This document shows positions 1 to 64,000 of a stretch of DNA of 64,000 bases, piece by piece. The notes under the pieces are model-generated. The model did no database searches, was not told the origin of the DNA, and was given only the letters and a program-made list of their open reading frames with translations. Numbering within the stretch: position 1 is the first letter of the stretch; the number at the start of each line of letters is the position of its first letter. The position numbers and the translations under genes are program-made. This stretch comes from Maridesulfovibrio sp. (lineage in GTDB: Bacteria > Desulfobacterota > Desulfovibrionia > Desulfovibrionales > Desulfovibrionaceae): the NCBI RefSeq assembly GCF_963677005.1, contig NZ_OY781616.1:2427001-2491000 (forward strand), read 5' to 3'.

Positions 1-1
1 A

Positions 2-202
2 AATCAGGATAATTCCGAGTGCCCCGGATAGATTCAAAGCCTGATAGGGCAGCCCGTTGGAATCCAGCAGACCGAGGCTGAGCAGAAGATACGCAAGCAC
101 TATGGCCCCCGTTCCATACCAGCCGACAGCTTCAAGCATAAATGAGCATCCGGCCTCTTCCGATGATCCTGATCGGTCAGAACTCTGCGGTGTCGTTTCC
201 AT
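2..202 (-). CDS. CBU_0592-like small membrane protein (partial)
   Basis: The 5' end of a leftward gene; 67 codons are visible and the stop lies beyond the window edge. After about 25 polar residues comes a segment containing GWYGTGAIVLAYLL, a hydrophobic helix, and then a motif containing GLPYQALNLSGALG. This is the pattern of the short CBU_0592-type membrane domain (family recognition from memory). It starts 8 nt after the hyuB stop, so it is probably the third gene of the hyuA-hyuB unit. The function is unknown; position suggests a membrane accessory of the same pathway. Confidence 0.65.
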   Translation of the reverse strand, partial: METTPQSSDRSGSSEEAGCSFMLEAVGWYGTGAIVLAYLLLSLGLLDSNGLPYQALNLSGALGIILI

Positions 203-210
203 ATTTACCT

Positions 211-1773
211 CTACTTGCCCCACCCTCCGCCTCCGGGAGTTTCCATACGGACGATATCGCCTTTCTTTAGCGGAGAATGGAATTTACCGGGCTTTTCGAT
301 TTCCTTCCCGTCACGGACGAGCAGGTTCCTGCCGGGTGTTCCGGGCCCGCCGCCCTGCAATCCGTAAGGAGCGTTCACGCGCCTTTCGGATAATACGGTT
401 ATTTCGCAGTCAGAAAGCAGTTCTATCTCGCGGACAAGGCCGTCCCCTCCGGGCATCCGCCCCGTTCCGCCGGTATTCTTGCGAATGCAGTAGGTCCGCA
501 CCCGGAACGGATAGCTGTATTCCAGCGCTTCTACCGGGGTGTTCAGGGTGTTGGTCATGTGCGAATGCGTGGCATGCTCACCGCGACAGTTCGGGGATGC
601 CCCCATGCCTCCGGCCAGGGTTTCATAATAGGCGAAAGGCTTGCCGGTACGCTCGTCCATGCCGCCGATAGTCATATTGTTCATGGTTCCCTGGCTGGCT
701 GCGGGAATCTTTTGGGGAACGGCCTCGGCCAATGCCCCGAGAACCACATCCACAATGCGCTGGGATGTTTCCACGTTGCCCCCGGCGACCGCTGCCGGAA
801 AATTAGCGTCCAGAATGGAGCCCTTGCGGGTCAGGACTTCAATGGGCCTTAGGATACCGGCGTTGGTAGGCACATCGCCTTCTATGAGCGAACGGAAAAC
901 GTAAAGCACGGCCGAAAGAGTTATGGACCGCACCGCGTTGACGCTGCCGGAAACCTGATTACCGGACTCGGTGAAATCAAGCCTTGCGCTGTCCCCTTTC
1001 ACTTCCATGACCACCGAGATGGGAACATTTTCGCAGTCCACACCGTCGCCGTCCATGTAATCGGTAAAACTGTAGGTGCCGTCAGGGATGGACTCGATGG
1101 TTTTGCGGGTGATGGCCTCGGCGTAATCGTTCAGGCCGGCGGCATAGAAATCAACTGTTTCAAGGCCGTATTTGTCGATCAGTTCCTTGAGCCTGCGCAC
1201 CCCGGTAATGTTGGCCATGATCTGGGCGGAAAAATCGCCCTCGCGCTCCACCGGGGTTCGAACATTGTTGAGGATAAGGTCCATCACACCTTTGACGATC
1301 TCACCGCCTGCAACGATTTTTACTGGCGGGATGATGATTCCTTCCTGATAAAGGGAGGTGGAAAGCGGCATGGAACCGGAAGCCATCCCGCCCACGTCGG
1401 AGTGGTGCGCCCGGTTTGCCACATAAAAGGCCGGTTTATCTGAATCGGTACAGAAGACCGGCGCCACAAGGGTTATGTCCGGCAGGTGAGTGCCACCCTT
1501 GAAAGGATCGTTCAGCATGATCATATCCCCTTCCGAGAAATCGCCCTTTTCAATGGCGCTCTTCACGGAAAGGGGCATGGACCCCAGATGCACTGGGATG
1601 TGCGCGGCCTGCGCGACCATGTCCCCGTTTCCATCAAAAACAGCACAGGACAGATCGCGCCGCTCCTTGATGTTGGGGGAAAATGCGGTACGGGTCAGAG
1701 TAACGCCCATTTCCTCGGAAATGGCCGCGAATCTGTTTTTGAATACTTCAAGAAGGATTGGATTTACTTTCAT
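211..1773 (-). CDS. hyuB: Hydantoinase B / oxoprolinase family subunit (HyuB)
   Basis: A 520-residue protein that matches the hydantoinase B family over its whole length. The N-terminus carries the LLEVFKNRFAAISEEMG type opening and an NDPFKGGTHLPD stretch near residue 90. The C-terminal third has glycine-rich segments (GGMGASPNCRGEHATH; MPGGDGLVREIE) and the protein ends in a PGGGGWG tail typical of the family. HyuB partners HyuA in ATP-dependent opening of 5-membered cyclic amides such as N-methylhydantoin or 5-oxoproline; the exact substrate cannot be read from sequence. It lies 199 nt downstream of hyuA with a hairpin between them. Confidence 0.92.
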   Translation of the reverse strand: MKVNPILLEVFKNRFAAISEEMGVTLTRTAFSPNIKERRDLSCAVFDGNGDMVAQAAHIPVHLGSMPLSVKSAIEKGDFSEGDMIMLNDPFKGGTHLPDITLVAPVFCTDSDKPAFYVANRAHHSDVGGMASGSMPLSTSLYQEGIIIPPVKIVAGGEIVKGVMDLILNNVRTPVEREGDFSAQIMANITGVRRLKELIDKYGLETVDFYAAGLNDYAEAITRKTIESIPDGTYSFTDYMDGDGVDCENVPISVVMEVKGDSARLDFTESGNQVSGSVNAVRSITLSAVLYVFRSLIEGDVPTNAGILRPIEVLTRKGSILDANFPAAVAGGNVETSQRIVDVVLGALAEAVPQKIPAASQGTMNNMTIGGMDERTGKPFAYYETLAGGMGASPNCRGEHATHSHMTNTLNTPVEALEYSYPFRVRTYCIRKNTGGTGRMPGGDGLVREIELLSDCEITVLSERRVNAPYGLQGGGPGTPGRNLLVRDGKEIEKPGKFHSPLKKGDIVRMETPGGGGWGK

Positions 1774-1869
1774 TTGCGTACCCTTATACTCAGATCAGCA
1801 CGAAAAAGATCTAACAAGCTGAATTTGATGCGCTTCGCGCCTTTAACAATTTGATTTCGCCTCTGGCAG

Positions 1870-1892
1870 CCAAAGGGGATAATCCCCTTTGG
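1870..1892. repeat. Hairpin in the hyuA-hyuB gap
   Basis: A perfect 10-bp inverted repeat (CCAAAGGGGA / TCCCCTTTGG, 3-nt loop) sits in the 199-nt gap between hyuA and hyuB, preceded by GCCTCTGGCAG and followed by AATCCC. A similar hairpin context recurs between hipB and hipA (58187-58212), which suggests a small dispersed intergenic element. It could act as an attenuator or as an mRNA-stabilising structure; no U-run follows the hairpin in the direction of transcription. Confidence 0.5.
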
Positions 1893-1972
1893 AATCCCTA
1901 ATCGTATAACAGATTAATTACTCGGCATGCTGTTCATGATTTCTGCGGAGGTGATGCCGTTACAATTCCCAT

Positions 1973-3958
1973 TTATACAGTCCTGTCCTGTTCAATGTCG
2001 AAAATCAGGTTGCCGTAAGAATCCACTTCGCCTTTTGCAAAGGGCGGGATAACCAGAGTGGAGCTGTATTCGATGATGATGGCCGGACCTTCCACCCTGT
2101 TGCCGGGCTTGAGTTTGTCACGGTCCAGAATACGGGTTTTAAGCCGTCTGGAATCAAAAACAGTCTCGGTGGTTCCGAGCACTGCTTCCGGGGACATTTC
2201 CGCAACAGATTCTTTTGCTTCCGGCACTTCCGGTTTGACCGGCATTCCCTTTGTCCGCAGCCTGATGTTTACAATTTCAACAGTCTTGTTGTCGTTGCGG
2301 TATCCGTAATTCTGCTGATGGAGTTTCGAAAATTCCTCGATCCAGTCTCCGCAGAAGGGAACAATTATCTCGAATGACTGCCCCTGATAACGCATATCCA
2401 GAAAACGTTCGACCACAATGTCTTCTGGTGCAAAGCCCTCTCCGGCAAGGTCGGCGCGGCCCTGTTCCTCAAGCGGCGCGAACAGTTCTTCGAGATCCTG
2501 ACCGGTGGTGTTGTGCTGATTGCGCATTACAGTCAGTGAATAATCCTTGATGACATCGGCCATGACCATGCCCACGGCGGAAAGAATTCCCGGATTGACC
2601 GGAATAAAAAGCTTCGGGATGGACAGAAGCCGGGCCAGAAACGCACAGTGCATGCCGCCTGCTCCGCCGAAGGAAAACATGGTGAACTCGCGGGGATCAA
2701 AACCGCGTTCAACAGAGATTACCCGGATGGCACGTTCCATGTTGGTATTGGCGATGTCGAGAATTCCTTCGGCCAGTTCCACGGGAGTAAGCCCGGCTTT
2801 TTCGGCCATTTCTTCCATGGCCTGATTCAGTTTGCCGGTTTCAAGCGCCATTTCACCGCCGAGAAAATGCTCAGGAATGAGTCGGCCCAGATAGAGGTTG
2901 GCGTCCGTCACCGTGATTTCATTTCCCTTGCCGTAGCAGATGGGACCGGGGTCCGCCCCGGCACTTTCCGGGCCGACGGTAAGGGAACCACCTACATCAA
3001 GACGGGCAATGGAACCGCCACCCGCGCCGACGGTATGGATATCAATCATGGGAACCTTGACCGGATAATCTTCAATGGAGGATTCCAGTGTCAGAGGCAG
3101 TTCGCCGTTTATGAGGGCCACATCGGATGAAGTTCCGCCCATATCGAATGTTATCAGCCGGTCATATCCGGCATTTTTTCCTATGGCATGCGCACCGACA
3201 GCTCCCCCGGCAGGACCGGAAAGAATGGTCCGCACGGATTCGCTCATGGCAGTTTCCGCGGAAATGGACCCGCCGTTGCTCTGCATGATCCGCAACGGAT
3301 CATCGCCGAGAGTCTGCTGCAGCTTGGTGAGATACCTGGACATCTTGGGAGAAACATATGCGTTGATAACCGTGGTTGATGTGCGCTCAAACTCGCGGAA
3401 CTCGGCCAGAATTTCGTGCGAAACAGAAACCGGAACGTTTATTTCGTCCAGTAGGGCGCGCATTCTGTTCTCGTGTTCGGGGTTCAGGTAGGAAAAAAGG
3501 AGGCATAGTGCGACCGATTCGACGCCTGATTCTTTAATTTTATTTAAAATAATCTGCGCTTTTTCGTCAGAAAACGGCTCAATTTCATTCCCTTCGTGGT
3601 CGATTCTTCCGCTGATTCCGAACCGCAATTCGGGTGGAACTATGTGCGGTTTTTTACAGAATGAGAGATTGTAAAGCTCGGAACGGTTCTGTCGTCCTAT
3701 CTGAATTATATCTTCAAATCCTTCATTTGAAATAAGGGCGGTGCGGACACCTTTTCGTTCGAGTATGGCATTGGTGGCAACGGTTGATCCGTGAACAACC
3801 TGAACCCTGCGGTCTCCGGCGATATGCTTTATCCCGTTGATTACGGCCTCGGAAGGGTCATGCGGTGTGGACAGTCTTTTGTGTACCCCCCATCTATCGC
3901 CGTCCTTGTATATGAAATCCGTGAAAGTTCCGCCGGTATCCACTCCTATGATCAGCAC
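1973..3958 (-). CDS. hyuA: Hydantoinase A / oxoprolinase family subunit (HyuA)
   Basis: A 661-residue ATP-binding subunit. The N-terminal phosphate-binding loop is GVDTGGTFTDF at residues 5-15, and the central actin-like domain has DMGGTSSDVAL near residue 275. A glycine-rich FGGAGGMHC loop lies near residue 430, which is where the hydantoinase A family places it. HyuA binds and hydrolyses ATP to activate the ring carbonyl, while HyuB completes ring opening. It is divergent from the dctPQM TRAP operon, so import and hydrolysis of one substrate by the two operons is plausible (inference). Confidence 0.93.
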   Translation of the reverse strand: MLIIGVDTGGTFTDFIYKDGDRWGVHKRLSTPHDPSEAVINGIKHIAGDRRVQVVHGSTVATNAILERKGVRTALISNEGFEDIIQIGRQNRSELYNLSFCKKPHIVPPELRFGISGRIDHEGNEIEPFSDEKAQIILNKIKESGVESVALCLLFSYLNPEHENRMRALLDEINVPVSVSHEILAEFREFERTSTTVINAYVSPKMSRYLTKLQQTLGDDPLRIMQSNGGSISAETAMSESVRTILSGPAGGAVGAHAIGKNAGYDRLITFDMGGTSSDVALINGELPLTLESSIEDYPVKVPMIDIHTVGAGGGSIARLDVGGSLTVGPESAGADPGPICYGKGNEITVTDANLYLGRLIPEHFLGGEMALETGKLNQAMEEMAEKAGLTPVELAEGILDIANTNMERAIRVISVERGFDPREFTMFSFGGAGGMHCAFLARLLSIPKLFIPVNPGILSAVGMVMADVIKDYSLTVMRNQHNTTGQDLEELFAPLEEQGRADLAGEGFAPEDIVVERFLDMRYQGQSFEIIVPFCGDWIEEFSKLHQQNYGYRNDNKTVEIVNIRLRTKGMPVKPEVPEAKESVAEMSPEAVLGTTETVFDSRRLKTRILDRDKLKPGNRVEGPAIIIEYSSTLVIPPFAKGEVDSYGNLIFDIEQDRTV

Positions 3959-4283
3959 AATATATCCTCCGATTCAGCACACCAACACACTGGTATACTT
4001 AAAATAATATTCGTAAAAAGAAGCTCATAACTCTCAATTCATGCAGACAATAACCAAATACGTCTACATTTTAAAGATTTTATTTTTGTAAATTTACGTG
4101 TAAAAGATCAGTTGATTCGGCCTGAACTATTACTGATTAGAAGAATATTCTCATTGACAACAGGCGCAACTGCAAGCGGTTATGTTGGTTTTACAAAATC
4201 GTTTTAACTACCGGAACAACCCGCAAAACAGTATGGAAAATCCATAGTAATACAGACAACAACAAACCAACGGAGGCTATTCC
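3959..4283. other. Divergent intergenic region hyuA / dctP
   Basis: A 325-bp AT-rich region between the divergent hyuA and dctP genes, so it should hold both promoters. A TTGACA hexamer lies around 4154-4159 on the dctP side, but no convincing -10 at standard spacing was found. There is no ORF and no strong palindrome that I could identify as an operator. The dctP ribosome binding site GGAGG lies just before its ATG. Confidence 0.4.
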
Positions 4284-5258
4284 ATGTTCAAAAAAATCAT
4301 CACTGCCATGCTGCTGGTTCTGAGCTTTGCTCTTTCCGCACAGGCCGCCGATCTTACAATGGACTGCAACGCCATTTACGGCGCGACCAACTTTCACTCT
4401 CAGGGCGCCCAGCTTTTTGCCGACAAGGTGGCCGAATACACCTCCGGTTCGGTAAAGATAACTGTTCATCCCGGCGGAAGCCTCGGATTCAAAGGCCCTG
4501 AACTGCTCAAGGCGGTCAAGGACGGAACCCTCCCCATGTCCGATATTCTGATGGGCGTTGTCGCCGGTTCCGATGAGGTATTCGGTTTGAGTTCCATGCC
4601 CCTGCTGGCCAAGGACTACGCCGAAGCCAAAAAACTCTACGAAGCTGCAAAACCGTACTACGAAAAAGCCTGCCGCAAATGGAACCAGGTTCTTCTCTAC
4701 GCCGCTCCCTGGCCTCCGAGCGGACTTTTTACCCAGAAACCGCTCAAGACTGCTGCTGATTTCAAGGGCCTCAAAACAAGAACCTACGATAAAAACGGAG
4801 CTGAACTGCTTAAATCAGTCGGCGCCAGCCCCATGTCTCTGCCCTGGGGAGAACTTTACTCCGCCCTGCAGACCGGTCTTGCAGACTCCGTGCTGACCTC
4901 TGCCGTTTCCGGCAAGGATGGAAAATTCTGGGAAACGCTCAAGTATTTCACAAAAATAAACTACGCCTTCCCCCTCAACATGATGGTTATCAACAAGGAT
5001 TACTGGGACGCCATGACTCCTCCCCAGAAAAAAGCCATGCTCAAGGCTGCTGCTGAAGTTGAGGTTCACCAGTGGGAACAGTCCAACAAGAGTAACGAGG
5101 AATCTCTCAAAGCCCTCGGCGACAACGGCATAATCATTTCCGCACCCACCAAGGAAGTAAGCGATCTTCTCGCAGGAAAAGCCAAGACAATGCTTGATGA
5201 AACACTCAAGGGAGCCAAGAAAGGTTTCAAAGCTGCCATCAAGGCCTACGAAAAATAG
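4284..5258 (+). CDS. dctP: TRAP transporter substrate-binding protein (DctP family)
   Basis: A 324-residue periplasmic solute receptor. Residues 1-22 form a signal peptide ending in AQA-ADL. The mature protein carries DctP-family features: an early NFHSQGAQLFADKVAEYTSG segment, a central LKTAADFKGLKTRTY stretch with the ligand-contacting arginine, and the SLPWGELYSALQTGLADSV hinge region. It captures small carboxylate-type ligands for the DctQM permease. A good ribosome binding site (GGAGG) precedes the ATG. It is first in a three-gene operon with dctQ 6 nt downstream. The ligand is unknown; the divergent hydantoinase genes suggest a cyclic amide or its product. Confidence 0.93.
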   Translation: MFKKIITAMLLVLSFALSAQAADLTMDCNAIYGATNFHSQGAQLFADKVAEYTSGSVKITVHPGGSLGFKGPELLKAVKDGTLPMSDILMGVVAGSDEVFGLSSMPLLAKDYAEAKKLYEAAKPYYEKACRKWNQVLLYAAPWPPSGLFTQKPLKTAADFKGLKTRTYDKNGAELLKSVGASPMSLPWGELYSALQTGLADSVLTSAVSGKDGKFWETLKYFTKINYAFPLNMMVINKDYWDAMTPPQKKAMLKAAAEVEVHQWEQSNKSNEESLKALGDNGIIISAPTKEVSDLLAGKAKTMLDETLKGAKKGFKAAIKAYEK

Positions 5259-5264
5259 ACTGTC

Positions 5265-5747
5265 ATGCGTTCAATCATAAGGATAATAGAAGGCCTCTCC
5301 GTGGGAGGGGCCTATCTTTCAGCCGCGGGAATGCTTTTTATCGTAGGGCTTGTGGTGGTGGAAATATTCCTGCGTTCCGTGCTGAACACTTCCACCCTTG
5401 TCTCCAGTGAATACGGCGGATACGCCCTCGTATTCCTCATCCTGACCGGGTTGGCTTATACTCTAAGGGAAAACGGGCTGATCAGGATCAACCTGCTGAC
5501 CAGCCATTTTTCTGAAAATGGAAAACGGGTTGCAGACATCATTTCCGGCATCATCGGAGTCTGCATAACCGCCTTTGCCCTCAAATATACCGTTATGATG
5601 GTCTATGAAACATGGGACCTTGAAATGACCGCGGATACAATTGCGGAAACACCGCTCTGGATTCCGCAACTCGCCATACCCATCGGGCTGATCCTGCTTC
5701 TGTTACAGCTGATAGCCTTTATTGCCGGGAGAATAGCCAATGATTAG
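5265..5747 (+). CDS. dctQ: TRAP transporter small permease (DctQ family)
   Basis: A 160-residue protein with four hydrophobic helices, the DctQ topology. The segment EYGGYALVFLILTGLAYTLRENGLIRI near residues 50-75 matches the conserved region of this family. DctQ links the substrate-binding protein to the large DctM permease in the inner membrane. It starts 6 nt after dctP and overlaps dctM by 8 nt, so the three genes are translationally coupled. Confidence 0.9.
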   Translation: MRSIIRIIEGLSVGGAYLSAAGMLFIVGLVVVEIFLRSVLNTSTLVSSEYGGYALVFLILTGLAYTLRENGLIRINLLTSHFSENGKRVADIISGIIGVCITAFALKYTVMMVYETWDLEMTADTIAETPLWIPQLAIPIGLILLLLQLIAFIAGRIAND

Positions 5748-7074
5748 CGATCCACTTATTCTGGCCGCAGTCCTTGTTCTCGGCATGGTGATATTTCTGC
5801 TTTCGGGACTCTGGATAGGTTTTTCACTTTACGCTGCGGCTATCTGCGGCATGCTGGCCTGCAAGATGAACCTGCCGCCGACCATATCCATTTTTGATAA
5901 AATCGGCGACCTCATGGCGAACTCCCTGTGGAACACGCTCAATTCCTGGCCCCTGTCTGCGTTGCCGCTGTTCATCCTCATGGGTGAAATTTTATACCGC
6001 ACCTCAATTTCAACCAGACTGCTCAACGGTCTGGTCCCGTGGCTGTCCAACATTCCCGGACGCCTCTACCACATAAATGTAGTGGCCTGCTCGCTTTTCG
6101 CGGCCGTTTCCGGCTCAAGCGCGGCCACCACCGCTACAGTAGGCAAAATCACCTTCAACGAGCTCTCCAACCGGGGGTACCACAAGAGCCTCTCCATAGG
6201 TTCCCTTGCCGGCTCCGGTACCCTCGGGTTTCTCATCCCGCCCAGCCTGATCATGATCATCTACGGCATACTTTCCGACACCTCCATCGGACAGCTTTTC
6301 ATTGCCGGCATCATCCCAGGGCTGACTCTTGCGGGAGTGTATTCCCTCTACATAATGATCCGCTGCATACTGAATCCCTCCCTTGTCCCGCAGGAAAAGG
6401 AAAGTTTCAGCATGGCGCAGCGCATTGAATCGCTGAAGGATCTGTTTCCGGTCCTGCTGCTCATCACTCTGGTACTGGGAGGAATCTACGCCGGCCTGAC
6501 CACGCCGACCGAAGCTGCGGTAATCGGGGTTCTCGGCGCTCTGGCCATAGCCTGGTGGTTCAAGAACCTGACCTTTGCAAACTTCAGGGAATCCCTGCTT
6601 TCAGCGGTAAAAACCAGCGGGATGATCTGTTTCATAATCGCCGGAGCCGCATTTCTGGCTCAGGTGGTCGGCTTTCTGGGGATTGCAACCGCACTCAGCA
6701 GATTCATTGCCACGCTGAACCTGTCACCCTACATGCTGATTTTCGTACTGGGAATCATGTACGTTCTGCTGGGTATGATTCTGGACGGAATATCCATTGT
6801 GGTCATGACCCTGCCTATAGTGCTGCCCATAGTGACAGCCGCAGGATTCGATCCGCTCTGGTTCGGCATCTTCGTGGTTTTCATGGTTGAACTGTCTCAG
6901 GTAACTCCGCCGGTAGGCTTCTCCATTTTCGTCATTCAGTACATCACCAATGACGATGTGAAAGATATCCTGAAAGCCACATTTCCGTTCTTCCTGATCA
7001 TGGTGATGATGGTCATGCTGGTCACTCTGTTTCCGGAAATAGTCTTTTATCTGCCGCAGAAAATGATCGGGTGA
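5740..7074 (+). CDS. dctM: TRAP transporter large permease (DctM family)
   Basis: A 444-residue polytopic inner-membrane protein with about a dozen hydrophobic helices. It has the family motifs SGSSAATTATVGKI near residues 125-138, GTLGFLIPPSLIMIIYG near 160-176 and TPTEAAVIG near 250. It forms the ion-coupled translocation channel with DctQ. Its start overlaps the dctQ stop by 8 nt, and it is followed 27 nt downstream by a strong terminator. Confidence 0.94.
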   Translation: MISDPLILAAVLVLGMVIFLLSGLWIGFSLYAAAICGMLACKMNLPPTISIFDKIGDLMANSLWNTLNSWPLSALPLFILMGEILYRTSISTRLLNGLVPWLSNIPGRLYHINVVACSLFAAVSGSSAATTATVGKITFNELSNRGYHKSLSIGSLAGSGTLGFLIPPSLIMIIYGILSDTSIGQLFIAGIIPGLTLAGVYSLYIMIRCILNPSLVPQEKESFSMAQRIESLKDLFPVLLLITLVLGGIYAGLTTPTEAAVIGVLGALAIAWWFKNLTFANFRESLLSAVKTSGMICFIIAGAAFLAQVVGFLGIATALSRFIATLNLSPYMLIFVLGIMYVLLGMILDGISIVVMTLPIVLPIVTAAGFDPLWFGIFVVFMVELSQVTPPVGFSIFVIQYITNDDVKDILKATFPFFLIMVMMVMLVTLFPEIVFYLPQKMIG

Positions 7075-7100
7075 TAAAAAGCTACAGCATCAAAAACAGA

Positions 7101-7138
7101 CAGCCCCGCAACTATATCGCTGCGGGGCTGTTTTTTTT
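7101..7138 (+). terminator. Rho-independent terminator of dctPQM
   Basis: A hairpin with stem CAGCCCCGCA / TGCGGGGCTG and a 10-nt loop is followed directly by eight T residues. It lies 27 nt after the dctM stop. Confidence 0.9.
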
Positions 7139-7182
7139 GAAAAATATAATCATTTATCCTCTGCAAACAGGCAGTATCCGGG

Positions 7183-7998
7183 CTAACGCGCAAAAACCTT
7201 CGGGGCCACTTTCGTCCGGAAAAAACTGTAGCTCAGTTCGAAATCGTCCTTGTTGTGCGGCTCAAGAGTCATCGTGGGCAAAGGATTCAGTTCGCAGATT
7301 CTGGAAGTTACGTGATCCCAGTCTATGGTTCCGCGTCCGATGGCCAGATGCTCGTCCATACGTCCGTTATTATCGTGCAGGTGCATATGCTTGATGTGCG
7401 GCGCCAATGTATCAAACCAGAAATCGAAATCCCCTCTTTCGGCACCTTTGGAAAATGAATGCCAGTGACCGAGATCAAAACAGATTCCTACATTTTCCCG
7501 TCCAAGATCTTCCACCAGCCGGACGAGGATATCGGGAGAAGATTCATACGTGTTTTCCAGACATAGTGGAGGGTGATCCAGCCATGAGTTGCAAAGGTCG
7601 CGCAGGCCGTCCAGACAGTGCGCATAAGCCCTTTCAAAAAGGGGTTTTTCCAGCCAGCAGGTAAACGAGGGATGCATGACCATACGTTGCGGAGAAAAGA
7701 ACTTGGCGACCTCGAAAGCGGCACGGAGAGTTTCTATGGAGGCCCTGCGTATACCGGGATTGAGGCTGGCCGGTTTCAGATCAAGGAAAGGAAGGTGCAC
7801 CGTGCAGCCCAGACCGGCTTCATCAAGCCTGTCCCGCACGGAAAGAAGCCAGTCCATGCTCTGGCATTCATCGCCCATACAATCCAGCCCCAACTCGGGC
7901 TGAATCCCGTTCTCGATAAAAAAATCAAAATACTCAGGTGTAGTGTAGATATAGCGCAGAGGCAGATTTACAAAACAGGTTTCGAACTCAGGCTTCAT
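7183..7998 (-). CDS. Sugar phosphate isomerase/epimerase (AP endonuclease family 2 TIM barrel)
   Basis: A 271-residue soluble protein with the xylose-isomerase-like TIM-barrel pattern. The MVMHPS strand, LCLENTYES, ICFDLGHWHS and HLHDNNGRMDEHLAIGRGTIDW motifs supply the metal-binding Glu, Asp and His residues of this superfamily. It probably isomerises or epimerises a sugar or sugar derivative, substrate unknown. I place the start at the ATG at 7998, which has an AGGAG site upstream, and not at a GTG seven codons earlier. It is a single gene whose stop lies about 45 nt beyond the dctM terminator in the convergent direction. Confidence 0.8.
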   Translation of the reverse strand: MKPEFETCFVNLPLRYIYTTPEYFDFFIENGIQPELGLDCMGDECQSMDWLLSVRDRLDEAGLGCTVHLPFLDLKPASLNPGIRRASIETLRAAFEVAKFFSPQRMVMHPSFTCWLEKPLFERAYAHCLDGLRDLCNSWLDHPPLCLENTYESSPDILVRLVEDLGRENVGICFDLGHWHSFSKGAERGDFDFWFDTLAPHIKHMHLHDNNGRMDEHLAIGRGTIDWDHVTSRICELNPLPTMTLEPHNKDDFELSYSFFRTKVAPKVFAR

Positions 7999-8039
7999 GA
8001 TATGTACAACTCCTAGCACCTACACATGGGCTCAAGACT

Positions 8040-9779
8040 TCAATCAAGGGAAGTCCGCATGTAATTCCTTCCCCTGATGGTCATTGATCCGATCAGATCG
8101 AAAGTCGTGGCGTGCCGCAGAGTTACAGTCGTATCACGTCCGGAACCAACCTCGAACGTTTCCCCCCAGTTAGCGGGAATGCCGTTGACAAACGGCTGTA
8201 TCTTGTTCTGACCGCCATTGCTCCATACATCCTTGAGGACATAATGATCAGCCGGAGTTTCCTGCACACCGTCCACCACCCAGTTCAAAAACATCCTGTC
8301 ACCGTGATCGGGAACAAGCTCCAAAGCTTTGACCCTGCGCGGTTCTATGGAAAGATAGAATTCAGCACGCCGCTTTCCCGGAGTCTCCCGCACAATCCTG
8401 TATCTGGAAACACCGTCTTTTTCATCCAGCATGTATTTTGCCATGAAATTAGACGGGTCGGCAATAATCTCATACCCCACGTCCTGTCCGTTATTGGAAG
8501 TCACGGATGCTACGAATCCTTTAAGATTCAGGATTTCCTCTGCGGAGCTTCCCAGCACTCCCTCCAATATCAATTGATCACCGTCAACGGCTTTGAGTGT
8601 GCCTTTCTCGTTCACAAAACGAGGGTTGCCATTTAACCAGCACAAAAAAACAGGACCGTTCGGTTCGGGCAGATCGCTTCCGGTCCCCTGCCAGCGGACC
8701 TTGGCCGAGGCCATTCTGTCACCGTCAAGCCGGACTTCAAGAGCCGGGAAAGTGGAAAGGGCCATGCGCGGAGCAGTCAACATATTCAGGTTAGGCCTGT
8801 CGCTGGCAAAAACAGCAAGTGACGGCTCAAGGACAGAACAGGCTTCAGCTCGATCGGAACCGGCAGTATATACCGGGCCGCCGCGAACCAGATCAATGCT
8901 TCTACCCTTGAGGAGATGGCCGTTGATCTTGATTTCCAGCCCTGCAGAGCTTGAAGACTTGGGGAAAGAAAAATCCGGTTCGTCAACTTTCAGTCCGAAC
9001 TCTTCAAGCAGATAAACAGTGGCCTTAAGCTGTTTGCGAACCTTCCATTCCAGATTCTTAATATCCTTGCTGACCTCCACGGCCATGGCCGGTATTCCAC
9101 GCGTAACAAGTGCGTAGCAGGTCAGGGACTTGAGCATTTCCGGGTAATGGGTCGTCTTGTCGAAAGTATCGGTATTGAAAAGCGTGAACCTGTAGGAGGG
9201 ATTTGCGATGTCTTTGTTCAGTCGGTCAATGGTCTGCAGACACATGCGTTCCAGGTGCAGCCCTTTGTAGACAGCGGCATCAATAATCAGGGACTGACCG
9301 TAACGGTTGGGATTACGCAGCTTGTCCACATAAACAGGATTGTAGAAGCCGCTCCCTTCGTGAAGGTGAATGAACCCATCCGCACCGTTGATCAAAAACC
9401 GGATCGCCCTGGCAAGCCGGTCTTCATAAAAACTGTTGTATTCCTTGTCGAATCTTCTGTTGAGATCTACATTTATCTGTCTGGTACGGCGCAGGATAGA
9501 GGGTTCGTTGGCGCGGGGAACAATAATCAGGTTGCCCTTGCGCAGATTGCAATGGGTCAGCATCTGGGCAGTGCAGAAGCCGGAAAGCTCATCGCCCTGA
9601 ATCCCGCCCTGCACCATTATGGTCGGGCCAGGCTCATCGCCGAAGACCCAGGTTACCCGCAATGGATATTGAGTACCCTGAAAAAAGGTATAACTCTTGA
9701 CCTGCATGGCGGCAGCGCTGCAGACCGAGCAGAAAAAGATAAAGCTAATTAAGCATGCGCGACAAAGGATATACTTCAC
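8040..9779 (-). CDS. M99 family carboxypeptidase, Csd4-like
   Basis: A 579-residue exported protein (GTG start) with a signal peptide over residues 1-24. The N-terminal domain is a zinc carboxypeptidase of the M99 type. The usual HxxE zinc motif of M14 enzymes is QGDE here (Gln61, Glu64), and the later ligand lies in FIHLHEGSGFY (His138/140). Glutamine as a zinc ligand is a hallmark of Helicobacter Csd4. Two beta-rich domains follow. Csd4-type enzymes trim peptidoglycan tripeptides to dipeptides and help set cell curvature. The gene overlaps the upstream coiled-coil gene by 35 nt and shares its operon with a Csd6-like transpeptidase. Confidence 0.82.
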   Translation of the reverse strand: MKYILCRACLISFIFFCSVCSAAAMQVKSYTFFQGTQYPLRVTWVFGDEPGPTIMVQGGIQGDELSGFCTAQMLTHCNLRKGNLIIVPRANEPSILRRTRQINVDLNRRFDKEYNSFYEDRLARAIRFLINGADGFIHLHEGSGFYNPVYVDKLRNPNRYGQSLIIDAAVYKGLHLERMCLQTIDRLNKDIANPSYRFTLFNTDTFDKTTHYPEMLKSLTCYALVTRGIPAMAVEVSKDIKNLEWKVRKQLKATVYLLEEFGLKVDEPDFSFPKSSSSAGLEIKINGHLLKGRSIDLVRGGPVYTAGSDRAEACSVLEPSLAVFASDRPNLNMLTAPRMALSTFPALEVRLDGDRMASAKVRWQGTGSDLPEPNGPVFLCWLNGNPRFVNEKGTLKAVDGDQLILEGVLGSSAEEILNLKGFVASVTSNNGQDVGYEIIADPSNFMAKYMLDEKDGVSRYRIVRETPGKRRAEFYLSIEPRRVKALELVPDHGDRMFLNWVVDGVQETPADHYVLKDVWSNGGQNKIQPFVNGIPANWGETFEVGSGRDTTVTLRHATTFDLIGSMTIRGRNYMRTSLD

Positions 9780-10452
9780 TGAAAATCAACTCATCCTTTT
9801 TTGTTTCAATCATTAAGCGTATTCCGTAAAGATCGTCCAGATCAAGACCGGCCGGAATTCCGAAACGGGTTCTGACCACCTTGAACCTCTGGATGTGAAA
9901 AGACATATCATCTTCGTTGCTCTTAACGGCAATCCCTTTGCCCACATTTTCAATAAGCTCGATCCTGGCAAGTCCGCTCAGGGCGGAGGAAGGCTGCAGA
10001 TTGTTAAGATCGAAGCTCAAGACAAGACTTCGCCCGGATTTTTGAAGCTTAACATTCTCAACTCCGGCCCGCATCAGATTTTTATAGGCCAGAAGCTTTT
10101 TCAAATCCACGCCGGGAACTTCCGCAACGGCTTTTTTCTCTTCTACAGGTACGGATGCAAGTATGGTCTGGATATCGTTCGGGTCGTATGAATCCAGAAT
10201 CTTATTTACATTTTCAAGCCGCTCCAGTTGTACGGACGCATCGGTAAGGCGCTTTTGCAGCTCGATATTATCCTGCTTCAACTGAACATTGTTCCCCCAG
10301 AAGCTATAACCGGCCCAGGCACCGACCCCGGCACAGACGGCAAGCAGAAAGACAAACCAGAACAACACCTTCAGCCAGAACGGGCTGATCCTGTATCGTT
10401 TGACGGTGTCATCGTCGCGCATGAAAAGAACATTATACTTGGTGCTGCCCAT
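9745..10452 (-). CDS. Coiled-coil inner-membrane protein of the cell-wall cassette
   Basis: A 235-residue protein with a short cytoplasmic N-terminus, one transmembrane helix at about residues 27-50 (FWLKVLFWFVFLLAVCAGVGA), a coiled coil over about 55-85 and a C-terminal beta-rich periplasmic domain. I recognise no named family. Its start overlaps the stop of the L,D-transpeptidase gene by one base, and its end overlaps the M99 start, so all three are translationally coupled. It may anchor or organise the two peptidoglycan enzymes at the membrane (inference from context). Confidence 0.7.
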   Translation of the reverse strand: MGSTKYNVLFMRDDDTVKRYRISPFWLKVLFWFVFLLAVCAGVGAWAGYSFWGNNVQLKQDNIELQKRLTDASVQLERLENVNKILDSYDPNDIQTILASVPVEEKKAVAEVPGVDLKKLLAYKNLMRAGVENVKLQKSGRSLVLSFDLNNLQPSSALSGLARIELIENVGKGIAVKSNEDDMSFHIQRFKVVRTRFGIPAGLDLDDLYGIRLMIETKKDELIFSEVYPLSRMLN

Positions 10453-11717
10453 TAAAGCCTACTCCATTGTTCATCAACAATCAGCCAGCTGTCCCCGCTG
10501 GGACGGATGACCAGTTTCTTAAACCCCTTGTCGCTATACCCTGTGACGTCCGAGTAATCCTGCCTGAAAGAGACTTCCAGTCCCTGCGGATTTTCCGCCA
10601 GACTTATATCTCCCAGCTTAATTGAAGCCGGGCTGCGTGTTTCCCAGACACTTTTCTTGTACTCGCTTATGGAACCGGCCCCCTTCCTGTTTCCCTGTCT
10701 CGCGGAAGAGTCATAACAGGCCATATATTCTTTCAGATCCCCGGCAAGCCACCCTGCTCGCCATTTATCGATAAACTTGCGGACATAAGCTCGCCGACTA
10801 TTCAGATAGCGATCCTTTAAATCCCCGTCAGCCGGACTGTATTCGCGACCGACAATCTTCCATTTTCCATCAACCTTCTGCCAGTAAAGACGTTTGGATG
10901 TGGATGATGAAAGCTTGCCGCTTCGGTAATACTGATCGAACCAGGTTACCCAGTAATCCGGACCGGGCAGCGCACGCAGGTTGAAAATTTCTATATCAAT
11001 CCAGTCTGTTGACGCAAAAATACGTTTTTTACGGTTTTTGAAGTAACGGAAGGGCCTTTGCTCAGACCTGGAAAAAAGATCCGGAGCATAGATCTCGAAA
11101 AATGAATCCTTGCGATTCTTCCAGTCATCGGCCCATTTGTAGACAAGTGCCTCAAGTTCTTCGGAATCCGCCTTCTGCGAGCCGGAGACGTCATTCCATT
11201 CCAGACTCTTACCGATAATCACCGGAGTTCCAGGAGCTATCTTCGCGTCCAAAGCGCCTATATCGGCATTATTGAGTGCAACGCAGCCCTTTGTATCTCT
11301 AGGAAGGAGTTTCTTCCCTCTGCCGTGAATCCATATTCCGTACCCGGTCTTGCCTTTAATCCGGTCTACCGGATTGGGGAAATCAAGAGGGAAGGCCATG
11401 GTTCCGTACAGCTTAAAATCCGTCAGGCCGGTCCGCTTGCCGGAAGTGAAATAAACCCCTTCCGGAGTCTTCAGATCGCCTTCGACGACCTTGTCGCCCA
11501 CCGCCTGACCGGTTGCACAGGAAAAGGAGGCCTCTGCATGTAAAGGACTCTTGTGCACAAGCAGATGAAGCCGCTGGGCCTCTTTGTCGACAGCGACGAC
11601 ATAATCGGGAACAAGATCGGTATGTTCCAGCACAGGATGCCATTCACCGGCAAAACATAATGACGAAAGTCCGGCAATCAGAAAGAAAGCCGCCAGAAAT
11701 ATACGCAGAACCTGCAT
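10452..11717 (-). CDS. L,D-transpeptidase with Csd6-like C-terminal domain
   Basis: About 421 residues. I chose the ATG at 11717 because it gives a clean signal peptide (MQVLRIFLAAFFLIAG..., cut near CFA-GEW); longer forms up to 11771 are possible. A YkuD domain follows, with IWIHGRGKK and the catalytic TKGCVAL cysteine motif. The remaining half has two NTF2-like stretches with the DW-KNRKDSFFEIYAPDLFS and DKWRAGWLAGDLKEYMACYDS patterns seen in Csd6-type enzymes. In Helicobacter, Csd6 trims peptidoglycan peptides and affects helical shape. It is first of a coupled three-gene unit with the M99 carboxypeptidase. Confidence 0.82.
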   Translation of the reverse strand: MQVLRIFLAAFFLIAGLSSLCFAGEWHPVLEHTDLVPDYVVAVDKEAQRLHLLVHKSPLHAEASFSCATGQAVGDKVVEGDLKTPEGVYFTSGKRTGLTDFKLYGTMAFPLDFPNPVDRIKGKTGYGIWIHGRGKKLLPRDTKGCVALNNADIGALDAKIAPGTPVIIGKSLEWNDVSGSQKADSEELEALVYKWADDWKNRKDSFFEIYAPDLFSRSEQRPFRYFKNRKKRIFASTDWIDIEIFNLRALPGPDYWVTWFDQYYRSGKLSSSTSKRLYWQKVDGKWKIVGREYSPADGDLKDRYLNSRRAYVRKFIDKWRAGWLAGDLKEYMACYDSSARQGNRKGAGSISEYKKSVWETRSPASIKLGDISLAENPQGLEVSFRQDYSDVTGYSDKGFKKLVIRPSGDSWLIVDEQWSRL

Positions 11718-11949
11718 CAGACCGAGACTCCACCGTTCAAAGCAGCATAACAACGATATAATAAGCATCAATATGAATCGTGGCTAAAATGTGAATTGAA
11801 CACCGGCATTGCGATCAGATAATTCATTGCATCCACCTGCTGCACAAAAAAAAACTGCTCCAAAACAACCCCTCACCCGCAATTTATTCGCCCCGCAACG
11901 ATAATTTCAGGGACAATAGCATGAAACGCCATGGCCTGCAAAAATGAAA

Positions 11950-11980
11950 GCCCGGCTCAGCCAAAAAAGCTGAACCGGGC
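11950..11980 (-). terminator. Terminator of purB
   Basis: An imperfect GC-rich hairpin (GCCCGG-TCAGC arms) lies 30 nt beyond the purB stop on the minus strand and is followed by TTTCATTTT in that direction. Confidence 0.7.
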
Positions 11981-12009
11981 GAAAATACAGGTTAAATTTC
12001 AAAAACCAT

Positions 12010-13305
12010 CTACTCACCGAGAACACGCTTGAAAATCATGTCTTCGTATCTGGTGTAATATCCCAAATCAAAAGCATCATCCAAAGCGCCCGCATCAAGA
12101 AGGCCGGTAATGGCAGCATCCTTGCGCACTTCGTCCGGAAAGGAGACCTTGTTTTCCCAGCAGTGCATGGCCACCTTCTGCACCATCTCATATGCTTTCT
12201 GCCTCTCCAGCCCTGAATCCACCAGAGCCAGAAGAACCCTTTGGGAGTAGAACAGTCCGTAAGAAGCCATGAGATTGCGATCCATATTGTCGCCGTTTAT
12301 CTTGAGGCGTTTCAGAACACCGTTCATCCTGCTCAGGATATAGTCGGCAAGTATTGTGGAGTCCGGCATGATAACACGCTCAACCGAGGAGTGGCTTATA
12401 TCACGTTCATGCCAGAGCGGCATGTTCTCCATGGACACCAGACCGTTGGTGCGCAGCAGGCGGGACAATCCGCAAAGGTTCTCCGCGGAAATGGGGTTTT
12501 TCTTGTGCGGCATGGCCGAAGAACCCTTCTGTCCTTTGCTGAACCCTTCTTCGACTTCCAGAACTTCCGTGCGCTGCAGGTGACGCAGTTCCACACCGAG
12601 ACGTTCTATTCCGCCGCCGAGCAGCCCCAGAGCGGTAAAAAAAGCAGCATGGCGGTCACGCTGTACAATCTGGGTGGAAATGGGGTCTACATTCAGGCCG
12701 AGCAGTTCACAGGTTATACGCTCAACTTCAGGGTCGAGCATGGCGTAGGTACCCACTGCACCGGAGATCTTCCCGACACTGACACCTTCCACCGCGTGGG
12801 CGAGGCGTTCACGATGGCGGGAAAATTCAGCATAGAAACCGGCCATCTTCAGGCCGAAGCTGGTGGGCTCCGCATGGATGCCATGAGTACGTCCCATGCA
12901 CATGCGGCCCCTGTTGGCATTGGCCATTTCTTTGAGAGTTACAAGAAATTCATCAAGGTCATCAAGAATGATCTTACCGGCCCGGCTCAGCAGCACCCCG
13001 TTTGCGGTATCGACAATATCGGAGGATGTGCAGCCAAGGTGAATAAAACGCGATGAAGGGCCGACTTTCTCTTCCACGGCGGTGAGAAATGCGATGACAT
13101 CGTGTTTTGTTCTTTCTTCAATTTCAAGAATACGGTCCAATTCAAAATCCGCTTTGTCGCGGATGGTTTTCATATCCTGTTCCGGTATCCGCCCAAGCCT
13201 GTGCCAGGCTTCACACACGGCGATTTCTACTTCAAGCCAGACCCTGAAGCGATTTTCCAGAGTCCATAGTTCACCCATGACGGGACGGGTATATCTTTCA
13301 ATCAT
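12010..13305 (-). CDS. purB: Adenylosuccinate lyase
   Basis: A 431-residue cytosolic fumarase/aspartase-superfamily enzyme. The superfamily signature GSSAMPHKKNP lies near residue 262, and the catalytic His regions GRTHGIHAEPTSFG (near 139) and HLGCTSSDIVDT (near 88) are intact. The length is normal. It cleaves SAICAR to AICAR and adenylosuccinate to AMP in purine synthesis. It is a single-gene unit with its own terminator; the start is the ATG giving MIERYTRPVMGELW, the conserved N-terminus. Confidence 0.97.
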   Translation of the reverse strand: MIERYTRPVMGELWTLENRFRVWLEVEIAVCEAWHRLGRIPEQDMKTIRDKADFELDRILEIEERTKHDVIAFLTAVEEKVGPSSRFIHLGCTSSDIVDTANGVLLSRAGKIILDDLDEFLVTLKEMANANRGRMCMGRTHGIHAEPTSFGLKMAGFYAEFSRHRERLAHAVEGVSVGKISGAVGTYAMLDPEVERITCELLGLNVDPISTQIVQRDRHAAFFTALGLLGGGIERLGVELRHLQRTEVLEVEEGFSKGQKGSSAMPHKKNPISAENLCGLSRLLRTNGLVSMENMPLWHERDISHSSVERVIMPDSTILADYILSRMNGVLKRLKINGDNMDRNLMASYGLFYSQRVLLALVDSGLERQKAYEMVQKVAMHCWENKVSFPDEVRKDAAITGLLDAGALDDAFDLGYYTRYEDMIFKRVLGE

Positions 13306-13421
13306 TTTACCAATTCCGGTTAATTGTTTTCTTAAATAACGAGGTGGAAAGGGAACTACACGGGGTCACTATATTCCAAATGGCGCCCCGCGACAAGACA
13401 CAGGAATATTGAAGGGCAGAT

Positions 13422-13459
13422 CAAAAAACAGACGGCCCGGAAATACACCGGGCCGTCTG
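13422..13459 (-). terminator. Terminator of the FmdB-family gene
   Basis: Stem CAGACGGCCCGG / CCGGGCCGTCTG with a 7-nt loop, followed on the minus strand by six T residues. It begins 13 nt beyond the FmdB-type stop codon. Confidence 0.9.
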
Positions 13460-13471
13460 GCCTCTGATCAG

Positions 13472-13759
13472 CTAACTTGCTGTAGTGTCGGAACTCTTGG
13501 TTGAGGATTCCGACTTAGCGGATGTTCCGGAGCCGCTGCCTGCCGGACTGGAATTCCCGGTTTTACCGGCAGCGGAATCGGTTTTGCAGTATCCGGAAGA
13601 ATACCACCCACCGCCTTTGAGAACAAAAGAGGAATGTGAAAGCACCTTGGTGGCCTTTCCCCCGCAGACGGGACACTCCAGTTCCTTGTCTTCAAAGCTC
13701 GTCTGCCACTCTTCGAATATCTGCTGACATTCGTGGCACTGGTATTCATAAATAGGCAT
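13472..13759 (-). CDS. FmdB family zinc-ribbon protein
   Basis: A 95-residue protein with an N-terminal FmdB zinc ribbon: MPIYEYQCHEC, a Cys pair near residues 8-11, and a second pair in CPVCGG near 31-34. An aromatic linker and a Ser/Thr/Gly-rich tail follow. The family is widespread and was named for a putative regulator; its function remains uncertain. The ATG at 13759 has GGAGGG just upstream and gives the conserved MPIYEY start, so an ATG eight codons earlier is rejected. Confidence 0.9.
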   Translation of the reverse strand: MPIYEYQCHECQQIFEEWQTSFEDKELECPVCGGKATKVLSHSSFVLKGGGWYSSGYCKTDSAAGKTGNSSPAGSGSGTSAKSESSTKSSDTTAS

Positions 13760-13907
13760 AATACCCTCCAATAAAAAAGGCACGCCGCGCCCCTTCTACA
13801 AAGAGGCTGGCGATACCTGTCCCTAGAAATATAAGGGGGTCCGTCCCGAATCCGGCCGTACTCCGGTAATCCCGGTTACGGCAGACTGAACGGAACAGAA
13901 AAACGAC

Positions 13908-14021
13908 TTAGCTGGCGGCAGCAGCCTTGGCTTCTGCGACACGAGCCTTAATTCTTTTGGCTCTGCGATGACGCTTACGCTGAAGTTCTTTTTTTCTCTC
14001 GATCTTTTTGTGCCTACCCAT
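13908..14021 (-). CDS. Small basic protein (37 aa)
   Basis: A short ORF of 37 residues, beginning MGRHKKIERKKELQRKRHRR and ending in an Ala-rich stretch. It has a near-perfect ribosome binding site (AGGAGG, 8 nt before ATG). About half of the residues are Lys or Arg, so it likely binds RNA or ribosomes (inference). It sits upstream of the FmdB-family gene on the same strand. I do not recognise a named family with confidence. Confidence 0.75.
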   Translation of the reverse strand: MGRHKKIERKKELQRKRHRRAKRIKARVAEAKAAAAS

Positions 14022-14312
14022 GTGGAGGACCTCCTGATATGATTTTTCGTACTTGCCGCACGATTATATGCTGCAAAGGAGACTCCATTACCCTAAAACG
14101 CACATGATTGTAAAGGGCTTCCATAAAGCGTTTTAAATTGCCCATCACAACAGATAAATATTTTTTTCACAAGACAACATGCCTGAATTCCGGGACATTA
14201 CTGACAGGGACGCAATTTTACCCTTGACTGCACACCGTATCGTGAACATATAAGGACTCTCTGCCGCACGGCAGCCGTACCTGCAACCGGCAAAAAGCCT
14301 TGAGGAGAAATC

Positions 14313-14831
14313 ATGAAAAAAAACAATCCCAACAAAGCGTTCACACGAGCAGTCGAAGATATATCCGAAGTTTTCATGTTCGACCAGTGGATGAGATTCT
14401 ACTACATATTTGAAGAGGACAAAAAACTCACAGTCAAAGTTCCCGATGAAATCTGCAGCCAGATTGAGAAAGATTATCCGGCTCTCAAGGGCCTGGTGGA
14501 CCTGCTGAACAATGAAGAAATCGATCAGCAGAAATCGACAGCCACGGTCTGCTCCTACATCGGATCGCGCTTTGACGGCACCAAATACAGCAGCAGAATT
14601 GTCCCCATGGTATTCGACTCCAAGGATTTCAAGCTGGAAATGTACATTTTCAACCTCTGGATTAAAGGCCACGAATCCTATCTTGAATCCGAGGTGATGA
14701 GCTTCAATGACTGGAAATCTCTTTATTCCGGATGGCGTGATCAGGATGAAGTGAAGAACTACATCACCAGGCTGAACAATGCCCAGGGCGGTGCACACAT
14801 TCAGCCCCCCACCTGCAACACAGTCCAATAA
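14313..14831 (+). CDS. Conserved hypothetical protein
   Basis: A 172-residue soluble, acidic protein without signal peptide or membrane helix. It has a ribosome binding site (GAGGAG) before its ATG and a terminator 25 nt after its stop, so it is a real single-gene unit. Visible segments include FMFDQWMRFYYIFEED and FNLWIKGHESYLESEVMSFNDWKSLYSGW, rich in aromatics. I do not recognise the family; it reads like a lineage-specific Desulfovibrio protein. Confidence 0.75.
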   Translation: MKKNNPNKAFTRAVEDISEVFMFDQWMRFYYIFEEDKKLTVKVPDEICSQIEKDYPALKGLVDLLNNEEIDQQKSTATVCSYIGSRFDGTKYSSRIVPMVFDSKDFKLEMYIFNLWIKGHESYLESEVMSFNDWKSLYSGWRDQDEVKNYITRLNNAQGGAHIQPPTCNTVQ

Positions 14832-14855
14832 TCAGGCTGAACATAAACAAAGACC

Positions 14856-14890
14856 AAAGGGAAAGCGCGCAATGCGTTTTCCCTTTTTTT
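14856..14890 (+). terminator. Terminator after the 14313 gene
   Basis: AAGGGAAA...TTTTCCCTT hairpin followed by a run of T residues, 25 nt after the stop. Because the stem is A/T-flanked it may also serve the convergent NlpC gene. Confidence 0.85.
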
Positions 14891-14914
14891 ATTTGTGCAT
14901 CGGATGGTTAACGA

Positions 14915-15436
14915 TCAAAAAAATCTACGTGCGCCAATGAAATATTTTTGCCAGTAAGACTTATCCATGGATTCTTCACGCACTGAGTGCCCGCTTTTGG
15001 GACTGTGAATGAACCGTCTTCCAGCGCCGGTATAAATACCGGCATGCAGACTTTTTGCCTGCCCCGGTATCCGGAAAAACACCACATCTCCGGCCTTGCA
15101 GTCCTCTTTACGCACCGGCCTGCCGGATTTCACCTGCTGCCAGGAAACACGCGGCAGCTTCACACCGTGAACGCGGTAGGCCCACCAGACCAGCCCGGAA
15201 CAGTCAAAACCCTCCTCCGGCGATGACCCTCCCCATTTGTATGGCTTGCCGATCTGCGATCTGGCGCTCCTGACCACGGCCGTCCCCAGCTTTGAAGCTG
15301 ATCCATACCCGGCTGTTTTGTATTCGATTCGGTTTATACTGACTGAAGGCTTTGCGCATCCGCCCAAAAGCGGCAGCAGAACAAGCAGATTCAAAACAAG
15401 TATAAAACCGACCGGCTTGTAAGTCATATAACTCAT
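14915..15436 (-). CDS. NlpC/P60 family lipoprotein (cell-wall endopeptidase)
   Basis: A 173-residue lipoprotein. The hydrophobic N-terminus ends in a lipobox LLGGC, with lipidation at Cys27. The C-terminal NlpC/P60 domain has the catalytic cysteine in FDCSGLVWWAYR and the catalytic histidine in SLHAGIYTG. Such enzymes cut between D-Glu and diaminopimelate in peptidoglycan stems. It is a single gene, divergent from the ech operon. Confidence 0.9.
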   Translation of the reverse strand: MSYMTYKPVGFILVLNLLVLLPLLGGCAKPSVSINRIEYKTAGYGSASKLGTAVVRSARSQIGKPYKWGGSSPEEGFDCSGLVWWAYRVHGVKLPRVSWQQVKSGRPVRKEDCKAGDVVFFRIPGQAKSLHAGIYTGAGRRFIHSPKSGHSVREESMDKSYWQKYFIGARRFF

Positions 15437-15733
15437 AGAAATAGCTTTTTATCTCTAAAAACAACTAATAACAATAGCCCAAACCTTTAACAACATGCAA
15501 GAGAGTTACATTTTTCACAAAACAACATGGTCATATTAAAATTTTCTATAGGTTTATGAACCCACCGAATCTCAAATAGCTATTGACTTTTCCTTGAAAT
15601 TTGAAGACAAATTCATACGCTTACGTTGAAATTAGTGAAACATTTTGATGCGTTGCACGATTTCAAAAAAGTTAACACGGCTGAGGTATGATTTTCTAAA
15701 TCTGGCACAACATCGCGTTACAGTGAGGTCCGT

Positions 15734-17638
15734 ATGTTGCCCATGATGCTAGTTCTGGCCATCTTGTTGCCCTTGGTGGCCGCCATCGGTTGCTACTTTC
15801 TGCGTGTAAGTGCGATCAGAAGTCTGATCGTCCTTGCAACAGGAGTATGTCTTGCCGTTGTATCCCTCGCCCTGCTGGGACAGGGATCGTTTACCTATTC
15901 TCCAGGTACCATAGTTGGAATCAGCTGGGATTCCCTCGTCACCCTGGCGGATTTTGCCCTGCTTTTCGTAATGCTCTATTACGCATTCAAACTCAAAAAC
16001 CAGTTGATCAAGGTATTCGTCATACTCCAGATCATTCCGCTGGCAGCGTTTGAACTCTTCATCGTAGACCATGCAGTAGAGACCCCCGCAATTTTTGCGG
16101 ACAGTCTTTCCCTGATCATGGTAGCGGTGATCTCCGTAATCGGGTCTTTGATCTGCATTTTCGCAATCCCCTACATGAAAGAACATGAAGAACACCTGCA
16201 CCTGGTCAAATCACGCCAGCCGCAATTCTTCTTCTACCTCGTCCTGTTCCTCGGAGCAATGAACGGACTGGTTCTTTCCAACAACATTCTCTGGCTCTAC
16301 TTCTTCTTTGAAGTAACCACTTTCTGCTCCTTCATGCTCATCGGGCATGACCAGACCGCAATCGCAGTCAAAAACGCCACCCGCGCTCTGTGGATGAACG
16401 CTCTCGGCGGCGTGGCTTTTGTCTTCGGAATGATCTGGGCCTATTCGGTAACAGGTTCTCTCGACCTGCAGGTTATCATCCATTCCGGACCCATGGGCGG
16501 CGCAATGATCGGCGCTCTTTCCCTGCTCTGTCTCGCCGGGTTCACGAAAGCCGCCCAGGCACCGTTCCAGAGCTGGCTGCTCGGCGCCATGGTCGCCCCG
16601 ACTCCGGTTTCGGCACTGCTGCACTCATCAACAATGGTCAAGGCCGGCGTATATATCGTCCTGCGTCTTGCCCCTGCCTATGCCGGAACATTCCTCAGCC
16701 AGGGAGTAGCCCTGTGCGGAGCCTTCACCTTCCTGGCATGTGCTGCTATCGCCATCAGCCAGAGCAACGGTAAAAAAATCCTTGCCTACTCGACTATCAG
16801 TAACCTCGGTCTGATAATCTGCTGTGCAGGACTCAACTCTCCCTGGGCTCTGACTGCGGCAATCATCCTGATTATCTTCCACGCAGCCTCCAAGGCTCTG
16901 CTCTTCCTGTGTGTAGGCACAATCGAACACGGCATCGGCAGCCGCGATGTTGAAGACATGCACGGGCTTTATCTCAAGATGCCCCGTACCGCTGTCATCA
17001 CCATCATCGGTGTTCTGACAATGCTGCTGCCCCCATTCGGTGTTCTGCTCGGAAAATGGATGGCCATAGAATCGGCCTCCGGCGATATGTTCGTCATCAC
17101 CATGCTCGCACTCGGCAGCGCCGTTTCGCTGGTATTCTGGGCTCGCTGGGCCGGAATCCTGCTGACCGCCCCCCTGCGCGACAAGGTTCCCGCAGAAAAC
17201 CAGAATATACTGACCAAGGTCACCCTTACCGCACTTGCCGGTATTGCTGTTGTCCTGTCGCTGTTCTCTCCTGTCATCTACACCAGCCTCATTGAACCGA
17301 TGATCGGCAAAACCTTCGATATCACTATCGGCGTATTCGCTTCGCCCATGGGAGTTTTCGCGGTCTATCCGATCTTCGTGATTCTCGCTGCGGCCTTTAT
17401 CTATTCCTGGATTGAAACAAAGAAGGCAGCCAATGCCAAGTCTTCCCAGACTTACATGTGCGGCGCCAACGTTTCCGATCCCAAGGAACAGGCATTTATC
17501 GGTCCCATGAACGGACCCGTAACCATCAAGGCTGGAAACTACTACATGAAAGAGTTCTTCGGAGAAGAAAAACTCACCCTGTGGGTCAACTTTACCGCTC
17601 TGGCACTCATCGTACTCATGATGGGAGGGGCTCTGTAA
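15734..17638 (+). CDS. echA: Ech hydrogenase subunit A (proton-pumping antiporter-like subunit)
   Basis: A 634-residue polytopic membrane protein of the NuoL/MrpA-like family. It has the central quinone-oxidoreductase antiporter pattern: NNILWLYFFFEVTTFCSFMLIG, then GFTKAAQAPFQSWLLGAMVAPTPVSALLHSSTMVKAGVYI with the conserved Lys. A YSTISNLGLI segment follows. As EchA it forms part of the ion-translocating arm of the membrane-bound [NiFe] hydrogenase. GAGG precedes the ATG. The stop overlaps the echB ATG by one base (TAATG). Confidence 0.94.
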   Translation: MLPMMLVLAILLPLVAAIGCYFLRVSAIRSLIVLATGVCLAVVSLALLGQGSFTYSPGTIVGISWDSLVTLADFALLFVMLYYAFKLKNQLIKVFVILQIIPLAAFELFIVDHAVETPAIFADSLSLIMVAVISVIGSLICIFAIPYMKEHEEHLHLVKSRQPQFFFYLVLFLGAMNGLVLSNNILWLYFFFEVTTFCSFMLIGHDQTAIAVKNATRALWMNALGGVAFVFGMIWAYSVTGSLDLQVIIHSGPMGGAMIGALSLLCLAGFTKAAQAPFQSWLLGAMVAPTPVSALLHSSTMVKAGVYIVLRLAPAYAGTFLSQGVALCGAFTFLACAAIAISQSNGKKILAYSTISNLGLIICCAGLNSPWALTAAIILIIFHAASKALLFLCVGTIEHGIGSRDVEDMHGLYLKMPRTAVITIIGVLTMLLPPFGVLLGKWMAIESASGDMFVITMLALGSAVSLVFWARWAGILLTAPLRDKVPAENQNILTKVTLTALAGIAVVLSLFSPVIYTSLIEPMIGKTFDITIGVFASPMGVFAVYPIFVILAAAFIYSWIETKKAANAKSSQTYMCGANVSDPKEQAFIGPMNGPVTIKAGNYYMKEFFGEEKLTLWVNFTALALIVLMMGGAL

Positions 17639-18486
17639 TGAAAACTTTGATTCTCATGATTATCGGCATCGTTATAGCTCCCATTCTGGGCGGCCTCATC
17701 TCCGGTATTGACCGTCGGGTAACCGCGCGGCTGCAATCCCGTTTTGGCCCCCCGATACTGCAGCCTTTCTACGATGTAGCCAAACTGTTCGGCAAAGATA
17801 AGGTCATCAACAACTTCTGGCAGGTTTTCTGTGCCTGGATTTATCTTATCGCCGCCGCCCTGTCCGTGGGCCTGCTCTTCGCTCAGAGCGACCTGCTCCT
17901 GGTCTTCTTTGTCCAGGCAATCGGCGCGGTATTCCTGGTCATGGGCGGTCTTTCGACTCCTTCGCCCTACAGCCAGGTCGGCGCACAGCGTGAGCTGATT
18001 CAGGTCCTGACCTACGAACCGCTCATCATTCTGGTCTTCGCCTCCATTTTCATGGTTACCGGAAGCTTCAGAATTGATGCGATACTGGCCTACAAGCAGC
18101 CCCTGCTGGTCCAGTTGCCGCTCATGTTCGTTGTCATCGGTTACGCCCTGACCATCAAGCTGAGAAAATCCCCCTTTGACTTCTCCACTTCCCACCACGG
18201 GCATCAGGAACTGGTCAAAGGTCTGCTGACCGAATTCTCCGGTCCTTACCTCGGCCTTGTCGAACTCGGCCACTGGTATGAAACCATATTCATTCTCGGC
18301 ATCTGTGCCCTGTTCTGGCACACCAGCCTGGTAGGTTGCGTACTCCTGCTCGCTTCCACCTACTTCGCAGAGCTGATCATCGACAACACTATGGCGCGCA
18401 TGACCTGGCGCTGGATGCTGAAATACGTATGGAGCATCGGTCTGGCCATGTCTTTCGTCAACCTCATCTGGCTGTACGCAGGTTAA
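17638..18486 (+). CDS. echB: Ech hydrogenase subunit B (NuoH-like)
   Basis: A 282-residue membrane protein homologous to complex I NuoH. It has the GGLISGIDRRVTARLQSRFGPPILQPFYDVAKLFGK opening, where NuoH-type proteins contact the connecting subunits, and a SPFDFSTSHHGHQELVKGLLTEFSGP motif near residues 180-205. It anchors the soluble EchCDEF module to the membrane. I start it at the ATG overlapping the echA stop. The echC start is 4 nt downstream. Confidence 0.95.
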   Translation: MKTLILMIIGIVIAPILGGLISGIDRRVTARLQSRFGPPILQPFYDVAKLFGKDKVINNFWQVFCAWIYLIAAALSVGLLFAQSDLLLVFFVQAIGAVFLVMGGLSTPSPYSQVGAQRELIQVLTYEPLIILVFASIFMVTGSFRIDAILAYKQPLLVQLPLMFVVIGYALTIKLRKSPFDFSTSHHGHQELVKGLLTEFSGPYLGLVELGHWYETIFILGICALFWHTSLVGCVLLLASTYFAELIIDNTMARMTWRWMLKYVWSIGLAMSFVNLIWLYAG

Positions 18487-18490
18487 GCTT

Positions 18491-18925
18491 ATGTTCAAGA
18501 AATTCATTGAAAATTCACGCGCCAAATCCCCGTGGATCATGCACTTTGACTGCGGGAGCTGCAACGGCTGCGATATCGAAGTTCTGGCATGCCTGACACC
18601 GCTGTACGACGTCGAACGTTTCGGCATTGTCAACGTGGGCAACCCCAAACACGCGGACGTATTGCTGGTAACCGGAACAGTCAACCCCCGCAACGCAAAG
18701 GTACTGCGCAATATCTATGACCAGATGCCAGACCCCAAAGGCGTTATCGCCATCGGCGCATGCGGGCTTTCCGGCGGCATTTTCCGTGAGTGCTACAACG
18801 TACTCGGCGGCGTGGACAAGATCATCCCCGTTGATGTCTATGTTCCCGGCTGCCCGGCCAAACCCGAAGCTATCATCGACGGCGTGGTCACTGCCCTTGC
18901 CAAGTTCGAAAGCCTTAAAGGCTAA
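18491..18925 (+). CDS. echC: Ech hydrogenase small subunit C
   Basis: A 144-residue small subunit of a group 4 [NiFe] hydrogenase, related to NuoB. Cysteines in DCGSCNGCD (residues 21-27), GACGLSGG and VPGCPAKPEAI provide the ligands of the proximal [4Fe-4S] cluster. It transfers electrons between the EchF ferredoxin-like subunit and the EchE nickel site. It lies 4 nt after echB. Confidence 0.95.
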   Translation: MFKKFIENSRAKSPWIMHFDCGSCNGCDIEVLACLTPLYDVERFGIVNVGNPKHADVLLVTGTVNPRNAKVLRNIYDQMPDPKGVIAIGACGLSGGIFRECYNVLGGVDKIIPVDVYVPGCPAKPEAIIDGVVTALAKFESLKG

Positions 18926-18945
18926 GCATTACGAGGGATAAAAAC

Positions 18946-19317
18946 GTGATTGAAAATCAGATAGAAGTAACTCTGGAAGGACTTGTCGGCGCGGTGTCCA
19001 AAATGAAGAGTGACGGGCAGCGCCTGGTTACCTTTTCCTGCACCAATCTCGGTGACGGAACAGCCGACATCATCTATCACTTCGACAAGGACGAAGTTCT
19101 CACCAACCTGCGCCTGACCGTGGACATGGATAAACCTGTGCCTTCCGTCAGCGGCGTATACTTTGCGGCCCTGCTCATCGAAAACGAAATCCAGGACCAG
19201 TTCGACATCAAATTCGATGGGCTGGTACTCGATTTCGGCCGCAAGCTGTACCTTGACGATGAAATAACCATCATCCCCATGTGCAACAACACAAAGGCGA
19301 TGACCGTAAAAAAATAA
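18946..19317 (+). CDS. echD: Ech hydrogenase subunit D (NuoC-like)
   Basis: A 123-residue soluble subunit related to NuoC. It starts with GTG, preceded by a GAGGG ribosome binding site. The central YFAALLIENEIQDQFDIKFDGL stretch resembles the conserved NuoC region. Like other EchD proteins it has no obvious cofactor ligands and is probably structural, contacting EchE. Confidence 0.9.
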   Translation: MIENQIEVTLEGLVGAVSKMKSDGQRLVTFSCTNLGDGTADIIYHFDKDEVLTNLRLTVDMDKPVPSVSGVYFAALLIENEIQDQFDIKFDGLVLDFGRKLYLDDEITIIPMCNNTKAMTVKK

Positions 19318-19365
19318 CTCGTCTTCCCGGATGAAACCAAGACGATAACATCTATAGGGTAAATT

Positions 19366-20442
19366 ATGGCACGTACCATCATACCTTTCGGTCCGCAGCA
19401 TCCGGTTCTTCCGGAGCCGCTGCATGTTAAGCTTGTCGTGGAAGACGAGATCGTACAGGAAGCCATTCCAGCTCTCGGATACGTTCACAGGGGGCTGGAA
19501 AAACTCGCTGAAATCCGCGATTATCACCAGATGATCCAGATCGTGGAAAGGGTCTGCGGCATCTGCTCGAATATCCACTCAATGTGCTATTGCCAGGGCA
19601 TCGAGGAAATAATGGGCGTGGAAGTTCCCGAAAGGGCACTCTACCTGCGCACCATCTGGTCCGAACTGCACCGCATGCACAGCCACCTGCTCTGGCTGGG
19701 CCTTTTTGCCGATGCATTCGGCTTTGAAGCCCTGTTCATGCAGTTCTGGCGTATCCGTGAGCGCATCATGGATATCAACGAAGCAACAACTGGAAGCCGC
19801 GTCATCACCTCGGTCAACGTTGTCGGCGGTGTCCGCCAGGATCTGACTCCCGAAATGTGTTCCTGGATTCTCTCCGAAGTCGCTACGGCTGAAAAAGAGA
19901 TCAAGGAAATTCAGAACACCATTCTGAATGACTACACTGTCTGCAAAAGGACCAAGGGAATCGGCGTTCTGACTACGGAACAGGCCTATGACCTCGGTGC
20001 AGCAGGTCCCACCCTGCGCGGCAGCGGTGTCGCTTCCGATATGCGCCTGCTCAAATACGCAGCGTTTGATAAAATAGACTTCGAACCGGTTGTCGAAAAC
20101 GACGGCGACTGCTGGTCCCGCTCCACAGTCCGCTTCCGCGAAACCCTGCAGTCAGTAGACCTGGTAAGACAGGCTATCGCAGGACTGCCCCAGGGCGATA
20201 TTGCAGCAAAAGTCAAAGGCAACCCCGAAGGTGAGATCATAACCCGTGTGGAACAGCCCCGCGGTGAATGCCTCTACTACATCAAGGGTAGCGGCAAGAA
20301 ATTCCTCGACAGGGTCCGCATCAGAACTCCCACGTTCGCGAACATTCCGCCGCTGCTGGCAATGCTTCCCAAATGCGAACTTGCAGATGTTCCGGTTATT
20401 ATTCTGTCAATCGACCCGTGCATCAGTTGCACGGAACGCTAG
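19366..20442 (+). CDS. echE: Ech hydrogenase large subunit E ([NiFe] catalytic subunit)
   Basis: A 358-residue catalytic subunit. The [NiFe] ligands are in RVCGICSN (Cys64, Cys67) and DPCISCTER (Cys352, Cys355). The protein ends exactly at the Arg after the second motif, so there is no C-terminal extension for a maturation endopeptidase to remove, as reported for some group 4 enzymes. It couples reversible H2 formation with ferredoxin to ion movement through EchA/B. In sulfate reducers Ech is thought to take part in hydrogen cycling. Confidence 0.96.
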   Translation: MARTIIPFGPQHPVLPEPLHVKLVVEDEIVQEAIPALGYVHRGLEKLAEIRDYHQMIQIVERVCGICSNIHSMCYCQGIEEIMGVEVPERALYLRTIWSELHRMHSHLLWLGLFADAFGFEALFMQFWRIRERIMDINEATTGSRVITSVNVVGGVRQDLTPEMCSWILSEVATAEKEIKEIQNTILNDYTVCKRTKGIGVLTTEQAYDLGAAGPTLRGSGVASDMRLLKYAAFDKIDFEPVVENDGDCWSRSTVRFRETLQSVDLVRQAIAGLPQGDIAAKVKGNPEGEIITRVEQPRGECLYYIKGSGKKFLDRVRIRTPTFANIPPLLAMLPKCELADVPVIILSIDPCISCTER

Positions 20443-20453
20443 GAGGCCGAGAC

Positions 20454-20825
20454 ATGCTTAACATGACTCCCACAGTGCTTAAAAACCTCCTGTCAAAGAG
20501 TTCCACACGCATGTACCCCGTGGAAAAGCGTGAACCCTTTGAACGCTACAGAGGAGAACTGTTCAACAATATTGACGAGTGCATCTTCTGCAAAAAATGC
20601 GAGATGAAATGCCCTTCACAGTGCATCACCGTCACCAAGGATAAAAACACCGGAACAGGCACCTGGGTATGTGACCCGTTTGCCTGCGTCTATTGCTCAA
20701 TCTGCGTGGATCACTGCCCCACCGGCAGCCTGTACATGAAGCCGATACACCGCGCTCCCTCCGCAACGAGAGAAATGATTGAGCAGGAAGGAAAAGTTAA
20801 GGCTCCCAAAAAGAACGCCAAATAA
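20454..20825 (+). CDS. echF: Ech hydrogenase subunit F (2x[4Fe-4S] ferredoxin-like)
   Basis: A 123-residue NuoI-like protein with two [4Fe-4S] motifs: CIFCKKCEMKCP (Cys43, 46, 49, 53) and CVYCSICVDHCP. It relays electrons between ferredoxin and EchC. The operon ribosome binding site AGGAGG precedes the ATG. It is the last ech gene and is followed by a terminator. Confidence 0.95.
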   Translation: MLNMTPTVLKNLLSKSSTRMYPVEKREPFERYRGELFNNIDECIFCKKCEMKCPSQCITVTKDKNTGTGTWVCDPFACVYCSICVDHCPTGSLYMKPIHRAPSATREMIEQEGKVKAPKKNAK

Positions 20826-20851
20826 ACGTTTCCGGAATTTGTCTTGTACTG

Positions 20852-20890
20852 AAAAGCCCCGCAGCCGATGGCTGCGGGGCTTTTGTCTTA
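20852..20890 (+). terminator. Terminator of echABCDEF
   Basis: Perfect stem AAAAGCCCCGCAGCC / GGCTGCGGGGCTTTT with a 4-nt loop; the stem end supplies the T tract. It starts 27 nt after the echF stop. Confidence 0.9.
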
Positions 20891-21046
20891 CTTCTAGAGG
20901 AGCCGGGCTAAAGAGGCTTGCTTTGAGTGCTATATGACAGAAAAATATCTAGTTGCAAACTTCCGGCAGCCGTCTGAGACATTATCCCATATTTGCACAA
21001 GTACAGTTGAATCACCCCACCGGCTATACAAGACCGAACATTAAAA

Positions 21047-21916
21047 TCATGCCAAAAAAGAATTTATACGACAGGAAGCATCACCAAACCATTCCGGCAG
21101 ACATTCTGCGGTAAACCATGGAGTTTCAATGCGGCAGCAATGAAGCTTCATGGCTCCTTTGCCTCCACCGTACTTGGCGTCACCCAGAACAGGAAAGCCT
21201 CGGGAAGACAGCTGCACCCGGATCTGGTGCGTCCGGCCCGTATGGAGCTTTACAGCAAGAATCGAGGTGCCCGCTTCAACCTTGACAGGGGAGACCGAGC
21301 AAAGAGCTATCTTACCGGCCCCGGCATGGATCTTTTCATGACCGTCAGAGCCTGACTTCTCAAGCAGGTCTTCCAGTTCAACAGTCTCCTCATGCGGCCA
21401 CTTTCCCTTAACTTTGGCAAGGTAGTATTTCCCGACAGCAGCATGGTCAGCAAAAAATTCGGACAGGTTCTTCTGCCCGGAATGGGATTTTCCGGCAAGA
21501 AGCACTCCGGATGTATCACGGTCCAGCCTGTGAGCCGGAGCGGGACGGTATGGGGAATCGGCAAACATGGATGCCAACCTTGCGGCCACACTGTCCGTAT
21601 GCCCGGTCCCGCCTTGAGAGGGGAGCCCGGCAGGCTTGCAGACAGCCAGATAGTCATCGTCCTCGTACAGGATAGGCAGGGCCGGCAGTTTCAAAAAGGT
21701 CTCTTCCTGCGATTCATAAGGAGGAATGCGGACAACCTGCCCCTCGCGAACGAGGTCAAAAGGTTTGCACCGCCCTTTATCCACCCTCACGTTGCCCTTG
21801 CGTATCCAGCGCATGACCGCAGAACGGGGAACATGCCCGCCAACACGCCGCTCAAGAAACCGGACCAGCTTGAGCCCGGATTCCGCGGCCGTAACAGTCA
21901 CAAATTCGGCTGACAC
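21047..21916 (-). CDS. RluA family rRNA pseudouridine synthase
   Basis: A 289-residue enzyme (GTG start, GGAG upstream) with an N-terminal S4 RNA-binding segment (SAVMRWIRKGNVRVDKGRCK) and an RluA catalytic domain. The signature HRLDRDTSGVLL carries the catalytic Asp. The RTHQIRVQLSSRGFPVLGDAKYGG motif near the C-terminus is typical of RluC/RluD-type enzymes. It converts uridine to pseudouridine, probably in 23S rRNA; the target position is not deducible. It starts 13 nt after the second dctM gene, which suggests readthrough from the TRAP operon. Confidence 0.93.
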   Translation of the reverse strand: MSAEFVTVTAAESGLKLVRFLERRVGGHVPRSAVMRWIRKGNVRVDKGRCKPFDLVREGQVVRIPPYESQEETFLKLPALPILYEDDDYLAVCKPAGLPSQGGTGHTDSVAARLASMFADSPYRPAPAHRLDRDTSGVLLAGKSHSGQKNLSEFFADHAAVGKYYLAKVKGKWPHEETVELEDLLEKSGSDGHEKIHAGAGKIALCSVSPVKVEAGTSILAVKLHTGRTHQIRVQLSSRGFPVLGDAKYGGGKGAMKLHCCRIETPWFTAECLPEWFGDASCRINSFLA

Positions 21917-21929
21917 ACACGTCTCCGAA

Positions 21930-23231
21930 TCATAACAGGGACGGCAGAAATGTTACCGTGGCAGGACACAGAAGCATGAGAACTGTAAGCGCCACATAAG
22001 CCAGCATGAAATAACTGACCCCGATGAAGACACGATCAATGGAAACATCCTCGGCCATTGAAGCTACTATGAAGGTGGTCACACCTACCGGAGGAGTTAT
22101 GGCCCCCATTGTCGTCACAATGGTTATGAGCACACCGAACCACACGGGATCATAGCCCATGGCCGAAACTATGGGAAAGAAAATGGGAATGGTGATAAGC
22201 AGCAGTGCCAGAGCATCCATGACCATGCCGCCGATAACGTAGATGAAACAGATCAGCACTATAATGACAGTAGGCGGGATGGGCAGCCCGGCTACAAATT
22301 CGGCAGCTTCGAACGGGATGCGGGTCACGGCCAGAAAACGACCGAAAATGACCGCTCCAAGCATGACCACCATGATCATGCACGACACTTTGAGAGTATC
22401 GACCACAGCGGCATAAAACTTTTTGAAAGTCATTTTACCTGAAACCAGACTTATGAGCAGAGCAAAGGCGGAACCGGCTGCGCCGGCTTCCGTAGGTGTA
22501 AACCAGCCTGCAAACAGCCCCCCCATGACCAGAACGAAAAGGACGACCATTTCTATGGAGCCGGGCAGGGATGACAGCTTTTCTCTTAAGGTGGCTTCAG
22601 GTCCGGCAGGTCCCCAATCGGGATGCCTGAAGCACATGAAAGAGACGGTCAGAAGAAAAAGGCAGCAAAGCAGAATTCCCGGTACAACGCCGCCCATGAA
22701 CAGTCTACCGATGGACTCGCCGGTCTGAAGGCCGATGATGATGAGGACAACGCTCGGAGGAATTACGACCCCCAGCGTAGCGCCTGCAGCTACCGATCCG
22801 GTGCTCAGGATCGGATTGTAGCGAAATTTTTTCATCTCAGGCAGGGCTACTGTGGACATGGTCGCCGCAGTTGCCGTGTTCGAGCCGCATATGGCCGCAA
22901 AACCGGCACAGGCCAGGACTGTTGCCATGGCTATACCGCCCCGGATGTGCCCCATCCAGGCATAGGCTGATTTGTACAGCCGCTCGTTTACCCCGGAATA
23001 GAAACATATCTGTCCCATGAAAATGAACAGAGGAATTACTGTAAGACCGTAGGAAGAAAATACGTTCCAGACCTCGGTCCCGATCATTCCGTAAGCGGCC
23101 TTCAGGTTGAGAACCTTGGCGAACCCGACAAAACCGATGATTCCCATGGCGAACCCCACAGGAATACGCAAAAAAAGAATTACTGCCAGCAGAGCGACAA
23201 TACCGACTATACCTATAGTGACCAGTTCCAT
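21930..23231 (-). CDS. dctM: TRAP transporter large permease (DctM family), second system
   Basis: A 433-residue polytopic permease with the family motifs CGSNTATAATMSTVALPEMKK, GATLGVVIPPSVVLIIIG and WFTPTEAGAAGS. It is more distantly related to the 5740 permease than a recent duplicate would be, so this is an independent TRAP system. It lies 13 nt after its dctQ, within a leftward dctP-dctQ-dctM unit. Confidence 0.94.
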   Translation of the reverse strand: MELVTIGIVGIVALLAVILFLRIPVGFAMGIIGFVGFAKVLNLKAAYGMIGTEVWNVFSSYGLTVIPLFIFMGQICFYSGVNERLYKSAYAWMGHIRGGIAMATVLACAGFAAICGSNTATAATMSTVALPEMKKFRYNPILSTGSVAAGATLGVVIPPSVVLIIIGLQTGESIGRLFMGGVVPGILLCCLFLLTVSFMCFRHPDWGPAGPEATLREKLSSLPGSIEMVVLFVLVMGGLFAGWFTPTEAGAAGSAFALLISLVSGKMTFKKFYAAVVDTLKVSCMIMVVMLGAVIFGRFLAVTRIPFEAAEFVAGLPIPPTVIIVLICFIYVIGGMVMDALALLLITIPIFFPIVSAMGYDPVWFGVLITIVTTMGAITPPVGVTTFIVASMAEDVSIDRVFIGVSYFMLAYVALTVLMLLCPATVTFLPSLL

Positions 23232-23244
23232 GATATCATTCGCC

Positions 23245-23742
23245 TCACGCCGGCTTGAGCGGTTCTTTTCCGCGCAGAATTCGTAAAATGTCCAGTATCA
23301 GGACAAAGGCCATGGACGCACATCCCAGTGCTACCGCAAAAACAAAAGGATAGAACCGAATCCCCAGAGTCTCGGACAGTTCTCCGAGATCAAGAAGAAA
23401 CATGCCCCACTTTGCGGTTTCGTTGGCGCAGAAAATAAAAAAGACACAGGAAGCGCCCTCGGAGACTACATCCAGTACCCGACGGACCGGCTCGGGAAAC
23501 CGGTTGAAAAGCAACCCCACGGCAATATGACTCCGGGTAAGCTGCGAAAATCCCAGCGAGAACCCGGCTGTCACCGCTCCCAGAAACCCCATCAATTCAA
23601 AAGTCCCTTTGACCGGGATATAAACCGCCCTTGAAACCATGTTTGCGCAGGCCAGGACTATCATTACAGTGAGTGCGGCACCGGCCACGGCTGCAAGGAC
23701 CCGGCATATGAAAACTGCTGTCTTTTCCAGAATATCTATCAT
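23245..23742 (-). CDS. dctQ: TRAP transporter small permease (DctQ family), second system
   Basis: A 165-residue membrane protein with four hydrophobic helices and the DctQ-type central stretch (ELMGFLGAVTAGFSLGFSQLTRSHIAVGLLF). It bridges the receptor and the large permease. It is separated from dctP by a hairpin and lies 13 nt before dctM. Confidence 0.88.
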   Translation of the reverse strand: MIDILEKTAVFICRVLAAVAGAALTVMIVLACANMVSRAVYIPVKGTFELMGFLGAVTAGFSLGFSQLTRSHIAVGLLFNRFPEPVRRVLDVVSEGASCVFFIFCANETAKWGMFLLDLGELSETLGIRFYPFVFAVALGCASMAFVLILDILRILRGKEPLKPA

Positions 23743-23755
23743 TGCCTTAATGGAA

Positions 23756-23786
23756 AATCTCCCCGCGTTTTAATCGCGGGGAGATT
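23756..23786 (-). terminator. Intercistronic hairpin between dctP and dctQ
   Basis: Perfect 12-bp stem (AATCTCCCCGCG / CGCGGGGAGATT) with a 7-nt loop in the dctP-dctQ gap, followed by TTTTCC on the minus strand. It probably acts as a partial terminator or stabiliser so that the receptor is made in excess over the permease (inference). Confidence 0.75.
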
Positions 23787-23811
23787 CTATGTCAGAATTG
23801 CCGATAAGGGA

Positions 23812-24837
23812 CTATTTGCCCTCGTACTTCACACGGGAAGCCTCAACGTCGGAAAGCACCGCAGCACCGTTGATGCCTGCGGAAGAAGCCTTTTTCTTCC
23901 AATCTTCAATCAGGGGAAGGGTTTTTTCCTTTACCGCCTTCATATCAGCATCGGACATCCTTATAATCTCTATACCGTATTTTTCTTTGGACCAATCCAG
24001 GGAATCCTTCACATGCTGATCCATGTACTTTCCGGTCCATTCGGCCTGTTCACGGCCGAGGTCGTTGAAAACCTTTTTAACATCATCAGGGAGGGCATTC
24101 CATGCGTTCAGGTTCATGATGACGGCGAAAGGATATACCGCCGTGTTGGTTACGGTTTCATAGCGGCAGATTTCCGCGAAATTCAAATCCTTAAGTACAT
24201 CAAAGGATGAAAACAATCCCTTGACCACACCTTTCTGCAGAGCTTCGGGAGTTGCGGACATGGGCATGGAAACAGGAGTAGCCCCGAGAGATTCAAGAAT
24301 CTTGGAAAGAATGCCCGAAGCGCGGAGTTCCAAGCCCTTGAGGTCTTCAAGAGTACGCACGGGATCTTTGGTCATCAGGTTGGAAGGAGCCGAGGTGAAC
24401 ATGGTCAGCACCTTGAACCTTTTGAATTCAGAAGGTTTGTACTTTTCATACAGATCCCAGAGGGCGAGACTTGCAGAAGTTGAGGAAGTAAAACCGAGGG
24501 GAAGTTCAAAAACCGAACACAGAGGAAAAACACCGGGATGGTAGGCCAGACTGATACAACCGATATCGGCCTGTCCCTGCATAACTCCGCGCATGGTGTT
24601 CTTTGCTCCCAGCAGAGTCGAACCGGGATAAGTCTGCACCAGAACCTTGCCGTTGGTCCGCTTTTCGACTTCCTGCTTCCAACGTTCCATCTGGACGCAC
24701 GGGAAGGTCTTCGGCGGCGGAAAGTTCGCATAGCTGAGGCTGATTTCGGCAGCCGAAGCCGAAGCAGTTGAACAAAGCACGGACACGCAGATTGCAAATA
24801 CGGCCAACAGGCCGGTAAGTCTTCCGGTTCTGATCAT
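23812..24837 (-). CDS. dctP: TRAP transporter substrate-binding protein (DctP family), second system
   Basis: A 341-residue periplasmic receptor with a signal peptide over about residues 1-29 (cut near ASA-AEI). Family features are visible: FPCVQMERWKQEVEKRTNGKV, a central RTLEDLKGLELRASG with the ligand-binding Arg, and PEALQKGVVKGLFSSFDV. The ligand is unknown. A GGGAG ribosome binding site precedes the ATG. The strong hairpin after it separates it from dctQ. Confidence 0.92.
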   Translation of the reverse strand: MIRTGRLTGLLAVFAICVSVLCSTASASAAEISLSYANFPPPKTFPCVQMERWKQEVEKRTNGKVLVQTYPGSTLLGAKNTMRGVMQGQADIGCISLAYHPGVFPLCSVFELPLGFTSSTSASLALWDLYEKYKPSEFKRFKVLTMFTSAPSNLMTKDPVRTLEDLKGLELRASGILSKILESLGATPVSMPMSATPEALQKGVVKGLFSSFDVLKDLNFAEICRYETVTNTAVYPFAVIMNLNAWNALPDDVKKVFNDLGREQAEWTGKYMDQHVKDSLDWSKEKYGIEIIRMSDADMKAVKEKTLPLIEDWKKKASSAGINGAAVLSDVEASRVKYEGK

Positions 24838-24921
24838 GTTTCTCTCCCTCGTGAGGACTTGATTTTAATGTGATTCAGCGGTTCCGGAACAGGAACCGGC
24901 CCTGAAATGCTCATATAAATT

Positions 24922-24956
24922 AAGAAAGGCCTCCCGCACAAGTCCGGGAGGCCCTT
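24922..24956 (-). terminator. Terminator of the VCBS-repeat gene
   Basis: A GC-rich hairpin (GGCCTCCCG / CGGGAGGCC) lies 6 nt beyond the stop on the minus strand and is followed by TTTCTTAAT. Confidence 0.75.
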
Positions 24957-24961
24957 TTCAT

Positions 24962-26611
24962 CTATTTCCTGCCAAGGTTAAGTTCGTAGGCAATAACCAG
25001 AGTCTTCCTGAACTTTACTCCAAGCGAACCGGGATAAGTGTTCAGTATGCAGTAAAGCTCATCATCACCATCGTTGTCGATGTCGGCGATGCCGTAGGAG
25101 GTGATACTCCCCTTGATGCGGCGGGTTTTCCAGGCCAGACTCAGGCCGACTCCGTCCCAGTATTCAGACTGCAGTTCACCCTGAGCATAACTCTTGTAGT
25201 TGGAAAACACCTGCCCGGCCACAGAAAGGTCCTTGTTCAGCAGGACTTCTTTTTTGGTGGGGTCGGACAAAGTGGCCACGGTAACCGGCATGGGCAGAAA
25301 ATAGTAGTTCTCCATTTTCTCCCTTGCATTCTCGTTGCCCATACCGGCAATCTTGGCCTGAACTTCAACCTTGACGTCAACGGAGTTGTACGAATCCTGG
25401 CTCTCGTAAAGAGGCTCCAGATTCTTGTCATACATATTTATCCGGCCGTACTTGTTGATGACCAGAACCTTGTAGTCGTCACCCTTCTGCGGCAGATAAG
25501 TAAGGTTGTATACGTTGGCGAAAGACGGAACGGTAAGGCTCTTGATGGGCACAAGCCTTCCGTCCGAAAAAGCGTACTCAACAAGGTCCTTGGAGTAGAA
25601 CGTTCTGCTGGAGTCAACCCGCTGACCAACAATTGTTTCCGTAAAGTTGGGCGGAATCCTGATCACGGAAAGGAAGTTGCGATCCCTGTCCAAAAGAACT
25701 TTCGTGGTTCCACCCTTGAATGACAGGATGTACGAATAGGGCTGTCCCTTCATCATTACAGTCAGGACAACTTCCTTTACACCGTCCCTGTCCGTATCAA
25801 TGGGAAAAATCCTCAATCCCGAAGAACGGCTGGGGTAGCTGTAGGACATCTGTTCCACAAGGCGCTCCCGGTCTATACGGAAGACCTTGATGTCTTTATC
25901 CGTAAGGACAACCACATCGTTTTTACCGTCTCCGGTAACATCGGCAACGAATCCGCCAAGGTTGACAACCTTGACACTCTGACTGCGCCAGCGTCCGGGA
26001 GTATCAGTTCCACCCTGATAGCGGAACTGCGGGTTGATGGTGCTTTCGACCACCTTCCCAGCGGTTGAGGCACTCAGGAATTCGGGGTTGACCGGGCTTG
26101 ACGGGCGGGCATCCTCACGGGCCTTCTCTTCCTCGGTCTGCTTTCTGCTGCCGGGTTTCTCAAAAAGTTTACCCTTGATCTCCTTGGCCATATCGTCCAA
26201 GGCCGGGATAAGTTCGGAAATGGTCGTCTTGGCGCTCTGCGGCCAGGACTTTCCGTCCTTGTCCACCATACGCAGGTCAATGGAAGCATCTTTGCCCATT
26301 ATGGTGATTGATCCGAGCGCAAGATAATCCGTGCCCAGACGCTGAGCACTCTTGATTTCATCAATTGCGGATTTAGGCCGATCGCTTTCCTTCAGGTCCC
26401 TGGCACCGGCAACAGGTTCGAAATGTCCTGTCCAGTTCAGCCTGGATATAAGCATGGTCTGGATACCGCGGCTGAGATATTTGTATTGTTCCGGCCCGTT
26501 AACTTCAAAGGGGTAAACAGCGTAGGTACGGGCTTCAGCGGCAAATGACGCTGTTGCGGCAAAAAACGACAGTACAACCATAAAAATTGCTGTCAAACGA
26601 CAGTTCGACAT
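24962..26611 (-). CDS. Exported VCBS/FG-GAP repeat protein
   Basis: A 549-residue exported protein. I start it at the ATG at 26611, with GGAGG upstream and a clear signal peptide ending SFAAEA; an 18-residue longer form is rejected. Residues about 27-150 resemble a TolB-N/FlgO-like domain (YAVYPFEVNGPEQYKYLSRGI...). The rest has calcium-loop-like repeats such as DVTGDGKNDVVVLTD, PIDTDRDGVKEVVLTV and DIDNDGDDELYCIL, the FG-GAP/VCBS beta-propeller pattern. It is a probable periplasmic or surface protein; its function is unknown. Confidence 0.82.
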   Translation of the reverse strand: MSNCRLTAIFMVVLSFFAATASFAAEARTYAVYPFEVNGPEQYKYLSRGIQTMLISRLNWTGHFEPVAGARDLKESDRPKSAIDEIKSAQRLGTDYLALGSITIMGKDASIDLRMVDKDGKSWPQSAKTTISELIPALDDMAKEIKGKLFEKPGSRKQTEEEKAREDARPSSPVNPEFLSASTAGKVVESTINPQFRYQGGTDTPGRWRSQSVKVVNLGGFVADVTGDGKNDVVVLTDKDIKVFRIDRERLVEQMSYSYPSRSSGLRIFPIDTDRDGVKEVVLTVMMKGQPYSYILSFKGGTTKVLLDRDRNFLSVIRIPPNFTETIVGQRVDSSRTFYSKDLVEYAFSDGRLVPIKSLTVPSFANVYNLTYLPQKGDDYKVLVINKYGRINMYDKNLEPLYESQDSYNSVDVKVEVQAKIAGMGNENAREKMENYYFLPMPVTVATLSDPTKKEVLLNKDLSVAGQVFSNYKSYAQGELQSEYWDGVGLSLAWKTRRIKGSITSYGIADIDNDGDDELYCILNTYPGSLGVKFRKTLVIAYELNLGRK

Positions 26612-27011
26612 AGATAAAAACCTCCGGATAAACAAAACACTAAAAAAGAGGATAGATATCCTCATGCTGCATTATTTCCGGCAACATGTGAAACCGGATA
26701 AAAGGGGATAACCTTATCTGACAGATTCTTAAAACGGGTTAAACGCTTGTATCAGCTTAGCACACATGACGTAAAGTCCAACATGGGGTTCGGGGCGACC
26801 ATCCTCTTGCCAAACTTCGCCCCCTGATTTATCTCTCATCATTCTGTTTTCAACGGTTTTCGTGGCTGCCCCGCAGAAAGGGGGGCATACCTTTTTACAT
26901 TTTTATACGAATTCTTATCAAAATCTGATTGTTACGGCCTTCATACAGGAAATTCAACTCTTCATGCCTCTCCCAGGACCACTGCAAATTCAACCGTAAC
27001 CACTGCTGAAA
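26612..27011. other. Intergenic region without recognised gene
   Basis: 400 bp between divergent genes. It should contain promoters for the VCBS protein and the methyltransferase. I see no ORF with a ribosome binding site, no strong palindrome and no RNA gene. Confidence 0.4.
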
Positions 27012-28268
27012 ATGAAAAACAATCTACGCACGTTCAGGCTCGTATGCTCCGACAGGGACATCCCGGTGGTAGAAGAACTTCTACGGGCACAGGGATTCGA
27101 ATTTCGCCCGGAACAGTTTTATTCACAGGCCCGTATCCTTGAAAAAGAGCCGTTTCCTCTTGGGGAATCTGTTGCTGCAAGATTCGGACGCATCTACATA
27201 CAGGACCGTTCATCCATGCTGCCGCCGCTTATGCTGGCACCGGAAGAAGGAGATACGGTTCTGGATATGTGCGCCGCACCGGGAAGCAAAACAGGCCTGC
27301 TCTCCAGACTTGCCGGGCGTAACGGATTCGTGCTGGCCTGCGAGGCTTCAGGAGACAGGCTGGCCCTGCTGCGCCAGAACATGCGTAAAACACAATCCGT
27401 AAATACCGCCACCGCTCATTACGAATCACAGAAACTTCCTCTTTCGCCCGAAAGCTGGAACATCATTCAACTCGACCCACCGTGCAGCGGATGGGGTACC
27501 CTGAACAAGAATCCCAAGGCCATGGACCTGTGGAAGGACGAAAAAACCATTCCACTGGTCACGCTGCAACGCAAGCTGCTGACCAAAGCGTATGAACTTC
27601 TGGCTCCGGGCGGAAGGCTGGTATACTCAACCTGCACTACAAATGTTCAGGAAAACGAGGAACAGACCCGTTTTGCAATTGAAGAGCTGGGATATGAAAA
27701 TTTCGATCTTCCCCGCCCTGCCGGATTCACCATTGCCGACCCGCTCCTCCCGGGCATGGAAGGAGTGCTCAGAGTAGACGGTTCAGGCGGAGGTCAGGGG
27801 TTCTACCTCTGCGGACTGAAAAAGCCGGGCAAAGCAGAAACAAGCATTTCCGGGGACTGCAATCCTCCGGGACGCAAAATTGACCTGAACAAAATTGAAT
27901 TTCCCGAAGCCGTGGACCTCGACTCATTGCCTGAAGGCGAATTATATGAATTCCGAGACAAAGCGGTGTTCATGAACCGGACAGCACTTGAAATCCTGCC
28001 CGGAGGACTGCGCTGGCAGGGATTCCCTGTCGGCAGAATCAATAAGAACAGATTCCGCCCCGATCCCTATGCAAGGTGCCTGCTCCCCGGCAAGCCAAGT
28101 GGAACGGCTCTGGTTGTCGAAAAAGCGGAAGAGCTTTCCAACCTTCTTTCAGGGCAAAGCCTAAACGGCCCGGCCGCAGGCAAAGGACCGGCCGGATTAT
28201 ATTACAAAGAGATGCTGCTCGGCTTTATCGGCAAAAAAGGCAGCCGCTACTTCTGGACAGACAAATAG
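27012..28268 (+). CDS. NOL1/NOP2/Sun family rRNA (cytosine-C5) methyltransferase
   Basis: A 418-residue RNA m5C methyltransferase. It has the SAM loop DMCAAPGSKTGLLSRL near residue 84, the motif IV cysteine in DPPCSGWG near 155, and the catalytic cysteine in YSTCTTNVQENEEQ near 205. The roughly 120-residue C-terminal extension with FPVGRINKNRFRPDPYA resembles the RsmF-type PUA-like tail, so the target is probably 16S rRNA (inference). It is followed 17 nt downstream by the aldolase gene on the same strand. Confidence 0.9.
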   Translation: MKNNLRTFRLVCSDRDIPVVEELLRAQGFEFRPEQFYSQARILEKEPFPLGESVAARFGRIYIQDRSSMLPPLMLAPEEGDTVLDMCAAPGSKTGLLSRLAGRNGFVLACEASGDRLALLRQNMRKTQSVNTATAHYESQKLPLSPESWNIIQLDPPCSGWGTLNKNPKAMDLWKDEKTIPLVTLQRKLLTKAYELLAPGGRLVYSTCTTNVQENEEQTRFAIEELGYENFDLPRPAGFTIADPLLPGMEGVLRVDGSGGGQGFYLCGLKKPGKAETSISGDCNPPGRKIDLNKIEFPEAVDLDSLPEGELYEFRDKAVFMNRTALEILPGGLRWQGFPVGRINKNRFRPDPYARCLLPGKPSGTALVVEKAEELSNLLSGQSLNGPAAGKGPAGLYYKEMLLGFIGKKGSRYFWTDK

Positions 28269-28285
28269 TTACAAGGAAACAACTG

Positions 28286-29053
28286 ATGAACGGAACCAAC
28301 CGCCGCATGAAGCGGCTCTTCGACAAGGAAAGCGGCAACGCCCTCATCCTTGCACTGGACCACGGAGCCAACGAGGGCATGATTGACGGACTGGGCGCCA
28401 TACCGTCCATACTGGAAGCACTGCCCGCTTCCGGGGTTCAGGGAGTAATTCTCAACAAGGGACTGGCAAAGCACTACAGTTCACTCATTCCTACAGACGT
28501 GAATCTCATTGTTCAGCTCAACGCAGGCACCAGACACGGCTCGCCGACCTACAACAAGAACATTGTCTGCTCAATACAGGAGGCGCTCAGACTAGGGGCT
28601 GACGCAGTCTCCATGCATGTTAACATAGGAAACGATCTTGAGGACCGCATGCTGGTTGACCTCGGCGAAGTAACTGATGAGGCCCACCAGTTCGGCATCC
28701 CGGTGCTGGCAACAGTCTTTGCCCGCGGAAGCCAGATAGTAAACGAGCACGATTCAAGTCTGGTTGCCCACTGCATCCGCATCGGCGCGGAACTGGGCCC
28801 GGATATCGTAGCCGTCCCCTACCCCAATAACGGAGACGCCTTCGGCAGAGCCGTTGCTGCAAGCCCTGTCCCGGTACTGGTTACCGGAGGGCCGCTGGGA
28901 CAGAGTGTGGAGAACGCGCTGAACAACACGTTGATGGGACTGGAATCCGGCTGCCGGGGCTGCTGCATAGGCCGCAACATTTTTCAGACCGAGAATCCGA
29001 TTGAAAGCATGGCCAGATTTGCAGAAATTGCACACGAAAAACAAGATATTTAA
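28286..29053 (+). CDS. Class I aldolase of the DhnA / ADH-synthase family
   Basis: A 255-residue TIM-barrel enzyme. ALILALDHGANEGMIDGL at the N-terminus, the lysine in VILNKGLAKHY, and LGADAVSMHVNIGN are the family pattern of archaeal-type class I fructose-bisphosphate aldolases. The same family includes 2-amino-3,7-dideoxy-D-threo-hept-6-ulosonate synthase, used by Desulfovibrio in an alternative aromatic pathway. Which reaction applies cannot be settled from sequence. I start it at the ATG at 28286; an upstream extension would overlap the methyltransferase gene in another frame. Confidence 0.85.
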   Translation: MNGTNRRMKRLFDKESGNALILALDHGANEGMIDGLGAIPSILEALPASGVQGVILNKGLAKHYSSLIPTDVNLIVQLNAGTRHGSPTYNKNIVCSIQEALRLGADAVSMHVNIGNDLEDRMLVDLGEVTDEAHQFGIPVLATVFARGSQIVNEHDSSLVAHCIRIGAELGPDIVAVPYPNNGDAFGRAVAASPVPVLVTGGPLGQSVENALNNTLMGLESGCRGCCIGRNIFQTENPIESMARFAEIAHEKQDI

Positions 29054-29202
29054 GCAACATAGAATAAAATATTAAATTTTTGAAAAAATCGTTTGACAAA
29101 ACAGATCTTCATCGGCAGTATCCCTCCTCGTGGCAGTGAGCAACAGCGAATGGTGACAGACATTCAAGGGGCTTACAACAAAACTGCCGTAATATGACAA
29201 GT

Positions 29203-29278
29203 GGGCGGATAGCTCAGTTGGGAGAGCATCGGCCTTACAAGCCGAGGGTCACAGGTTCGAGCCCTGTTCCGCCTACCA
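29203..29278 (+). tRNA. tRNA-Val (anticodon TAC)
   Basis: A 76-nt cloverleaf with acceptor GGGCGGA / TCCGCCT, anticodon stem TCGGC / GCCGA enclosing CTTACAA, a GGTTCGAGCC T-arm and an encoded CCA. Confidence 0.96.
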
Positions 29279-29319
29279 CTAAGTCAAAAAGCACAACTTA
29301 CAGTGCTTATTATATACGC

Positions 29320-29403
<84 letters not shown>

Positions 29404-29404
29404 G

Positions 29405-29447
29405 AAAGGATATCAATCGTTTGGGTTGATATCCTTTTCTTTTTTTG
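29405..29447 (+). terminator. Terminator of tRNA-Asp
   Basis: Stem AAAGGATATCAA / TTGATATCCTTT followed by a T-rich run, directly after the tRNA. Confidence 0.88.
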
Positions 29448-29485
29448 TGCCCCTTTCTTTGAGGTAGAGCCGCCCAAGTTGCCAG

Positions 29486-29505
29486 TGTATCTCAAATGAG
29501 ATACA
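29486..29505. promoter_or_regulatory. Palindromic operator upstream of relB
   Basis: A perfect 9-bp inverted repeat (TGTATCTCA, AA, TGAGATACA) ends 21 nt before the antitoxin ATG. Position and symmetry fit a site for autoregulation by the ribbon-helix-helix antitoxin (inference). Confidence 0.7.
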
Positions 29506-29526
29506 TTCCACATGGAGGATAAAATC

Positions 29527-29823
29527 ATGCCGTCAAAATCAACAATGATCCATGTACGGGTCGACCCCGCCCTGAAAGCCGAAGCCACGGAAGCCCTCAC
29601 CGGCATGGGCCTCAGCCTTTCCGATGCAGTGAGAATCCTGCTGACCAGAATCGCCAAAGAAAAAGGTCTGCCCGCTGGATTAACCTGCTCCGAAGAAGAA
29701 CATGACCGCTGGTTCAGGGCGAAGGTTCAGGCAGCGCTTGAAGATACCAGAGCAACAATAGACCATAAAAACGTCATGGGTGATGCTGACATCCTACTCT
29801 CCAACTTGGAAAAGGATAAATAA
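29527..29823 (+). CDS. relB: RelB/DinJ family antitoxin
   Basis: A 98-residue protein. The N-terminal STMIHVRVDPALKAEATEALTGMGLSLSDAVRILLTRI segment is the ribbon-helix-helix domain of RelB/DinJ antitoxins, and the C-terminal tail would wrap the toxin. I use the ATG at 29527 because GGAGG lies 8 nt upstream; an ATG five codons earlier overlaps that site. It ends 2 nt before the toxin ATG. The pair sits between two tRNA-Asp 3' repeats. Confidence 0.9.
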   Translation: MPSKSTMIHVRVDPALKAEATEALTGMGLSLSDAVRILLTRIAKEKGLPAGLTCSEEEHDRWFRAKVQAALEDTRATIDHKNVMGDADILLSNLEKDK

Positions 29824-29825
29824 GG

Positions 29826-30101
29826 ATGCCCCATATTATGTGGAAGGAAGACGCAAGAACCGATCTTTTGTCCATACTTACATACATTGCCGAAGACAAT
29901 CTTGATGCGGCCAGAAAATTCAAAGAAGAACTCGAATCACGACTAGAAACACTTACGAACTTTCCACAAGCATATAAACATGGAAGAATAAACGGAACCC
30001 GCGAGATGGTCCTGTCCTCAAATTATATTGTTGTTTACGCTGAAGGCACAGAGCAGGTAACAATCTTAAGAGTCTTGCATTCTTCCAGAATGTACCCGTA
30101 A
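29826..30101 (+). CDS. relE: RelE/ParE family toxin
   Basis: A 91-residue toxin with the family pattern MWKEDARTDLLSILTYIAEDN, a central helix pair and the C-terminal strands GTREMVLSSNYIVVYAEGTEQVTILRVLHSSR. RelE-type members cut mRNA at the ribosome and ParE-type members poison gyrase; the sequence does not discriminate with certainty. It is translationally linked to the antitoxin. Confidence 0.9.
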   Translation: MPHIMWKEDARTDLLSILTYIAEDNLDAARKFKEELESRLETLTNFPQAYKHGRINGTREMVLSSNYIVVYAEGTEQVTILRVLHSSRMYP

Positions 30102-30120
30102 CTTGGCGGCAATGTCACAA

Positions 30121-30172
30121 CTGTCACGCCGGAGGCCGAGGGTTCGAGTCCCTTTGGCTCCGCCACTTTTCA
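30121..30172 (+). repeat. Direct repeat copy 2 (tRNA-Asp 3' fragment), att-like
   Basis: A second copy of the 52-nt tRNA-Asp 3' segment with one mismatch (C to T at 30155). The 5' half of the tRNA is absent, so it is not a functional gene. It is followed by a terminator that parallels that of the real tRNA. Confidence 0.88.
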
Positions 30173-30216
30173 AGCAAAAGCCATCAATCGAAAGATTGGT
30201 GGCTTTTGCTTTTTTG
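30173..30216 (+). terminator. Terminator after the tRNA-Asp fragment
   Basis: Hairpin AGCAAAAGCCATCAATC / GATTGGTGGCTTTTGCT followed by T6. It occupies the same place relative to the tRNA fragment as the terminator of the intact tRNA. Confidence 0.85.
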
Positions 30217-30339
30217 GTGCCCGCAAAAATTTATACCAATCAGATGTTGCTGGACTTTGCGGCAATCGGCTATATTAGAGAGCAAAGTCATTTAAAAGAA
30301 TAATCGACTGGAATATCTATACTAAACAAGGGATGGATC

Positions 30340-31137
30340 ATGGAAAACCAAAACAGAGTACTATATATTTCACACGGCGGGGGCCCCTTGCCCGTGCTTG
30401 GAGATGAGGGCCACAAGGAAATGGTATCCAACCTGCGCCACCTGGCCGAAACAATGCCCAAACCTTCAGCGATTCTTGTTGTCAGCGCACACTGGGAAGA
30501 GACTCACCCGACCCTCACCGCTGGTTCAAATCCCCCGTTGTACTATGACTATTACGGTTTCCCCCGGGAGTCATACGAACTGGAATACCCCGCTCCGGGG
30601 CACGACGGTCTGGTTGAAAAGGTGCAAACAGTGCTGAAAGGTTCTGGAATAGAGAGCAGCACGGATTCCGAGAGAGGATTTGACCATGCGCTCTTCATAC
30701 CGCTCATGCTAATGTATCCCGAAGCAGATATTCCCTGCGTGGAAATGTCGCTGATAAAAGGACTGGACCCGGCGGCCCACATTGCCATGGGCAAAGCTTT
30801 ATCCGGGCTGGCGAACGAAAATATACTTATTATCGGGTCCGGGTTTTCGTTCCACAACATGCGGGCTTTTTTCGCTCCGGACACGGCTGAAACCAGAGCC
30901 GCAAACAATGAATTTGATGCATGGCTGAGAGAAACATGTTCCAGCCGGGAGATTGATGAGTCGGAAAGAATCCGGCGCATGATCAATTGGGAAGCAGCGC
31001 CTCATGCCAGATATTGCCATCCCAGAGAAGAACATCTTATTCCCCTGCACGTCTGCATGGGGGCGACAGGACGAGCATGCCCGGAAGTGTTCGAAATGCA
31101 CATTATACAAAAACAGGCCAGTGCCTTCAGGTGGTAG
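30340..31137 (+). CDS. DODA-type extradiol ring-cleavage dioxygenase (LigB superfamily)
   Basis: A 265-residue enzyme of the YgiD/DODA type. The opening YISHGGGPLPVLGD carries the first metal His, SAHWEE the second, and FDHALFIPLMLMYPEADIPCVEMSL the third conserved region with another His. The PHARYCHPREEHLIPLHVCMGA segment near residue 225 is also typical. Family members open catecholic rings with non-haem metal and O2; in an anaerobe the physiological substrate is unclear. It is a single gene. Confidence 0.9.
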   Translation: MENQNRVLYISHGGGPLPVLGDEGHKEMVSNLRHLAETMPKPSAILVVSAHWEETHPTLTAGSNPPLYYDYYGFPRESYELEYPAPGHDGLVEKVQTVLKGSGIESSTDSERGFDHALFIPLMLMYPEADIPCVEMSLIKGLDPAAHIAMGKALSGLANENILIIGSGFSFHNMRAFFAPDTAETRAANNEFDAWLRETCSSREIDESERIRRMINWEAAPHARYCHPREEHLIPLHVCMGATGRACPEVFEMHIIQKQASAFRW

Positions 31138-31511
31138 CGGAGACAGTTTCAGAAGAGAGCATGAAGCTATTGCTGTCACTTTACGACATAAAAGATGTGG
31201 TTATTGCCTAGCGCCGCAAAGGCAAATAACCGTTTGAGCATTTACACAGGCCGCGAACTGGCACTCAAAGGATTGCTCCGGCCAAAACCTGCAATTGAAC
31301 CTGTAGCAAAACTCATTCAAAAATTTCTGCAGATGCTTTTTTTGGACATTTGGAACCACTTGGTGCAAGTCGTCTAACCAGCTGCAATGTTAGCAGTTGA
31401 GACCTTGTTGATCGCGTTCATCAGTACATGCGGTTCATCACCATGGTTGCGCAGGGCGAATAATATTGATTTCCCCCTCGCTTTTACTCTTGAGACGGGT
31501 AAGGTCGCAGC
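31138..31511. other. Intergenic region, possibly decayed coding sequence
   Basis: 374 bp without a gene I can support. Short ORFs on both strands lack ribosome binding sites. The sequence looks like eroded DNA between the dioxygenase gene and the CRISPR region. Confidence 0.3.
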
Positions 31512-31694
31512 ATGAAAGGATTTCATTGCATAGAGTGCGGCACGGATATCTCCGATCTGCCGGGAAAATGTCCTCACTGCGGCCACAGATACACCTACGA
31601 AGTTGAACGGCCTGCGAATTCCGGTTTCTGGAGTTCATTCTGGTTCTGGTTTCTGGCACCGTTAGTAATGTTATTGATTTGGGCGCGGTTTTAG
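31512..31694 (+). CDS. Small zinc-ribbon membrane protein (60 aa)
   Basis: A 60-residue protein with a zinc ribbon (CIECG at residues 6-10, CPHCG at 20-24) and one C-terminal transmembrane helix (SFWFWFLAPLVMLLIW). A weak ribosome binding site (TAAGG) lies upstream. It is a small membrane-tethered zinc-binding protein of unknown role. Confidence 0.6.
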   Translation: MKGFHCIECGTDISDLPGKCPHCGHRYTYEVERPANSGFWSSFWFWFLAPLVMLLIWARF

Positions 31695-31723
31695 GTGGCT
31701 AGCGGTAAAAAATCACAACACAT

Positions 31724-33583
31724 CTGTTCATCCCCGCGTGTGCGGGGAACACTTTGGCCAGCTGGGATTTTTCCCACTGGGCCACGGTTCATCCCCGCGT
31801 GCGCGAGGAACACGCTCAAATACTGTCAATAATTTTAATTAGTTAACTGTTCATCCCCGCGTGTGCGGGGAACACGAGATCCGGAACACCCGCGCCCGTG
31901 CGGCCAGCGGTTCATCCCCGCGTGTGCGGGGAACACTACCCTACGGTTGCTATTAACGTGCTCACGGACGGTTCATCCCCGCGTGTGCGGGGAGCACGAA
32001 TCCACAACCGGGTTCACCTGTTGCCTATTCGGTTCATCCCCGCGTGTGCGGGGAACACTTTTATGCAGACCCTGCGCAAGCTCAAGGTCGCGGTTCATCC
32101 CCGCGTGTGCGGGGAACACGCATCTCCATCATGGGTGGAAATCACCACGACCGGTTCATCCCCGCGTGTGCGGGGAACACACCCTGCGCACCCAGAACAA
32201 AACGAATTACACCGGTTCATCCCCGCGTGTGCGGGGAACACTGGTATGCCCACTGCTGTGTCACTTGAATTGACGGTTCATCCCCGCGTGTGCGGGGAAC
32301 ACAAGAAACGAAGCCTGCCGGGCATAGGCAGAAACGGTTCATCCCCGCGTGTGCGGGGAACACCACAGATAAAGACAGTAATAGACGTGAAATTTCGGTT
32401 CATCCCCGCGTGTGCGGGGAACACCATTCTTTCAGCCGGGCATTACAAGCGCATTGCGGTTCATCCCCGCGTGTGCGGGGAACACATGATTACGCGGGGG
32501 TGGGTTTCGGGAATCCACGGTTCATCCCCGCGTGTGCGGGGAACACAAATTAAGCACCGATGTTCCGTTTGTTGTGTACGGTTCATCCCCGCGTGTGCGG
32601 GGAACACCCATCCAAATATTACGCCAAGAGGCTTTCCTGCGGTTCATCCCCGCGTGTGCGGGGAACACAAATTAAGCACCGATGTTCCGTTTGTTGTGTA
32701 CGGTTCATCCCCGCGTGTGCGGGGAACACATACTCGGAGAAATGACTCTCGAAAAAATCCTCGGTTCATCCCCCCGTGTGCGGGGAACACCAACTCTTAG
32801 GTCTTTAGGAGTAAAGGCTGAACGGTTCATCCCCGCGTGTGCGGGGAACACCCTCGCGGATGAATCCAAGGGGCGCGAAAAAACGGTTCATCCCCGCGTG
32901 TGCGGGGAACACGGCAAAAGAATGATTTTCGCCGGTGTAAACGCCGGTTCATCCCCGCGTGTGCGGGGAACACATCGTAAAGACGGTAGGTGTCTGATCT
33001 GTCTTCGGTTCATCCCCGCGTGTGCGGGGAACACTTTCCTTCAAACTCGTAGCGCAGGGCGGAAAACGGTTCATCCCCGCGTGTGCGGGGAACACGCCCA
33101 TTTATAGCCGCCTAAACCGGATTTTATCGGTTCATCCCCGCGTGTGCGGGGAACACGCCGTTGATTTCGGCGAGGTCTTCCTGAATCCCGGTTCATCCCC
33201 GCGTGTGCGGGGAACACGGCAAAAAGGAGAATGTTATGCCCCCTGAAAAAGGTTCATCCCCGCGTGTGCGGGGAACACGTTCCGGAGTGTCCCATGCGGA
33301 CACTTCAAAACGGTTCATCCCCGCGTGTGCGGGGAACACGACATCCCCGCCCGGAGGCGGGGAGTACCTATCGGTTCATCCCCGCGTGTGCGGGGAACAC
33401 CCAGACGTTTTACGGCGTTTTCAAAGCCCCTGCGGTTCATCCCCGCGTGTGCGGGGAACACAGCTTACCAATGCCGGGTACAAGGTGCAGGGACGGTTCA
33501 TCCCCGCGTGTGCGGGGAACACCTCTTCCTCTGCCCTTTGCCGGGATTTGAAGACGGTTCATCCCCGCGTGTGCGGGGAACAC
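31724..33583 (-). CRISPR. Type I-E CRISPR array 1 (31 repeats, 30 spacers)
   Basis: 31 copies of a 29-bp repeat with a 61-bp period; 29 of the 30 spacers are 32 nt and one is 33 nt. On the transcribed minus strand the repeat is GTGTTCCCCGC-ACAC-GCGGGGATGAACCG. The leader is at the right, and degenerate repeats at the left end (31724, 31785, 31847) mark the old trailer end. Further variants are at 31969, 32762 and 33250. The spacers at 32547-32578 and 32669-32700 are identical. ORFs across the array are repeat artefacts. Confidence 0.98.
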
Positions 33584-33669
33584 TCTTCCTGTAACCAACA
33601 ATATTTTTTAACCTTTTTCATCAAAACAAAAAGCGCCAACATTTTCCACTGATTCAGGAATGTTTCTTG
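33584..33669 (-). promoter_or_regulatory. Leader of CRISPR array 1
   Basis: An AT-rich stretch between the last repeat and the cas2 stop. It aligns closely with the leader of array 2 at 41542 (shared TAACCTTTTT, GCCAAC-TTTT and GATTCAGGA blocks), so both arrays are transcribed and extended from the right. Confidence 0.85.
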
Positions 33670-33966
33670 CTATGCCTTTTCTTCATTCTCCAACGGCAAA
33701 AAAGACACCAGACTCATTCCATCAAAGTCGACAGGAACCCTGCGGTTTTCTCCAATTGTCCTGAACATGAAACCCTGCTCGTTGTTGGCCTTCCAGGCCA
33801 TCACGGCATTGCCCTCTCCGGTGTTTCCTTCAATGTTGCTCCAGACTGTTTCGCGGACCTTTGCCGACAAAGTCCCCACATAAACTCCGGCCCGGATTTC
33901 CAGCATCCAGACAGCTAACCTTCCTCTCAAACGCATGGGCACGTTTTCAAGCACGATGACCGTCAT
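33670..33966 (-). CDS. cas2: CRISPR-associated endonuclease Cas2 (type I-E)
   Basis: 98 residues from the ATG at 33966 (MTVIVLENVPMRLRGRLAVW), the characteristic I-E Cas2 N-terminus. RAGVYVGTLSAKVRETVW follows. It forms the spacer-integration complex with Cas1. It overlaps the cas1 end by 20 nt and is the last cas gene, directly before the array 1 leader. Confidence 0.96.
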   Translation of the reverse strand: MTVIVLENVPMRLRGRLAVWMLEIRAGVYVGTLSAKVRETVWSNIEGNTGEGNAVMAWKANNEQGFMFRTIGENRRVPVDFDGMSLVSFLPLENEEKA

Positions 33967-34861
33967 CTTCGTACCCCCTGTCGTCTTCGAATGCAGGTTC
34001 CACAACGTAAACAGGATCTTCGGGAACAGGCACTCCTCCGGCTTTCAGGACTTCCTCAATCAGCGGAATAACCTTTTTGAGCACATTCTTGCTCCTGAAC
34101 ATATCCCGACAGGCCAGCCTTGTTTCCCGCTCCGGATTCATGGGATTTTTCGCCGCCACTGAAAATGCCGCCGGAACAACGGTTTCAAACTTGATCAGGT
34201 CCGCAACATCGTAAACAAAGGAACGCGGCTTTCCGGTATGCAAAAAACCTATGGCCGGGGCATACCCGGCAGCCAATATTGCGGCTTCGCAGACACCGTA
34301 AAGGCACGATGTGGCAGCACTCAAGCACTTGTTAGGCACATCTGAATTTTCAAACTGCTTCGGATTATACTTCCGGCCGGACCAGCTTACCCGGTGCATT
34401 CCGGCCAGATGCTTGTATAAAGCCTTAACCCGCGCACCTTCCATGCCGCGCAATTGCTCCACACTTCTGCCAGCCGGCACATCGCCGTCAAACCGCAGTG
34501 CGAACATCTTGCGCACGATATTGAGACGCGCCTTTGGATCAAGGGCCAGCGCAGCCTGCCAGAGCAGTTTATCGCTCCTTGCTCCGCCGGGCTGCCCGGC
34601 AGCATAAAGCCGAACTCCGGCTTCGCCGACCCAGACCAGCAATGTCCCGGCCCTTGCGGCCAGCGTTACCGCAGCATGAGAAACTCGCGTTCCGGGTTCG
34701 AGCAGAATGCAGCAAACCCCTCCGACAGGAATATGCGTGCGCACGCCTTCGGCATCAACCAGCACAAAAGCACCGTCAAGAACGTCAAGCCGGCCTTTCT
34801 CCAGAAAGACCATGCTTGACCGTTCCTTAAGCGGTATCGGTGTAAGCTTGGGCAGGATCAT
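33947..34861 (-). CDS. cas1: CRISPR-associated integrase Cas1 (type I-E)
   Basis: 304 residues, typical of Cas1e. Its N-terminal beta domain (SSMVFLEKGRLDVLDGAFVL) precedes the helical catalytic domain with metal ligands in the SCLYGVCEAAILAAGYAPAIGFLH and FVYDVADLIKFE regions. It inserts new spacers at the leader end. Its ATG overlaps the cas6e stop (ATGA). Confidence 0.97.
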   Translation of the reverse strand: MILPKLTPIPLKERSSMVFLEKGRLDVLDGAFVLVDAEGVRTHIPVGGVCCILLEPGTRVSHAAVTLAARAGTLLVWVGEAGVRLYAAGQPGGARSDKLLWQAALALDPKARLNIVRKMFALRFDGDVPAGRSVEQLRGMEGARVKALYKHLAGMHRVSWSGRKYNPKQFENSDVPNKCLSAATSCLYGVCEAAILAAGYAPAIGFLHTGKPRSFVYDVADLIKFETVVPAAFSVAAKNPMNPERETRLACRDMFRSKNVLKKVIPLIEEVLKAGGVPVPEDPVYVVEPAFEDDRGYEDDGHRA

Positions 34862-35514
34862 GCCCGCCTCACCAGCAGCAGGCCGAAGCCGAAACCTTTT
34901 GCGCAGCCCACTCCGTTAAACAGAGCCTGCCGGAGATTATCCGGATCGGTGACCGTGGCAAAACCGCGCACATCCATGCAGGAAAGAACCACCCGTCCAT
35001 TTCCCTTCCGGAAACGCTCCTGCGAATAGGATTCTACAATCAGACCGGACCAGTTGCCGCCCTGCTCCAACTCAAAGCCCAACGTTTCGCTGCGCTTCAT
35101 AATCCACTGCACGCCGACCTCTTCCGCAATCTTGAGCCGCTGCCCCTTTACGGATGAGGTCTCGCCCTGCTCCTGCATTTTCATGCGTTGATCCTGAACC
35201 AGATCAATGCGCTGCTGCCTCCCGCTTTCATCCCGCCGTTTGACGACCGGATTGAAACGCAAGGAGAAATGCAGCCGTTCTCCTGCATCAAGTTGCGGGT
35301 TATATTCCTTCACCTGAAGATTGCGCAGAAATCCTGTTTTCACAGGCTCGCGATCGGAAACAGCAAGAAAGCTGCTCCGGTCCATTCTGCGATAAACGAA
35401 ATCCCGCTCCCGATCAGGACTGTCGGAAAATATTTTCCACAACGCCTGATGCTCTTCATAGACTCCGGCCCGCTTCATCATCACCGGGTCGAGGACAATT
35501 TTACTCATGAACAT
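34858..35514 (-). CDS. cas6e: CRISPR pre-crRNA endoribonuclease Cas6e
   Basis: 218 residues with the Cas6e double ferredoxin-like pattern; the C-terminal glycine-rich loop is GVGCAKGFGFGLLLVRR. It cuts at the 3' base of the repeat hairpin and keeps the crRNA 3' end in Cascade. It begins 2 nt after cas5e, with GGGAG upstream. It would also process the crRNA-like RNA at 39925-40004 if that is made. Confidence 0.95.
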   Translation of the reverse strand: MFMSKIVLDPVMMKRAGVYEEHQALWKIFSDSPDRERDFVYRRMDRSSFLAVSDREPVKTGFLRNLQVKEYNPQLDAGERLHFSLRFNPVVKRRDESGRQQRIDLVQDQRMKMQEQGETSSVKGQRLKIAEEVGVQWIMKRSETLGFELEQGGNWSGLIVESYSQERFRKGNGRVVLSCMDVRGFATVTDPDNLRQALFNGVGCAKGFGFGLLLVRRA

Positions 35515-35516
35515 GA

Positions 35517-36236
35517 CTACTTCTCCCCTTCGCCCGGCGGCACATGATATTCAAATCTCATCCCGAACTGACGTCTGTTGTGATCGGTCACCATGTCGCG
35601 AACGGAGTAGCGTGTGAAATCACCGTGCTCCACCTCGGTCCAGACCGGGCACTTATCCAGAGACCGGGCACCGTAAGCCTTGCGCATCTCCGGAGCGTAG
35701 CAGCCGAGAGCCTCCAGTTCATCCGCAGCGGAGACAATCTCGGGCATAAACGGAAATCCCGGCGCGCAGGACTTGCGCCCGAGGTAGACATTGAGCCGGG
35801 GGCGGTTCAGGGCTTCCGCGATATCTTTCATGACAAACGGGTGTTCACCATCAAACCAGATGCAGGCGGTGAAAGCGGCGTTCATCAGGTATTCACGCCG
35901 GGACAAAATGGTGTTCAGCCTGTCGTCCTTATCAAGCATGGTCCCAAGCTCCTGCCTGCGGGTCCTGAAAACCCTGTTCTTTTTTTCGGAAGGAACCTGC
36001 GTGGTGTGGTAGTCGAGCATGACCGATCCGGACCGGTCCTCACGGACGGCAACCCGCGCAGCACGGGTCAGATCGGACAGCAATGGATCGCCCCGGCGGA
36101 CGCCCATGGCCGCAGCCAGAAGCCCCAGCAGACCGGAACGGGTCGGACGCTGCGCAGCCGGACGGACTTCCCCCACCGCAACACTCCCCCAGCCCTGCAT
36201 GGGACCGTAAATGGTAAAAATCAGATGATCCCGCAT
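35517..36236 (-). CDS. cas5e: Cascade subunit Cas5e
   Basis: 239 residues with the Cas5e opening MRDHLIFTIYGPMQGWGSVAVGEVRP and the PTRSGLLGLLAAAMGVRRGD segment. It caps the 5' crRNA handle (ATGAACCG here) in Cascade. It lies 3 nt after cas7e. Confidence 0.95.
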   Translation of the reverse strand: MRDHLIFTIYGPMQGWGSVAVGEVRPAAQRPTRSGLLGLLAAAMGVRRGDPLLSDLTRAARVAVREDRSGSVMLDYHTTQVPSEKKNRVFRTRRQELGTMLDKDDRLNTILSRREYLMNAAFTACIWFDGEHPFVMKDIAEALNRPRLNVYLGRKSCAPGFPFMPEIVSAADELEALGCYAPEMRKAYGARSLDKCPVWTEVEHGDFTRYSVRDMVTDHNRRQFGMRFEYHVPPGEGEK

Positions 36237-36239
36237 GGG

Positions 36240-37376
36240 TTACTCCCTGATGAAATCAAGCACATCGGCAATAGTGCCTCCGGCAGGTCCGAAAGAGCAG
36301 CTGTCCACCTCGACATTGTAAATTTCATTAAAACGGGTGCGCTGGTCTTCGAGCCGCTTTACAGCTCCTTCCACTGTTATACTGTCCGGTTTTTCGCCGT
36401 AACGATCGCTGGAGCCAAGGGGCTTGAGGTAGGCGACAGAAAGGTTGCGGGGCTGAATATCGCCTTTTTCGGCCAGGCAGTAGGAAGCCCAGGCGCGGGA
36501 ACCGAAGCTGTTCTGCTTGCCGGACGGGCTTACGGTGCAGGCGGCATTCACAAGCGCGGCAACGGCACGGTCGGCAAGGCCCGCATCACCGCCGAGGTTT
36601 TCCTTGAGCAGTTCACGGTCCACGCAGAGATATAGGTAAAAAAGCCCGGCACCGAATTCAGTAACGCCAAGGTGTCCGGCTCCGGCATCATCACGGTTGA
36701 GGTCGTCCACTGCGGTAAAGAAATCATCTTCCACCGCAGCCTTATGCACGGTCATGGCATGGGCAACCTGTGCGGCTGCTTCGATGTTGTGCCGGTTGCT
36801 TGAGGCGAGCATGCGCCCGAAAAGCGCCACGTCCGCAGCGGAACAATCACGGCAGAGCAGTTCAAGCTGCTCCGTGGAAGGTTCTTTTCCGCTCTCGCGG
36901 CATTCTTCCACCAGCGCGGAAGCCAGCTTCAGTTCTTCGGGACTCAGGTGGGCAAGCTGCTCGGTTTCAAGGGATTCCATTCTGGTCTGCTCGTCAGCGT
37001 CCTTTTTCTTTGCTTCCGGCTTGAGTTTACCGAACACCCCGCCAATTGAACGCCCGATAGCCAGAGCATCCTTGTCCTTCAGTCTTGCGAGAGAGCCTGC
37101 GGCATCAAAATCCTTGAGCACATCGGCCAGTGCGGCGCCGTTAAGCAGCGCGCGATAAACGTATTTGCCTATTTCCTTGGTCCGGATGCCGAGATTACCG
37201 GCCAAAGCATCCTGAAAGACCTCGGATGTACGCCATGCCCGTTTGAGGCTCTGGGACGAAACACGCAACCTCTGGGGATCGCCCATAATCACGGTCTTGG
37301 GACGTCCGAGATCATCACGGTTGAGGTTGGATGCGGGGTAACTGGTCAATATATGAAGCTGAATGAAACGTGACAT
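36240..37376 (-). CDS. cas7e: Cascade backbone subunit Cas7e (CasC/Cse4)
   Basis: 378 residues. The N-terminus has FIQLHILTSYPASNLNRDDLGRPKTV and QRLRVSSQSLKRAWR, both diagnostic of CasC. Six copies form the helical backbone along the spacer. It lies 21 nt downstream of cas11. Confidence 0.96.
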   Translation of the reverse strand: MSRFIQLHILTSYPASNLNRDDLGRPKTVIMGDPQRLRVSSQSLKRAWRTSEVFQDALAGNLGIRTKEIGKYVYRALLNGAALADVLKDFDAAGSLARLKDKDALAIGRSIGGVFGKLKPEAKKKDADEQTRMESLETEQLAHLSPEELKLASALVEECRESGKEPSTEQLELLCRDCSAADVALFGRMLASSNRHNIEAAAQVAHAMTVHKAAVEDDFFTAVDDLNRDDAGAGHLGVTEFGAGLFYLYLCVDRELLKENLGGDAGLADRAVAALVNAACTVSPSGKQNSFGSRAWASYCLAEKGDIQPRNLSVAYLKPLGSSDRYGEKPDSITVEGAVKRLEDQRTRFNEIYNVEVDSCSFGPAGGTIADVLDFIRE

Positions 37377-37397
37377 ATTATATCTCCTTATGAAAAT

Positions 37398-37913
37398 TTA
37401 TCTTTTAACTGCGTAATATGCTTCGGCCCAACGGCGGCGGGAATAGTCATTCCAGTAGCAGCCGCCCTCGATAAGCCCTATAAGCCCGGCCTTTCCGCCC
37501 ATAAGCCTGATCATCCTGAGCAGCATGATGTACAGGGAATCCTGCTCTTCATCCGCAATGGAAAGCAGCTTGCGGAAACGCACATCTTTCATGTCCGCGC
37601 TGCCCTTTTCCGATTTGGCAAAGAGTTCGGCAAAATGGTTATTGTTTTCCAGATTCCTGATATGGGAAATCAGCCCCAACGGAACAGCTAGGCGTTCGAG
37701 ATCAGATTCATCAAAATCGAATCCGCCCTGTTCCAGCCTGCTTACTATCCCGCGCCTGAAATCATTTGAAACGTACACATCAAGAGGATTCTTTTCCCTG
37801 CGCAATCCGGCCCTTTCCGCACGGTTTTCCTGCAGTTCCCCGTGCCATTGAATCAAAATTCCGCGCAACCTCTTAGACTGTTCGCTGTCCTTTAGAACAT
37901 CCGACAATTTCAC
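37398..37913 (-). CDS. cas11: Cascade small subunit Cas11 (CasB/Cse2)
   Basis: 171 residues, alpha-helical, with the Cse2-type C-terminus (IMLLRMIRLMGGKAGLIGLIEGGCYWNDYSRRRWAEAYY). A dimer stabilises the R-loop in Cascade. Its ATG overlaps the cas8e stop (ATGA). Confidence 0.94.
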   Translation of the reverse strand: MKLSDVLKDSEQSKRLRGILIQWHGELQENRAERAGLRREKNPLDVYVSNDFRRGIVSRLEQGGFDFDESDLERLAVPLGLISHIRNLENNNHFAELFAKSEKGSADMKDVRFRKLLSIADEEQDSLYIMLLRMIRLMGGKAGLIGLIEGGCYWNDYSRRRWAEAYYAVKR

Positions 37914-39508
37914 TTGTTGTCTCCTTTTATGATCAGTCCGTTCTTGGTCAGATAGCTGTAGTTGAAAGCTCCCAGTTTCCGACCGGCCGAAATGTACCGC
38001 TCATACCGTTCCGGCGGGATATGGGTCGACATCACCCACTCCTGAAACAGTTTCCCGGCCATGGAGTGGATATGCCGGGCCCACGCATCCAGAAGTTCAG
38101 CTATCCTTGCATCGTCATCGATACGGGCCAATTCTGCGGCAAGCTCATAAAACCGCGCGGAAGTACCGGCCCAGAAGGACGTACCCACATTGCTGAAAAA
38201 GGTTTTATCCACCTTGGCCTGATTCTTACCGGCTTCGTTGATAAGCGCATCCTTCACCGCGCCTACAAGATTGCTGCGAATCTTATCCGCAGCCATGACC
38301 ATCAGTTCAATATTAACCCTGAACAGATCGTCATCAACTGTGCGGTGGAATGGGAATTCATGCTCGCACCACTGCACGGCTTTCATATTATCCATGTCGA
38401 AACCGGCGACGCTTATTTCAGCATCATAAAGCTCACTGCCGGCATGGAGCACACAGGCGGCAGGAACCATGCGGCTCTTTTTACCGCCATCATCAACCTG
38501 CCCGTACACAAGACCGAGCCAGTGGCTGTATGCGGAAATATTGGCCTGTCCCTTCACGGAAAGGGAGGGACTCCCTGTCTGCACCCGATACGGTGTCAGG
38601 GGATGGTTCCATGTGTCGGAGTAGTTGTACCCTGAAGGACGGGTAAGGTAGGTAGGAACGGAAATATCGGACTCAGCACCGCAAAGAGAACAGCTGCAGC
38701 GCCCGGCTTTTTCCTCCAGCACTATCCTGCGCGGCATGGACCAATAGACATGCAGCGGATGAACGTCCTCCGGTGTGGTCTGCTCAGACTTCTCACTGGT
38801 CCGTGTCGGGGCAGCCCATGGAAAGACATTTCCGGGAATTTCAGCATCCGGGGGCAATCCGTGCGCATGCTTATTCGAGAGGGGAAGCACATTAAGCCAG
38901 ATTTTATCCCAGAGGGTGCCCCCTGCTTTCAAATCATCAAATTCCCCGGCCTTGACCAGAGTGGACAGAGGTCCGCCACCCCGCAACGAGGTCCTGTGGC
39001 CCTTGCCCCCGGAAGGAGCAAAAGCCTGCAAGGTAAACAGACTCATGGCCGCACAGGCCGGGCAAAGACTTTCAACCTGCCCGCGTTTGTTGAAGAAATC
39101 CGTATTCAGCTTCAGCGTATTGCCGCCCGGAGCATCGATAAGAAGCGCAGAAACATTGTTCCGGGCGGGTTTGTCCGCCTCGGACATGGTCAAATCCTGC
39201 ATGAACCGGGGACGTTCCCCGAACAGATTGAAGTATGACTCGTAGGCCAGCATGGCGGATTGCAGATCATCCTGAGCAGGAGGGTTGGTAAACCCATGCA
39301 GCCAGTCCTTTTCCTGATCAGGAGGCCGGACGGTCTGGATCAGTCCTATCAGAAATTCCATAAGGGCCGCCCGGAAATCGGGCCTCGGCGGGATAAGATC
39401 AACCGGAGGAGAACCGCCCCCGGTAATTTCGAAAGGAGCAATGCGGTCATGGCTTCCATCCGCTCGGATTATTGGCAGCCATTTTTTTTTAAGAATGTTA
39501 TACCTCAT
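37910..39508 (-). CDS. cas8e: Cascade large subunit Cas8e (CasA/Cse1)
   Basis: 532 residues from the ATG at 39508. The ATG four codons upstream (39520) is less likely because the sequence between the two, GGAGAG, is itself a ribosome binding site for 39508. YNILKKKWLPIIRADGS and the ALMEFLIGLIQTV segment are typical of CasA. Cas8e reads the PAM and recruits Cas3. It opens the Cascade-adaptation operon. Upstream lies the creT/creA-like region, with a terminator between. Confidence 0.95.
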   Translation of the reverse strand: MRYNILKKKWLPIIRADGSHDRIAPFEITGGGSPPVDLIPPRPDFRAALMEFLIGLIQTVRPPDQEKDWLHGFTNPPAQDDLQSAMLAYESYFNLFGERPRFMQDLTMSEADKPARNNVSALLIDAPGGNTLKLNTDFFNKRGQVESLCPACAAMSLFTLQAFAPSGGKGHRTSLRGGGPLSTLVKAGEFDDLKAGGTLWDKIWLNVLPLSNKHAHGLPPDAEIPGNVFPWAAPTRTSEKSEQTTPEDVHPLHVYWSMPRRIVLEEKAGRCSCSLCGAESDISVPTYLTRPSGYNYSDTWNHPLTPYRVQTGSPSLSVKGQANISAYSHWLGLVYGQVDDGGKKSRMVPAACVLHAGSELYDAEISVAGFDMDNMKAVQWCEHEFPFHRTVDDDLFRVNIELMVMAADKIRSNLVGAVKDALINEAGKNQAKVDKTFFSNVGTSFWAGTSARFYELAAELARIDDDARIAELLDAWARHIHSMAGKLFQEWVMSTHIPPERYERYISAGRKLGAFNYSYLTKNGLIIKGDNK

Positions 39509-39550
39509 TATACTCTCCATAATTTATATTTATTGACACATAAAAGTATT

Positions 39551-39596
39551 TGAAGAAAAGGGCAACCACCCTACTTATATTCGGCAGGTTGCCCTT
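39551..39596 (-). terminator. Terminator of the creT-like unit
   Basis: Perfect 10-bp stem (AAGGGCAACC / GGTTGCCCTT), 19-nt loop, followed on the minus strand by TTCTTC. It begins 4 nt after the 27-aa ORF stop and isolates it from cas8e. Confidence 0.8.
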
Positions 39597-39600
39597 AAGG

Positions 39601-39684
39601 TCATAATACGACGATAACGATAACGCTACCGTCGGTCATGTGTATGACAGCAATGACAAGCCTATGCTTGTTTCGAATGTTCAT
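39601..39684 (-). CDS. 27-codon ORF, creT-like toxin candidate
   Basis: A mini-ORF of 27 residues, MNIRNKHRLVIAVIHMTDGS followed by VIVIVVL, then TGA. It has a strong ribosome binding site (GAGGAGGG, 7 nt before the ATG) and a terminator directly behind it. The peptide has a basic N-terminus and a very hydrophobic Ile/Val C-terminus. Possibly limiting codons (CGA, AGG, ATA, TTA) occur. Its upstream DNA is matched by the pseudo-spacer of the neighbouring crRNA-like gene. CreT toxins of known CreTA systems are encoded in this place and size class, acting as tiny peptides or RNAs. Toxicity here is inference; a regulatory leader peptide is the alternative. Confidence 0.65.
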   Translation of the reverse strand: MNIRNKHRLVIAVIHMTDGSVIVIVVL

Positions 39685-39714
39685 AATAAGGCCCTCCTCT
39701 TAGCTTGAATTTCG

Positions 39715-39801
39715 CCCCAAAAGGAAGTAGTCTTTTTTAGTTTACAGACTCACCTTTCGGGGTGATTTACAGCCTGAGGGTGTGGCAACACCTTCAGGCT
39801 G
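39715..39801 (-). promoter_or_regulatory. Structured 5' leader of the creT-like ORF
   Basis: A strong hairpin at 39770-39801 (CAGCCTGA / TCAGGCTG with inner GGTGT / ACACC). It is followed by a nested fold at 39715-39762: CCCC / GGGG outer pairs, AAAGG / CCTTT, and AGTCT / AGACT within. The leader leads straight into the GAGGAGGG site. It could control translation or protect the RNA. Confidence 0.55.
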
Positions 39802-39834
39802 ATTTATTTAGTCAATACTCCGACCAAGAGGTGT

Positions 39835-39867
39835 CGTCAAATAATATTTTCTAAACTATCTATTCTT
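39835..39867 (-). promoter_or_regulatory. Candidate creT promoter with crRNA-like target site and AAG PAM
   Basis: Two promoter readings are possible: TTGACG (39840-39835) as a -35 with a weak TATTGA 17 nt on, or TATTAT (39846-39841) as a -10. The protospacer-like target runs leftward from 39864 to 39844 and matches the pseudo-spacer at 17 of 21 positions; its PAM 39867-39865 reads AAG. A bound Cascade complex would cover either promoter reading, so repression is the expected outcome. Confidence 0.65.
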
Positions 39868-39924
39868 AGCGAAATAAACATTTTTACGAACATTACACTG
39901 AAACAACGAACAATCTGATATACT

Positions 39925-40004
39925 AAAAAAAATCCCCGCATAAGCGGGGAACAATTAATTTCTCAACTATCTACTCGGATCATCCCCACACAGATGGGGA
40001 ACAC
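39925..40004 (-). ncRNA. creA-like crRNA-mimic (degenerate repeat - 21-nt pseudo-spacer - degenerate repeat)
   Basis: Leftward order: pseudo-repeat 1 at 40004-39976 keeps GTGTTCCCC and GGGGATGA-CCG of the array repeat, with a rearranged loop. A 21-nt pseudo-spacer follows (39975-39955). Pseudo-repeat 2 at 39954-39926 keeps TGTTCCCCGC-TTAT-GCGGGGAT, and eight T residues follow it. Cas6e should process it, and the second hairpin doubles as an intrinsic terminator. The pseudo-spacer begins with AGTAGATAGTT and matches the DNA upstream of the 27-codon ORF. Confidence 0.7.
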
Positions 40005-40231
40005 TGCGATCCTACACCTGTAGACCAGAAGAGTATCTACTTCTTATCGGCTCTTTTCTTTTTAATCAACAAGTCCTCTCTACGCGCACACCCTCATTTC
40101 TCAAGAATCATCCAAAAGACCTATGCAGACGAGGATGTTGACTGCCAGCCTCCTTCAACATACATTTTTTAGGGTTCTCCTGTTTGTAGGGGCCCCTCGT
40201 CCGTTTCCCCGGTCAGCTTTGTGCTGACCGG
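40005..40231. other. Region upstream of the creA-like gene / trailer of array 2
   Basis: No ORF. On the minus strand TTGTTG and GATAAG with 18-nt spacing (about 40073-40044) could be the creA-like promoter; this is weak. An 11-bp hairpin (CCCCGGTCAGC / GCTGACCGGGG, 40207-40233) abuts the last degenerate repeat of array 2. Confidence 0.4.
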
Positions 40232-41541
40232 GGATTTTCAGTGCCGCATGCGGGGAACACATTTGCGGGCTTCAGCAGCCAATCAAAGCTGGCGGTTCAT
40301 CCCCGCGCATGCGAGGAACACAGACAGCGCAGTTCAAGGGTACAATGTCTGATCGGTTCATCCCCGCGCATGCGGGGAACACATTGGCGCACACTTCTTC
40401 ATATTCAAAGTAAGCGGTTCATCCCCGCGCATGCGGGGAACACGAGGAGGTCGTTTATGGCTTCTATCGTTATTACGGTTCATCCCCGCGCATGCGGGGA
40501 ACACCACAGGGTTCTCCGGCCGCAAGATCAACTCGCCGGTTCATCCCCGCGCATGCGGGGAACACGCGATAAATTCGCCGGTTTCGAAATCCTGCCGCGG
40601 TTCATCCCCGCGCATGCGGGGAACACTCTTCGCCGGTGAAAATTACGGTACCGCTGGCCGGTTCATCCCCGCGCATGCGGGGAACACTGGTGCGAGAAAA
40701 TTGATGACCTGCGGCAAGCCGGTTCATCCCCGCGCATGCGGGGAACACGTGAGAGTCACGATGTAAAGCCCGTTCAGGTCCGGTTCATCCCCGCGCATGC
40801 GGGGAACACCTGAAAACCTCGGAGACCAGGCCGAAGCGTACCGGTTCATCCCCGCGCATGCGGAGAACACCAATAAGGGCGCGAATTGCCTTTTTGTCAT
40901 AGCGGTTCATCCCCGCGCATGCGGGGAACACGCAACGGATACTATTTTGAGCGTCTTAGCGAACGGTTCATCCCCGCGCATGCGGGGAACACCATGTTAC
41001 GAGCGAAGGGGCAAGGTACGCAATCGGTTCATCCCCGCGCATGCGGGGAACACCCTATACGATCCCCGTCATTCTTAATTCTCATCGGTTCATCCCCGCG
41101 CATGCGGGGAACACCTGCACATGGGAGCCAATGCCCGTCGCAATTTCGGTTCATCCCCGCGCATGCGGGGAACACTTATCGTTGCTGACAGCAGCACAAG
41201 TGGTTTGCGGTTCATCCCCGCGCATGCGGGGAACACCATGAAGCTGCTGGCCCGGACCATCCAGAATCCGGTTCATCCCCGCGCATGCGGGGAACACCTG
41301 TTGTCGAGGAATTGGATTTTGAAACCATTCGGTTCATCCCCGCGCATGCGGGGAACACAAGTGTAGAAGCTCTGGGCGGGATCCTTTTAACGGTTCATCC
41401 CCGCGCATGCGGGGAACACCACTTGAGAGTCTTTTCAGTCACAAGCTGGTACGGTTCATCCCCGCGCATGCGGGGAACACATCGCAATGTTTGAGGGGCC
41501 AGATCAATTTCTCGGTTCATCCCCGCGCATGCGGGGAACAC
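40232..41541 (-). CRISPR. Type I-E CRISPR array 2 (21 intact repeats plus one degenerate)
   Basis: 21 repeats of 29 bp from 40293 to 41541 with 32-nt spacers, and a half-decayed repeat at 40232-40260 that keeps only its 3' half. The minus-strand repeat is GTGTTCCCCGC-ATGC-GCGGGGATGAACCG, differing from array 1 only in the hairpin loop. Variants occur at 40293 and 40842. The leader is at the right. It sits between cas3 and cas8e. Confidence 0.98.
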
Positions 41542-41640
41542 TCTTACTGTAAGCACCAAATCTTATTAACCTTTTTACCCAACATAAAAAATGCCAACTT
41601 TTTTCACCGATTCAGGACCAATTATTGCATTGGCTGATTT
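41542..41640 (-). promoter_or_regulatory. Leader of CRISPR array 2
   Basis: An AT-rich stretch to the right of the newest repeat, homologous to the array 1 leader, ending before the cas3 stop. It should carry the pre-crRNA promoter and the integration signals. Confidence 0.82.
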
Positions 41641-41694
41641 TTATAAAACAATACTCAAAAATCACCCCAAAGATCAATCATTACTCTCCGCTCA

Positions 41695-44334
41695 TCAGAC
41701 AACTTCCAACCCCGTCTGCGAACTATAAAGCACCTCAACATCATCCCCGTTGATATCAACGGCCTGCCCGGACCACATTCCCTCTTCTCCCTCATGCAGA
41801 ACAAGACACTCGCACCAGCGTCCCTTATCCGGCATTCTGGATTTCAACTCTTCGACATCATCCTCAAGCCCCTTATTTACCGCCTGTTTTACCTTCTTTG
41901 CGCTCACCCGGACCTCAGAACGCATACAATCTTTCACGGTAACAGACTCTCCGCCGGAAGAGGCCCAGAAGGACAGTTTCCCGTTTTCAAACTTCAAAAG
42001 CCGCAACTGACGGGACTCCTCACCAAGCCTTGTGGGTGTCAAGGTATCATTATCCCACTGCCCTTCATTGGAATTGTATCCGGAACTGAAATCCAGCGAG
42101 GCGAACCCGGCGAGGGATTTTCCGGCAACTTCTTCGCCGAATGCCTTCAGCTCCTGCTCATCAAAGACCGCAGGGGCCTCCACTCCGGGACCGTATACGC
42201 TTTCCACCAGCTCACGGGCTTCCTCCGGCAGACGGATTGCGCCTTTATCCTTTAACAGGCGAGCCGTATTCCACAACATCGCAGGATGCTTATATACATA
42301 CTGTCCTATATCAAAGAGACGTGAATACCATTCTTCATCCGGCTCATCCACCGGATCGGGCATAAGAATTTTCATCAGCGGAGATTTGTAATCCCGTGGC
42401 CTGCAATCCCTTGTATGGCGATGGCATCTGCCTGCACGCTGAATCATGAGATCCATGGGAGCAAGGTCGGACAGCAGCAGATCAAAATCCAAATCCAGTG
42501 ACTGCTCGACAACCTGCGTGGCAATAAGAATCTTCCCGGACCTCTGCTCCGGCACACTTTCCTTACCGAAAACCTCCAGCACCCGCTGCTCGATTTTCAT
42601 ACGGTCCAGACCAGTGAACCGGGCATGAAAAAGCATCACGTCCTTTTCCGGCAGGCCAAATTCTTCAATCAGCCGAGTTCGTGCGGCAACAGCGTCAGCC
42701 ACCGTATTCCTTATCCAGCATCCGCAGGCTCCCGCCTCATGGACCGAAACAAGGCTGTGAAACATCTCATCCTCATCATGAACGCACTCAAGAGGCATGT
42801 TTATCTGCCTGCCGCTTTCAAGGGCAATTTCCTGCAGAGCTTCATCCTGCAGCCGGGTCAGCAGTGGAAAACCGCCCTGCTCCGGCGCAAAGGGGGCAAC
42901 ATCGGCCCCGGCCAGTTCCCGGCCCTTTGACCATGCATTCAAAAACTTATCCCGTAATACTGAAGGAAGTGTCGCGGAAAGCAGGATGGCACTCCCGCCC
43001 TGCGCGGCGTGAAAGGTCAGCAGGTTCGCGAGCAGATGTCCGGTATAGGCATCGTAGGCATGCACTTCATCCACGATCAGGAAAGACCTGCTCACCCCCA
43101 GAAGACGCAAGGCCTGATGTCTGGAACTCAGTATGCCGAGCAGGGCCTGATCAATGGTCCCGACCCCGCACGGAGCAAGCAGCGCTTTCTTGCGGTTATC
43201 GGCAAACCATGAATGGCAGACCGCACCTCCGTCATCCTCAAAAGACTTCCGCTCCTCACCCATGGGCATGATGCTGTCCAGATATTCGTCATGCAGCGCC
43301 CGGCCTCCGTGAGCCAGAACAAGCGAGGAATCGGCATCCTTGAACAGGTTGCGATAGGTTCCGGCAAGCCGGCTGTACATGGCGTTGGCCGTGGCCATGG
43401 TCGGCAGACCGATAAAAAGCCCCTGCGAGACTCCGCAGCGCATGGCCCGATGAGCCGCAAGCACGGCAGCCTCGGTCTTGCCGCCCCCGGTCAGATCTTC
43501 CAGAATCAACAGTTCCGGCCCATGCTGTTCCGGCAGGTCGATCACGGCCTGCTGCAATGAACTCGGCGACATGTCCTTGGAAAGATACTGAAACAATTGA
43601 TGGAAACTCTTTGTGTCAGCAGAAGCAGCGGGAAGAATCCTTGATTGCCGGACAGCACGCTCAGCTTTTTTCTGAGCTTCATTCCAGTAGTCGGAAATGG
43701 AAGTCGGATCGGAATCCGGCCCGAACCAGATATCATTGGAACCGATCCAGTCAGAAAGGATGAATAGCCCGGCGGCGGCCCATGAAAGACTCTGGAAGGA
43801 TTCATCGCGCAATCCGGCTGGAAAGTCATGCTTCAGAAAAAATGATGCAGCCTCATCATTAAACTGCAGAGCATCATCAGCACAGGGACCGAAAAATCTT
43901 TTCAGACCTGCCGGCTTCTGCATGCCTACGGAAACAGGGCTGCCGTGATGCGCAAGAGCGGCTACGGCAATCGGATTAAAAATTCTGGCGGATTCGCATC
44001 CTGTATTCCTGTAAAGCCTGTAGGCCGACCAGAAACGGGTTCCGAGCAAAGTGTGGTGCTCCCTGCCGTTCGGTTCTGGAATACCGTTCAAGACGGCAAG
44101 CTCGGGCTTCTGGTGCTGGAAACAAAGAGAAAATTTTCCTAAATCATGGATACAGGCCAGATAAACAAGCAGTTCTTCAGTATGATCAGGCTCAAGCGGT
44201 GACAATACCGAAACTCTGTCCCGCAATGCCGGATCGGACTGCAGCAGCAGCTTCATAACCGCGGCAACTTCAATACAATGTCGGCGTAAATGATGCCACT
44301 GACCGTCTTCAAAAGTTTTTCCCCAGTACTGCAT
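41695..44334 (-). CDS. cas3: CRISPR helicase-nuclease Cas3 (type I-E)
   Basis: 879 residues. An N-terminal HD nuclease domain has IHDLGKF (His63-Asp64) and the ALAHHG motif. The superfamily 2 helicase has Walker A in LTGGGKTEAA near residue 283, the DEVHAYD box, SATLP, and the C-terminal QVVEQSLDLDFD and QRAGRCHRH motifs. A Cas3 C-terminal domain follows. It degrades DNA opened by Cascade. It is separated from the Cascade genes by array 2. Confidence 0.97.
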   Translation of the reverse strand: MQYWGKTFEDGQWHHLRRHCIEVAAVMKLLLQSDPALRDRVSVLSPLEPDHTEELLVYLACIHDLGKFSLCFQHQKPELAVLNGIPEPNGREHHTLLGTRFWSAYRLYRNTGCESARIFNPIAVAALAHHGSPVSVGMQKPAGLKRFFGPCADDALQFNDEAASFFLKHDFPAGLRDESFQSLSWAAAGLFILSDWIGSNDIWFGPDSDPTSISDYWNEAQKKAERAVRQSRILPAASADTKSFHQLFQYLSKDMSPSSLQQAVIDLPEQHGPELLILEDLTGGGKTEAAVLAAHRAMRCGVSQGLFIGLPTMATANAMYSRLAGTYRNLFKDADSSLVLAHGGRALHDEYLDSIMPMGEERKSFEDDGGAVCHSWFADNRKKALLAPCGVGTIDQALLGILSSRHQALRLLGVSRSFLIVDEVHAYDAYTGHLLANLLTFHAAQGGSAILLSATLPSVLRDKFLNAWSKGRELAGADVAPFAPEQGGFPLLTRLQDEALQEIALESGRQINMPLECVHDEDEMFHSLVSVHEAGACGCWIRNTVADAVAARTRLIEEFGLPEKDVMLFHARFTGLDRMKIEQRVLEVFGKESVPEQRSGKILIATQVVEQSLDLDFDLLLSDLAPMDLMIQRAGRCHRHTRDCRPRDYKSPLMKILMPDPVDEPDEEWYSRLFDIGQYVYKHPAMLWNTARLLKDKGAIRLPEEARELVESVYGPGVEAPAVFDEQELKAFGEEVAGKSLAGFASLDFSSGYNSNEGQWDNDTLTPTRLGEESRQLRLLKFENGKLSFWASSGGESVTVKDCMRSEVRVSAKKVKQAVNKGLEDDVEELKSRMPDKGRWCECLVLHEGEEGMWSGQAVDINGDDVEVLYSSQTGLEVV

Positions 44335-44444
44335 CTCAATCCTGTGCTTGTTAGTTTTACAATAAACCGGACATACACCTAAATCGGATCGCAGGACAAC
44401 GGGTGAAGACTCAGTTTTTGGCTGAACAGGATAAATGGTCAGCC

Positions 44445-45362
44445 TTATTCCTCTGAACTGAGGTCCTCCTGAATAAGGATCGAGGAACGGACTCGCTCGT
44501 ATTCGGGATCGTCCGGCCCGATGCAGGGATGTGCACGCAGGGCATCACACTCCTGCTGCCAGAGGTCTTCCTGAGACATATTTTCCGGGCAGGGAATCTG
44601 CTCCTCACGAAAAATGAAGGTGATCGGAAGGTTATCAACCAGTCCCCGATCGGTCATACCGGTTCCATGCAGCCAGAAGGGCGTCCTTCGACTCACAATG
44701 TTGTGCCGCAGCGGATCAACGGTCATGGTATAGCCGAGTTCCAGACCGTTCTCGCAAAGATAGTGGGTGTGCAGATTATTGTGCCAACGGAAAATATGAG
44801 CCTCAAGCCGGTTTTCCTTGCCGAACATCACGAACAGCCCCCGCATAAGCATCCTATGCGCCTCGGCTCCGTATATCCACAGTGCGCATTTGTATACGGC
44901 CTCAATATCATGAAGAACGTAGTACATGCGATATACCCCGCCCATGAGCGAGTACATTCTCTGGATATACGAGGGGCGGTTGTATTCCAGCCAGTTGTCG
45001 AAATGCCGGTCCATACTCCCGGCTGGTATAAACAACGGCTGCTCCCGTCCCAGGCCGGACGGAGTGCTCAAAAGCCGTGCAATATCGGAAGTTGGAGAAC
45101 AAAGTCCTTCCGGTGTCAATCCCAGACACAGGGCATAGGCCGAGATACGCTTGTCCGGCACGCCCTCCCGCATGTCTTTATCAATTGTATTGGAGCTGCT
45201 CGGCAGGCCGCAGCCGGTCCATGTGGACCAGTTCAGGACATGGTTGGGATTCATTGTGTCCTTGCGCCATGTTTTCCCCAGCAGCTTCAGTGCGGTGCGC
45301 AGATTGCGTCCGGCAGATTTGTTACGGTCGAAAATCGGTCGTCCGGCAGGAGTTCTGTTCAT
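44445..45362 (-). CDS. Unknown protein upstream of cas3
   Basis: 305 residues, soluble, no signal peptide or membrane helix. The N-terminal 70 residues (LRTALKLLGKTWRKD... RISAYALCLGLTPEGL) faintly resemble a divergent helix-turn-helix, but this is not firm. The rest is rich in Tyr/Trp/His (YMLYYVLHDIE-like, HIFRWHNNLHTHYLCENGLELGY). I recognise no family. It is on the cas3 strand, 110 nt upstream. The start is the ATG at 45362 with AGGG upstream. It could be a CRISPR-adjacent defence or regulatory gene, or simply a neighbour. Confidence 0.65.
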   Translation of the reverse strand: MNRTPAGRPIFDRNKSAGRNLRTALKLLGKTWRKDTMNPNHVLNWSTWTGCGLPSSSNTIDKDMREGVPDKRISAYALCLGLTPEGLCSPTSDIARLLSTPSGLGREQPLFIPAGSMDRHFDNWLEYNRPSYIQRMYSLMGGVYRMYYVLHDIEAVYKCALWIYGAEAHRMLMRGLFVMFGKENRLEAHIFRWHNNLHTHYLCENGLELGYTMTVDPLRHNIVSRRTPFWLHGTGMTDRGLVDNLPITFIFREEQIPCPENMSQEDLWQQECDALRAHPCIGPDDPEYERVRSSILIQEDLSSEE

Positions 45363-45519
45363 AATCAACCCTGATCATAGAAAGTGAAGGAGGCGGAATG
45401 GTTGTGCTGCTGTAACATACTCTAAGCCCGCAACCATTTCAACTGCGTCCGCTTTTCAATGACTGCTGTAGAAAAACGCTCCGTCCTAATCAGGATACAG
45501 CATAAAACACCATCACGAT

Positions 45520-46275
45520 TCAGGAGGAATTCATTCGGCCGTAATTGACGATCTCGCTTACCACCTCCGTTTTAGCGGCCTCATGAAAAGTTTTTCGCGT
45601 ACTGATCTCAATCAGGTTCACGTTGCCGTTAACTGCCTGCACACACTTGTACAGTTCCTTGTTCCCTTCAATCATCGATCTGGAAGTGAGAATGTTGACA
45701 ACGGGGAAAAGGTCCATGACCGGAATGAAATCGGAGAGAAGCTCCCTTGTCTCCTCCGCTCCCAATGAGCCCTTGCGGTGAAGTGAAAGACCGAACTTTT
45801 TCTGCAACTTCTTAACCGCTTTTTTCATGCAGTAGTACATGGGCAGGCTTGAGGCATTGAATATCCACAAGGACTCGACCATACCGTTCACAGAACTGGC
45901 GGCCGCCGTTTTCACTAGCTCTTCACCGTATAGCGAACGGAAGGCCCGATAATATTTCTCGTCACGCAGATATATAATATTTGTATCGTCGGTATATATG
46001 GAAAACTGGGGAACCGAGGTTATCACCCGCGATACCTTCGCCATATCGATTATCATGTCTATTGATTGCCGGGACCAGTGATCGTAGAGAAAATTATCCT
46101 TGCGGGTGAAAGGCAGCATATCCGGCTCAAAACCGGAAAAATCCATACTGTCGATAACCCCGCGGTAATCAGCAAGGTCCGGATCGGACTTCAAATCATC
46201 AAAAAGTTGCATACGGTCAGCCTCATTGAACCAGCACATTGCCGTCTTCACGGACAAGACATCATATTTCGACAT
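45520..46275 (-). CDS. Unknown protein upstream of the 44445 gene
   Basis: About 251 residues from the ATG at 46275; TTG or ATG codons up to 46296 are alternatives and no strong ribosome binding site decides. Soluble, mixed alpha/beta, with VITSVPQFSIYTDDTNIIYLRDEKYY and LFPVVNILTSRSMIEGNKELY stretches. It ends in a segment with NLIEISTRKTFHEAAKTE. Family not recognised. It is on the same strand as cas3, 157 nt from the next gene. Confidence 0.6.
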   Translation of the reverse strand: MSKYDVLSVKTAMCWFNEADRMQLFDDLKSDPDLADYRGVIDSMDFSGFEPDMLPFTRKDNFLYDHWSRQSIDMIIDMAKVSRVITSVPQFSIYTDDTNIIYLRDEKYYRAFRSLYGEELVKTAAASSVNGMVESLWIFNASSLPMYYCMKKAVKKLQKKFGLSLHRKGSLGAEETRELLSDFIPVMDLFPVVNILTSRSMIEGNKELYKCVQAVNGNVNLIEISTRKTFHEAAKTEVVSEIVNYGRMNSS

Positions 46276-46565
46276 GTTCACCATCAGCGTTATCAAAAAA
46301 CAATTTCAGCTCTATTGGCAATTAAATCACACCGTCCACTGAAGACTATAAGCTTCACGTTATGAATTCGTTATTGCAGGAGCTGCAATTCTGCTGTACC
46401 AGAAATATCTGGTCGGCAGTTCACCAAGGCGTTGCCGCCCCTACACAGGGGAGCTAAACCTGCCAACACATTCATCCCGTCCGTCACTTATCCACGTGCC
46501 GAGTCGGAAGTCGGCAACCACCGGCAATCCCTTTTCTGCGATAGGCACGAAAACGAGGATAAGCT

Positions 46566-47078
46566 ATGCCAAGAACACCACTATCACTTAACGTCAGCGA
46601 CGTTTCTGCACTGGCCCGGAACCTGCGTAAAGGACTTGAAGACTACGGAACAATTCCCGGTCATGTGGAAATGCTCAACCTGCTGGCCAAGGCTGGCGGA
46701 TACCGCAACTTCCAGCACCTGAAAGCCGTCCGCGAAGAATCATGTAAAAAACAGGCTGCCCAATTCGACCAGAAAAGAGTCAAAAAAGCTACCCGCTATT
46801 TTGATCTTGACGGGCGCATGAACCGATGGCCCAAAAAAGAAAACCAGCGGATGCTCTGCCTTTGGGTTCTCTGGGCCAGACTCCCCGCCCGCACCCGCAT
46901 GACCGAACTGGAACTGGATGAACAGTTGATTTTAAACCACAGTTTCTGCGACCATGTATTACTGCGGCGCTGGATGGTGGACAATGGGCTGCTCACGCGC
47001 ACACAGGACGGCACTGAATACCGCAGAGTTGAGGCAACGCCTCCCGCTGAAGCCATCGCGCTTTTCAAAATGCTGTAA
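46566..47078 (+). CDS. DUF2087 domain protein
   Basis: 170 residues. The N-terminal half (VSALARNLRKGLEDYG...GHVEMLNLLAKAGGYRNFQHLKA) is helical. The C-terminal half carries the DUF2087 pattern, with YFDLDGRMNRWPKKENQRMLCLWVLW followed by DHVLLRRWMVDNGLLTRTQDGTEYRRV, a winged-helix-like fold found in putative regulators. It is a single gene followed by a terminator-like hairpin at 47087-47111. Confidence 0.8.
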   Translation: MPRTPLSLNVSDVSALARNLRKGLEDYGTIPGHVEMLNLLAKAGGYRNFQHLKAVREESCKKQAAQFDQKRVKKATRYFDLDGRMNRWPKKENQRMLCLWVLWARLPARTRMTELELDEQLILNHSFCDHVLLRRWMVDNGLLTRTQDGTEYRRVEATPPAEAIALFKML

Positions 47079-47162
47079 CATAACAAAGGCCGGAACTCAC
47101 GTTCCGGCCTTAGCCAATACCCCACCGAAAAATCAATAAAAACCGAGACAGAATTGGAATGC

Positions 47163-48347
47163 TCATTCTGCGCGCAGCGCATCAATGGGGCTTAAGCGGG
47201 CGGCCTGCCTGGCCGGGTAATAACCGAAGAAAATGCCCACTGCCGCGGAAACACCCACGCCCAGCAGCACAGCCTCGATGGAAACGAAAAACTCCCAGCC
47301 GGTAAACCTGCAGATGACGGCCACGGTGCCGACACCAAGAACCAGACCGATGAAACCGCCCACAAAGGAAAGCACCACGCACTCCACCAGAAACTGAAGC
47401 TGGATATCTTTCTGTCTGGCCCCGATGGCCCGGCGGATGCCGATCTCCCTGCGCCGTTCGGAAACAGATACGAGCATGACGTTCATCACGCCCACCCCGC
47501 CGACGATAAGGGCAATGGAGCCGATGGCTCCGAGCATGAGGGTAAACATGCGCATCTGCCGCTCCATCTGAAGGGCAAGTTCTTCGGCGCTGGTCACCTG
47601 TACGTCCATGCGCTCGGTAAAACGGAAATATTTCTTCAGTTGGCTCGCAGCCTCCGCGCTGACGTCGCTTCCGATCATACGTGCACCGAACTGTTTTATC
47701 CCCGGCCGCTCTGGCAAGCGCATCGCCAACCCGATCGGCACCAGAATACCCTCGTTGATCTCATAGGGGCAGAACGAACCCGAAGGGACCGACCCGGCAA
47801 CCCCCACTACAGTATACTGCCTGCCTCCGAACATAACCTGAGTCCCCACAAGGTTGGTCACACCCTGCTGGCGAAGCCAGGCGGCCTTGGTATGACTCAG
47901 CACACAGAAACTGTCGTACCCGTCCAGGTCGGAAATGAACCGTCCCTCGACCACCGGAACCTTGAACATGTTCAGGAATCCGCCGGTTACGCCGAGACCG
48001 GGACAGGAAACGCGCTTTCCTCCGCAGGTCAGGTGGGCATAGAGATTTGCAAAAGGCGCAACGCTCTTGATGGTCGGGCAGTGGTCGGGCACTTTCATTA
48101 CCTCGGAGAACGACATATCGGTCTTTCTGATTTTTTTACCGGGATGGGATGACGCCCGGACCATGCAGATATCCGTCCCCATTTCCTTGAACTGCCGGAG
48201 CGACTCGTTCTCCACTATCTGGCCTACCGCGACCATGGCGATGACCGAACCGATGCCGATGACTATGCCGATCAGGGCCAGCAGGGAACGCTGTTTGGCG
48301 CCCCACAACGAGTACAGGGACTCCTTGATGTTTTCGCCCAGTATCAT
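47163..48347 (-). CDS. MacB-like ABC transporter permease (FtsX family)
   Basis: 394 residues from the ATG at 48347 (ATGA overlap with the ATPase stop). An N-terminal transmembrane helix is followed by a large periplasmic MacB-PCD domain and three C-terminal helices of the FtsX domain (GGVGVMNVMLVSVSERRREIGIRRAIGA). It acts as a mechanotransmitter driving periplasmic cargo into a TolC conduit. It is last in an operon with ATPase, adaptor and TolC-like genes. Confidence 0.92.
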   Translation of the reverse strand: MILGENIKESLYSLWGAKQRSLLALIGIVIGIGSVIAMVAVGQIVENESLRQFKEMGTDICMVRASSHPGKKIRKTDMSFSEVMKVPDHCPTIKSVAPFANLYAHLTCGGKRVSCPGLGVTGGFLNMFKVPVVEGRFISDLDGYDSFCVLSHTKAAWLRQQGVTNLVGTQVMFGGRQYTVVGVAGSVPSGSFCPYEINEGILVPIGLAMRLPERPGIKQFGARMIGSDVSAEAASQLKKYFRFTERMDVQVTSAEELALQMERQMRMFTLMLGAIGSIALIVGGVGVMNVMLVSVSERRREIGIRRAIGARQKDIQLQFLVECVVLSFVGGFIGLVLGVGTVAVICRFTGWEFFVSIEAVLLGVGVSAAVGIFFGYYPARQAARLSPIDALRAE

Positions 48348-49012
48348 ACCGTCTCCAGCAGGCCGTCGCGCATGCATACCGATCTGGCACAGCGCCGGGC
48401 AAGTCCCGGATCATGGGTGATCAGAATAACGGTTATCCCTTCATCCCGGTTGAGGGAATTGAAAAGCGCCATGATGTCGTTGCTGGTGGAGGTATCCAGA
48501 GCCCCGGTGGGTTCGTCCGCAAGAATGATTGAAGGTCTGCCGCACAGGGCCCGCGCTATGGCCACGCGCTGCTGCTGGCCCCCGGAAAGTTCGCCGGGGC
48601 GGTGATGCCACCGGTCACCCATGCCTACACGGAATAACATCTCGCGACCCCGCTCCAGCCGCTCCTTGAGAGGAATCTGGCGATAGATCAGCGGCAGGCA
48701 GACATTTTCAAGAGAGGTCATGCGGGAGAGCAGATTGAACTGCTGGAAGACAAAACCGATATCGGTGTTGCGGATATGGGAAAGCTCATCGTCCGAAAGT
48801 CCCTGAGCCGCACGCCCGCGAAAAAGGTATTCGCCCGTGGTCGGCGTATCCAGAAATCCCATGATGTTCATGAGGGTGCTCTTGCCACATCCCGAAGCCC
48901 CGACCACGGCCAGCATTTCGCCCTCCTTCACGTGCAGGTCCACGCCCTTGAGGATTTCCACCTCCATGCTGCCGAGCCTGTAGGATTTACGGATGTTCTT
49001 CAGATCAAGCAT
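48344..49012 (-). CDS. ABC transporter ATP-binding protein (MacB/LolD-like)
   Basis: 222 residues from the ATG at 49012, which has GAGG upstream; longer starts overlap the adaptor gene. It has Walker A GASGCGKST, signature LSGGQQQRVAIARAL and Walker B IILADEPTGALD. It energises the downstream FtsX-type permease, which it overlaps by 4 nt. Confidence 0.94.
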   Translation of the reverse strand: MLDLKNIRKSYRLGSMEVEILKGVDLHVKEGEMLAVVGASGCGKSTLMNIMGFLDTPTTGEYLFRGRAAQGLSDDELSHIRNTDIGFVFQQFNLLSRMTSLENVCLPLIYRQIPLKERLERGREMLFRVGMGDRWHHRPGELSGGQQQRVAIARALCGRPSIILADEPTGALDTSTSNDIMALFNSLNRDEGITVILITHDPGLARRCARSVCMRDGLLETV

Positions 49013-49019
49013 GCACGCC

Positions 49020-50750
49020 TCACGAAGCATCCCCGATCTGGACGGTCTCCCCGGCCTTGAGCCCGGAAAGAATCTCGACATCGCTCAGACTTGTGTGCCC
49101 GGTCTCTACAGCCCTTTCTTCAACCCCATCCTTCCCTTTGACACGCAGAAAGTTCTTTCCACCCTTTGTTATGACGGCGGCAATCGGCACGAGCAACGCG
49201 TTCGGGTTGGAATATGTTTCCACCTGCATGTTGGCTGTCATGCCCAGCCGGACTTTTTCGCCGACATTCTCAGGCAAGTCGGTAAGCCTGATGGTGGCCG
49301 TAAATGTCGGCACCTGTCCGTCACTGGCCTGAGAAGAGATCTGATCTATGCGCCCCTTGAGAGTCACATCGGGGAATGAATCGCCGGAGACCTTGACCGG
49401 TTGCCCCTTGTTCAGATTGTTGATGTCCAGCTCATCGACCTGTGAGACAATGGAAAGACCTGCCAGACTGCCGATGGAAACCAGCGGCTGACCTTCATTG
49501 ACCACTATTCCGACTGCCAGCTTGTGCTCGTCTGTGGCGGGTACTGCGGAAGGTCGGATTGCCACGCCTGAAACAGAAGCAGTAATTTTAGCCTGTGCGA
49601 GCTTGGTTTCAGCGGCCTTCAGCTTGGCTTCGGCATTTTCCATTTCCATCCTGCTTATTTCCAGATACTCGGCGTCTCCCTTGGACAGAACGGAATTCAA
49701 CGACTCACGACTTGCAGCGTACTGCATTTTCTTTCCCCGCAACTCCTGAAGCGTATTGTCATATTCCATCTTGGGAATAACGCCCTGCTCGTAGAGTTTT
49801 TTGTCCTCGGCGGCCTTGCTCTGGGTCATTTCCAACTGGCTCTTGGCCTTGGCAACCTCCCTCCGGGCTCTGGAAACCTCTACGGCATTTCCCCAATGCT
49901 TCATCTCTACAAACTGCTTGCGGGCCTTGATATATTCGGCTCTGGCTTTACGGACCTCGGCTTCCATATCGGATGCGCCAAGCTCCAGCAGGACCTGCCC
50001 GGACTTGACATGTTCTCCGTAATGGAAGTTCAGTGCCTTTACGATGCCTTGGAACGGGGCCGTAAAGACAACCTCCTCAAGCGGGGCCACTGTTCCGGAT
50101 ATGGAAATATAATGGTTCAAGGGGCGAGGGGAGACTGTTACCAGACCTCCGTTACTGCCGGCCGGGGCGGCGGTTTTGGAATGCGCTCTGCCGGAACCGA
50201 AACCCCAGTGGTACACGCCCAGACACACAAACAGGAGAAGAATTCCGACAGTCAGCCACAGACGGAATTTCTGGCCGTGCTTCAAGGCGGAATTCAGCTC
50301 ATCGGTTTTTTCATCAGCAAGCCGCAGCGCCTTTTTCAGTTCCTCGTTGAGTTCCTGTTCGCTCTGCCTGAGGCTTTCCACCTCGGTCATGTCCTTTAGA
50401 ATGATAAACGCGCCCTGAATTCTACCCTGCTCATCTCGCAGATGGGAGGCTGTAACGGAGAGCTTCCGTTTTTCCCCGTCCGGCCGGATAAAATCGGCAA
50501 TTCTGTCTTGAATGGTCACGCCTTCGTAGATGGAGTCGAGCAAAACCTGAACGAAACCGTCATTACCGGCCTCGCGTTCCATAATATCGGCCAGCACAAA
50601 AGCCCTGTCCTGAACATCAATGCCCAGAATAACACCGGCGGACTTGTTGGCAACGGCAACACTCCCGTCGTAACGCAGGACAAGCACTCCGTCCCCCATA
50701 CTCTGCAGGATGCCACCGGAAAACATATCATCCAGATTCATTGCATGCAT
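49020..50750 (-). CDS. PAS domain-HlyD family membrane fusion adaptor
   Basis: About 576 residues. Residues about 8-125 form a PAS domain (GILQSMGDGVLVLRYDGSVA...) ending in a PAC-like RIQGAFIILKDMTEVESLRQSEQ. A coiled coil, a transmembrane helix near residue 175 (LTVGILLLFVCLGVYHW) and a complete HlyD/MacA adaptor follow, with barrel-sandwich (APFQGIVKALNFHYGEHVKSGQ), long helical hairpin and beta-barrel. The adaptor bridges the ABC permease and TolC-like channel. A cytoplasmic PAS domain on such an adaptor is unusual. The start is the ATG 2 nt after the tolC-like stop. Confidence 0.88.
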   Translation of the reverse strand: MHAMNLDDMFSGGILQSMGDGVLVLRYDGSVAVANKSAGVILGIDVQDRAFVLADIMEREAGNDGFVQVLLDSIYEGVTIQDRIADFIRPDGEKRKLSVTASHLRDEQGRIQGAFIILKDMTEVESLRQSEQELNEELKKALRLADEKTDELNSALKHGQKFRLWLTVGILLLFVCLGVYHWGFGSGRAHSKTAAPAGSNGGLVTVSPRPLNHYISISGTVAPLEEVVFTAPFQGIVKALNFHYGEHVKSGQVLLELGASDMEAEVRKARAEYIKARKQFVEMKHWGNAVEVSRARREVAKAKSQLEMTQSKAAEDKKLYEQGVIPKMEYDNTLQELRGKKMQYAASRESLNSVLSKGDAEYLEISRMEMENAEAKLKAAETKLAQAKITASVSGVAIRPSAVPATDEHKLAVGIVVNEGQPLVSIGSLAGLSIVSQVDELDINNLNKGQPVKVSGDSFPDVTLKGRIDQISSQASDGQVPTFTATIRLTDLPENVGEKVRLGMTANMQVETYSNPNALLVPIAAVITKGGKNFLRVKGKDGVEERAVETGHTSLSDVEILSGLKAGETVQIGDAS

Positions 50751-50752
50751 GG

Positions 50753-52402
50753 CTACCACCAACTCCAGACAAGCGGTCTGACCTCGTCATCCAGTTCTTT
50801 TTCCAATTGCCTGTCATCAGGTTTGAACTCGACCTTCCACGTCTTCATAGTCGTACCCAGAAGCTGGTCCAGTTCGAGAAGCGCCTGCAGGTAGGAAATG
50901 ATGTTGGCCACCTCCGCCTGCTGAGCCTGAACGAGCTGGTCCTGATATGTAACAACCTGAAAATTGGTGGATCGCCCGGACATGAGCTTGATGTGTTCGT
51001 TCTCCAGCTGTTCCTTTTGCAGTTCGGTGTTGCGTTGGGATAGGGCAATAAACTTGAAACGCATATTCACGTTGCGCACCGTGTTGGCAACCGAGGTCTG
51101 CAGGTCTATCCCGGCTTTCTGCAAAGCGACTTTGGCCTTACGCCTGTTGGTGGTTGCCTCCAGCAACGCCTGCTTGCGGCTCATGTAGTCTGCGCCCCAG
51201 AGATTTACGGGAGCGGAAAGTTCCAGACCTACACGGGACTCGTTCTCCGTATAGCTGCGTCCGGGATTGTCCTTGCCATTGGTCTGCCGCACCTTGGCAT
51301 TTATCGAGAGGTCCCACTGACGTTCATTTTCGGCCATCATAAAATTTATTTCAGCCTCCTCAAGATCAAACTCCCTGTCCAGATATGTCTGGTTACGCTT
51401 TCTGGCCACACGCAGACATTCATCAAGCTTCGGATGCAGTTCTCTGTATCCCTCCATGGCCGGTTCCACCTGCAGGTTCGGATCCAGATTGAGATGATTA
51501 AGCAGATTCCTGCGAGCCTCGTCGTAATTATTACGAGCCTGTTCCAACGAAAGTTCCTGCGAGGCTTCGTTTGCCATGGCCTGTGTCACATCGCTTTGCG
51601 ACATGCGCCCAAGACGTTTCTTGAGCCGGTTTATCTCAAGCAGCCTCCGGGATCGATCCAGTGCCTGACGCCGGATTTCCAGATTCTCCTTGGCCTGCAC
51701 AAATGAAAAAAAGTAGTTCACCCCTTCGTTGATCAGGGCGCTCAAATTATCGCGCAGATTCAGAACGTTCCGTTCCTCGTTCAGATGAGCAAGTTTTATG
51801 GTGGCGTTGTTGTATTCCAATCCGGCACCTTTGAGCAGAGGCTGGGTTAACTCCGCCGACAAAACGGATTTTGCACCGTCAGCCCTGGCGTTGCTTCTGG
51901 AAATATCTCCGGCAGACCGGCTAAAGCTCAGATCGCTGGTTTCTTCGTTGGTGTAGGTATTTTCCCAGCCAAAAGTCAGGGTGGCTCCTGTGGGTATCTT
52001 CTGCTCCACGGAGAGGTTCACACCAGCATTCTGAGTGGACTCCGAACCGGACTTGGAATGACTGCCGACCTGCAAATTTTTATTAACGGCCTCCATATTC
52101 ATGGTTCCGTCAAGATTTACGTTGGGCACATACTTATCGTCCGCCTGCTTCAGTTCAAACTTCTCCAACACCCGATCCAGGTAGTTGGTCCTGACGCTCA
52201 GGTTGTTACGCAGAGTCAGGCTCACCACATCCGCCATCCCCATGCGAATGGTCCTGGCTTCGGCATCTGCATGGGCTTCTTCAGCCAGAGAAACAGAAGA
52301 AAAGCAAAGAACAGCCGAGACCGTCAGCAGCGGAATCGCGCACAACAAGCACTTGCCCGGTCCATCTCTCCAGAATTCACGAAACACTTTGCAGCACACC
52401 AA
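50753..52402 (-). CDS. TolC family outer-membrane efflux protein
   Basis: 549 residues with a signal peptide (cut near SLA-EEA, about residue 40) and two long OEP repeats of coiled helices. Examples are AMANEASQELSLEQARNNYDEARRNLLNHLNLDPN in the first half and QKAGIDLQTSVANTVRNVNMRFKFIALSQRNTELQ in the second. It forms the outer-membrane channel. The start codon is TTG or GTG and uncertain by a few residues. It is first of the four-gene export operon. Confidence 0.9.
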   Translation of the reverse strand: MVCCKVFREFWRDGPGKCLLCAIPLLTVSAVLCFSSVSLAEEAHADAEARTIRMGMADVVSLTLRNNLSVRTNYLDRVLEKFELKQADDKYVPNVNLDGTMNMEAVNKNLQVGSHSKSGSESTQNAGVNLSVEQKIPTGATLTFGWENTYTNEETSDLSFSRSAGDISRSNARADGAKSVLSAELTQPLLKGAGLEYNNATIKLAHLNEERNVLNLRDNLSALINEGVNYFFSFVQAKENLEIRRQALDRSRRLLEINRLKKRLGRMSQSDVTQAMANEASQELSLEQARNNYDEARRNLLNHLNLDPNLQVEPAMEGYRELHPKLDECLRVARKRNQTYLDREFDLEEAEINFMMAENERQWDLSINAKVRQTNGKDNPGRSYTENESRVGLELSAPVNLWGADYMSRKQALLEATTNRRKAKVALQKAGIDLQTSVANTVRNVNMRFKFIALSQRNTELQKEQLENEHIKLMSGRSTNFQVVTYQDQLVQAQQAEVANIISYLQALLELDQLLGTTMKTWKVEFKPDDRQLEKELDDEVRPLVWSWW

Positions 52403-52437
52403 TTATCCATCCAATCTACTCAATATACAAACACGTA

Positions 52438-52469
52438 TTGCAGGCATTGTTCCGAGACAATGCCTGCAA
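52438..52469. repeat. 13-bp perfect inverted repeat upstream of the export operon
   Basis: TTGCAGGCATTGT / ACAATGCCTGCAA around a 6-nt centre, between the 52507 gene and the TolC-like gene on the minus strand. There is no T run. It could be an attenuator or an operator. Confidence 0.6.
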
Positions 52470-52506
52470 CGTGATAGATGCTTTGCCCAAAAATGAAAAA
52501 CCGAAA

Positions 52507-52914
52507 CTACTTGCTGACTTTCAATACAACCTGATCAGGAGAAGGTGTTTCAAAGCTCATGCCTTCTCCGATCTGTCCGGGTGTGAAAGTTCCCCCGGAA
52601 TAGCTGAAAGTGGAAGAGGTAACAGTGGCTCCGGAACCGTCAGTTACAGTTACCGACCATTGCTGGTCCAGATCTGCCAGTTCACCTTCATAGTAGTACT
52701 GATCTCCCGTACCGGCTGACAGGGTGATACTCTCGGAATCCCCTCCCTCACTGCAGCTGACCGAGAAATTGAAGGTGCGATCGCCTGTAGAGTCATTGTA
52801 AAAGGCGAGAGACTCGGAGCCGTTGGAAGACGGAGATTTGGTAAACCCGGCTATGGCGATTGTTGCTGAAAGAATCAGAACCAAAGCAGAAATCAAAACT
52901 AATGTTTTTCTCAT
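52507..52914 (-). CDS. Small exported protein next to the export operon
   Basis: 135 residues with a clear signal peptide (ending IAIAG, about residue 23) and a Ser/Thr/Gly-rich mature part with an alternating, beta-strand-like pattern (TGDRTFNFSVSCSEGGDSESITLSAGTGDQYYY). No known family. It lies upstream of the tolC-like gene on the same strand, so it could be co-expressed cargo, but this is only suggested by position. Confidence 0.7.
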   Translation of the reverse strand: MRKTLVLISALVLILSATIAIAGFTKSPSSNGSESLAFYNDSTGDRTFNFSVSCSEGGDSESITLSAGTGDQYYYEGELADLDQQWSVTVTDGSGATVTSSTFSYSGGTFTPGQIGEGMSFETPSPDQVVLKVSK

Positions 52915-53195
52915 TTCAAACTCCCTTGTCGGTTATAAATTTAATGGGCATCCATCTACCGTCTCCCCGACAACTGCCCAAACCCCGTACAGATAGACCG
53001 AGAAACTGCCGATCGGAAACTTTCGCACCTCGTCCAATGACAGTCGGTTTACTTTTCCCTATTAGCATGTTCTACTAAACACGCAACATAATTAATATAA
53101 AATATAAATTTTGTGTTTTTTAGACTCAGTACAGACGCAATTTTACCTCAAAGAATAAAGTCAGTCGGGCTAAGGAATTCTTTTGGCAAAAAATA
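52915..53195. other. AT-rich intergenic region
   Basis: 281 bp upstream of the 135-aa exported protein. It is likely to hold that gene's promoter; TATAAAATATAAAT-like runs lie near 53097-53111. I see nothing else I can name. Confidence 0.3.
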
Positions 53196-53354
53196 ATGAC
53201 AAATGATTCTCTGGAGGGTCTTTGGAAACACATAAGTCCTGAAATCGTAATTATAAAATACCGGATGCCGGTCAGGGAGGTAGGAATGAAGCCGAGATCA
53301 TCCCCAGAAAATAAGGAAAGAAAGACTAATCAGAATGGATGGTTAAAAAATTGA
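53196..53354 (+). CDS. Small ORF (52 aa), uncertain
   Basis: An open frame of 52 codons, MTNDSLEGLWKHISPEIVII followed by a basic tail. An internal ATG at 53286 has a better ribosome binding site (GGGAGG), which would leave 22 residues. No recognised family. It may be a remnant. Confidence 0.25.
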   Translation: MTNDSLEGLWKHISPEIVIIKYRMPVREVGMKPRSSPENKERKTNQNGWLKN

Positions 53355-53397
53355 GCCAGCCTGACTCCAGAAAAACATTACTTACGGATAGCACAGG

Positions 53398-53426
53398 TTT
53401 TGGAGGGGAACTGTTCCCCTCCAAAA
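53398..53426. repeat. 14-bp perfect palindrome
   Basis: TTTTGGAGGGGAAC / GTTCCCCTCCAAAA with a 1-nt centre, between two convergent reading frames. It resembles the dispersed hairpins at 1870 and 58187 and may terminate transcription in both directions. Confidence 0.55.
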
Positions 53427-53484
53427 TATTAAGCGGGGGGACATGGGGCAGGCCCACATTCCCCTCGTACCCTCGCATGGCCGA

Positions 53485-54015
53485 CTATTTTTTCTGCAAC
53501 TCTTTCCAGATCGGAAGATAGTAATAGTTGAGTTTCACGGTGTTGGTAGTGAAGTCTGTCTTGAATTTGGCCCTGAGGTTGCGCTCCGGAAAATCCCAGA
53601 TCAACTCAGAGCTGTTGGCGCCCTCTTTCATCTTGGGCTGGACATCTGATTTTACCTGATCCCGGAAGCCCGGAGAAAGGTCGGCGGCCTTGATCTTGCC
53701 TGCCTTGTACAGGGCAGTTCTTTCCTTGATGCCGCGCACAAGCTCCTCACTCACAACAGACACTATCTGGGCATAGAGTTTACCATCGACTACGGCATAA
53801 GTGATTTTCGGAGTTCCGTACTTACCTGCGGCAGTGGAACAGCCGGGGTCGACGTATCGATAATAGGAGACAGGACCAGCCTCCCTGTATTTCTCGAATC
53901 CGTCATACTGGGCTATAGCCTCCCCGAACGGTGGATTCTCGCAGTCGAATTGCCCTGCAAATCCAGACCCGGGAAACAGGCATATCAGCAACAACAACGG
54001 TATGAACAACTTCAT
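53485..54015 (-). CDS. Exported protein of unknown function
   Basis: 176 residues from the ATG at 54015 (AGGAGG upstream), with a signal peptide ending FAGQ near residue 21; a 22-residue longer form is rejected. The mature protein contains two Cys (FDCENPPFGE, DPGCSTAAGKYGTPK), possibly disulfide-bonded, and a C-terminal beta-rich part (LRAKFKTDFTTNTVKLNYYYLP). Family not recognised. Confidence 0.72.
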   Translation of the reverse strand: MKLFIPLLLLICLFPGSGFAGQFDCENPPFGEAIAQYDGFEKYREAGPVSYYRYVDPGCSTAAGKYGTPKITYAVVDGKLYAQIVSVVSEELVRGIKERTALYKAGKIKAADLSPGFRDQVKSDVQPKMKEGANSSELIWDFPERNLRAKFKTDFTTNTVKLNYYYLPIWKELQKK

Positions 54016-54201
54016 GAAAAATCCTCCTTTGCTAATGCAAGATGATGCATTACAGATACATCGTTGCTTATGCTTCCGCAATACGTCACAGAATTATTCC
54101 CATGGAAGCGTAACCTACAGATAGCTAAAGCCCGACTACAGCCAATCCGGCCACAGTACTTAACAGATCTTTATCTACACTCGTTTTTTCAGAGGTTATA
54201 C

Positions 54202-55704
54202 ATGGATTCGTATTCGATGTTTTTGGAATATTCAGCCGACGACAGTTTAGCCCGGATCAAGTCTGACCGGGATGAAGATTGGCAGAGACTGAGCGGGGAA
54301 ATGGCGCTTGACCTGTTCCGGAAATGCGCAGCGAGGGTTCCGGCCTACAGGGACTTCCTGCGCCAACGGGGGGTCGATCCGGCCGCCGTACGGAACATGG
54401 ACGACTTCACCGGCATACCGGCTACTAACAAGGAGAACTACATAAACCACTATCCCGTGGACCAGCTTTGCTGGGACGGGAAACTGGATAAATCCCGTCT
54501 GCTTGCGTCGAGCTCAGGTTCCACTGGCTCACCGAACTTCTGGCCGGTATTCGACGAGCAGACCCGCCAGGCAGCCGAGGTCTGGGAACTGATATACAAG
54601 GATTTCCTGGACGCGAAAGAGCGTCCCACCCTGTTTATCGTTGCCTTTGCCATGGGGTTGTGGGCGGCCGGAACCAGCACGATGATGTCCAACGAGTGGA
54701 TTTCACGCAAAGGATACCCGATCACCATGGCTACACCGGGCACCCATATTCCCGATGTGCTTTCCATTATCCGATCAATGCATAAGCATTTCGACCAGAT
54801 AGTGATCGCGGGCTATCCCCCGCATGTCAAAAACATCATTGACGCAGGGATCAGAGAAAATCTCGATTGGAAAAAGCTCAGGCTTAAATTTCTGTTCACG
54901 GGCGAGGCCTTCACCGAGCGCTGGAGAAACAACTTCGCCAGGCAGACCGGCCTTGGTAATATTCTGACCGATGCGCTCAACATGTACGGCTCTGCGGACG
55001 TGGGCCTTGTAGCCCATGAGACGCCGCTGACGGTCTACCTGCGGAGAAAGGCGGCTGAAGACGGCAACCTGACATCCGCCCTGTTCGGGGATAACCGGGT
55101 GCCTGCAGTTAATCAGTACAACCCCGAAACCCGTTACTTCGAGACCATAGACGGTCGTCTGGTGGTGACGGCCCCGAGCAGCATCCCTTTGGTGCGATAC
55201 AACACCATGGACCTAGGCGGCACGCTCACCTACGGCGATCTACAGAACAGGCTGGCAGCGCGGGGCATTGAGCTTGATGAGGAAGCCAAAGCACTGGGCA
55301 TTGCACACCGCATCTGGAAGACTCCGCTGGTCTATCTCTTCGGGCGCGGCAAGTTCGCGGCTAGCATTTACGGGATCACTATTTTTCCAGAGTACACCAA
55401 GTGGATTCTTGATGCACCTGAACTGGCCCACGTATTGACCGGAAAATTCATCATCGCCACCGAGGACACGGACGACATGCAGCAGCGCCTCCGGCTCCGG
55501 GTCGAACTGGTCGAGGGGGCAGATTCATCTGAACACAACCGGGAACTGGTCAAAACCGTCTTTGTCCGGGAACTGCCGAAGATCAGCAGCGAATACCGGG
55601 CCCTGCTGCTGGATATGGGAGAAAGAGTCAACCCGGAAATAAGTCTGCATCCCTACGGCGATCCCGACTACTTTCCCAAAGGGATCGTCAAAAAGGGAGC
55701 ATAA
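54202..55704 (+). CDS. CapK / phenylacetate-CoA ligase-like adenylate-forming enzyme
   Basis: 500 residues from the ATG at 54202 (AGAGG upstream); an upstream ATG at 54064 would add 46 residues of low complexity. The adenylate-forming P-loop is SSSGSTGSPNFWPVF near residue 110. AFAMGLWAAGT and NMYGSADVGLVAHE are family-like middle motifs. It probably activates a carboxylic acid as an acyl-adenylate or thioester; substrate unknown. It is a single gene with no biosynthetic partners nearby. Confidence 0.8.
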   Translation: MDSYSMFLEYSADDSLARIKSDRDEDWQRLSGEMALDLFRKCAARVPAYRDFLRQRGVDPAAVRNMDDFTGIPATNKENYINHYPVDQLCWDGKLDKSRLLASSSGSTGSPNFWPVFDEQTRQAAEVWELIYKDFLDAKERPTLFIVAFAMGLWAAGTSTMMSNEWISRKGYPITMATPGTHIPDVLSIIRSMHKHFDQIVIAGYPPHVKNIIDAGIRENLDWKKLRLKFLFTGEAFTERWRNNFARQTGLGNILTDALNMYGSADVGLVAHETPLTVYLRRKAAEDGNLTSALFGDNRVPAVNQYNPETRYFETIDGRLVVTAPSSIPLVRYNTMDLGGTLTYGDLQNRLAARGIELDEEAKALGIAHRIWKTPLVYLFGRGKFAASIYGITIFPEYTKWILDAPELAHVLTGKFIIATEDTDDMQQRLRLRVELVEGADSSEHNRELVKTVFVRELPKISSEYRALLLDMGERVNPEISLHPYGDPDYFPKGIVKKGA

Positions 55705-55752
55705 TGGAGGATGCCACCGACAGGTTATAAAACGCAACCGCAGGCGGAGCTG

Positions 55753-55887
55753 TAGCCCAAGCCACAAAAAGGGGCCAACACAGCCGCAGAGTTCGGGACC
55801 AGCGAGAATGTAATAGAAATGATGCAGTCAGTTTTTGAGCATGAGGATTTGTGGGTTGGGGGCGAGGGGAATGAAAAAGGATATTAG
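55753..55887 (+). pseudogene. hipA C-terminal remnant
   Basis: Sequence homologous to the last ~45 codons of the hipA gene at 58309-59562 (shared AGCCCAAGCCAC, GATGCAGTCAG, TTTTGAGCATGA blocks). It has no upstream part, no start and no ribosome binding site. It is a leftover of an earlier hipA copy. Confidence 0.8.
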
Positions 55888-55903
55888 TTCGTCCGGTTAA
55901 AGC

Positions 55904-56956
55904 TTACTTTTTCCCGGAAACATCGGGGCAGCTTCTCTTAACAAGCATCTCCTGAATCCTCTGAGCAGCGTTGGTTCGCAGGTTTTCAAAGAAAAGGGCG
56001 TAGTCATCCACATGATATACGCCTTTCGGAAAGCTGTGCGAATCATTCATAATAGAAAGGTCTATCGGGTCCACCACAAGACCAGAATTCACGATCTGGG
56101 CCGAAGTGAAATGGGCTCGTGTTTCCGAACGGTCTTTTTCGGCAAAAGTGGCCCCCATATTTTTGCTGGCTGGTACGAATGAATCATCCGTCGTCCAGGA
56201 GAGCGGATTGACCACTATGGCCCCGGGGATGCGTGTGGGGGCAGCGTCCTGTCTGCCTGCGGCCATGGTGTTATAGTCGATAAAGCATTGGGTCTGCCTG
56301 GAAGATTTGCAAATGCGGATGTTTGGATTGGCGGCAATGTTATCTTTGGTGATGGACCAGCCTATAGCGTAAGCGGCCACAAGACGGCTTTCCGCACCTG
56401 TGGAGCCCCAGTGACGAACGGCTAGATCCACGATGATGTTAGACCCTTGGCTGTGTCCAGCAAGGATAAAAGGACGGCCATGGTTAAAATGCTTCAAGTA
56501 GTATCTGAAAGCATCCCAGACATCGGCCAAGCCATAGGAAATGAGTTCCCTCTTCTGTTTCGCACCAAGGGTAAGGGCTGCCATGTTCATCTGGCGATAA
56601 TATGGCGCATAAAGATTTGCCTGGCAGGAAAAGACGGCGGCCTGCTTGTATAATGTGGCAGCCGCAGCCGCCTGTTGCTCTTGTGAAGCGATATCCATGA
56701 GCCAGTCCCTGTCGTTGTGCAGTACAGTGGGGTAAACCCAGAAGATGTCCACGGCAAATCTGTTGGAGGATTCGGGCAACGCCAGCCAACTATCCGCTTG
56801 GCTGTAGTCCGGTCGCGGGGGAATGGAAATGGAATTGGAATCGAAGGGAGGCAATCCATCGGCCGGTGAGGGGCTGGCTGCCGTCAGAAGCAGTATAACG
56901 GCGAGGCCCGTCAGAAATAAAAGGTGATAATGTGCGGCGATGCGCTGTTTGGGCAT
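55904..56956 (-). CDS. DUF3089 family alpha/beta hydrolase
   Basis: 350 residues with a signal peptide (residues ~1-32). DIFWVYPTVLHNDRDWLMD, FSCQANLYAPYYRQMNMAAL and the nucleophile elbow ILAGHSQGSNI near residue 170 follow the DUF3089 pattern. It is a probable secreted esterase or lipase-like enzyme, substrate unknown. It lies inside the mosaic island between a hipA remnant and an integrase remnant. Confidence 0.85.
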   Translation of the reverse strand: MPKQRIAAHYHLLFLTGLAVILLLTAASPSPADGLPPFDSNSISIPPRPDYSQADSWLALPESSNRFAVDIFWVYPTVLHNDRDWLMDIASQEQQAAAAATLYKQAAVFSCQANLYAPYYRQMNMAALTLGAKQKRELISYGLADVWDAFRYYLKHFNHGRPFILAGHSQGSNIIVDLAVRHWGSTGAESRLVAAYAIGWSITKDNIAANPNIRICKSSRQTQCFIDYNTMAAGRQDAAPTRIPGAIVVNPLSWTTDDSFVPASKNMGATFAEKDRSETRAHFTSAQIVNSGLVVDPIDLSIMNDSHSFPKGVYHVDDYALFFENLRTNAAQRIQEMLVKRSCPDVSGKK

Positions 56957-57064
56957 GAAAGAAGTCCTCCGATTTAAGGCAACAAAGCATTGTGGTAAAA
57001 AAAAGTCAATGCAATACCCGACAAGGACAGTTGCTTTTCAAAGTGCTTGCGTCTTTGAAATCGC

Positions 57065-57710
57065 TGGATTGAATTACGTTCGGAGCAAGGCGCGGGATGT
57101 GTCAGCCCGTTAATCCCGGCAAGCTCTACTTTGAAATGCCGCGCTTGAACAACATAAAGACCGAAGACCTCACTCCCGCGCAGCTAGCACTCTTTTGGAC
57201 TCCATTGAGAATGACCAAAACCAGAAAACAGCTTCCATAATGCTGATGGCCCTTTATACGAGGATGAGAAAATCTGAAATTTTCAATCTGAAATGGAATC
57301 ATGTTGATTTCGAGCGTGGTTTCATCCTGCTTAAAGACCCAAGGAGCGGGCAGGATCAGCGCATACCGATCAATAATTCCGCGCGTTCCATTCTGGAAAA
57401 ACAGCCTCGCACAGATTGTGAGTATGTCTTCCCCGGCAGGTACGATGGTCCCACAAAAGACCTGCGTGTTCCATTCCGCAGAATCTGCGATAACGCCGGG
57501 TTGCCCAAGGACTTCTGACCCATGCACGGGCTGCGGCACGTTTTCGCCTCCACCCTCGCCAGCTCCGGACAGGTGGATATGTACACCCTGCAAAAACTGC
57601 TAACTCATAAGACACCATCAATGGTCCAGCGTTATGCCCACTTGCGCGACGACGCCATGATACGGGCCAGTGAGGTTGCCAATATTTATTATGAGGATAT
57701 GAGGATATGA
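57065..57710 (+). pseudogene. Decayed tyrosine integrase (C-terminal two thirds)
   Basis: Homologous to codons ~165 onward of the integrase at 60157-61287. Damage visible: a 1-nt deletion near 57184-57205, and an in-frame TGA at 57516-57518 where the intact gene has an Arg codon (FRPMHG). The N-terminal third is missing. The catalytic HGLRH and tyrosine region are still readable downstream of the stop. Confidence 0.9.
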
Positions 57711-57786
57711 GGATATGAAGATGTGTGCTCCAAGGAGATCAAATTAAACGGCAGCCCATAAAATGCCCCCCTTGACCTACCAACCA

Positions 57787-57843
57787 TTAATGCCTAATAT
57801 TTTAGTCATAGATCAAATTAAAGACTATTTTATTAGGCATTAA
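57787..57843. promoter_or_regulatory. hipB operator (13-bp inverted repeat)
   Basis: TTAATGCCTAATA at 57787-57799 and its exact reverse complement TATTAGGCATTAA at 57831-57843, ending 1 nt before the hipB ATG. The 44-bp centre-to-centre spacing suggests two dimer sites for autoregulation by the HipB-type protein. Confidence 0.75.
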
Positions 57844-57844
57844 A

Positions 57845-58153
57845 ATGAAGAAAAAGTTACCTATAAAACTGCGCAGCAGCCTTAAAGGGCTTGGTGAATC
57901 CTTGAAAAACGCAAGGATTCGCCGCCGCCTGAAGATGGTTACAGTTGCCGACCGCGCCGGGGTCAGCAGGGAGACTCTTGCCAAAATCCAGCGCGGTGAT
58001 CCCGGTGTCAGCATGGGCAACTATGCCGCCGTAATCTTCGCCCTCGGCCTCGGCACGGACTGGATGAATCTGGCTGACATAACCGAGGACAAAGTCGGAC
58101 AGGCTCTTGAAGAGGAACGGTTGCCCAGCCGGGTACACGAGATATCGAGCTAG
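57845..58153 (+). CDS. hipB: HipB-type XRE antitoxin/regulator
   Basis: 102 residues with a helix-turn-helix (LGESLKNARIRRRLKMVTVADRAGVSRETLAKIQRGDPGVSM, residues ~16-58). The domain and the following hipA identify it as the antitoxin. It binds its own promoter and neutralises HipA in known systems. An unusual 155-nt gap with a hairpin separates it from hipA. Confidence 0.85.
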   Translation: MKKKLPIKLRSSLKGLGESLKNARIRRRLKMVTVADRAGVSRETLAKIQRGDPGVSMGNYAAVIFALGLGTDWMNLADITEDKVGQALEEERLPSRVHEISS

Positions 58154-58186
58154 AGAAGAAGCCTATCGGCGATCCCTGCCGGGGGC

Positions 58187-58212
58187 CTTAAACCCTTTGA
58201 AAAGGGTTTAAG
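58187..58212. repeat. Hairpin between hipB and hipA
   Basis: CTTAAACCCTTT / AAAGGGTTTAAG hairpin followed by AATCCC, a context like that at 1870. It probably lowers hipA expression or is a dispersed repeat inserted in the operon. Confidence 0.55.
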
Positions 58213-58308
58213 AATCCCAAACCTTTTTGATATGGCTTCGCCGCTCTGCTTGATAGATTGATCCTTCTTTCAAAAGACATAAATTTTATATGATTAGGCT
58301 GGTAGAAA

Positions 58309-59562
58309 ATGCCAAAAGAAATATTTGTACATATTGATTTGCAGGGCGAAACACATTTCTTGGGACGACTGTGGATTCATTCCGGGCAGCGCGGCGAGAG
58401 CGCATCTTTTGAATATTCTCGCCAATGGCGTCAATCCTCCATAAGTTTTTCCCTTGAACCGACATTGCAACTCGGCAAGGGCTCTTTCCATACGCCAGCA
58501 GGCAAATCGCTTTTCGGCTCCATCGGCGATTCTGCCCCGGACCGCTGGGGCCGAGTGCTCATGAAACGTCTGGAGGCCAGAAACGCCAAGGCTGAAAAGC
58601 GTACCCGTCGCATGTTGCATGATTCCGACTTCCTGCTCATGGTTAATGATCTGGCCAGGCAGGGGGCATTGCGCTTTGCCGAACAGGAAGGCGGCCCTTT
58701 TCTGGCAACAGACGAGGAAGCCGCAATCCCGCCCATGGTTGAGTTGGGTCGGCTTATGGCTGCATCAAACCGTATTTTGGAAAATAAGGAACTGGATCAG
58801 GATATTCAGGATCTGGTTGCCCCCGGTGCGTCACTCGGTGGAGCACGGCCCAAGGCATCCATTATAGATACGGACGGCAAGCTGCTGATCGCCAAGTTCC
58901 CCAGCCCCACCGATGAATGGGATGTGGAATTATGGGAATACCTCGCCTTCCAGATGGCAAAAAAGGCCGGGATACCAACGCCGGAAGTGATGCTAAAAAA
59001 AATCGGCGGACAGAATGTGCTTCTGCTCCACCGCTTTGACCGCAACGCAGGCAAGCGCATACCGTTTCTGTCGGCAATGAGCCTGCTCGGATATTCTGAC
59101 GGCGAACAGGGAAGTTATCTGGAAATCGGCGAAGCACTGAGCGAATACGGAGCCAGCACAACCGAAGATCTCAAAGACCTCTGGCGGCGGATCGTCTTCA
59201 ACATCATGATTTCAAACGTGGACGACCACCTGCGCAACCACGGCTTCCTCTATGCCGGATCAGCAGGCTGGCGGCTCTCCCCCCTCTACGATCTGGAACC
59301 GACCCCGGAGCACGAAAAGCCGCGCATCCTGCACACCTACATCGACCTTGATGACGGCACGGCGTCACTTGATCTCGCCTATTCAGTTATCGAAGAATTC
59401 GGCCTCTCGCTCAAAGAATCAAAAGCCATTTCTAAAAAAGTAGCCCAAGCCACCCAAAGCTGGGCCACCGATGCCGCACGGCTTGGTGCCAGCAATAATG
59501 AAATTGAGATGATGCAGTCAGCTTTTGAGCATGAAGATTTGCGAAGTGGATTGAAGGGCTAA
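58309..59562 (+). CDS. hipA: HipA family serine/threonine kinase toxin
   Basis: 417 residues. The N-terminal HipA-N1 domain ([19 protein letters not shown] near residue 70) is followed by the kinase-like core: [10 protein letters not shown] as the ATP-binding loop, [32 protein letters not shown], and the catalytic [13 protein letters not shown] with Asp and Asn. Known HipA toxins phosphorylate aminoacyl-tRNA synthetases. Its stop overlaps the stop of a convergent fic remnant. Confidence 0.93.
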
Positions 59563-59717
59563 TTGTACACAGCCAGTTGCCCCTTCTCAGTCAACCGATA
59601 CTTCTGATTCCTACTATTGGGCTTGTCGGGAATGGTCATCTCCACGAGCCCCTCTTCCAATGCGGGCTTGAGATAAAGTTCCCTGAATGACTTGCGGTCT
59701 TTGAGGCCCAAAGCATT
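59559..59717 (-). pseudogene. fic 3' remnant
   Basis: About 51 codons homologous to the C-terminus of the Fic protein at 61957-62952 ([22 protein letters not shown]... then a divergent tail and TAG). The remainder of the gene is absent. It overlaps the hipA stop by 4 nt in convergent orientation. Confidence 0.88.
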
Positions 59718-59824
59718 TCACCTCACATTTAAAAACTAACCACGGTTCACTAAGTCTTAATACTAAAAAATACAATCCTAGGCTCAAAAAAAGTTGTACA
59801 GGAGTTGTACAAAACAGCAGACAC

Positions 59825-59861
59825 AAAAAAAAGGACTCACAGCCATTCAGCTGTAAGTCCT
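59825..59861 (-). terminator. Terminator of the tRNA-Leu fragment
   Basis: AAGGACTTACAGCTGAATGGCTGTGAGTCCTT followed by T-rich sequence on the minus strand; a tRNA terminator preserved next to the 3' fragment. Confidence 0.75.
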
Positions 59862-59870
59862 TGTATTATC

Positions 59871-59928
59871 TGGTACCGGGAGCGAGACTCGAACTCGCAA
59901 GGGCGTGAACCCGGCGGATTTTGAGTAC
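59871..59928 (-). other. tRNA-Leu(CAA) 3' fragment, probable attachment site
   Basis: On the minus strand the sequence runs from ACTCAAAATCC (anticodon loop with CAA) through a leucine-type long variable arm (CCGGGTTCACGCCCTTG), the T-arm CGAGTTCGAGTCTCG and the acceptor end CTCCCGGTACCA. The 5' half is absent. It lies 229 nt from the integrase start, as expected for one end of a tRNA-integrated element. Confidence 0.82.
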
Positions 59929-60156
59929 TGAATTTAACTGTTTAACCGGATTTAACCCAGCCATAAAGCCTTTATTTAAAAGGACTTGATTCTTTAACTG
60001 GGCTTGTTTGATTTCCCCATAATTTATTGTATTCTGACCTCCTTTATGGGGAATAGCATGGGGAATACGACTTCCCCCACCCTGCGTATCTAAGTACGTG
60101 GTGAGCATATATTCTTCCCCATAATTCCCCACAAATCAGCTCAAGAAGGAAAGCAG

Positions 60157-61287
60157 ATGGCCGCAGTAAAAAGACACAAGACAACATATAAGGGCGTGTT
60201 CTACATCGATAGTAAAAACCAAGTCACCGGGGTGAAGGAAAAGATTTATTACATCCGCTACTATAGAGGTGGAAAGTCCATAGAAGAAAAAGCCGGACGC
60301 CAGCATCAGGATCAGATGACACCTGCCAAGGCGAACCGTTTGCGGGTTCTACGCATTGAGGGGAAGATTGACTCCAACAACGAACGCAGGAAGAAAGTTC
60401 GGGCTGAACGCAACAAAATGACCGTTGGTCGGATCTGGGAAGCTTTTTATGACGCCAAGCAAGAAAACAAAAGTATCAAGGACGACCGTAACCGCTGGCG
60501 GAGCTACCTGTTCAAGGATTTCGGGAAAAAGATTCCTGAAGAAGTAGTCACCACCGACATCGACCGGCTGCGCCGAAAATTACAGAATAAAGGACTTGCT
60601 CCCGGAACAGTCAAGCAGGGACTTGTCCTGCTCAAACGCATTTTAAATTTCGGAGCCAAACGGGGGATGTGTCAGCCAATCAATCAGGCAAAGCTTTACT
60701 TCGAAATGCCAAAAATAAACAACATCAAAACGGAAGACCTTACGCCCGAACAGCTTTCAGCTCTCATGGAAGCCATTGAAACTTCACCCAATAAACCCGC
60801 TGCGAACATGATGCTTATGGCACTCTACACAGGCATGAGAAAAGGAGAAATCTTTAAGCTAAGATGGAATGACATTGATTTTAACCGTGGCTTCATCACG
60901 CTGGGAGATCCTAAAAATGGCACAGACCAACGTATACCTTTAAATAACTCAGCAAGATCTATTTTAGAAAGACAGCCCAAAAAAAATGAATACATTTTTC
61001 CCGGCAGAAAGAACGGTCCAACAAAAGAAATGCGCATCCCCTTTCGCCGTATCTGCGATAATGCAGGTCTGCCCAAAGACTTCCGACCCATGCACGGACT
61101 ACGTCATGTATTCGCTTCCACTCTTGCCAGCTCCGGGCAGGTAGATATGTATACTCTGCAAAAATTGCTCACCCACAAGACCCCATCAATGGTTCAAAGA
61201 TATGCCCACTTGCGGGATGACGCCATGCAGCGGGCGAGTGAAGTTGCCGGGAATATTTATCAGCAGATGCAGAAAAGGAATGGCTAG
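60157..61287 (+). CDS. int: Tyrosine recombinase / phage-type integrase
   Basis: 376 residues. There is an N-terminal AP2-like arm-binding part (YYIRYYRGGKSIEEKAGR), a core-binding helix region (~88-180) and a catalytic domain with Arg228 (TGMRKGE), His313-x-x-Arg316 (HGLRH), His340 and nucleophile Tyr349 (MVQRYAH). All catalytic residues are present, so it may be active. It probably integrates at the adjacent tRNA-Leu site. A terminator hairpin follows at 61291. A decayed homologue lies at 57065. Confidence 0.95.
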   Translation: MAAVKRHKTTYKGVFYIDSKNQVTGVKEKIYYIRYYRGGKSIEEKAGRQHQDQMTPAKANRLRVLRIEGKIDSNNERRKKVRAERNKMTVGRIWEAFYDAKQENKSIKDDRNRWRSYLFKDFGKKIPEEVVTTDIDRLRRKLQNKGLAPGTVKQGLVLLKRILNFGAKRGMCQPINQAKLYFEMPKINNIKTEDLTPEQLSALMEAIETSPNKPAANMMLMALYTGMRKGEIFKLRWNDIDFNRGFITLGDPKNGTDQRIPLNNSARSILERQPKKNEYIFPGRKNGPTKEMRIPFRRICDNAGLPKDFRPMHGLRHVFASTLASSGQVDMYTLQKLLTHKTPSMVQRYAHLRDDAMQRASEVAGNIYQQMQKRNG

Positions 61288-61290
61288 CAT

Positions 61291-61330
61291 GCACCCGCTC
61301 AGCAAACATCGCTGAGCGGGTGCTGTCTTT
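61291..61330 (+). terminator. Terminator of the integrase gene
   Basis: Perfect 13-bp stem (GCACCCGCTCAGC / GCTGAGCGGGTGC) with a 7-nt loop, followed by TGTCTTT, 3 nt after the stop. Confidence 0.8.
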
Positions 61331-61375
61331 ACATGTATGTCTTGGGACTTTGAATTTGCGTTGAGTAGGGGTATA

Positions 61376-61822
61376 TTAATACAAACTTTCGTATCCTTTT
61401 TCTGTTAACGCTTCACTTTCATCAAGTACCCCCTCGCTCTGAAGCTCCTTTACGGCAGCAACCAATGCATTTTTATACGGTTCTGAAGCAGTAATAAAAG
61501 CTCTCCAGTTAGGCGAATAACCAACACGAGCCTGCATATCGCGTAGCTGATTCAAAATATCAGTTCTTGCCTCCTGAGTGCGACTATCCAAGTCGCCGTA
61601 TATATAATCAACCCCTTTTTCAGTTAGCCCTTCGTCATTATCAAAAAGACCTTCTTGCTGTAGTTCCTTCATTGCTTGGGGAAGCGCATCCTTTACGGGA
61701 GGATGAAGTTTCGAAATAGGCACCATCAACCGCCTAATGAAAATTTTCTGTCCAACGGTGGGGCGTTCCTCTGCAAATGAATCCATGATAAAATTTTTAG
61801 CTTCCTGAACAAACCTACTCAT
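61376..61822 (-). CDS. Unknown protein with internal duplication
   Basis: 148 residues, soluble. Two related halves are visible: ALPQAMKELQQEGLFDNDEG-LTEKG-VDYIY near residues 47-75, and ALVAAVKELQSEGVLDESEA-LTEKG-YESLY at 119-148. Each looks like a winged-helix-type unit ending in LTEKG. No family recognised. Located between the integrase and fic; island cargo. Confidence 0.7.
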   Translation of the reverse strand: MSRFVQEAKNFIMDSFAEERPTVGQKIFIRRLMVPISKLHPPVKDALPQAMKELQQEGLFDNDEGLTEKGVDYIYGDLDSRTQEARTDILNQLRDMQARVGYSPNWRAFITASEPYKNALVAAVKELQSEGVLDESEALTEKGYESLY

Positions 61823-61956
61823 ATTTCCTCATATTTTTAAAAGATTAAAAAATAACATAGTTACGTAAGCAGATCCAGAAAGCAATAAAAAATATGGATT
61901 ACACCATACTGTGAATAGTGAATTACTCCAATTTGTAAGCAATTCACGAGCTCATT

Positions 61957-62952
61957 CTACAGAGAAAGAGATCGCCCCTTCTCAGTCAACCGATACTTCT
62001 GGTTCCTACTATTGGGCTTGTCGGGAATGGTCATTTCCACAAGCCCTTCTTCCAGTGCTGGCTTAAGGTAAAGCTCCCTGAATGACTTGCGGTCTTTGAG
62101 GCCCAAAGCAGTTTGCAGCTCATCACGGCTCATTTCGCCAGAAATGACTTCAATCAATGCTTTTACTTGGGGGGTGACTTGAGGGCCAACTTGGGGGGTG
62201 GCAGATGAAACGGCATTCAGAATCATTCTGAGCATGAACTCTATGAACGGTGCCGAGTCCGCCTTATTCGTGCTCTGCTGGAGGGCGTCATAATATTCTT
62301 CTTGGTGTTCGAAAACCAGACTTTCCACTGGGATATCCGCGAAAAGTGGATTCCATCCTTTCAGGATCAAAGTCTGCCACAAACGGCCCATACGACCATT
62401 GCCGTCAGCGAATGGGTGGATAAATTCAAACTCGTAATGAAAAACCGAACTGGCAATCAAAGGATGGTCTTCAGTAGCACCCAGCCATGAAAACAGATCC
62501 TGCATCAATGCCGGGACTCTATCGGCAGGCGGGGCCATATGAATCACCCTATCCCCGGCAACCACACCCACACCGGAACGGCGATACATGCCAACCTCGT
62601 CAATCAATCCGGCCATGAGCACGCTGTGCGCTTCCTTCAAATCCGCTTCGCTCTCCACCGACCAATCATCGAACCGGTCATAAGCAGCAATGGCGTTACG
62701 TACCTCCTGAATCTCACGGGGCGGAGCTATTACTCTTTTGCCGTCCAGAATCGCTGTTATCTGCTCTTCGCTAAGGTTGTTACCTTCAATAGCCAGTGAT
62801 CCGCGAATAGTGCGCACACGGTTGATGCGTCTTAGCCTTAGCTCCTTTGAGCTATCGGTTAAAACAGTCAAACGCCCTACTTCCTCGCTTATCTGGGCTA
62901 GCAGATTTACGATGAGTGGGGTTATTGTGTGGGGTGGGTGGTAGGTTGGCAT
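61957..62952 (-). CDS. fic: Fic family protein
   Basis: 331 residues. The N-terminal helix SLAIEGNN (Ser52-xxx-Glu56-Gly57) fits the intramolecular inhibitory motif of Fic proteins. The catalytic loop is HPFADGNGRMGR (residues 179-190), intact. A C-terminal winged-helix domain ([21 protein letters not shown]) follows. Fic enzymes usually transfer AMP to hydroxyl side chains of proteins. A truncated copy of its 3' end lies at 59559-59717. Confidence 0.93.
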   Translation of the reverse strand: MPTYHPPHTITPLIVNLLAQISEEVGRLTVLTDSSKELRLRRINRVRTIRGSLAIEGNNLSEEQITAILDGKRVIAPPREIQEVRNAIAAYDRFDDWSVESEADLKEAHSVLMAGLIDEVGMYRRSGVGVVAGDRVIHMAPPADRVPALMQDLFSWLGATEDHPLIASSVFHYEFEFIHPFADGNGRMGRLWQTLILKGWNPLFADIPVESLVFEHQEEYYDALQQSTNKADSAPFIEFMLRMILNAVSSATPQVGPQVTPQVKALIEVISGEMSRDELQTALGLKDRKSFRELYLKPALEEGLVEMTIPDKPNSRNQKYRLTEKGRSLSL

Positions 62953-62969
62953 TTTAATTCAAATCTGCA

Positions 62970-63923
62970 TTATAATATGTGCGATTTAAGAGATGCAAGA
63001 ATTCCTTCATAATCACTTATGCATTTCTTATCTGCCAAGTGCGGATATCCTTTAATGTAACTAATATATCCTTGAAGCTCATTAACTCTTGCATAATACT
63101 TTTCTGGATGCAACGAAGCCTGATGAAACATAGCCCGAATACGCTTTCTAAGTTTTCTGGGAGGTTGAGCAACTTGATTTACAACAACCCCGGTAACATT
63201 CTGTTGCCCCGATAACGAAGCAATTCTTGTCTTCTTTTGGTTAATCTTTAAACGATATATTGCCAACTCTTGTGTTGCAAAATCTAAAGATCTCCTGACA
63301 CTATCTATGCAATCACCACTAATAGTTATATCGTCTGCATATCTTGAATACTGAAGTGAAGTCTCATCACAAAATTGATTCATCCTATCATCAAAATTCT
63401 TCAAACAGAAATTAGAAAGAATAGGGCTTGTTGGAGCTCCTTGAGGCAATGAGTCATTTGCTGTGCATAATTTTGCTATCCACATAGAGAGCGCTGACCC
63501 GAAATGAGACAAGAGTCTTCTTCTGATCAAACCTTCTGATATCGACCCAAAGTAATCGACTATATCTATGTTAGCGACAAACTTACTACCTACATGGTTA
63601 TTAGCATTCGTCAAAATAGAATGCCCACGACGAAAAGAATGACAGGAATCATTTAAAGGGAGGGAATACAGGATGTAATCCAAAATCCAATATTGAACGG
63701 TTTTCAGAAAAACACGAGGAGAGTGAATGACTCTTCTCCCCCCACTTCTTTTACCGATCTCAAATCGACGATAGAAACTTTCGGATTTATTTCCAAGTGA
63801 TGTAAGCAAATTTGGACTGACACCAATTGCCGTAGCGAGCTGACCTATATCTAAATTTAATCTATCAAGCTCAAGAACCATGCATGCGTTCGCTAGTTCA
63901 TCTGTGCTGGAAAATGAATACAA
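62970..63923 (-). CDS. Retron-type reverse transcriptase
   Basis: 317 residues from a TTG at 63923, or 303 from the ATG at 63881; a stop codon precedes the TTG. The RT motifs are complete: NANNH (106-110) with FVANIDIVDYF, LPQGAPTSPILSN (159-171), the catalytic YADDITIS (195-202) and the VTG motif (243-245). NAxxH and VTG are features of retron RTs, which make an RNA-linked msDNA from an adjacent ncRNA. That ncRNA should lie upstream, mostly beyond 64000. Known retrons act in phage defence with an effector; none is visible here. Confidence 0.85.
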   Translation of the reverse strand: MYSFSSTDELANACMVLELDRLNLDIGQLATAIGVSPNLLTSLGNKSESFYRRFEIGKRSGGRRVIHSPRVFLKTVQYWILDYILYSLPLNDSCHSFRRGHSILTNANNHVGSKFVANIDIVDYFGSISEGLIRRRLLSHFGSALSMWIAKLCTANDSLPQGAPTSPILSNFCLKNFDDRMNQFCDETSLQYSRYADDITISGDCIDSVRRSLDFATQELAIYRLKINQKKTRIASLSGQQNVTGVVVNQVAQPPRKLRKRIRAMFHQASLHPEKYYARVNELQGYISYIKGYPHLADKKCISDYEGILASLKSHIL

Positions 63924-64000
63924 ATCAAAACAAAGAGAATCGGAGCAGGGATTTGGACCAGCAAATTTATTATGCTGCTTGAAAATCGGCGACCAATAGA

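What the first reader, a model, noticed from the sequence alone, without database searches (positions are those of the whole stretch)
39551..40004. CreTA-like RNA-guarded toxin module inside a type I-E CRISPR-Cas locus
Between array 2 and cas8e lie, on one strand, a crRNA-mimic gene (degenerate repeat, 21-nt pseudo-spacer, degenerate repeat, T8) and a 27-codon ORF with a strong ribosome binding site, structured leader and own terminator. The pseudo-spacer matches DNA immediately upstream of the ORF, next to a canonical PAM. This is the logic of CreTA, where Cascade guided by CreA represses the toxin CreT so that loss of Cascade is punished. CreTA is established in other type I systems; this instance and its toxin look new. 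The alternative is a CreR-like RNA that represses the cas operon itself.
Basis: partly seen in the sequence, partly recalled or inferred. Interest (0 to 1): 0.96.

Follow-up and report, generated by a model that had tools for sequence, protein, structure and literature searches.

The report
Cascade-guarded mini-toxin gene in CRISPR locus
Between two CRISPR parts of a Desulfovibrio-type bacterium lies a tiny RNA gene that seems to steer the CRISPR complex onto the switch of a 27-amino-acid peptide gene, probably a poison released if the CRISPR complex is lost; related bacteria carry the same arrangement, which makes it one of few known 'CRISPR addiction' modules and a testable new peptide family.

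Summary
On the minus strand, 40004-39556, lie a two-repeat mini-CRISPR ending in T8, a promoter with a pseudo-spacer target beside a 5'-AAG PAM, a structured leader, a 27-codon ORF with a strong Shine-Dalgarno sequence, and a terminator, followed by an intact I-E cas operon. The layout recurs upstream of cas8e in 13 other Desulfovibrionales genomes. Pseudo-spacer/target mismatches fall at crRNA positions 6 (10/14), 12 (11/14) and 18 (11/14), while positions 1-5, 7 and 8 are almost perfect (2/98): the fingerprint of selected pairing by Cascade. Only the creT promoter matches this pseudo-spacer in the whole genome. Downstream, nine to ten loci encode 27-36-residue peptides; three show amino-acid-level purifying selection, and the family is predicted as a beta-hairpin. 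One locus has a RelE-like ORF instead; one has no ORF (CreR-like).

Best reading: a CreTA-like addiction module with a translated peptide toxin. The I-E precedent is Citrobacter rodentium CreT (PMC12055562). Toxicity and Cascade dependence are untested. A CreR-type role in cas autoregulation, alone or combined, is not excluded. The window's own peptide is only weakly linked to the family by sequence alone.

The parts
39976..40004 (-). psiR1, degenerate I-E repeat GTGTTCCCCATCTGTGTGGGGATGATCCG; would give the 5' handle AUGAUCCG after Cas6e cleavage
   Evidence: 23/29 identical to array-2 repeat; only good I-E repeat outside the arrays in the genome
39955..39975 (-). psiS, 21-nt pseudo-spacer AGTAGATAGTTGAGAAATTAA
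   Evidence: array spacers are 32 nt
39926..39954 (-). psiR2, second degenerate repeat (hairpin GTTCCCCGCTTATGCGGGGAT), doubles as intrinsic terminator stem
39925..39932 (-). T8 run ending the creA-like gene
40041..40069 (-). candidate creA promoter TTGATT-17-TAAGAA
   Evidence: by eye only; not the best-scoring site of the scan; weak
39865..39867 (-). PAM 5'-AAG
   Evidence: AAG in 13 of 14 Desulfovibrionales loci, AAA in G326
39833..39864 (-). psiS target (protospacer) in the creT-like promoter; matches psiS at positions 1, 3-11, 13-17; G.T wobble at 2; mismatches at 12 and 18
39812..39840 (-). promoter TTGACG-17-TATTGA; -35 lies inside the protospacer
   Evidence: by eye, coordinates; one search finds the same -35 but picks a shifted -10 and no significance over shuffles
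39770..39801 (-). leader hairpin I at the 5' end of the predicted transcript
   Evidence: MFE fold, leader z=-5.5
39715..39763 (-). leader hairpin II
39692..39700 (-). Shine-Dalgarno AGAGGAGGG
39601..39684 (-). creT-like ORF, 27 aa MNIRNKHRLVIAVIHMTDGSVIVIVVL
   Evidence: related ORFs in the same slot in relatives
39556..39596 (-). intrinsic terminator after the ORF
   Evidence: hairpin about -20 kcal/mol, T-rich tail
37910..39508 (-). cas8e (cse1), first gene of the Cascade operon
   Evidence: PF09481 E 1.9e-101; Cas8e in PADLOC
34858..37913 (-). cse2, cas7e, cas5e, cas6e (rest of Cascade), all intact
33670..34861 (-). cas1, cas2
41695..44334 (-). cas3
40292..41541 (-). CRISPR array 2 (61-nt period) between cas3 and the module

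Best explanation
A CreTA-like module. The mini-CRISPR at 40004-39925 is transcribed and cut by Cas6e into a crRNA-like RNA (CreA-like). Loaded into Cascade, this RNA pairs through its seed with the AAG-flanked promoter at 39864-39833 and blocks transcription without completing the R-loop that Cas3 needs. The repressed unit is a structured-leader mRNA encoding a 27-residue peptide, predicted for the family as a beta-hairpin with a basic N-terminus, which would arrest or kill the cell if Cascade is lost or inhibited. Shown by sequence: guide, target, PAM, seed periodicity, recurrence, intact Cascade, and amino-acid selection in relatives. Inferred: transcription, repression, toxicity.
For: Anatomy at the stated coordinates. 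The psiS target is unique in the genome and beats all 300 shuffles. In 14 loci of related genomes, mismatches by crRNA position are [0,1,1,0,0,10,0,0,3,1,5,11,4,2,6,5,1,11,6,6], matching the experimentally required CreA seed 1-5 and 7-11 with 6 and 12 free (PMC8501985). Identity stops exactly at the PAM: flank identity 25% and 22.5%. The -35-like hexamer starts 21-37 nt from the PAM. Downstream ORFs mostly have strong SDs, structured leaders and terminators; pN/pS is 0.21/0.89, 0.28/0.53 and 0.33/0.66 for three pairs of relatives. The AlphaFold2 beta-hairpin for the G036 member has mean pLDDT 87. In G043/L017 the same promoter slot drives a 98-aa ORF with sub-threshold RelE/YafQ matches. Cascade genes are intact. 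A translated I-E CreT exists in C. rodentium.
Against: No expression or toxicity data. In all peptide loci the ORF points the same way as cas8e and lies about 80-127 nt before it, as a leader would. A separate cas8e promoter after the terminator is not convincing in most loci. In a leave-one-out search G000's own peptide is only weakly recognised by the profile of the others (E 4.7, 12 unrelated segments above it), and G108, G028 and G319 are not recovered. The G001 relative in the same genus lacks the module. psiS position 2 is a wobble, not a Watson-Crick pair.
Confidence: 0.7

Rival explanations
1. CreR-type autoregulation: the crRNA-like RNA steers Cascade to the promoter that, by read-through of a leaky terminator, also feeds the cas8e operon; the small ORF is a leader peptide or attenuator, not a toxin.
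For: G116/L009 has the mini-CRISPR aimed at the cas8e promoter with no ORF between. ORF and cas8e are always co-oriented and close. No clear cas8e promoter downstream of the terminator in most loci.
Against: Strong terminator hairpins (-17 to -40 kcal/mol) with no antiterminator partner upstream better than shuffles, p 0.07-0.98. Peptide-level selection in relatives. A RelE-like ORF occupies the slot in G043. Amino-acid attenuators need codon runs, not a conserved basic/acidic pattern (own knowledge).
Confidence: 0.2
2. CreTA with an RNA toxin: the mini-ORF acts by titrating a rare tRNA or by RNA structure, as in Haloarcula and Acinetobacter, not through its peptide.
For: Known CreT toxins of type I-B and I-F act as RNA despite conserved mini-ORFs; rare codons CGA and TTA occur in the ORF; the leader is strongly structured.
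Against: No consecutive rare codons near the start; codons of the conserved Arg residues vary between relatives; synonymous changes exceed non-synonymous ones per site.
Confidence: 0.08
3. A decayed array fragment with a chance or duplication-derived self-match, without function.
For: The repeats are degenerate; psiS is shorter (21 nt) than array spacers.
Against: Six-base mismatch periodicity across loci, flanks at chance identity, AAG PAM in all but one locus, uniqueness in the genome.
Confidence: 0.02

Closest known systems
Citrobacter rodentium type I-E CreTA (PMC12055562)
   Same: Type I-E; intergenic region before casA/cas8e; short ORF that must be translated; psiS target next to a PAM in the promoter; no rare-codon run
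   Different: CreA there lies on the opposite strand and the PAM is ATG; here creA-like gene and ORF are co-oriented with AAG. Its peptide sequence could not be fetched, so homology was not tested. An array lies between cas3 and the module here.
Haloarcula hispanica / Halobacterium hubeiense type I-B CreTA (PMC8501985)
   Same: Degenerate repeats (two in H. hubeiense), seed 1-5/7-11 complementarity to the toxin promoter, repression by Cascade, location inside the cas locus
   Different: CreT there is an RNA toxin with tandem rare codons in a 4-6 codon ORF; here a 27-codon ORF without such a run
Acinetobacter type I-F CreTA (PMC10097628)
   Same: cas3-to-large-subunit intergenic location, conserved mini-ORF with SD
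   Different: 11-codon-class (33 bp) ORF acting as RNA, divergent from creA, type I-F
CreR (review PMC12737573)
   Same: crRNA-like RNA steering a Cas effector to a promoter at the cas locus
   Different: CreR targets the cas promoter itself; here the targeted promoter first drives a separate small ORF with its own terminator. G116/L009 in this set does fit CreR.
CrePA (protein toxin guarded by a CreA; review PMC12737573)
   Same: CRISPR-repressed protein product
   Different: Its toxin was not compared here; the RelE-like ORF of G043/L017 may be closer to that idea than the window's peptide

Membership tests
CreTA | Located in or beside a type I CRISPR-Cas locus with intact Cascade | tested here: met
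   All Cascade genes intact and identified
CreTA | creA with one or two degenerate repeats keeping the Cas6 hairpin and 8-nt handle | tested here: met
   psiR1 and psiR2 with hairpins, handle AUGAUCCG; processing itself not testable
CreTA | psiS partially complementary to the toxin promoter next to a PAM, seed 1-5 and 7-11 | tested here: met
   9 of 10 seed positions identical, position 2 a wobble; PAM AAG; seed definition
CreTA | Transcriptional repression of creT by Cascade | not testable with these tools
   Needs a reporter assay
CreTA | creT is toxic when Cascade is absent | not testable with these tools
   Needs a growth assay
CreTA, C. rodentium-like (translated CreT) | Toxin product is a translated peptide | tested here: inconclusive
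   Strong SD; purifying selection on the peptide in three relatives; window's own peptide only weakly linked to them by sequence
CreTA, tRNA-sequestering RNA type | Consecutive rare codons just after the start codon | tested here: not met
   Codon table: the rare codons (CGA, TTA) are isolated
CreR | Guide targets the promoter of the cas genes | tested here: inconclusive
   Target is the promoter of the ORF unit, separated from cas8e by a terminator; read-through not measurable; cas8e promoter unclear
Amino-acid attenuator / leader peptide | Antiterminator alternative to the terminator stem | tested here: not met
   No upstream partner of the terminator arm beyond shuffled expectation in 10 loci

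The most novel reading that the evidence does not exclude
Desulfovibrionales type I-E loci carry a Cascade-guarded toxin slot whose content is exchangeable (a previously undescribed beta-hairpin peptide family with a structured leader, a RelE-like protein, or nothing, leaving a CreR), so that cas autoregulation and CRISPR addiction are alternative states of one RNA-guided switch.
Probability: 0.5. Interest if true: 0.82.

Novelty: new variant of a known kind. Interest (0 to 1): 0.72.

Why it matters
CRISPR addiction modules are known from only a few organisms, and in the held literature a CreT that must be translated has been shown once, in C. rodentium. Fourteen related loci that keep the Cascade seed rule, with a peptide family under amino-acid-level selection in part of its members, would give a comparative system to ask what these peptides hit, how cells lose the module safely, and how toxin guarding and cas autoregulation turn into one another. 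It also supplies a simple sequence test (mismatches at positions 6/12/18 next to a PAM) for finding such modules elsewhere.

Tried and rejected
Rfam: no hit near its gathering score in 39300-41700. DNA search of relatives with the module found no real homologue by nucleotide identity, so homologues were found through cas8e instead. Other Desulfobacterota I-E loci showed no such module with GTTCCCC-type repeats. Many Desulfovibrio-type cas8e loci abut the upstream gene with no intergenic space. Attenuator hypothesis tested and not supported. Duplication origin of the self-match rejected. tRNA-sequestering codon run looked for and not found. AlphaFold2 of the L017 RelE-like ORF from a single sequence was poor (pLDDT 45), so no fold search was run; no plasmid or PDB relative was found. 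The peptide was not found in phages, nor the module DNA in plasmids or phages. A search centred on the Pectobacterium genome was not possible. L035, L040 and L061 show possible modules outside Desulfovibrionales, not pursued.

Full report
WHAT IS THERE. The window is part of a complete 4.26-Mb genome (G000, window = 2427001-2491000) that carries an intact type I-E system on the minus strand: cas3 (44334-41695), CRISPR array 2, the module in question, then cas8e, cse2, cas7, cas5, cas6e, cas1, cas2 and array 1. Between array 2 and cas8e, reading the minus strand, come psiR1 (40004-39976), a 21-nt psiS (39975-39955), psiR2 (39954-39926) running into T8, about 60 nt, PAM AAG and target (39867-39833), a TTGACG-17-TATTGA promoter by eye, two leader hairpins, SD, a 27-codon ORF (39684-39601) and a terminator (39596-39556), then the SD and start of cas8e.

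IS IT MORE THAN CHANCE. psiR1 is the only good I-E repeat outside the two arrays in the whole genome. psiS has one other <=3-mismatch match in the genome, the target. Shuffling the region never gave an equal PAM-adjacent match in 300 trials.

RELATIVES. A nucleotide search finds no homologue, but lining up I-E loci by cas8e shows the same layout upstream of cas8e in G028, G108, G025, G036, G056, G040, G043, G052, G116, G319, G326, G329 and G249 besides G000. About half of the comparable Desulfovibrionales loci lack it, including the nearest relative G001, where an array lies there instead. Thirteen of fourteen targets have PAM AAG; G326 has AAA by inspection, and the automated PAM-restricted search found no target for it. 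Counting mismatches by crRNA position over the 14 loci gives 0,1,1,0,0,10,0,0,3,1,5,11,4,2,6,5,1,11,6,6. Positions 6, 12 and 18 are the bases flipped out in type I crRNA-DNA hybrids (own knowledge); Cheng et al. (PMC8501985) showed that CreA needs positions 1-5 and 7-11 and tolerates 6 and 12. Outside psiS the identity falls at once to 25% and 22.5%, so the match is not a duplication. This is the strongest evidence: the pairing is maintained for Cascade. The 14 loci are related, so they are not independent events in a strict sense, but their psiS sequences all differ.

WHAT IS REPRESSED. In nine loci (G000, G028, G108, G036, G056, G040, G329, G249, G319), and less clearly in G052, the promoter drives a 27-36-residue ORF with a basic N-terminus, an aliphatic stretch, usually an acidic or DG turn, and a second aliphatic stretch. 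Three gap-free pairs among G056, G249 and G329 show more synonymous than non-synonymous change per site (0.89/0.21, 0.53/0.28, 0.66/0.33), so the peptide matters there. AlphaFold2 on the G036 member with the family alignment predicts a beta-hairpin, mean pLDDT 87. A profile of the nine finds only these loci in 297 order-level genomes, next best E 0.006, and nothing further in 345 phylum-level genomes; this search is circular for the members. Held out one at a time, G036, G056, G249 and G329 are recovered clearly, G040 marginally, G000 weakly (E 4.7), and G108, G028 and G319 not. So for the window's own peptide the family link rests on position, layout and residue pattern, not on sequence statistics. 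Leaders are 125-165 nt and more stable than shuffles in nine of ten loci (z -3.6 to -9.5; G028 -1.4), and seven of eleven carry GTCAA before the SD, 29-37 nt from the start codon in six and 59 in G025.

The slot's content varies. In G043/L017 the targeted promoter leads to a 98-aa ORF with weak, sub-threshold matches to YafQ (E 0.019) and RelE/StbE (E 0.02). In G116/L009 it leads straight to cas8e, i.e. a CreR layout. G025 and G326 have only 12- and 16-residue ORFs. G148/L111 has a ParDE-like pair by eye and a possible start-less remnant of the peptide gene, not significant.

HOW IT MOST LIKELY WORKS. CreA-like RNA plus Cascade represses the ORF promoter; loss or inhibition of Cascade releases the peptide. 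The -35-like hexamer starts 21-37 nt from the PAM, inside or just past the 32-bp protospacer. In haloarchaea the CreA-promoter pairing is partial and represses without Cas3 cutting (PMC8501985, PMC9458426). In C. rodentium I-E the CreT ORF must be translated to be toxic (PMC12055562). Transcription, processing, repression and toxicity here are inferred.

RIVALS. A CreR role is the main one: ORF and cas8e are always co-oriented, and no clear cas8e promoter follows the terminator in most loci. Against a pure attenuator: strong terminators without antiterminator partners, peptide selection, and the RelE-like replacement. Both roles could coexist. An RNA toxin is less likely: no consecutive rare codons.

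NOVELTY. The kind is known, including in type I-E. New as far as the held library shows: the Desulfovibrionales set, its peptide family and structured leader, and the apparent exchange of slot content. Li et al. 2021 (Science) and the original CreR paper were not found in the held library, so their lists of predicted modules could not be checked.

Noticed in passing
L017:1179-1472 (+): 98-aa ORF in the same Cascade-targeted slot with sub-threshold RelE/YafQ profile matches; may be a protein toxin guarded by a CreA-like RNA.
   Followed up: partly
L009, about 215 nt before cas8e: Mini-CRISPR whose target is the cas8e promoter itself, with no ORF between: a CreR candidate in Desulfovibrionales.
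   Followed up: partly
L111, -800 to -100 before cas8e: ParDE-like gene pair and a possible start-less remnant of the peptide gene upstream of cas8e, without a mini-CRISPR; remnant match not significant.
   Followed up: partly
L004, -480 to -395 before cas8e: Three tandem near-copies of the psiS target, each after AAG, before the creT-like promoter.
   Followed up: no
L061, about -560 to -400 before cas8e: Pectobacterium I-E locus with an oppositely oriented repeat/pseudo-spacer and an AAG-flanked target before cas8e, resembling the C. rodentium layout.
   Followed up: no
L040, -480 to -40 before cas8e: Desulfobacterales I-E locus with a two-repeat mini-CRISPR and a 51-aa ORF with a hydrophobic stretch before cas8e; target match by eye only.
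   Followed up: no
L003:1209-1397: Same-genus relative has a 62-aa hydrophobic ORF between its array and cas8e instead of the module.
   Followed up: no
31863-33583 and 40292-41541: The two arrays of the window use slightly different repeat variants (GTGTGC versus GCATGC loop) and share a 132-nt leader-side repeat at 77% identity.
   Followed up: no
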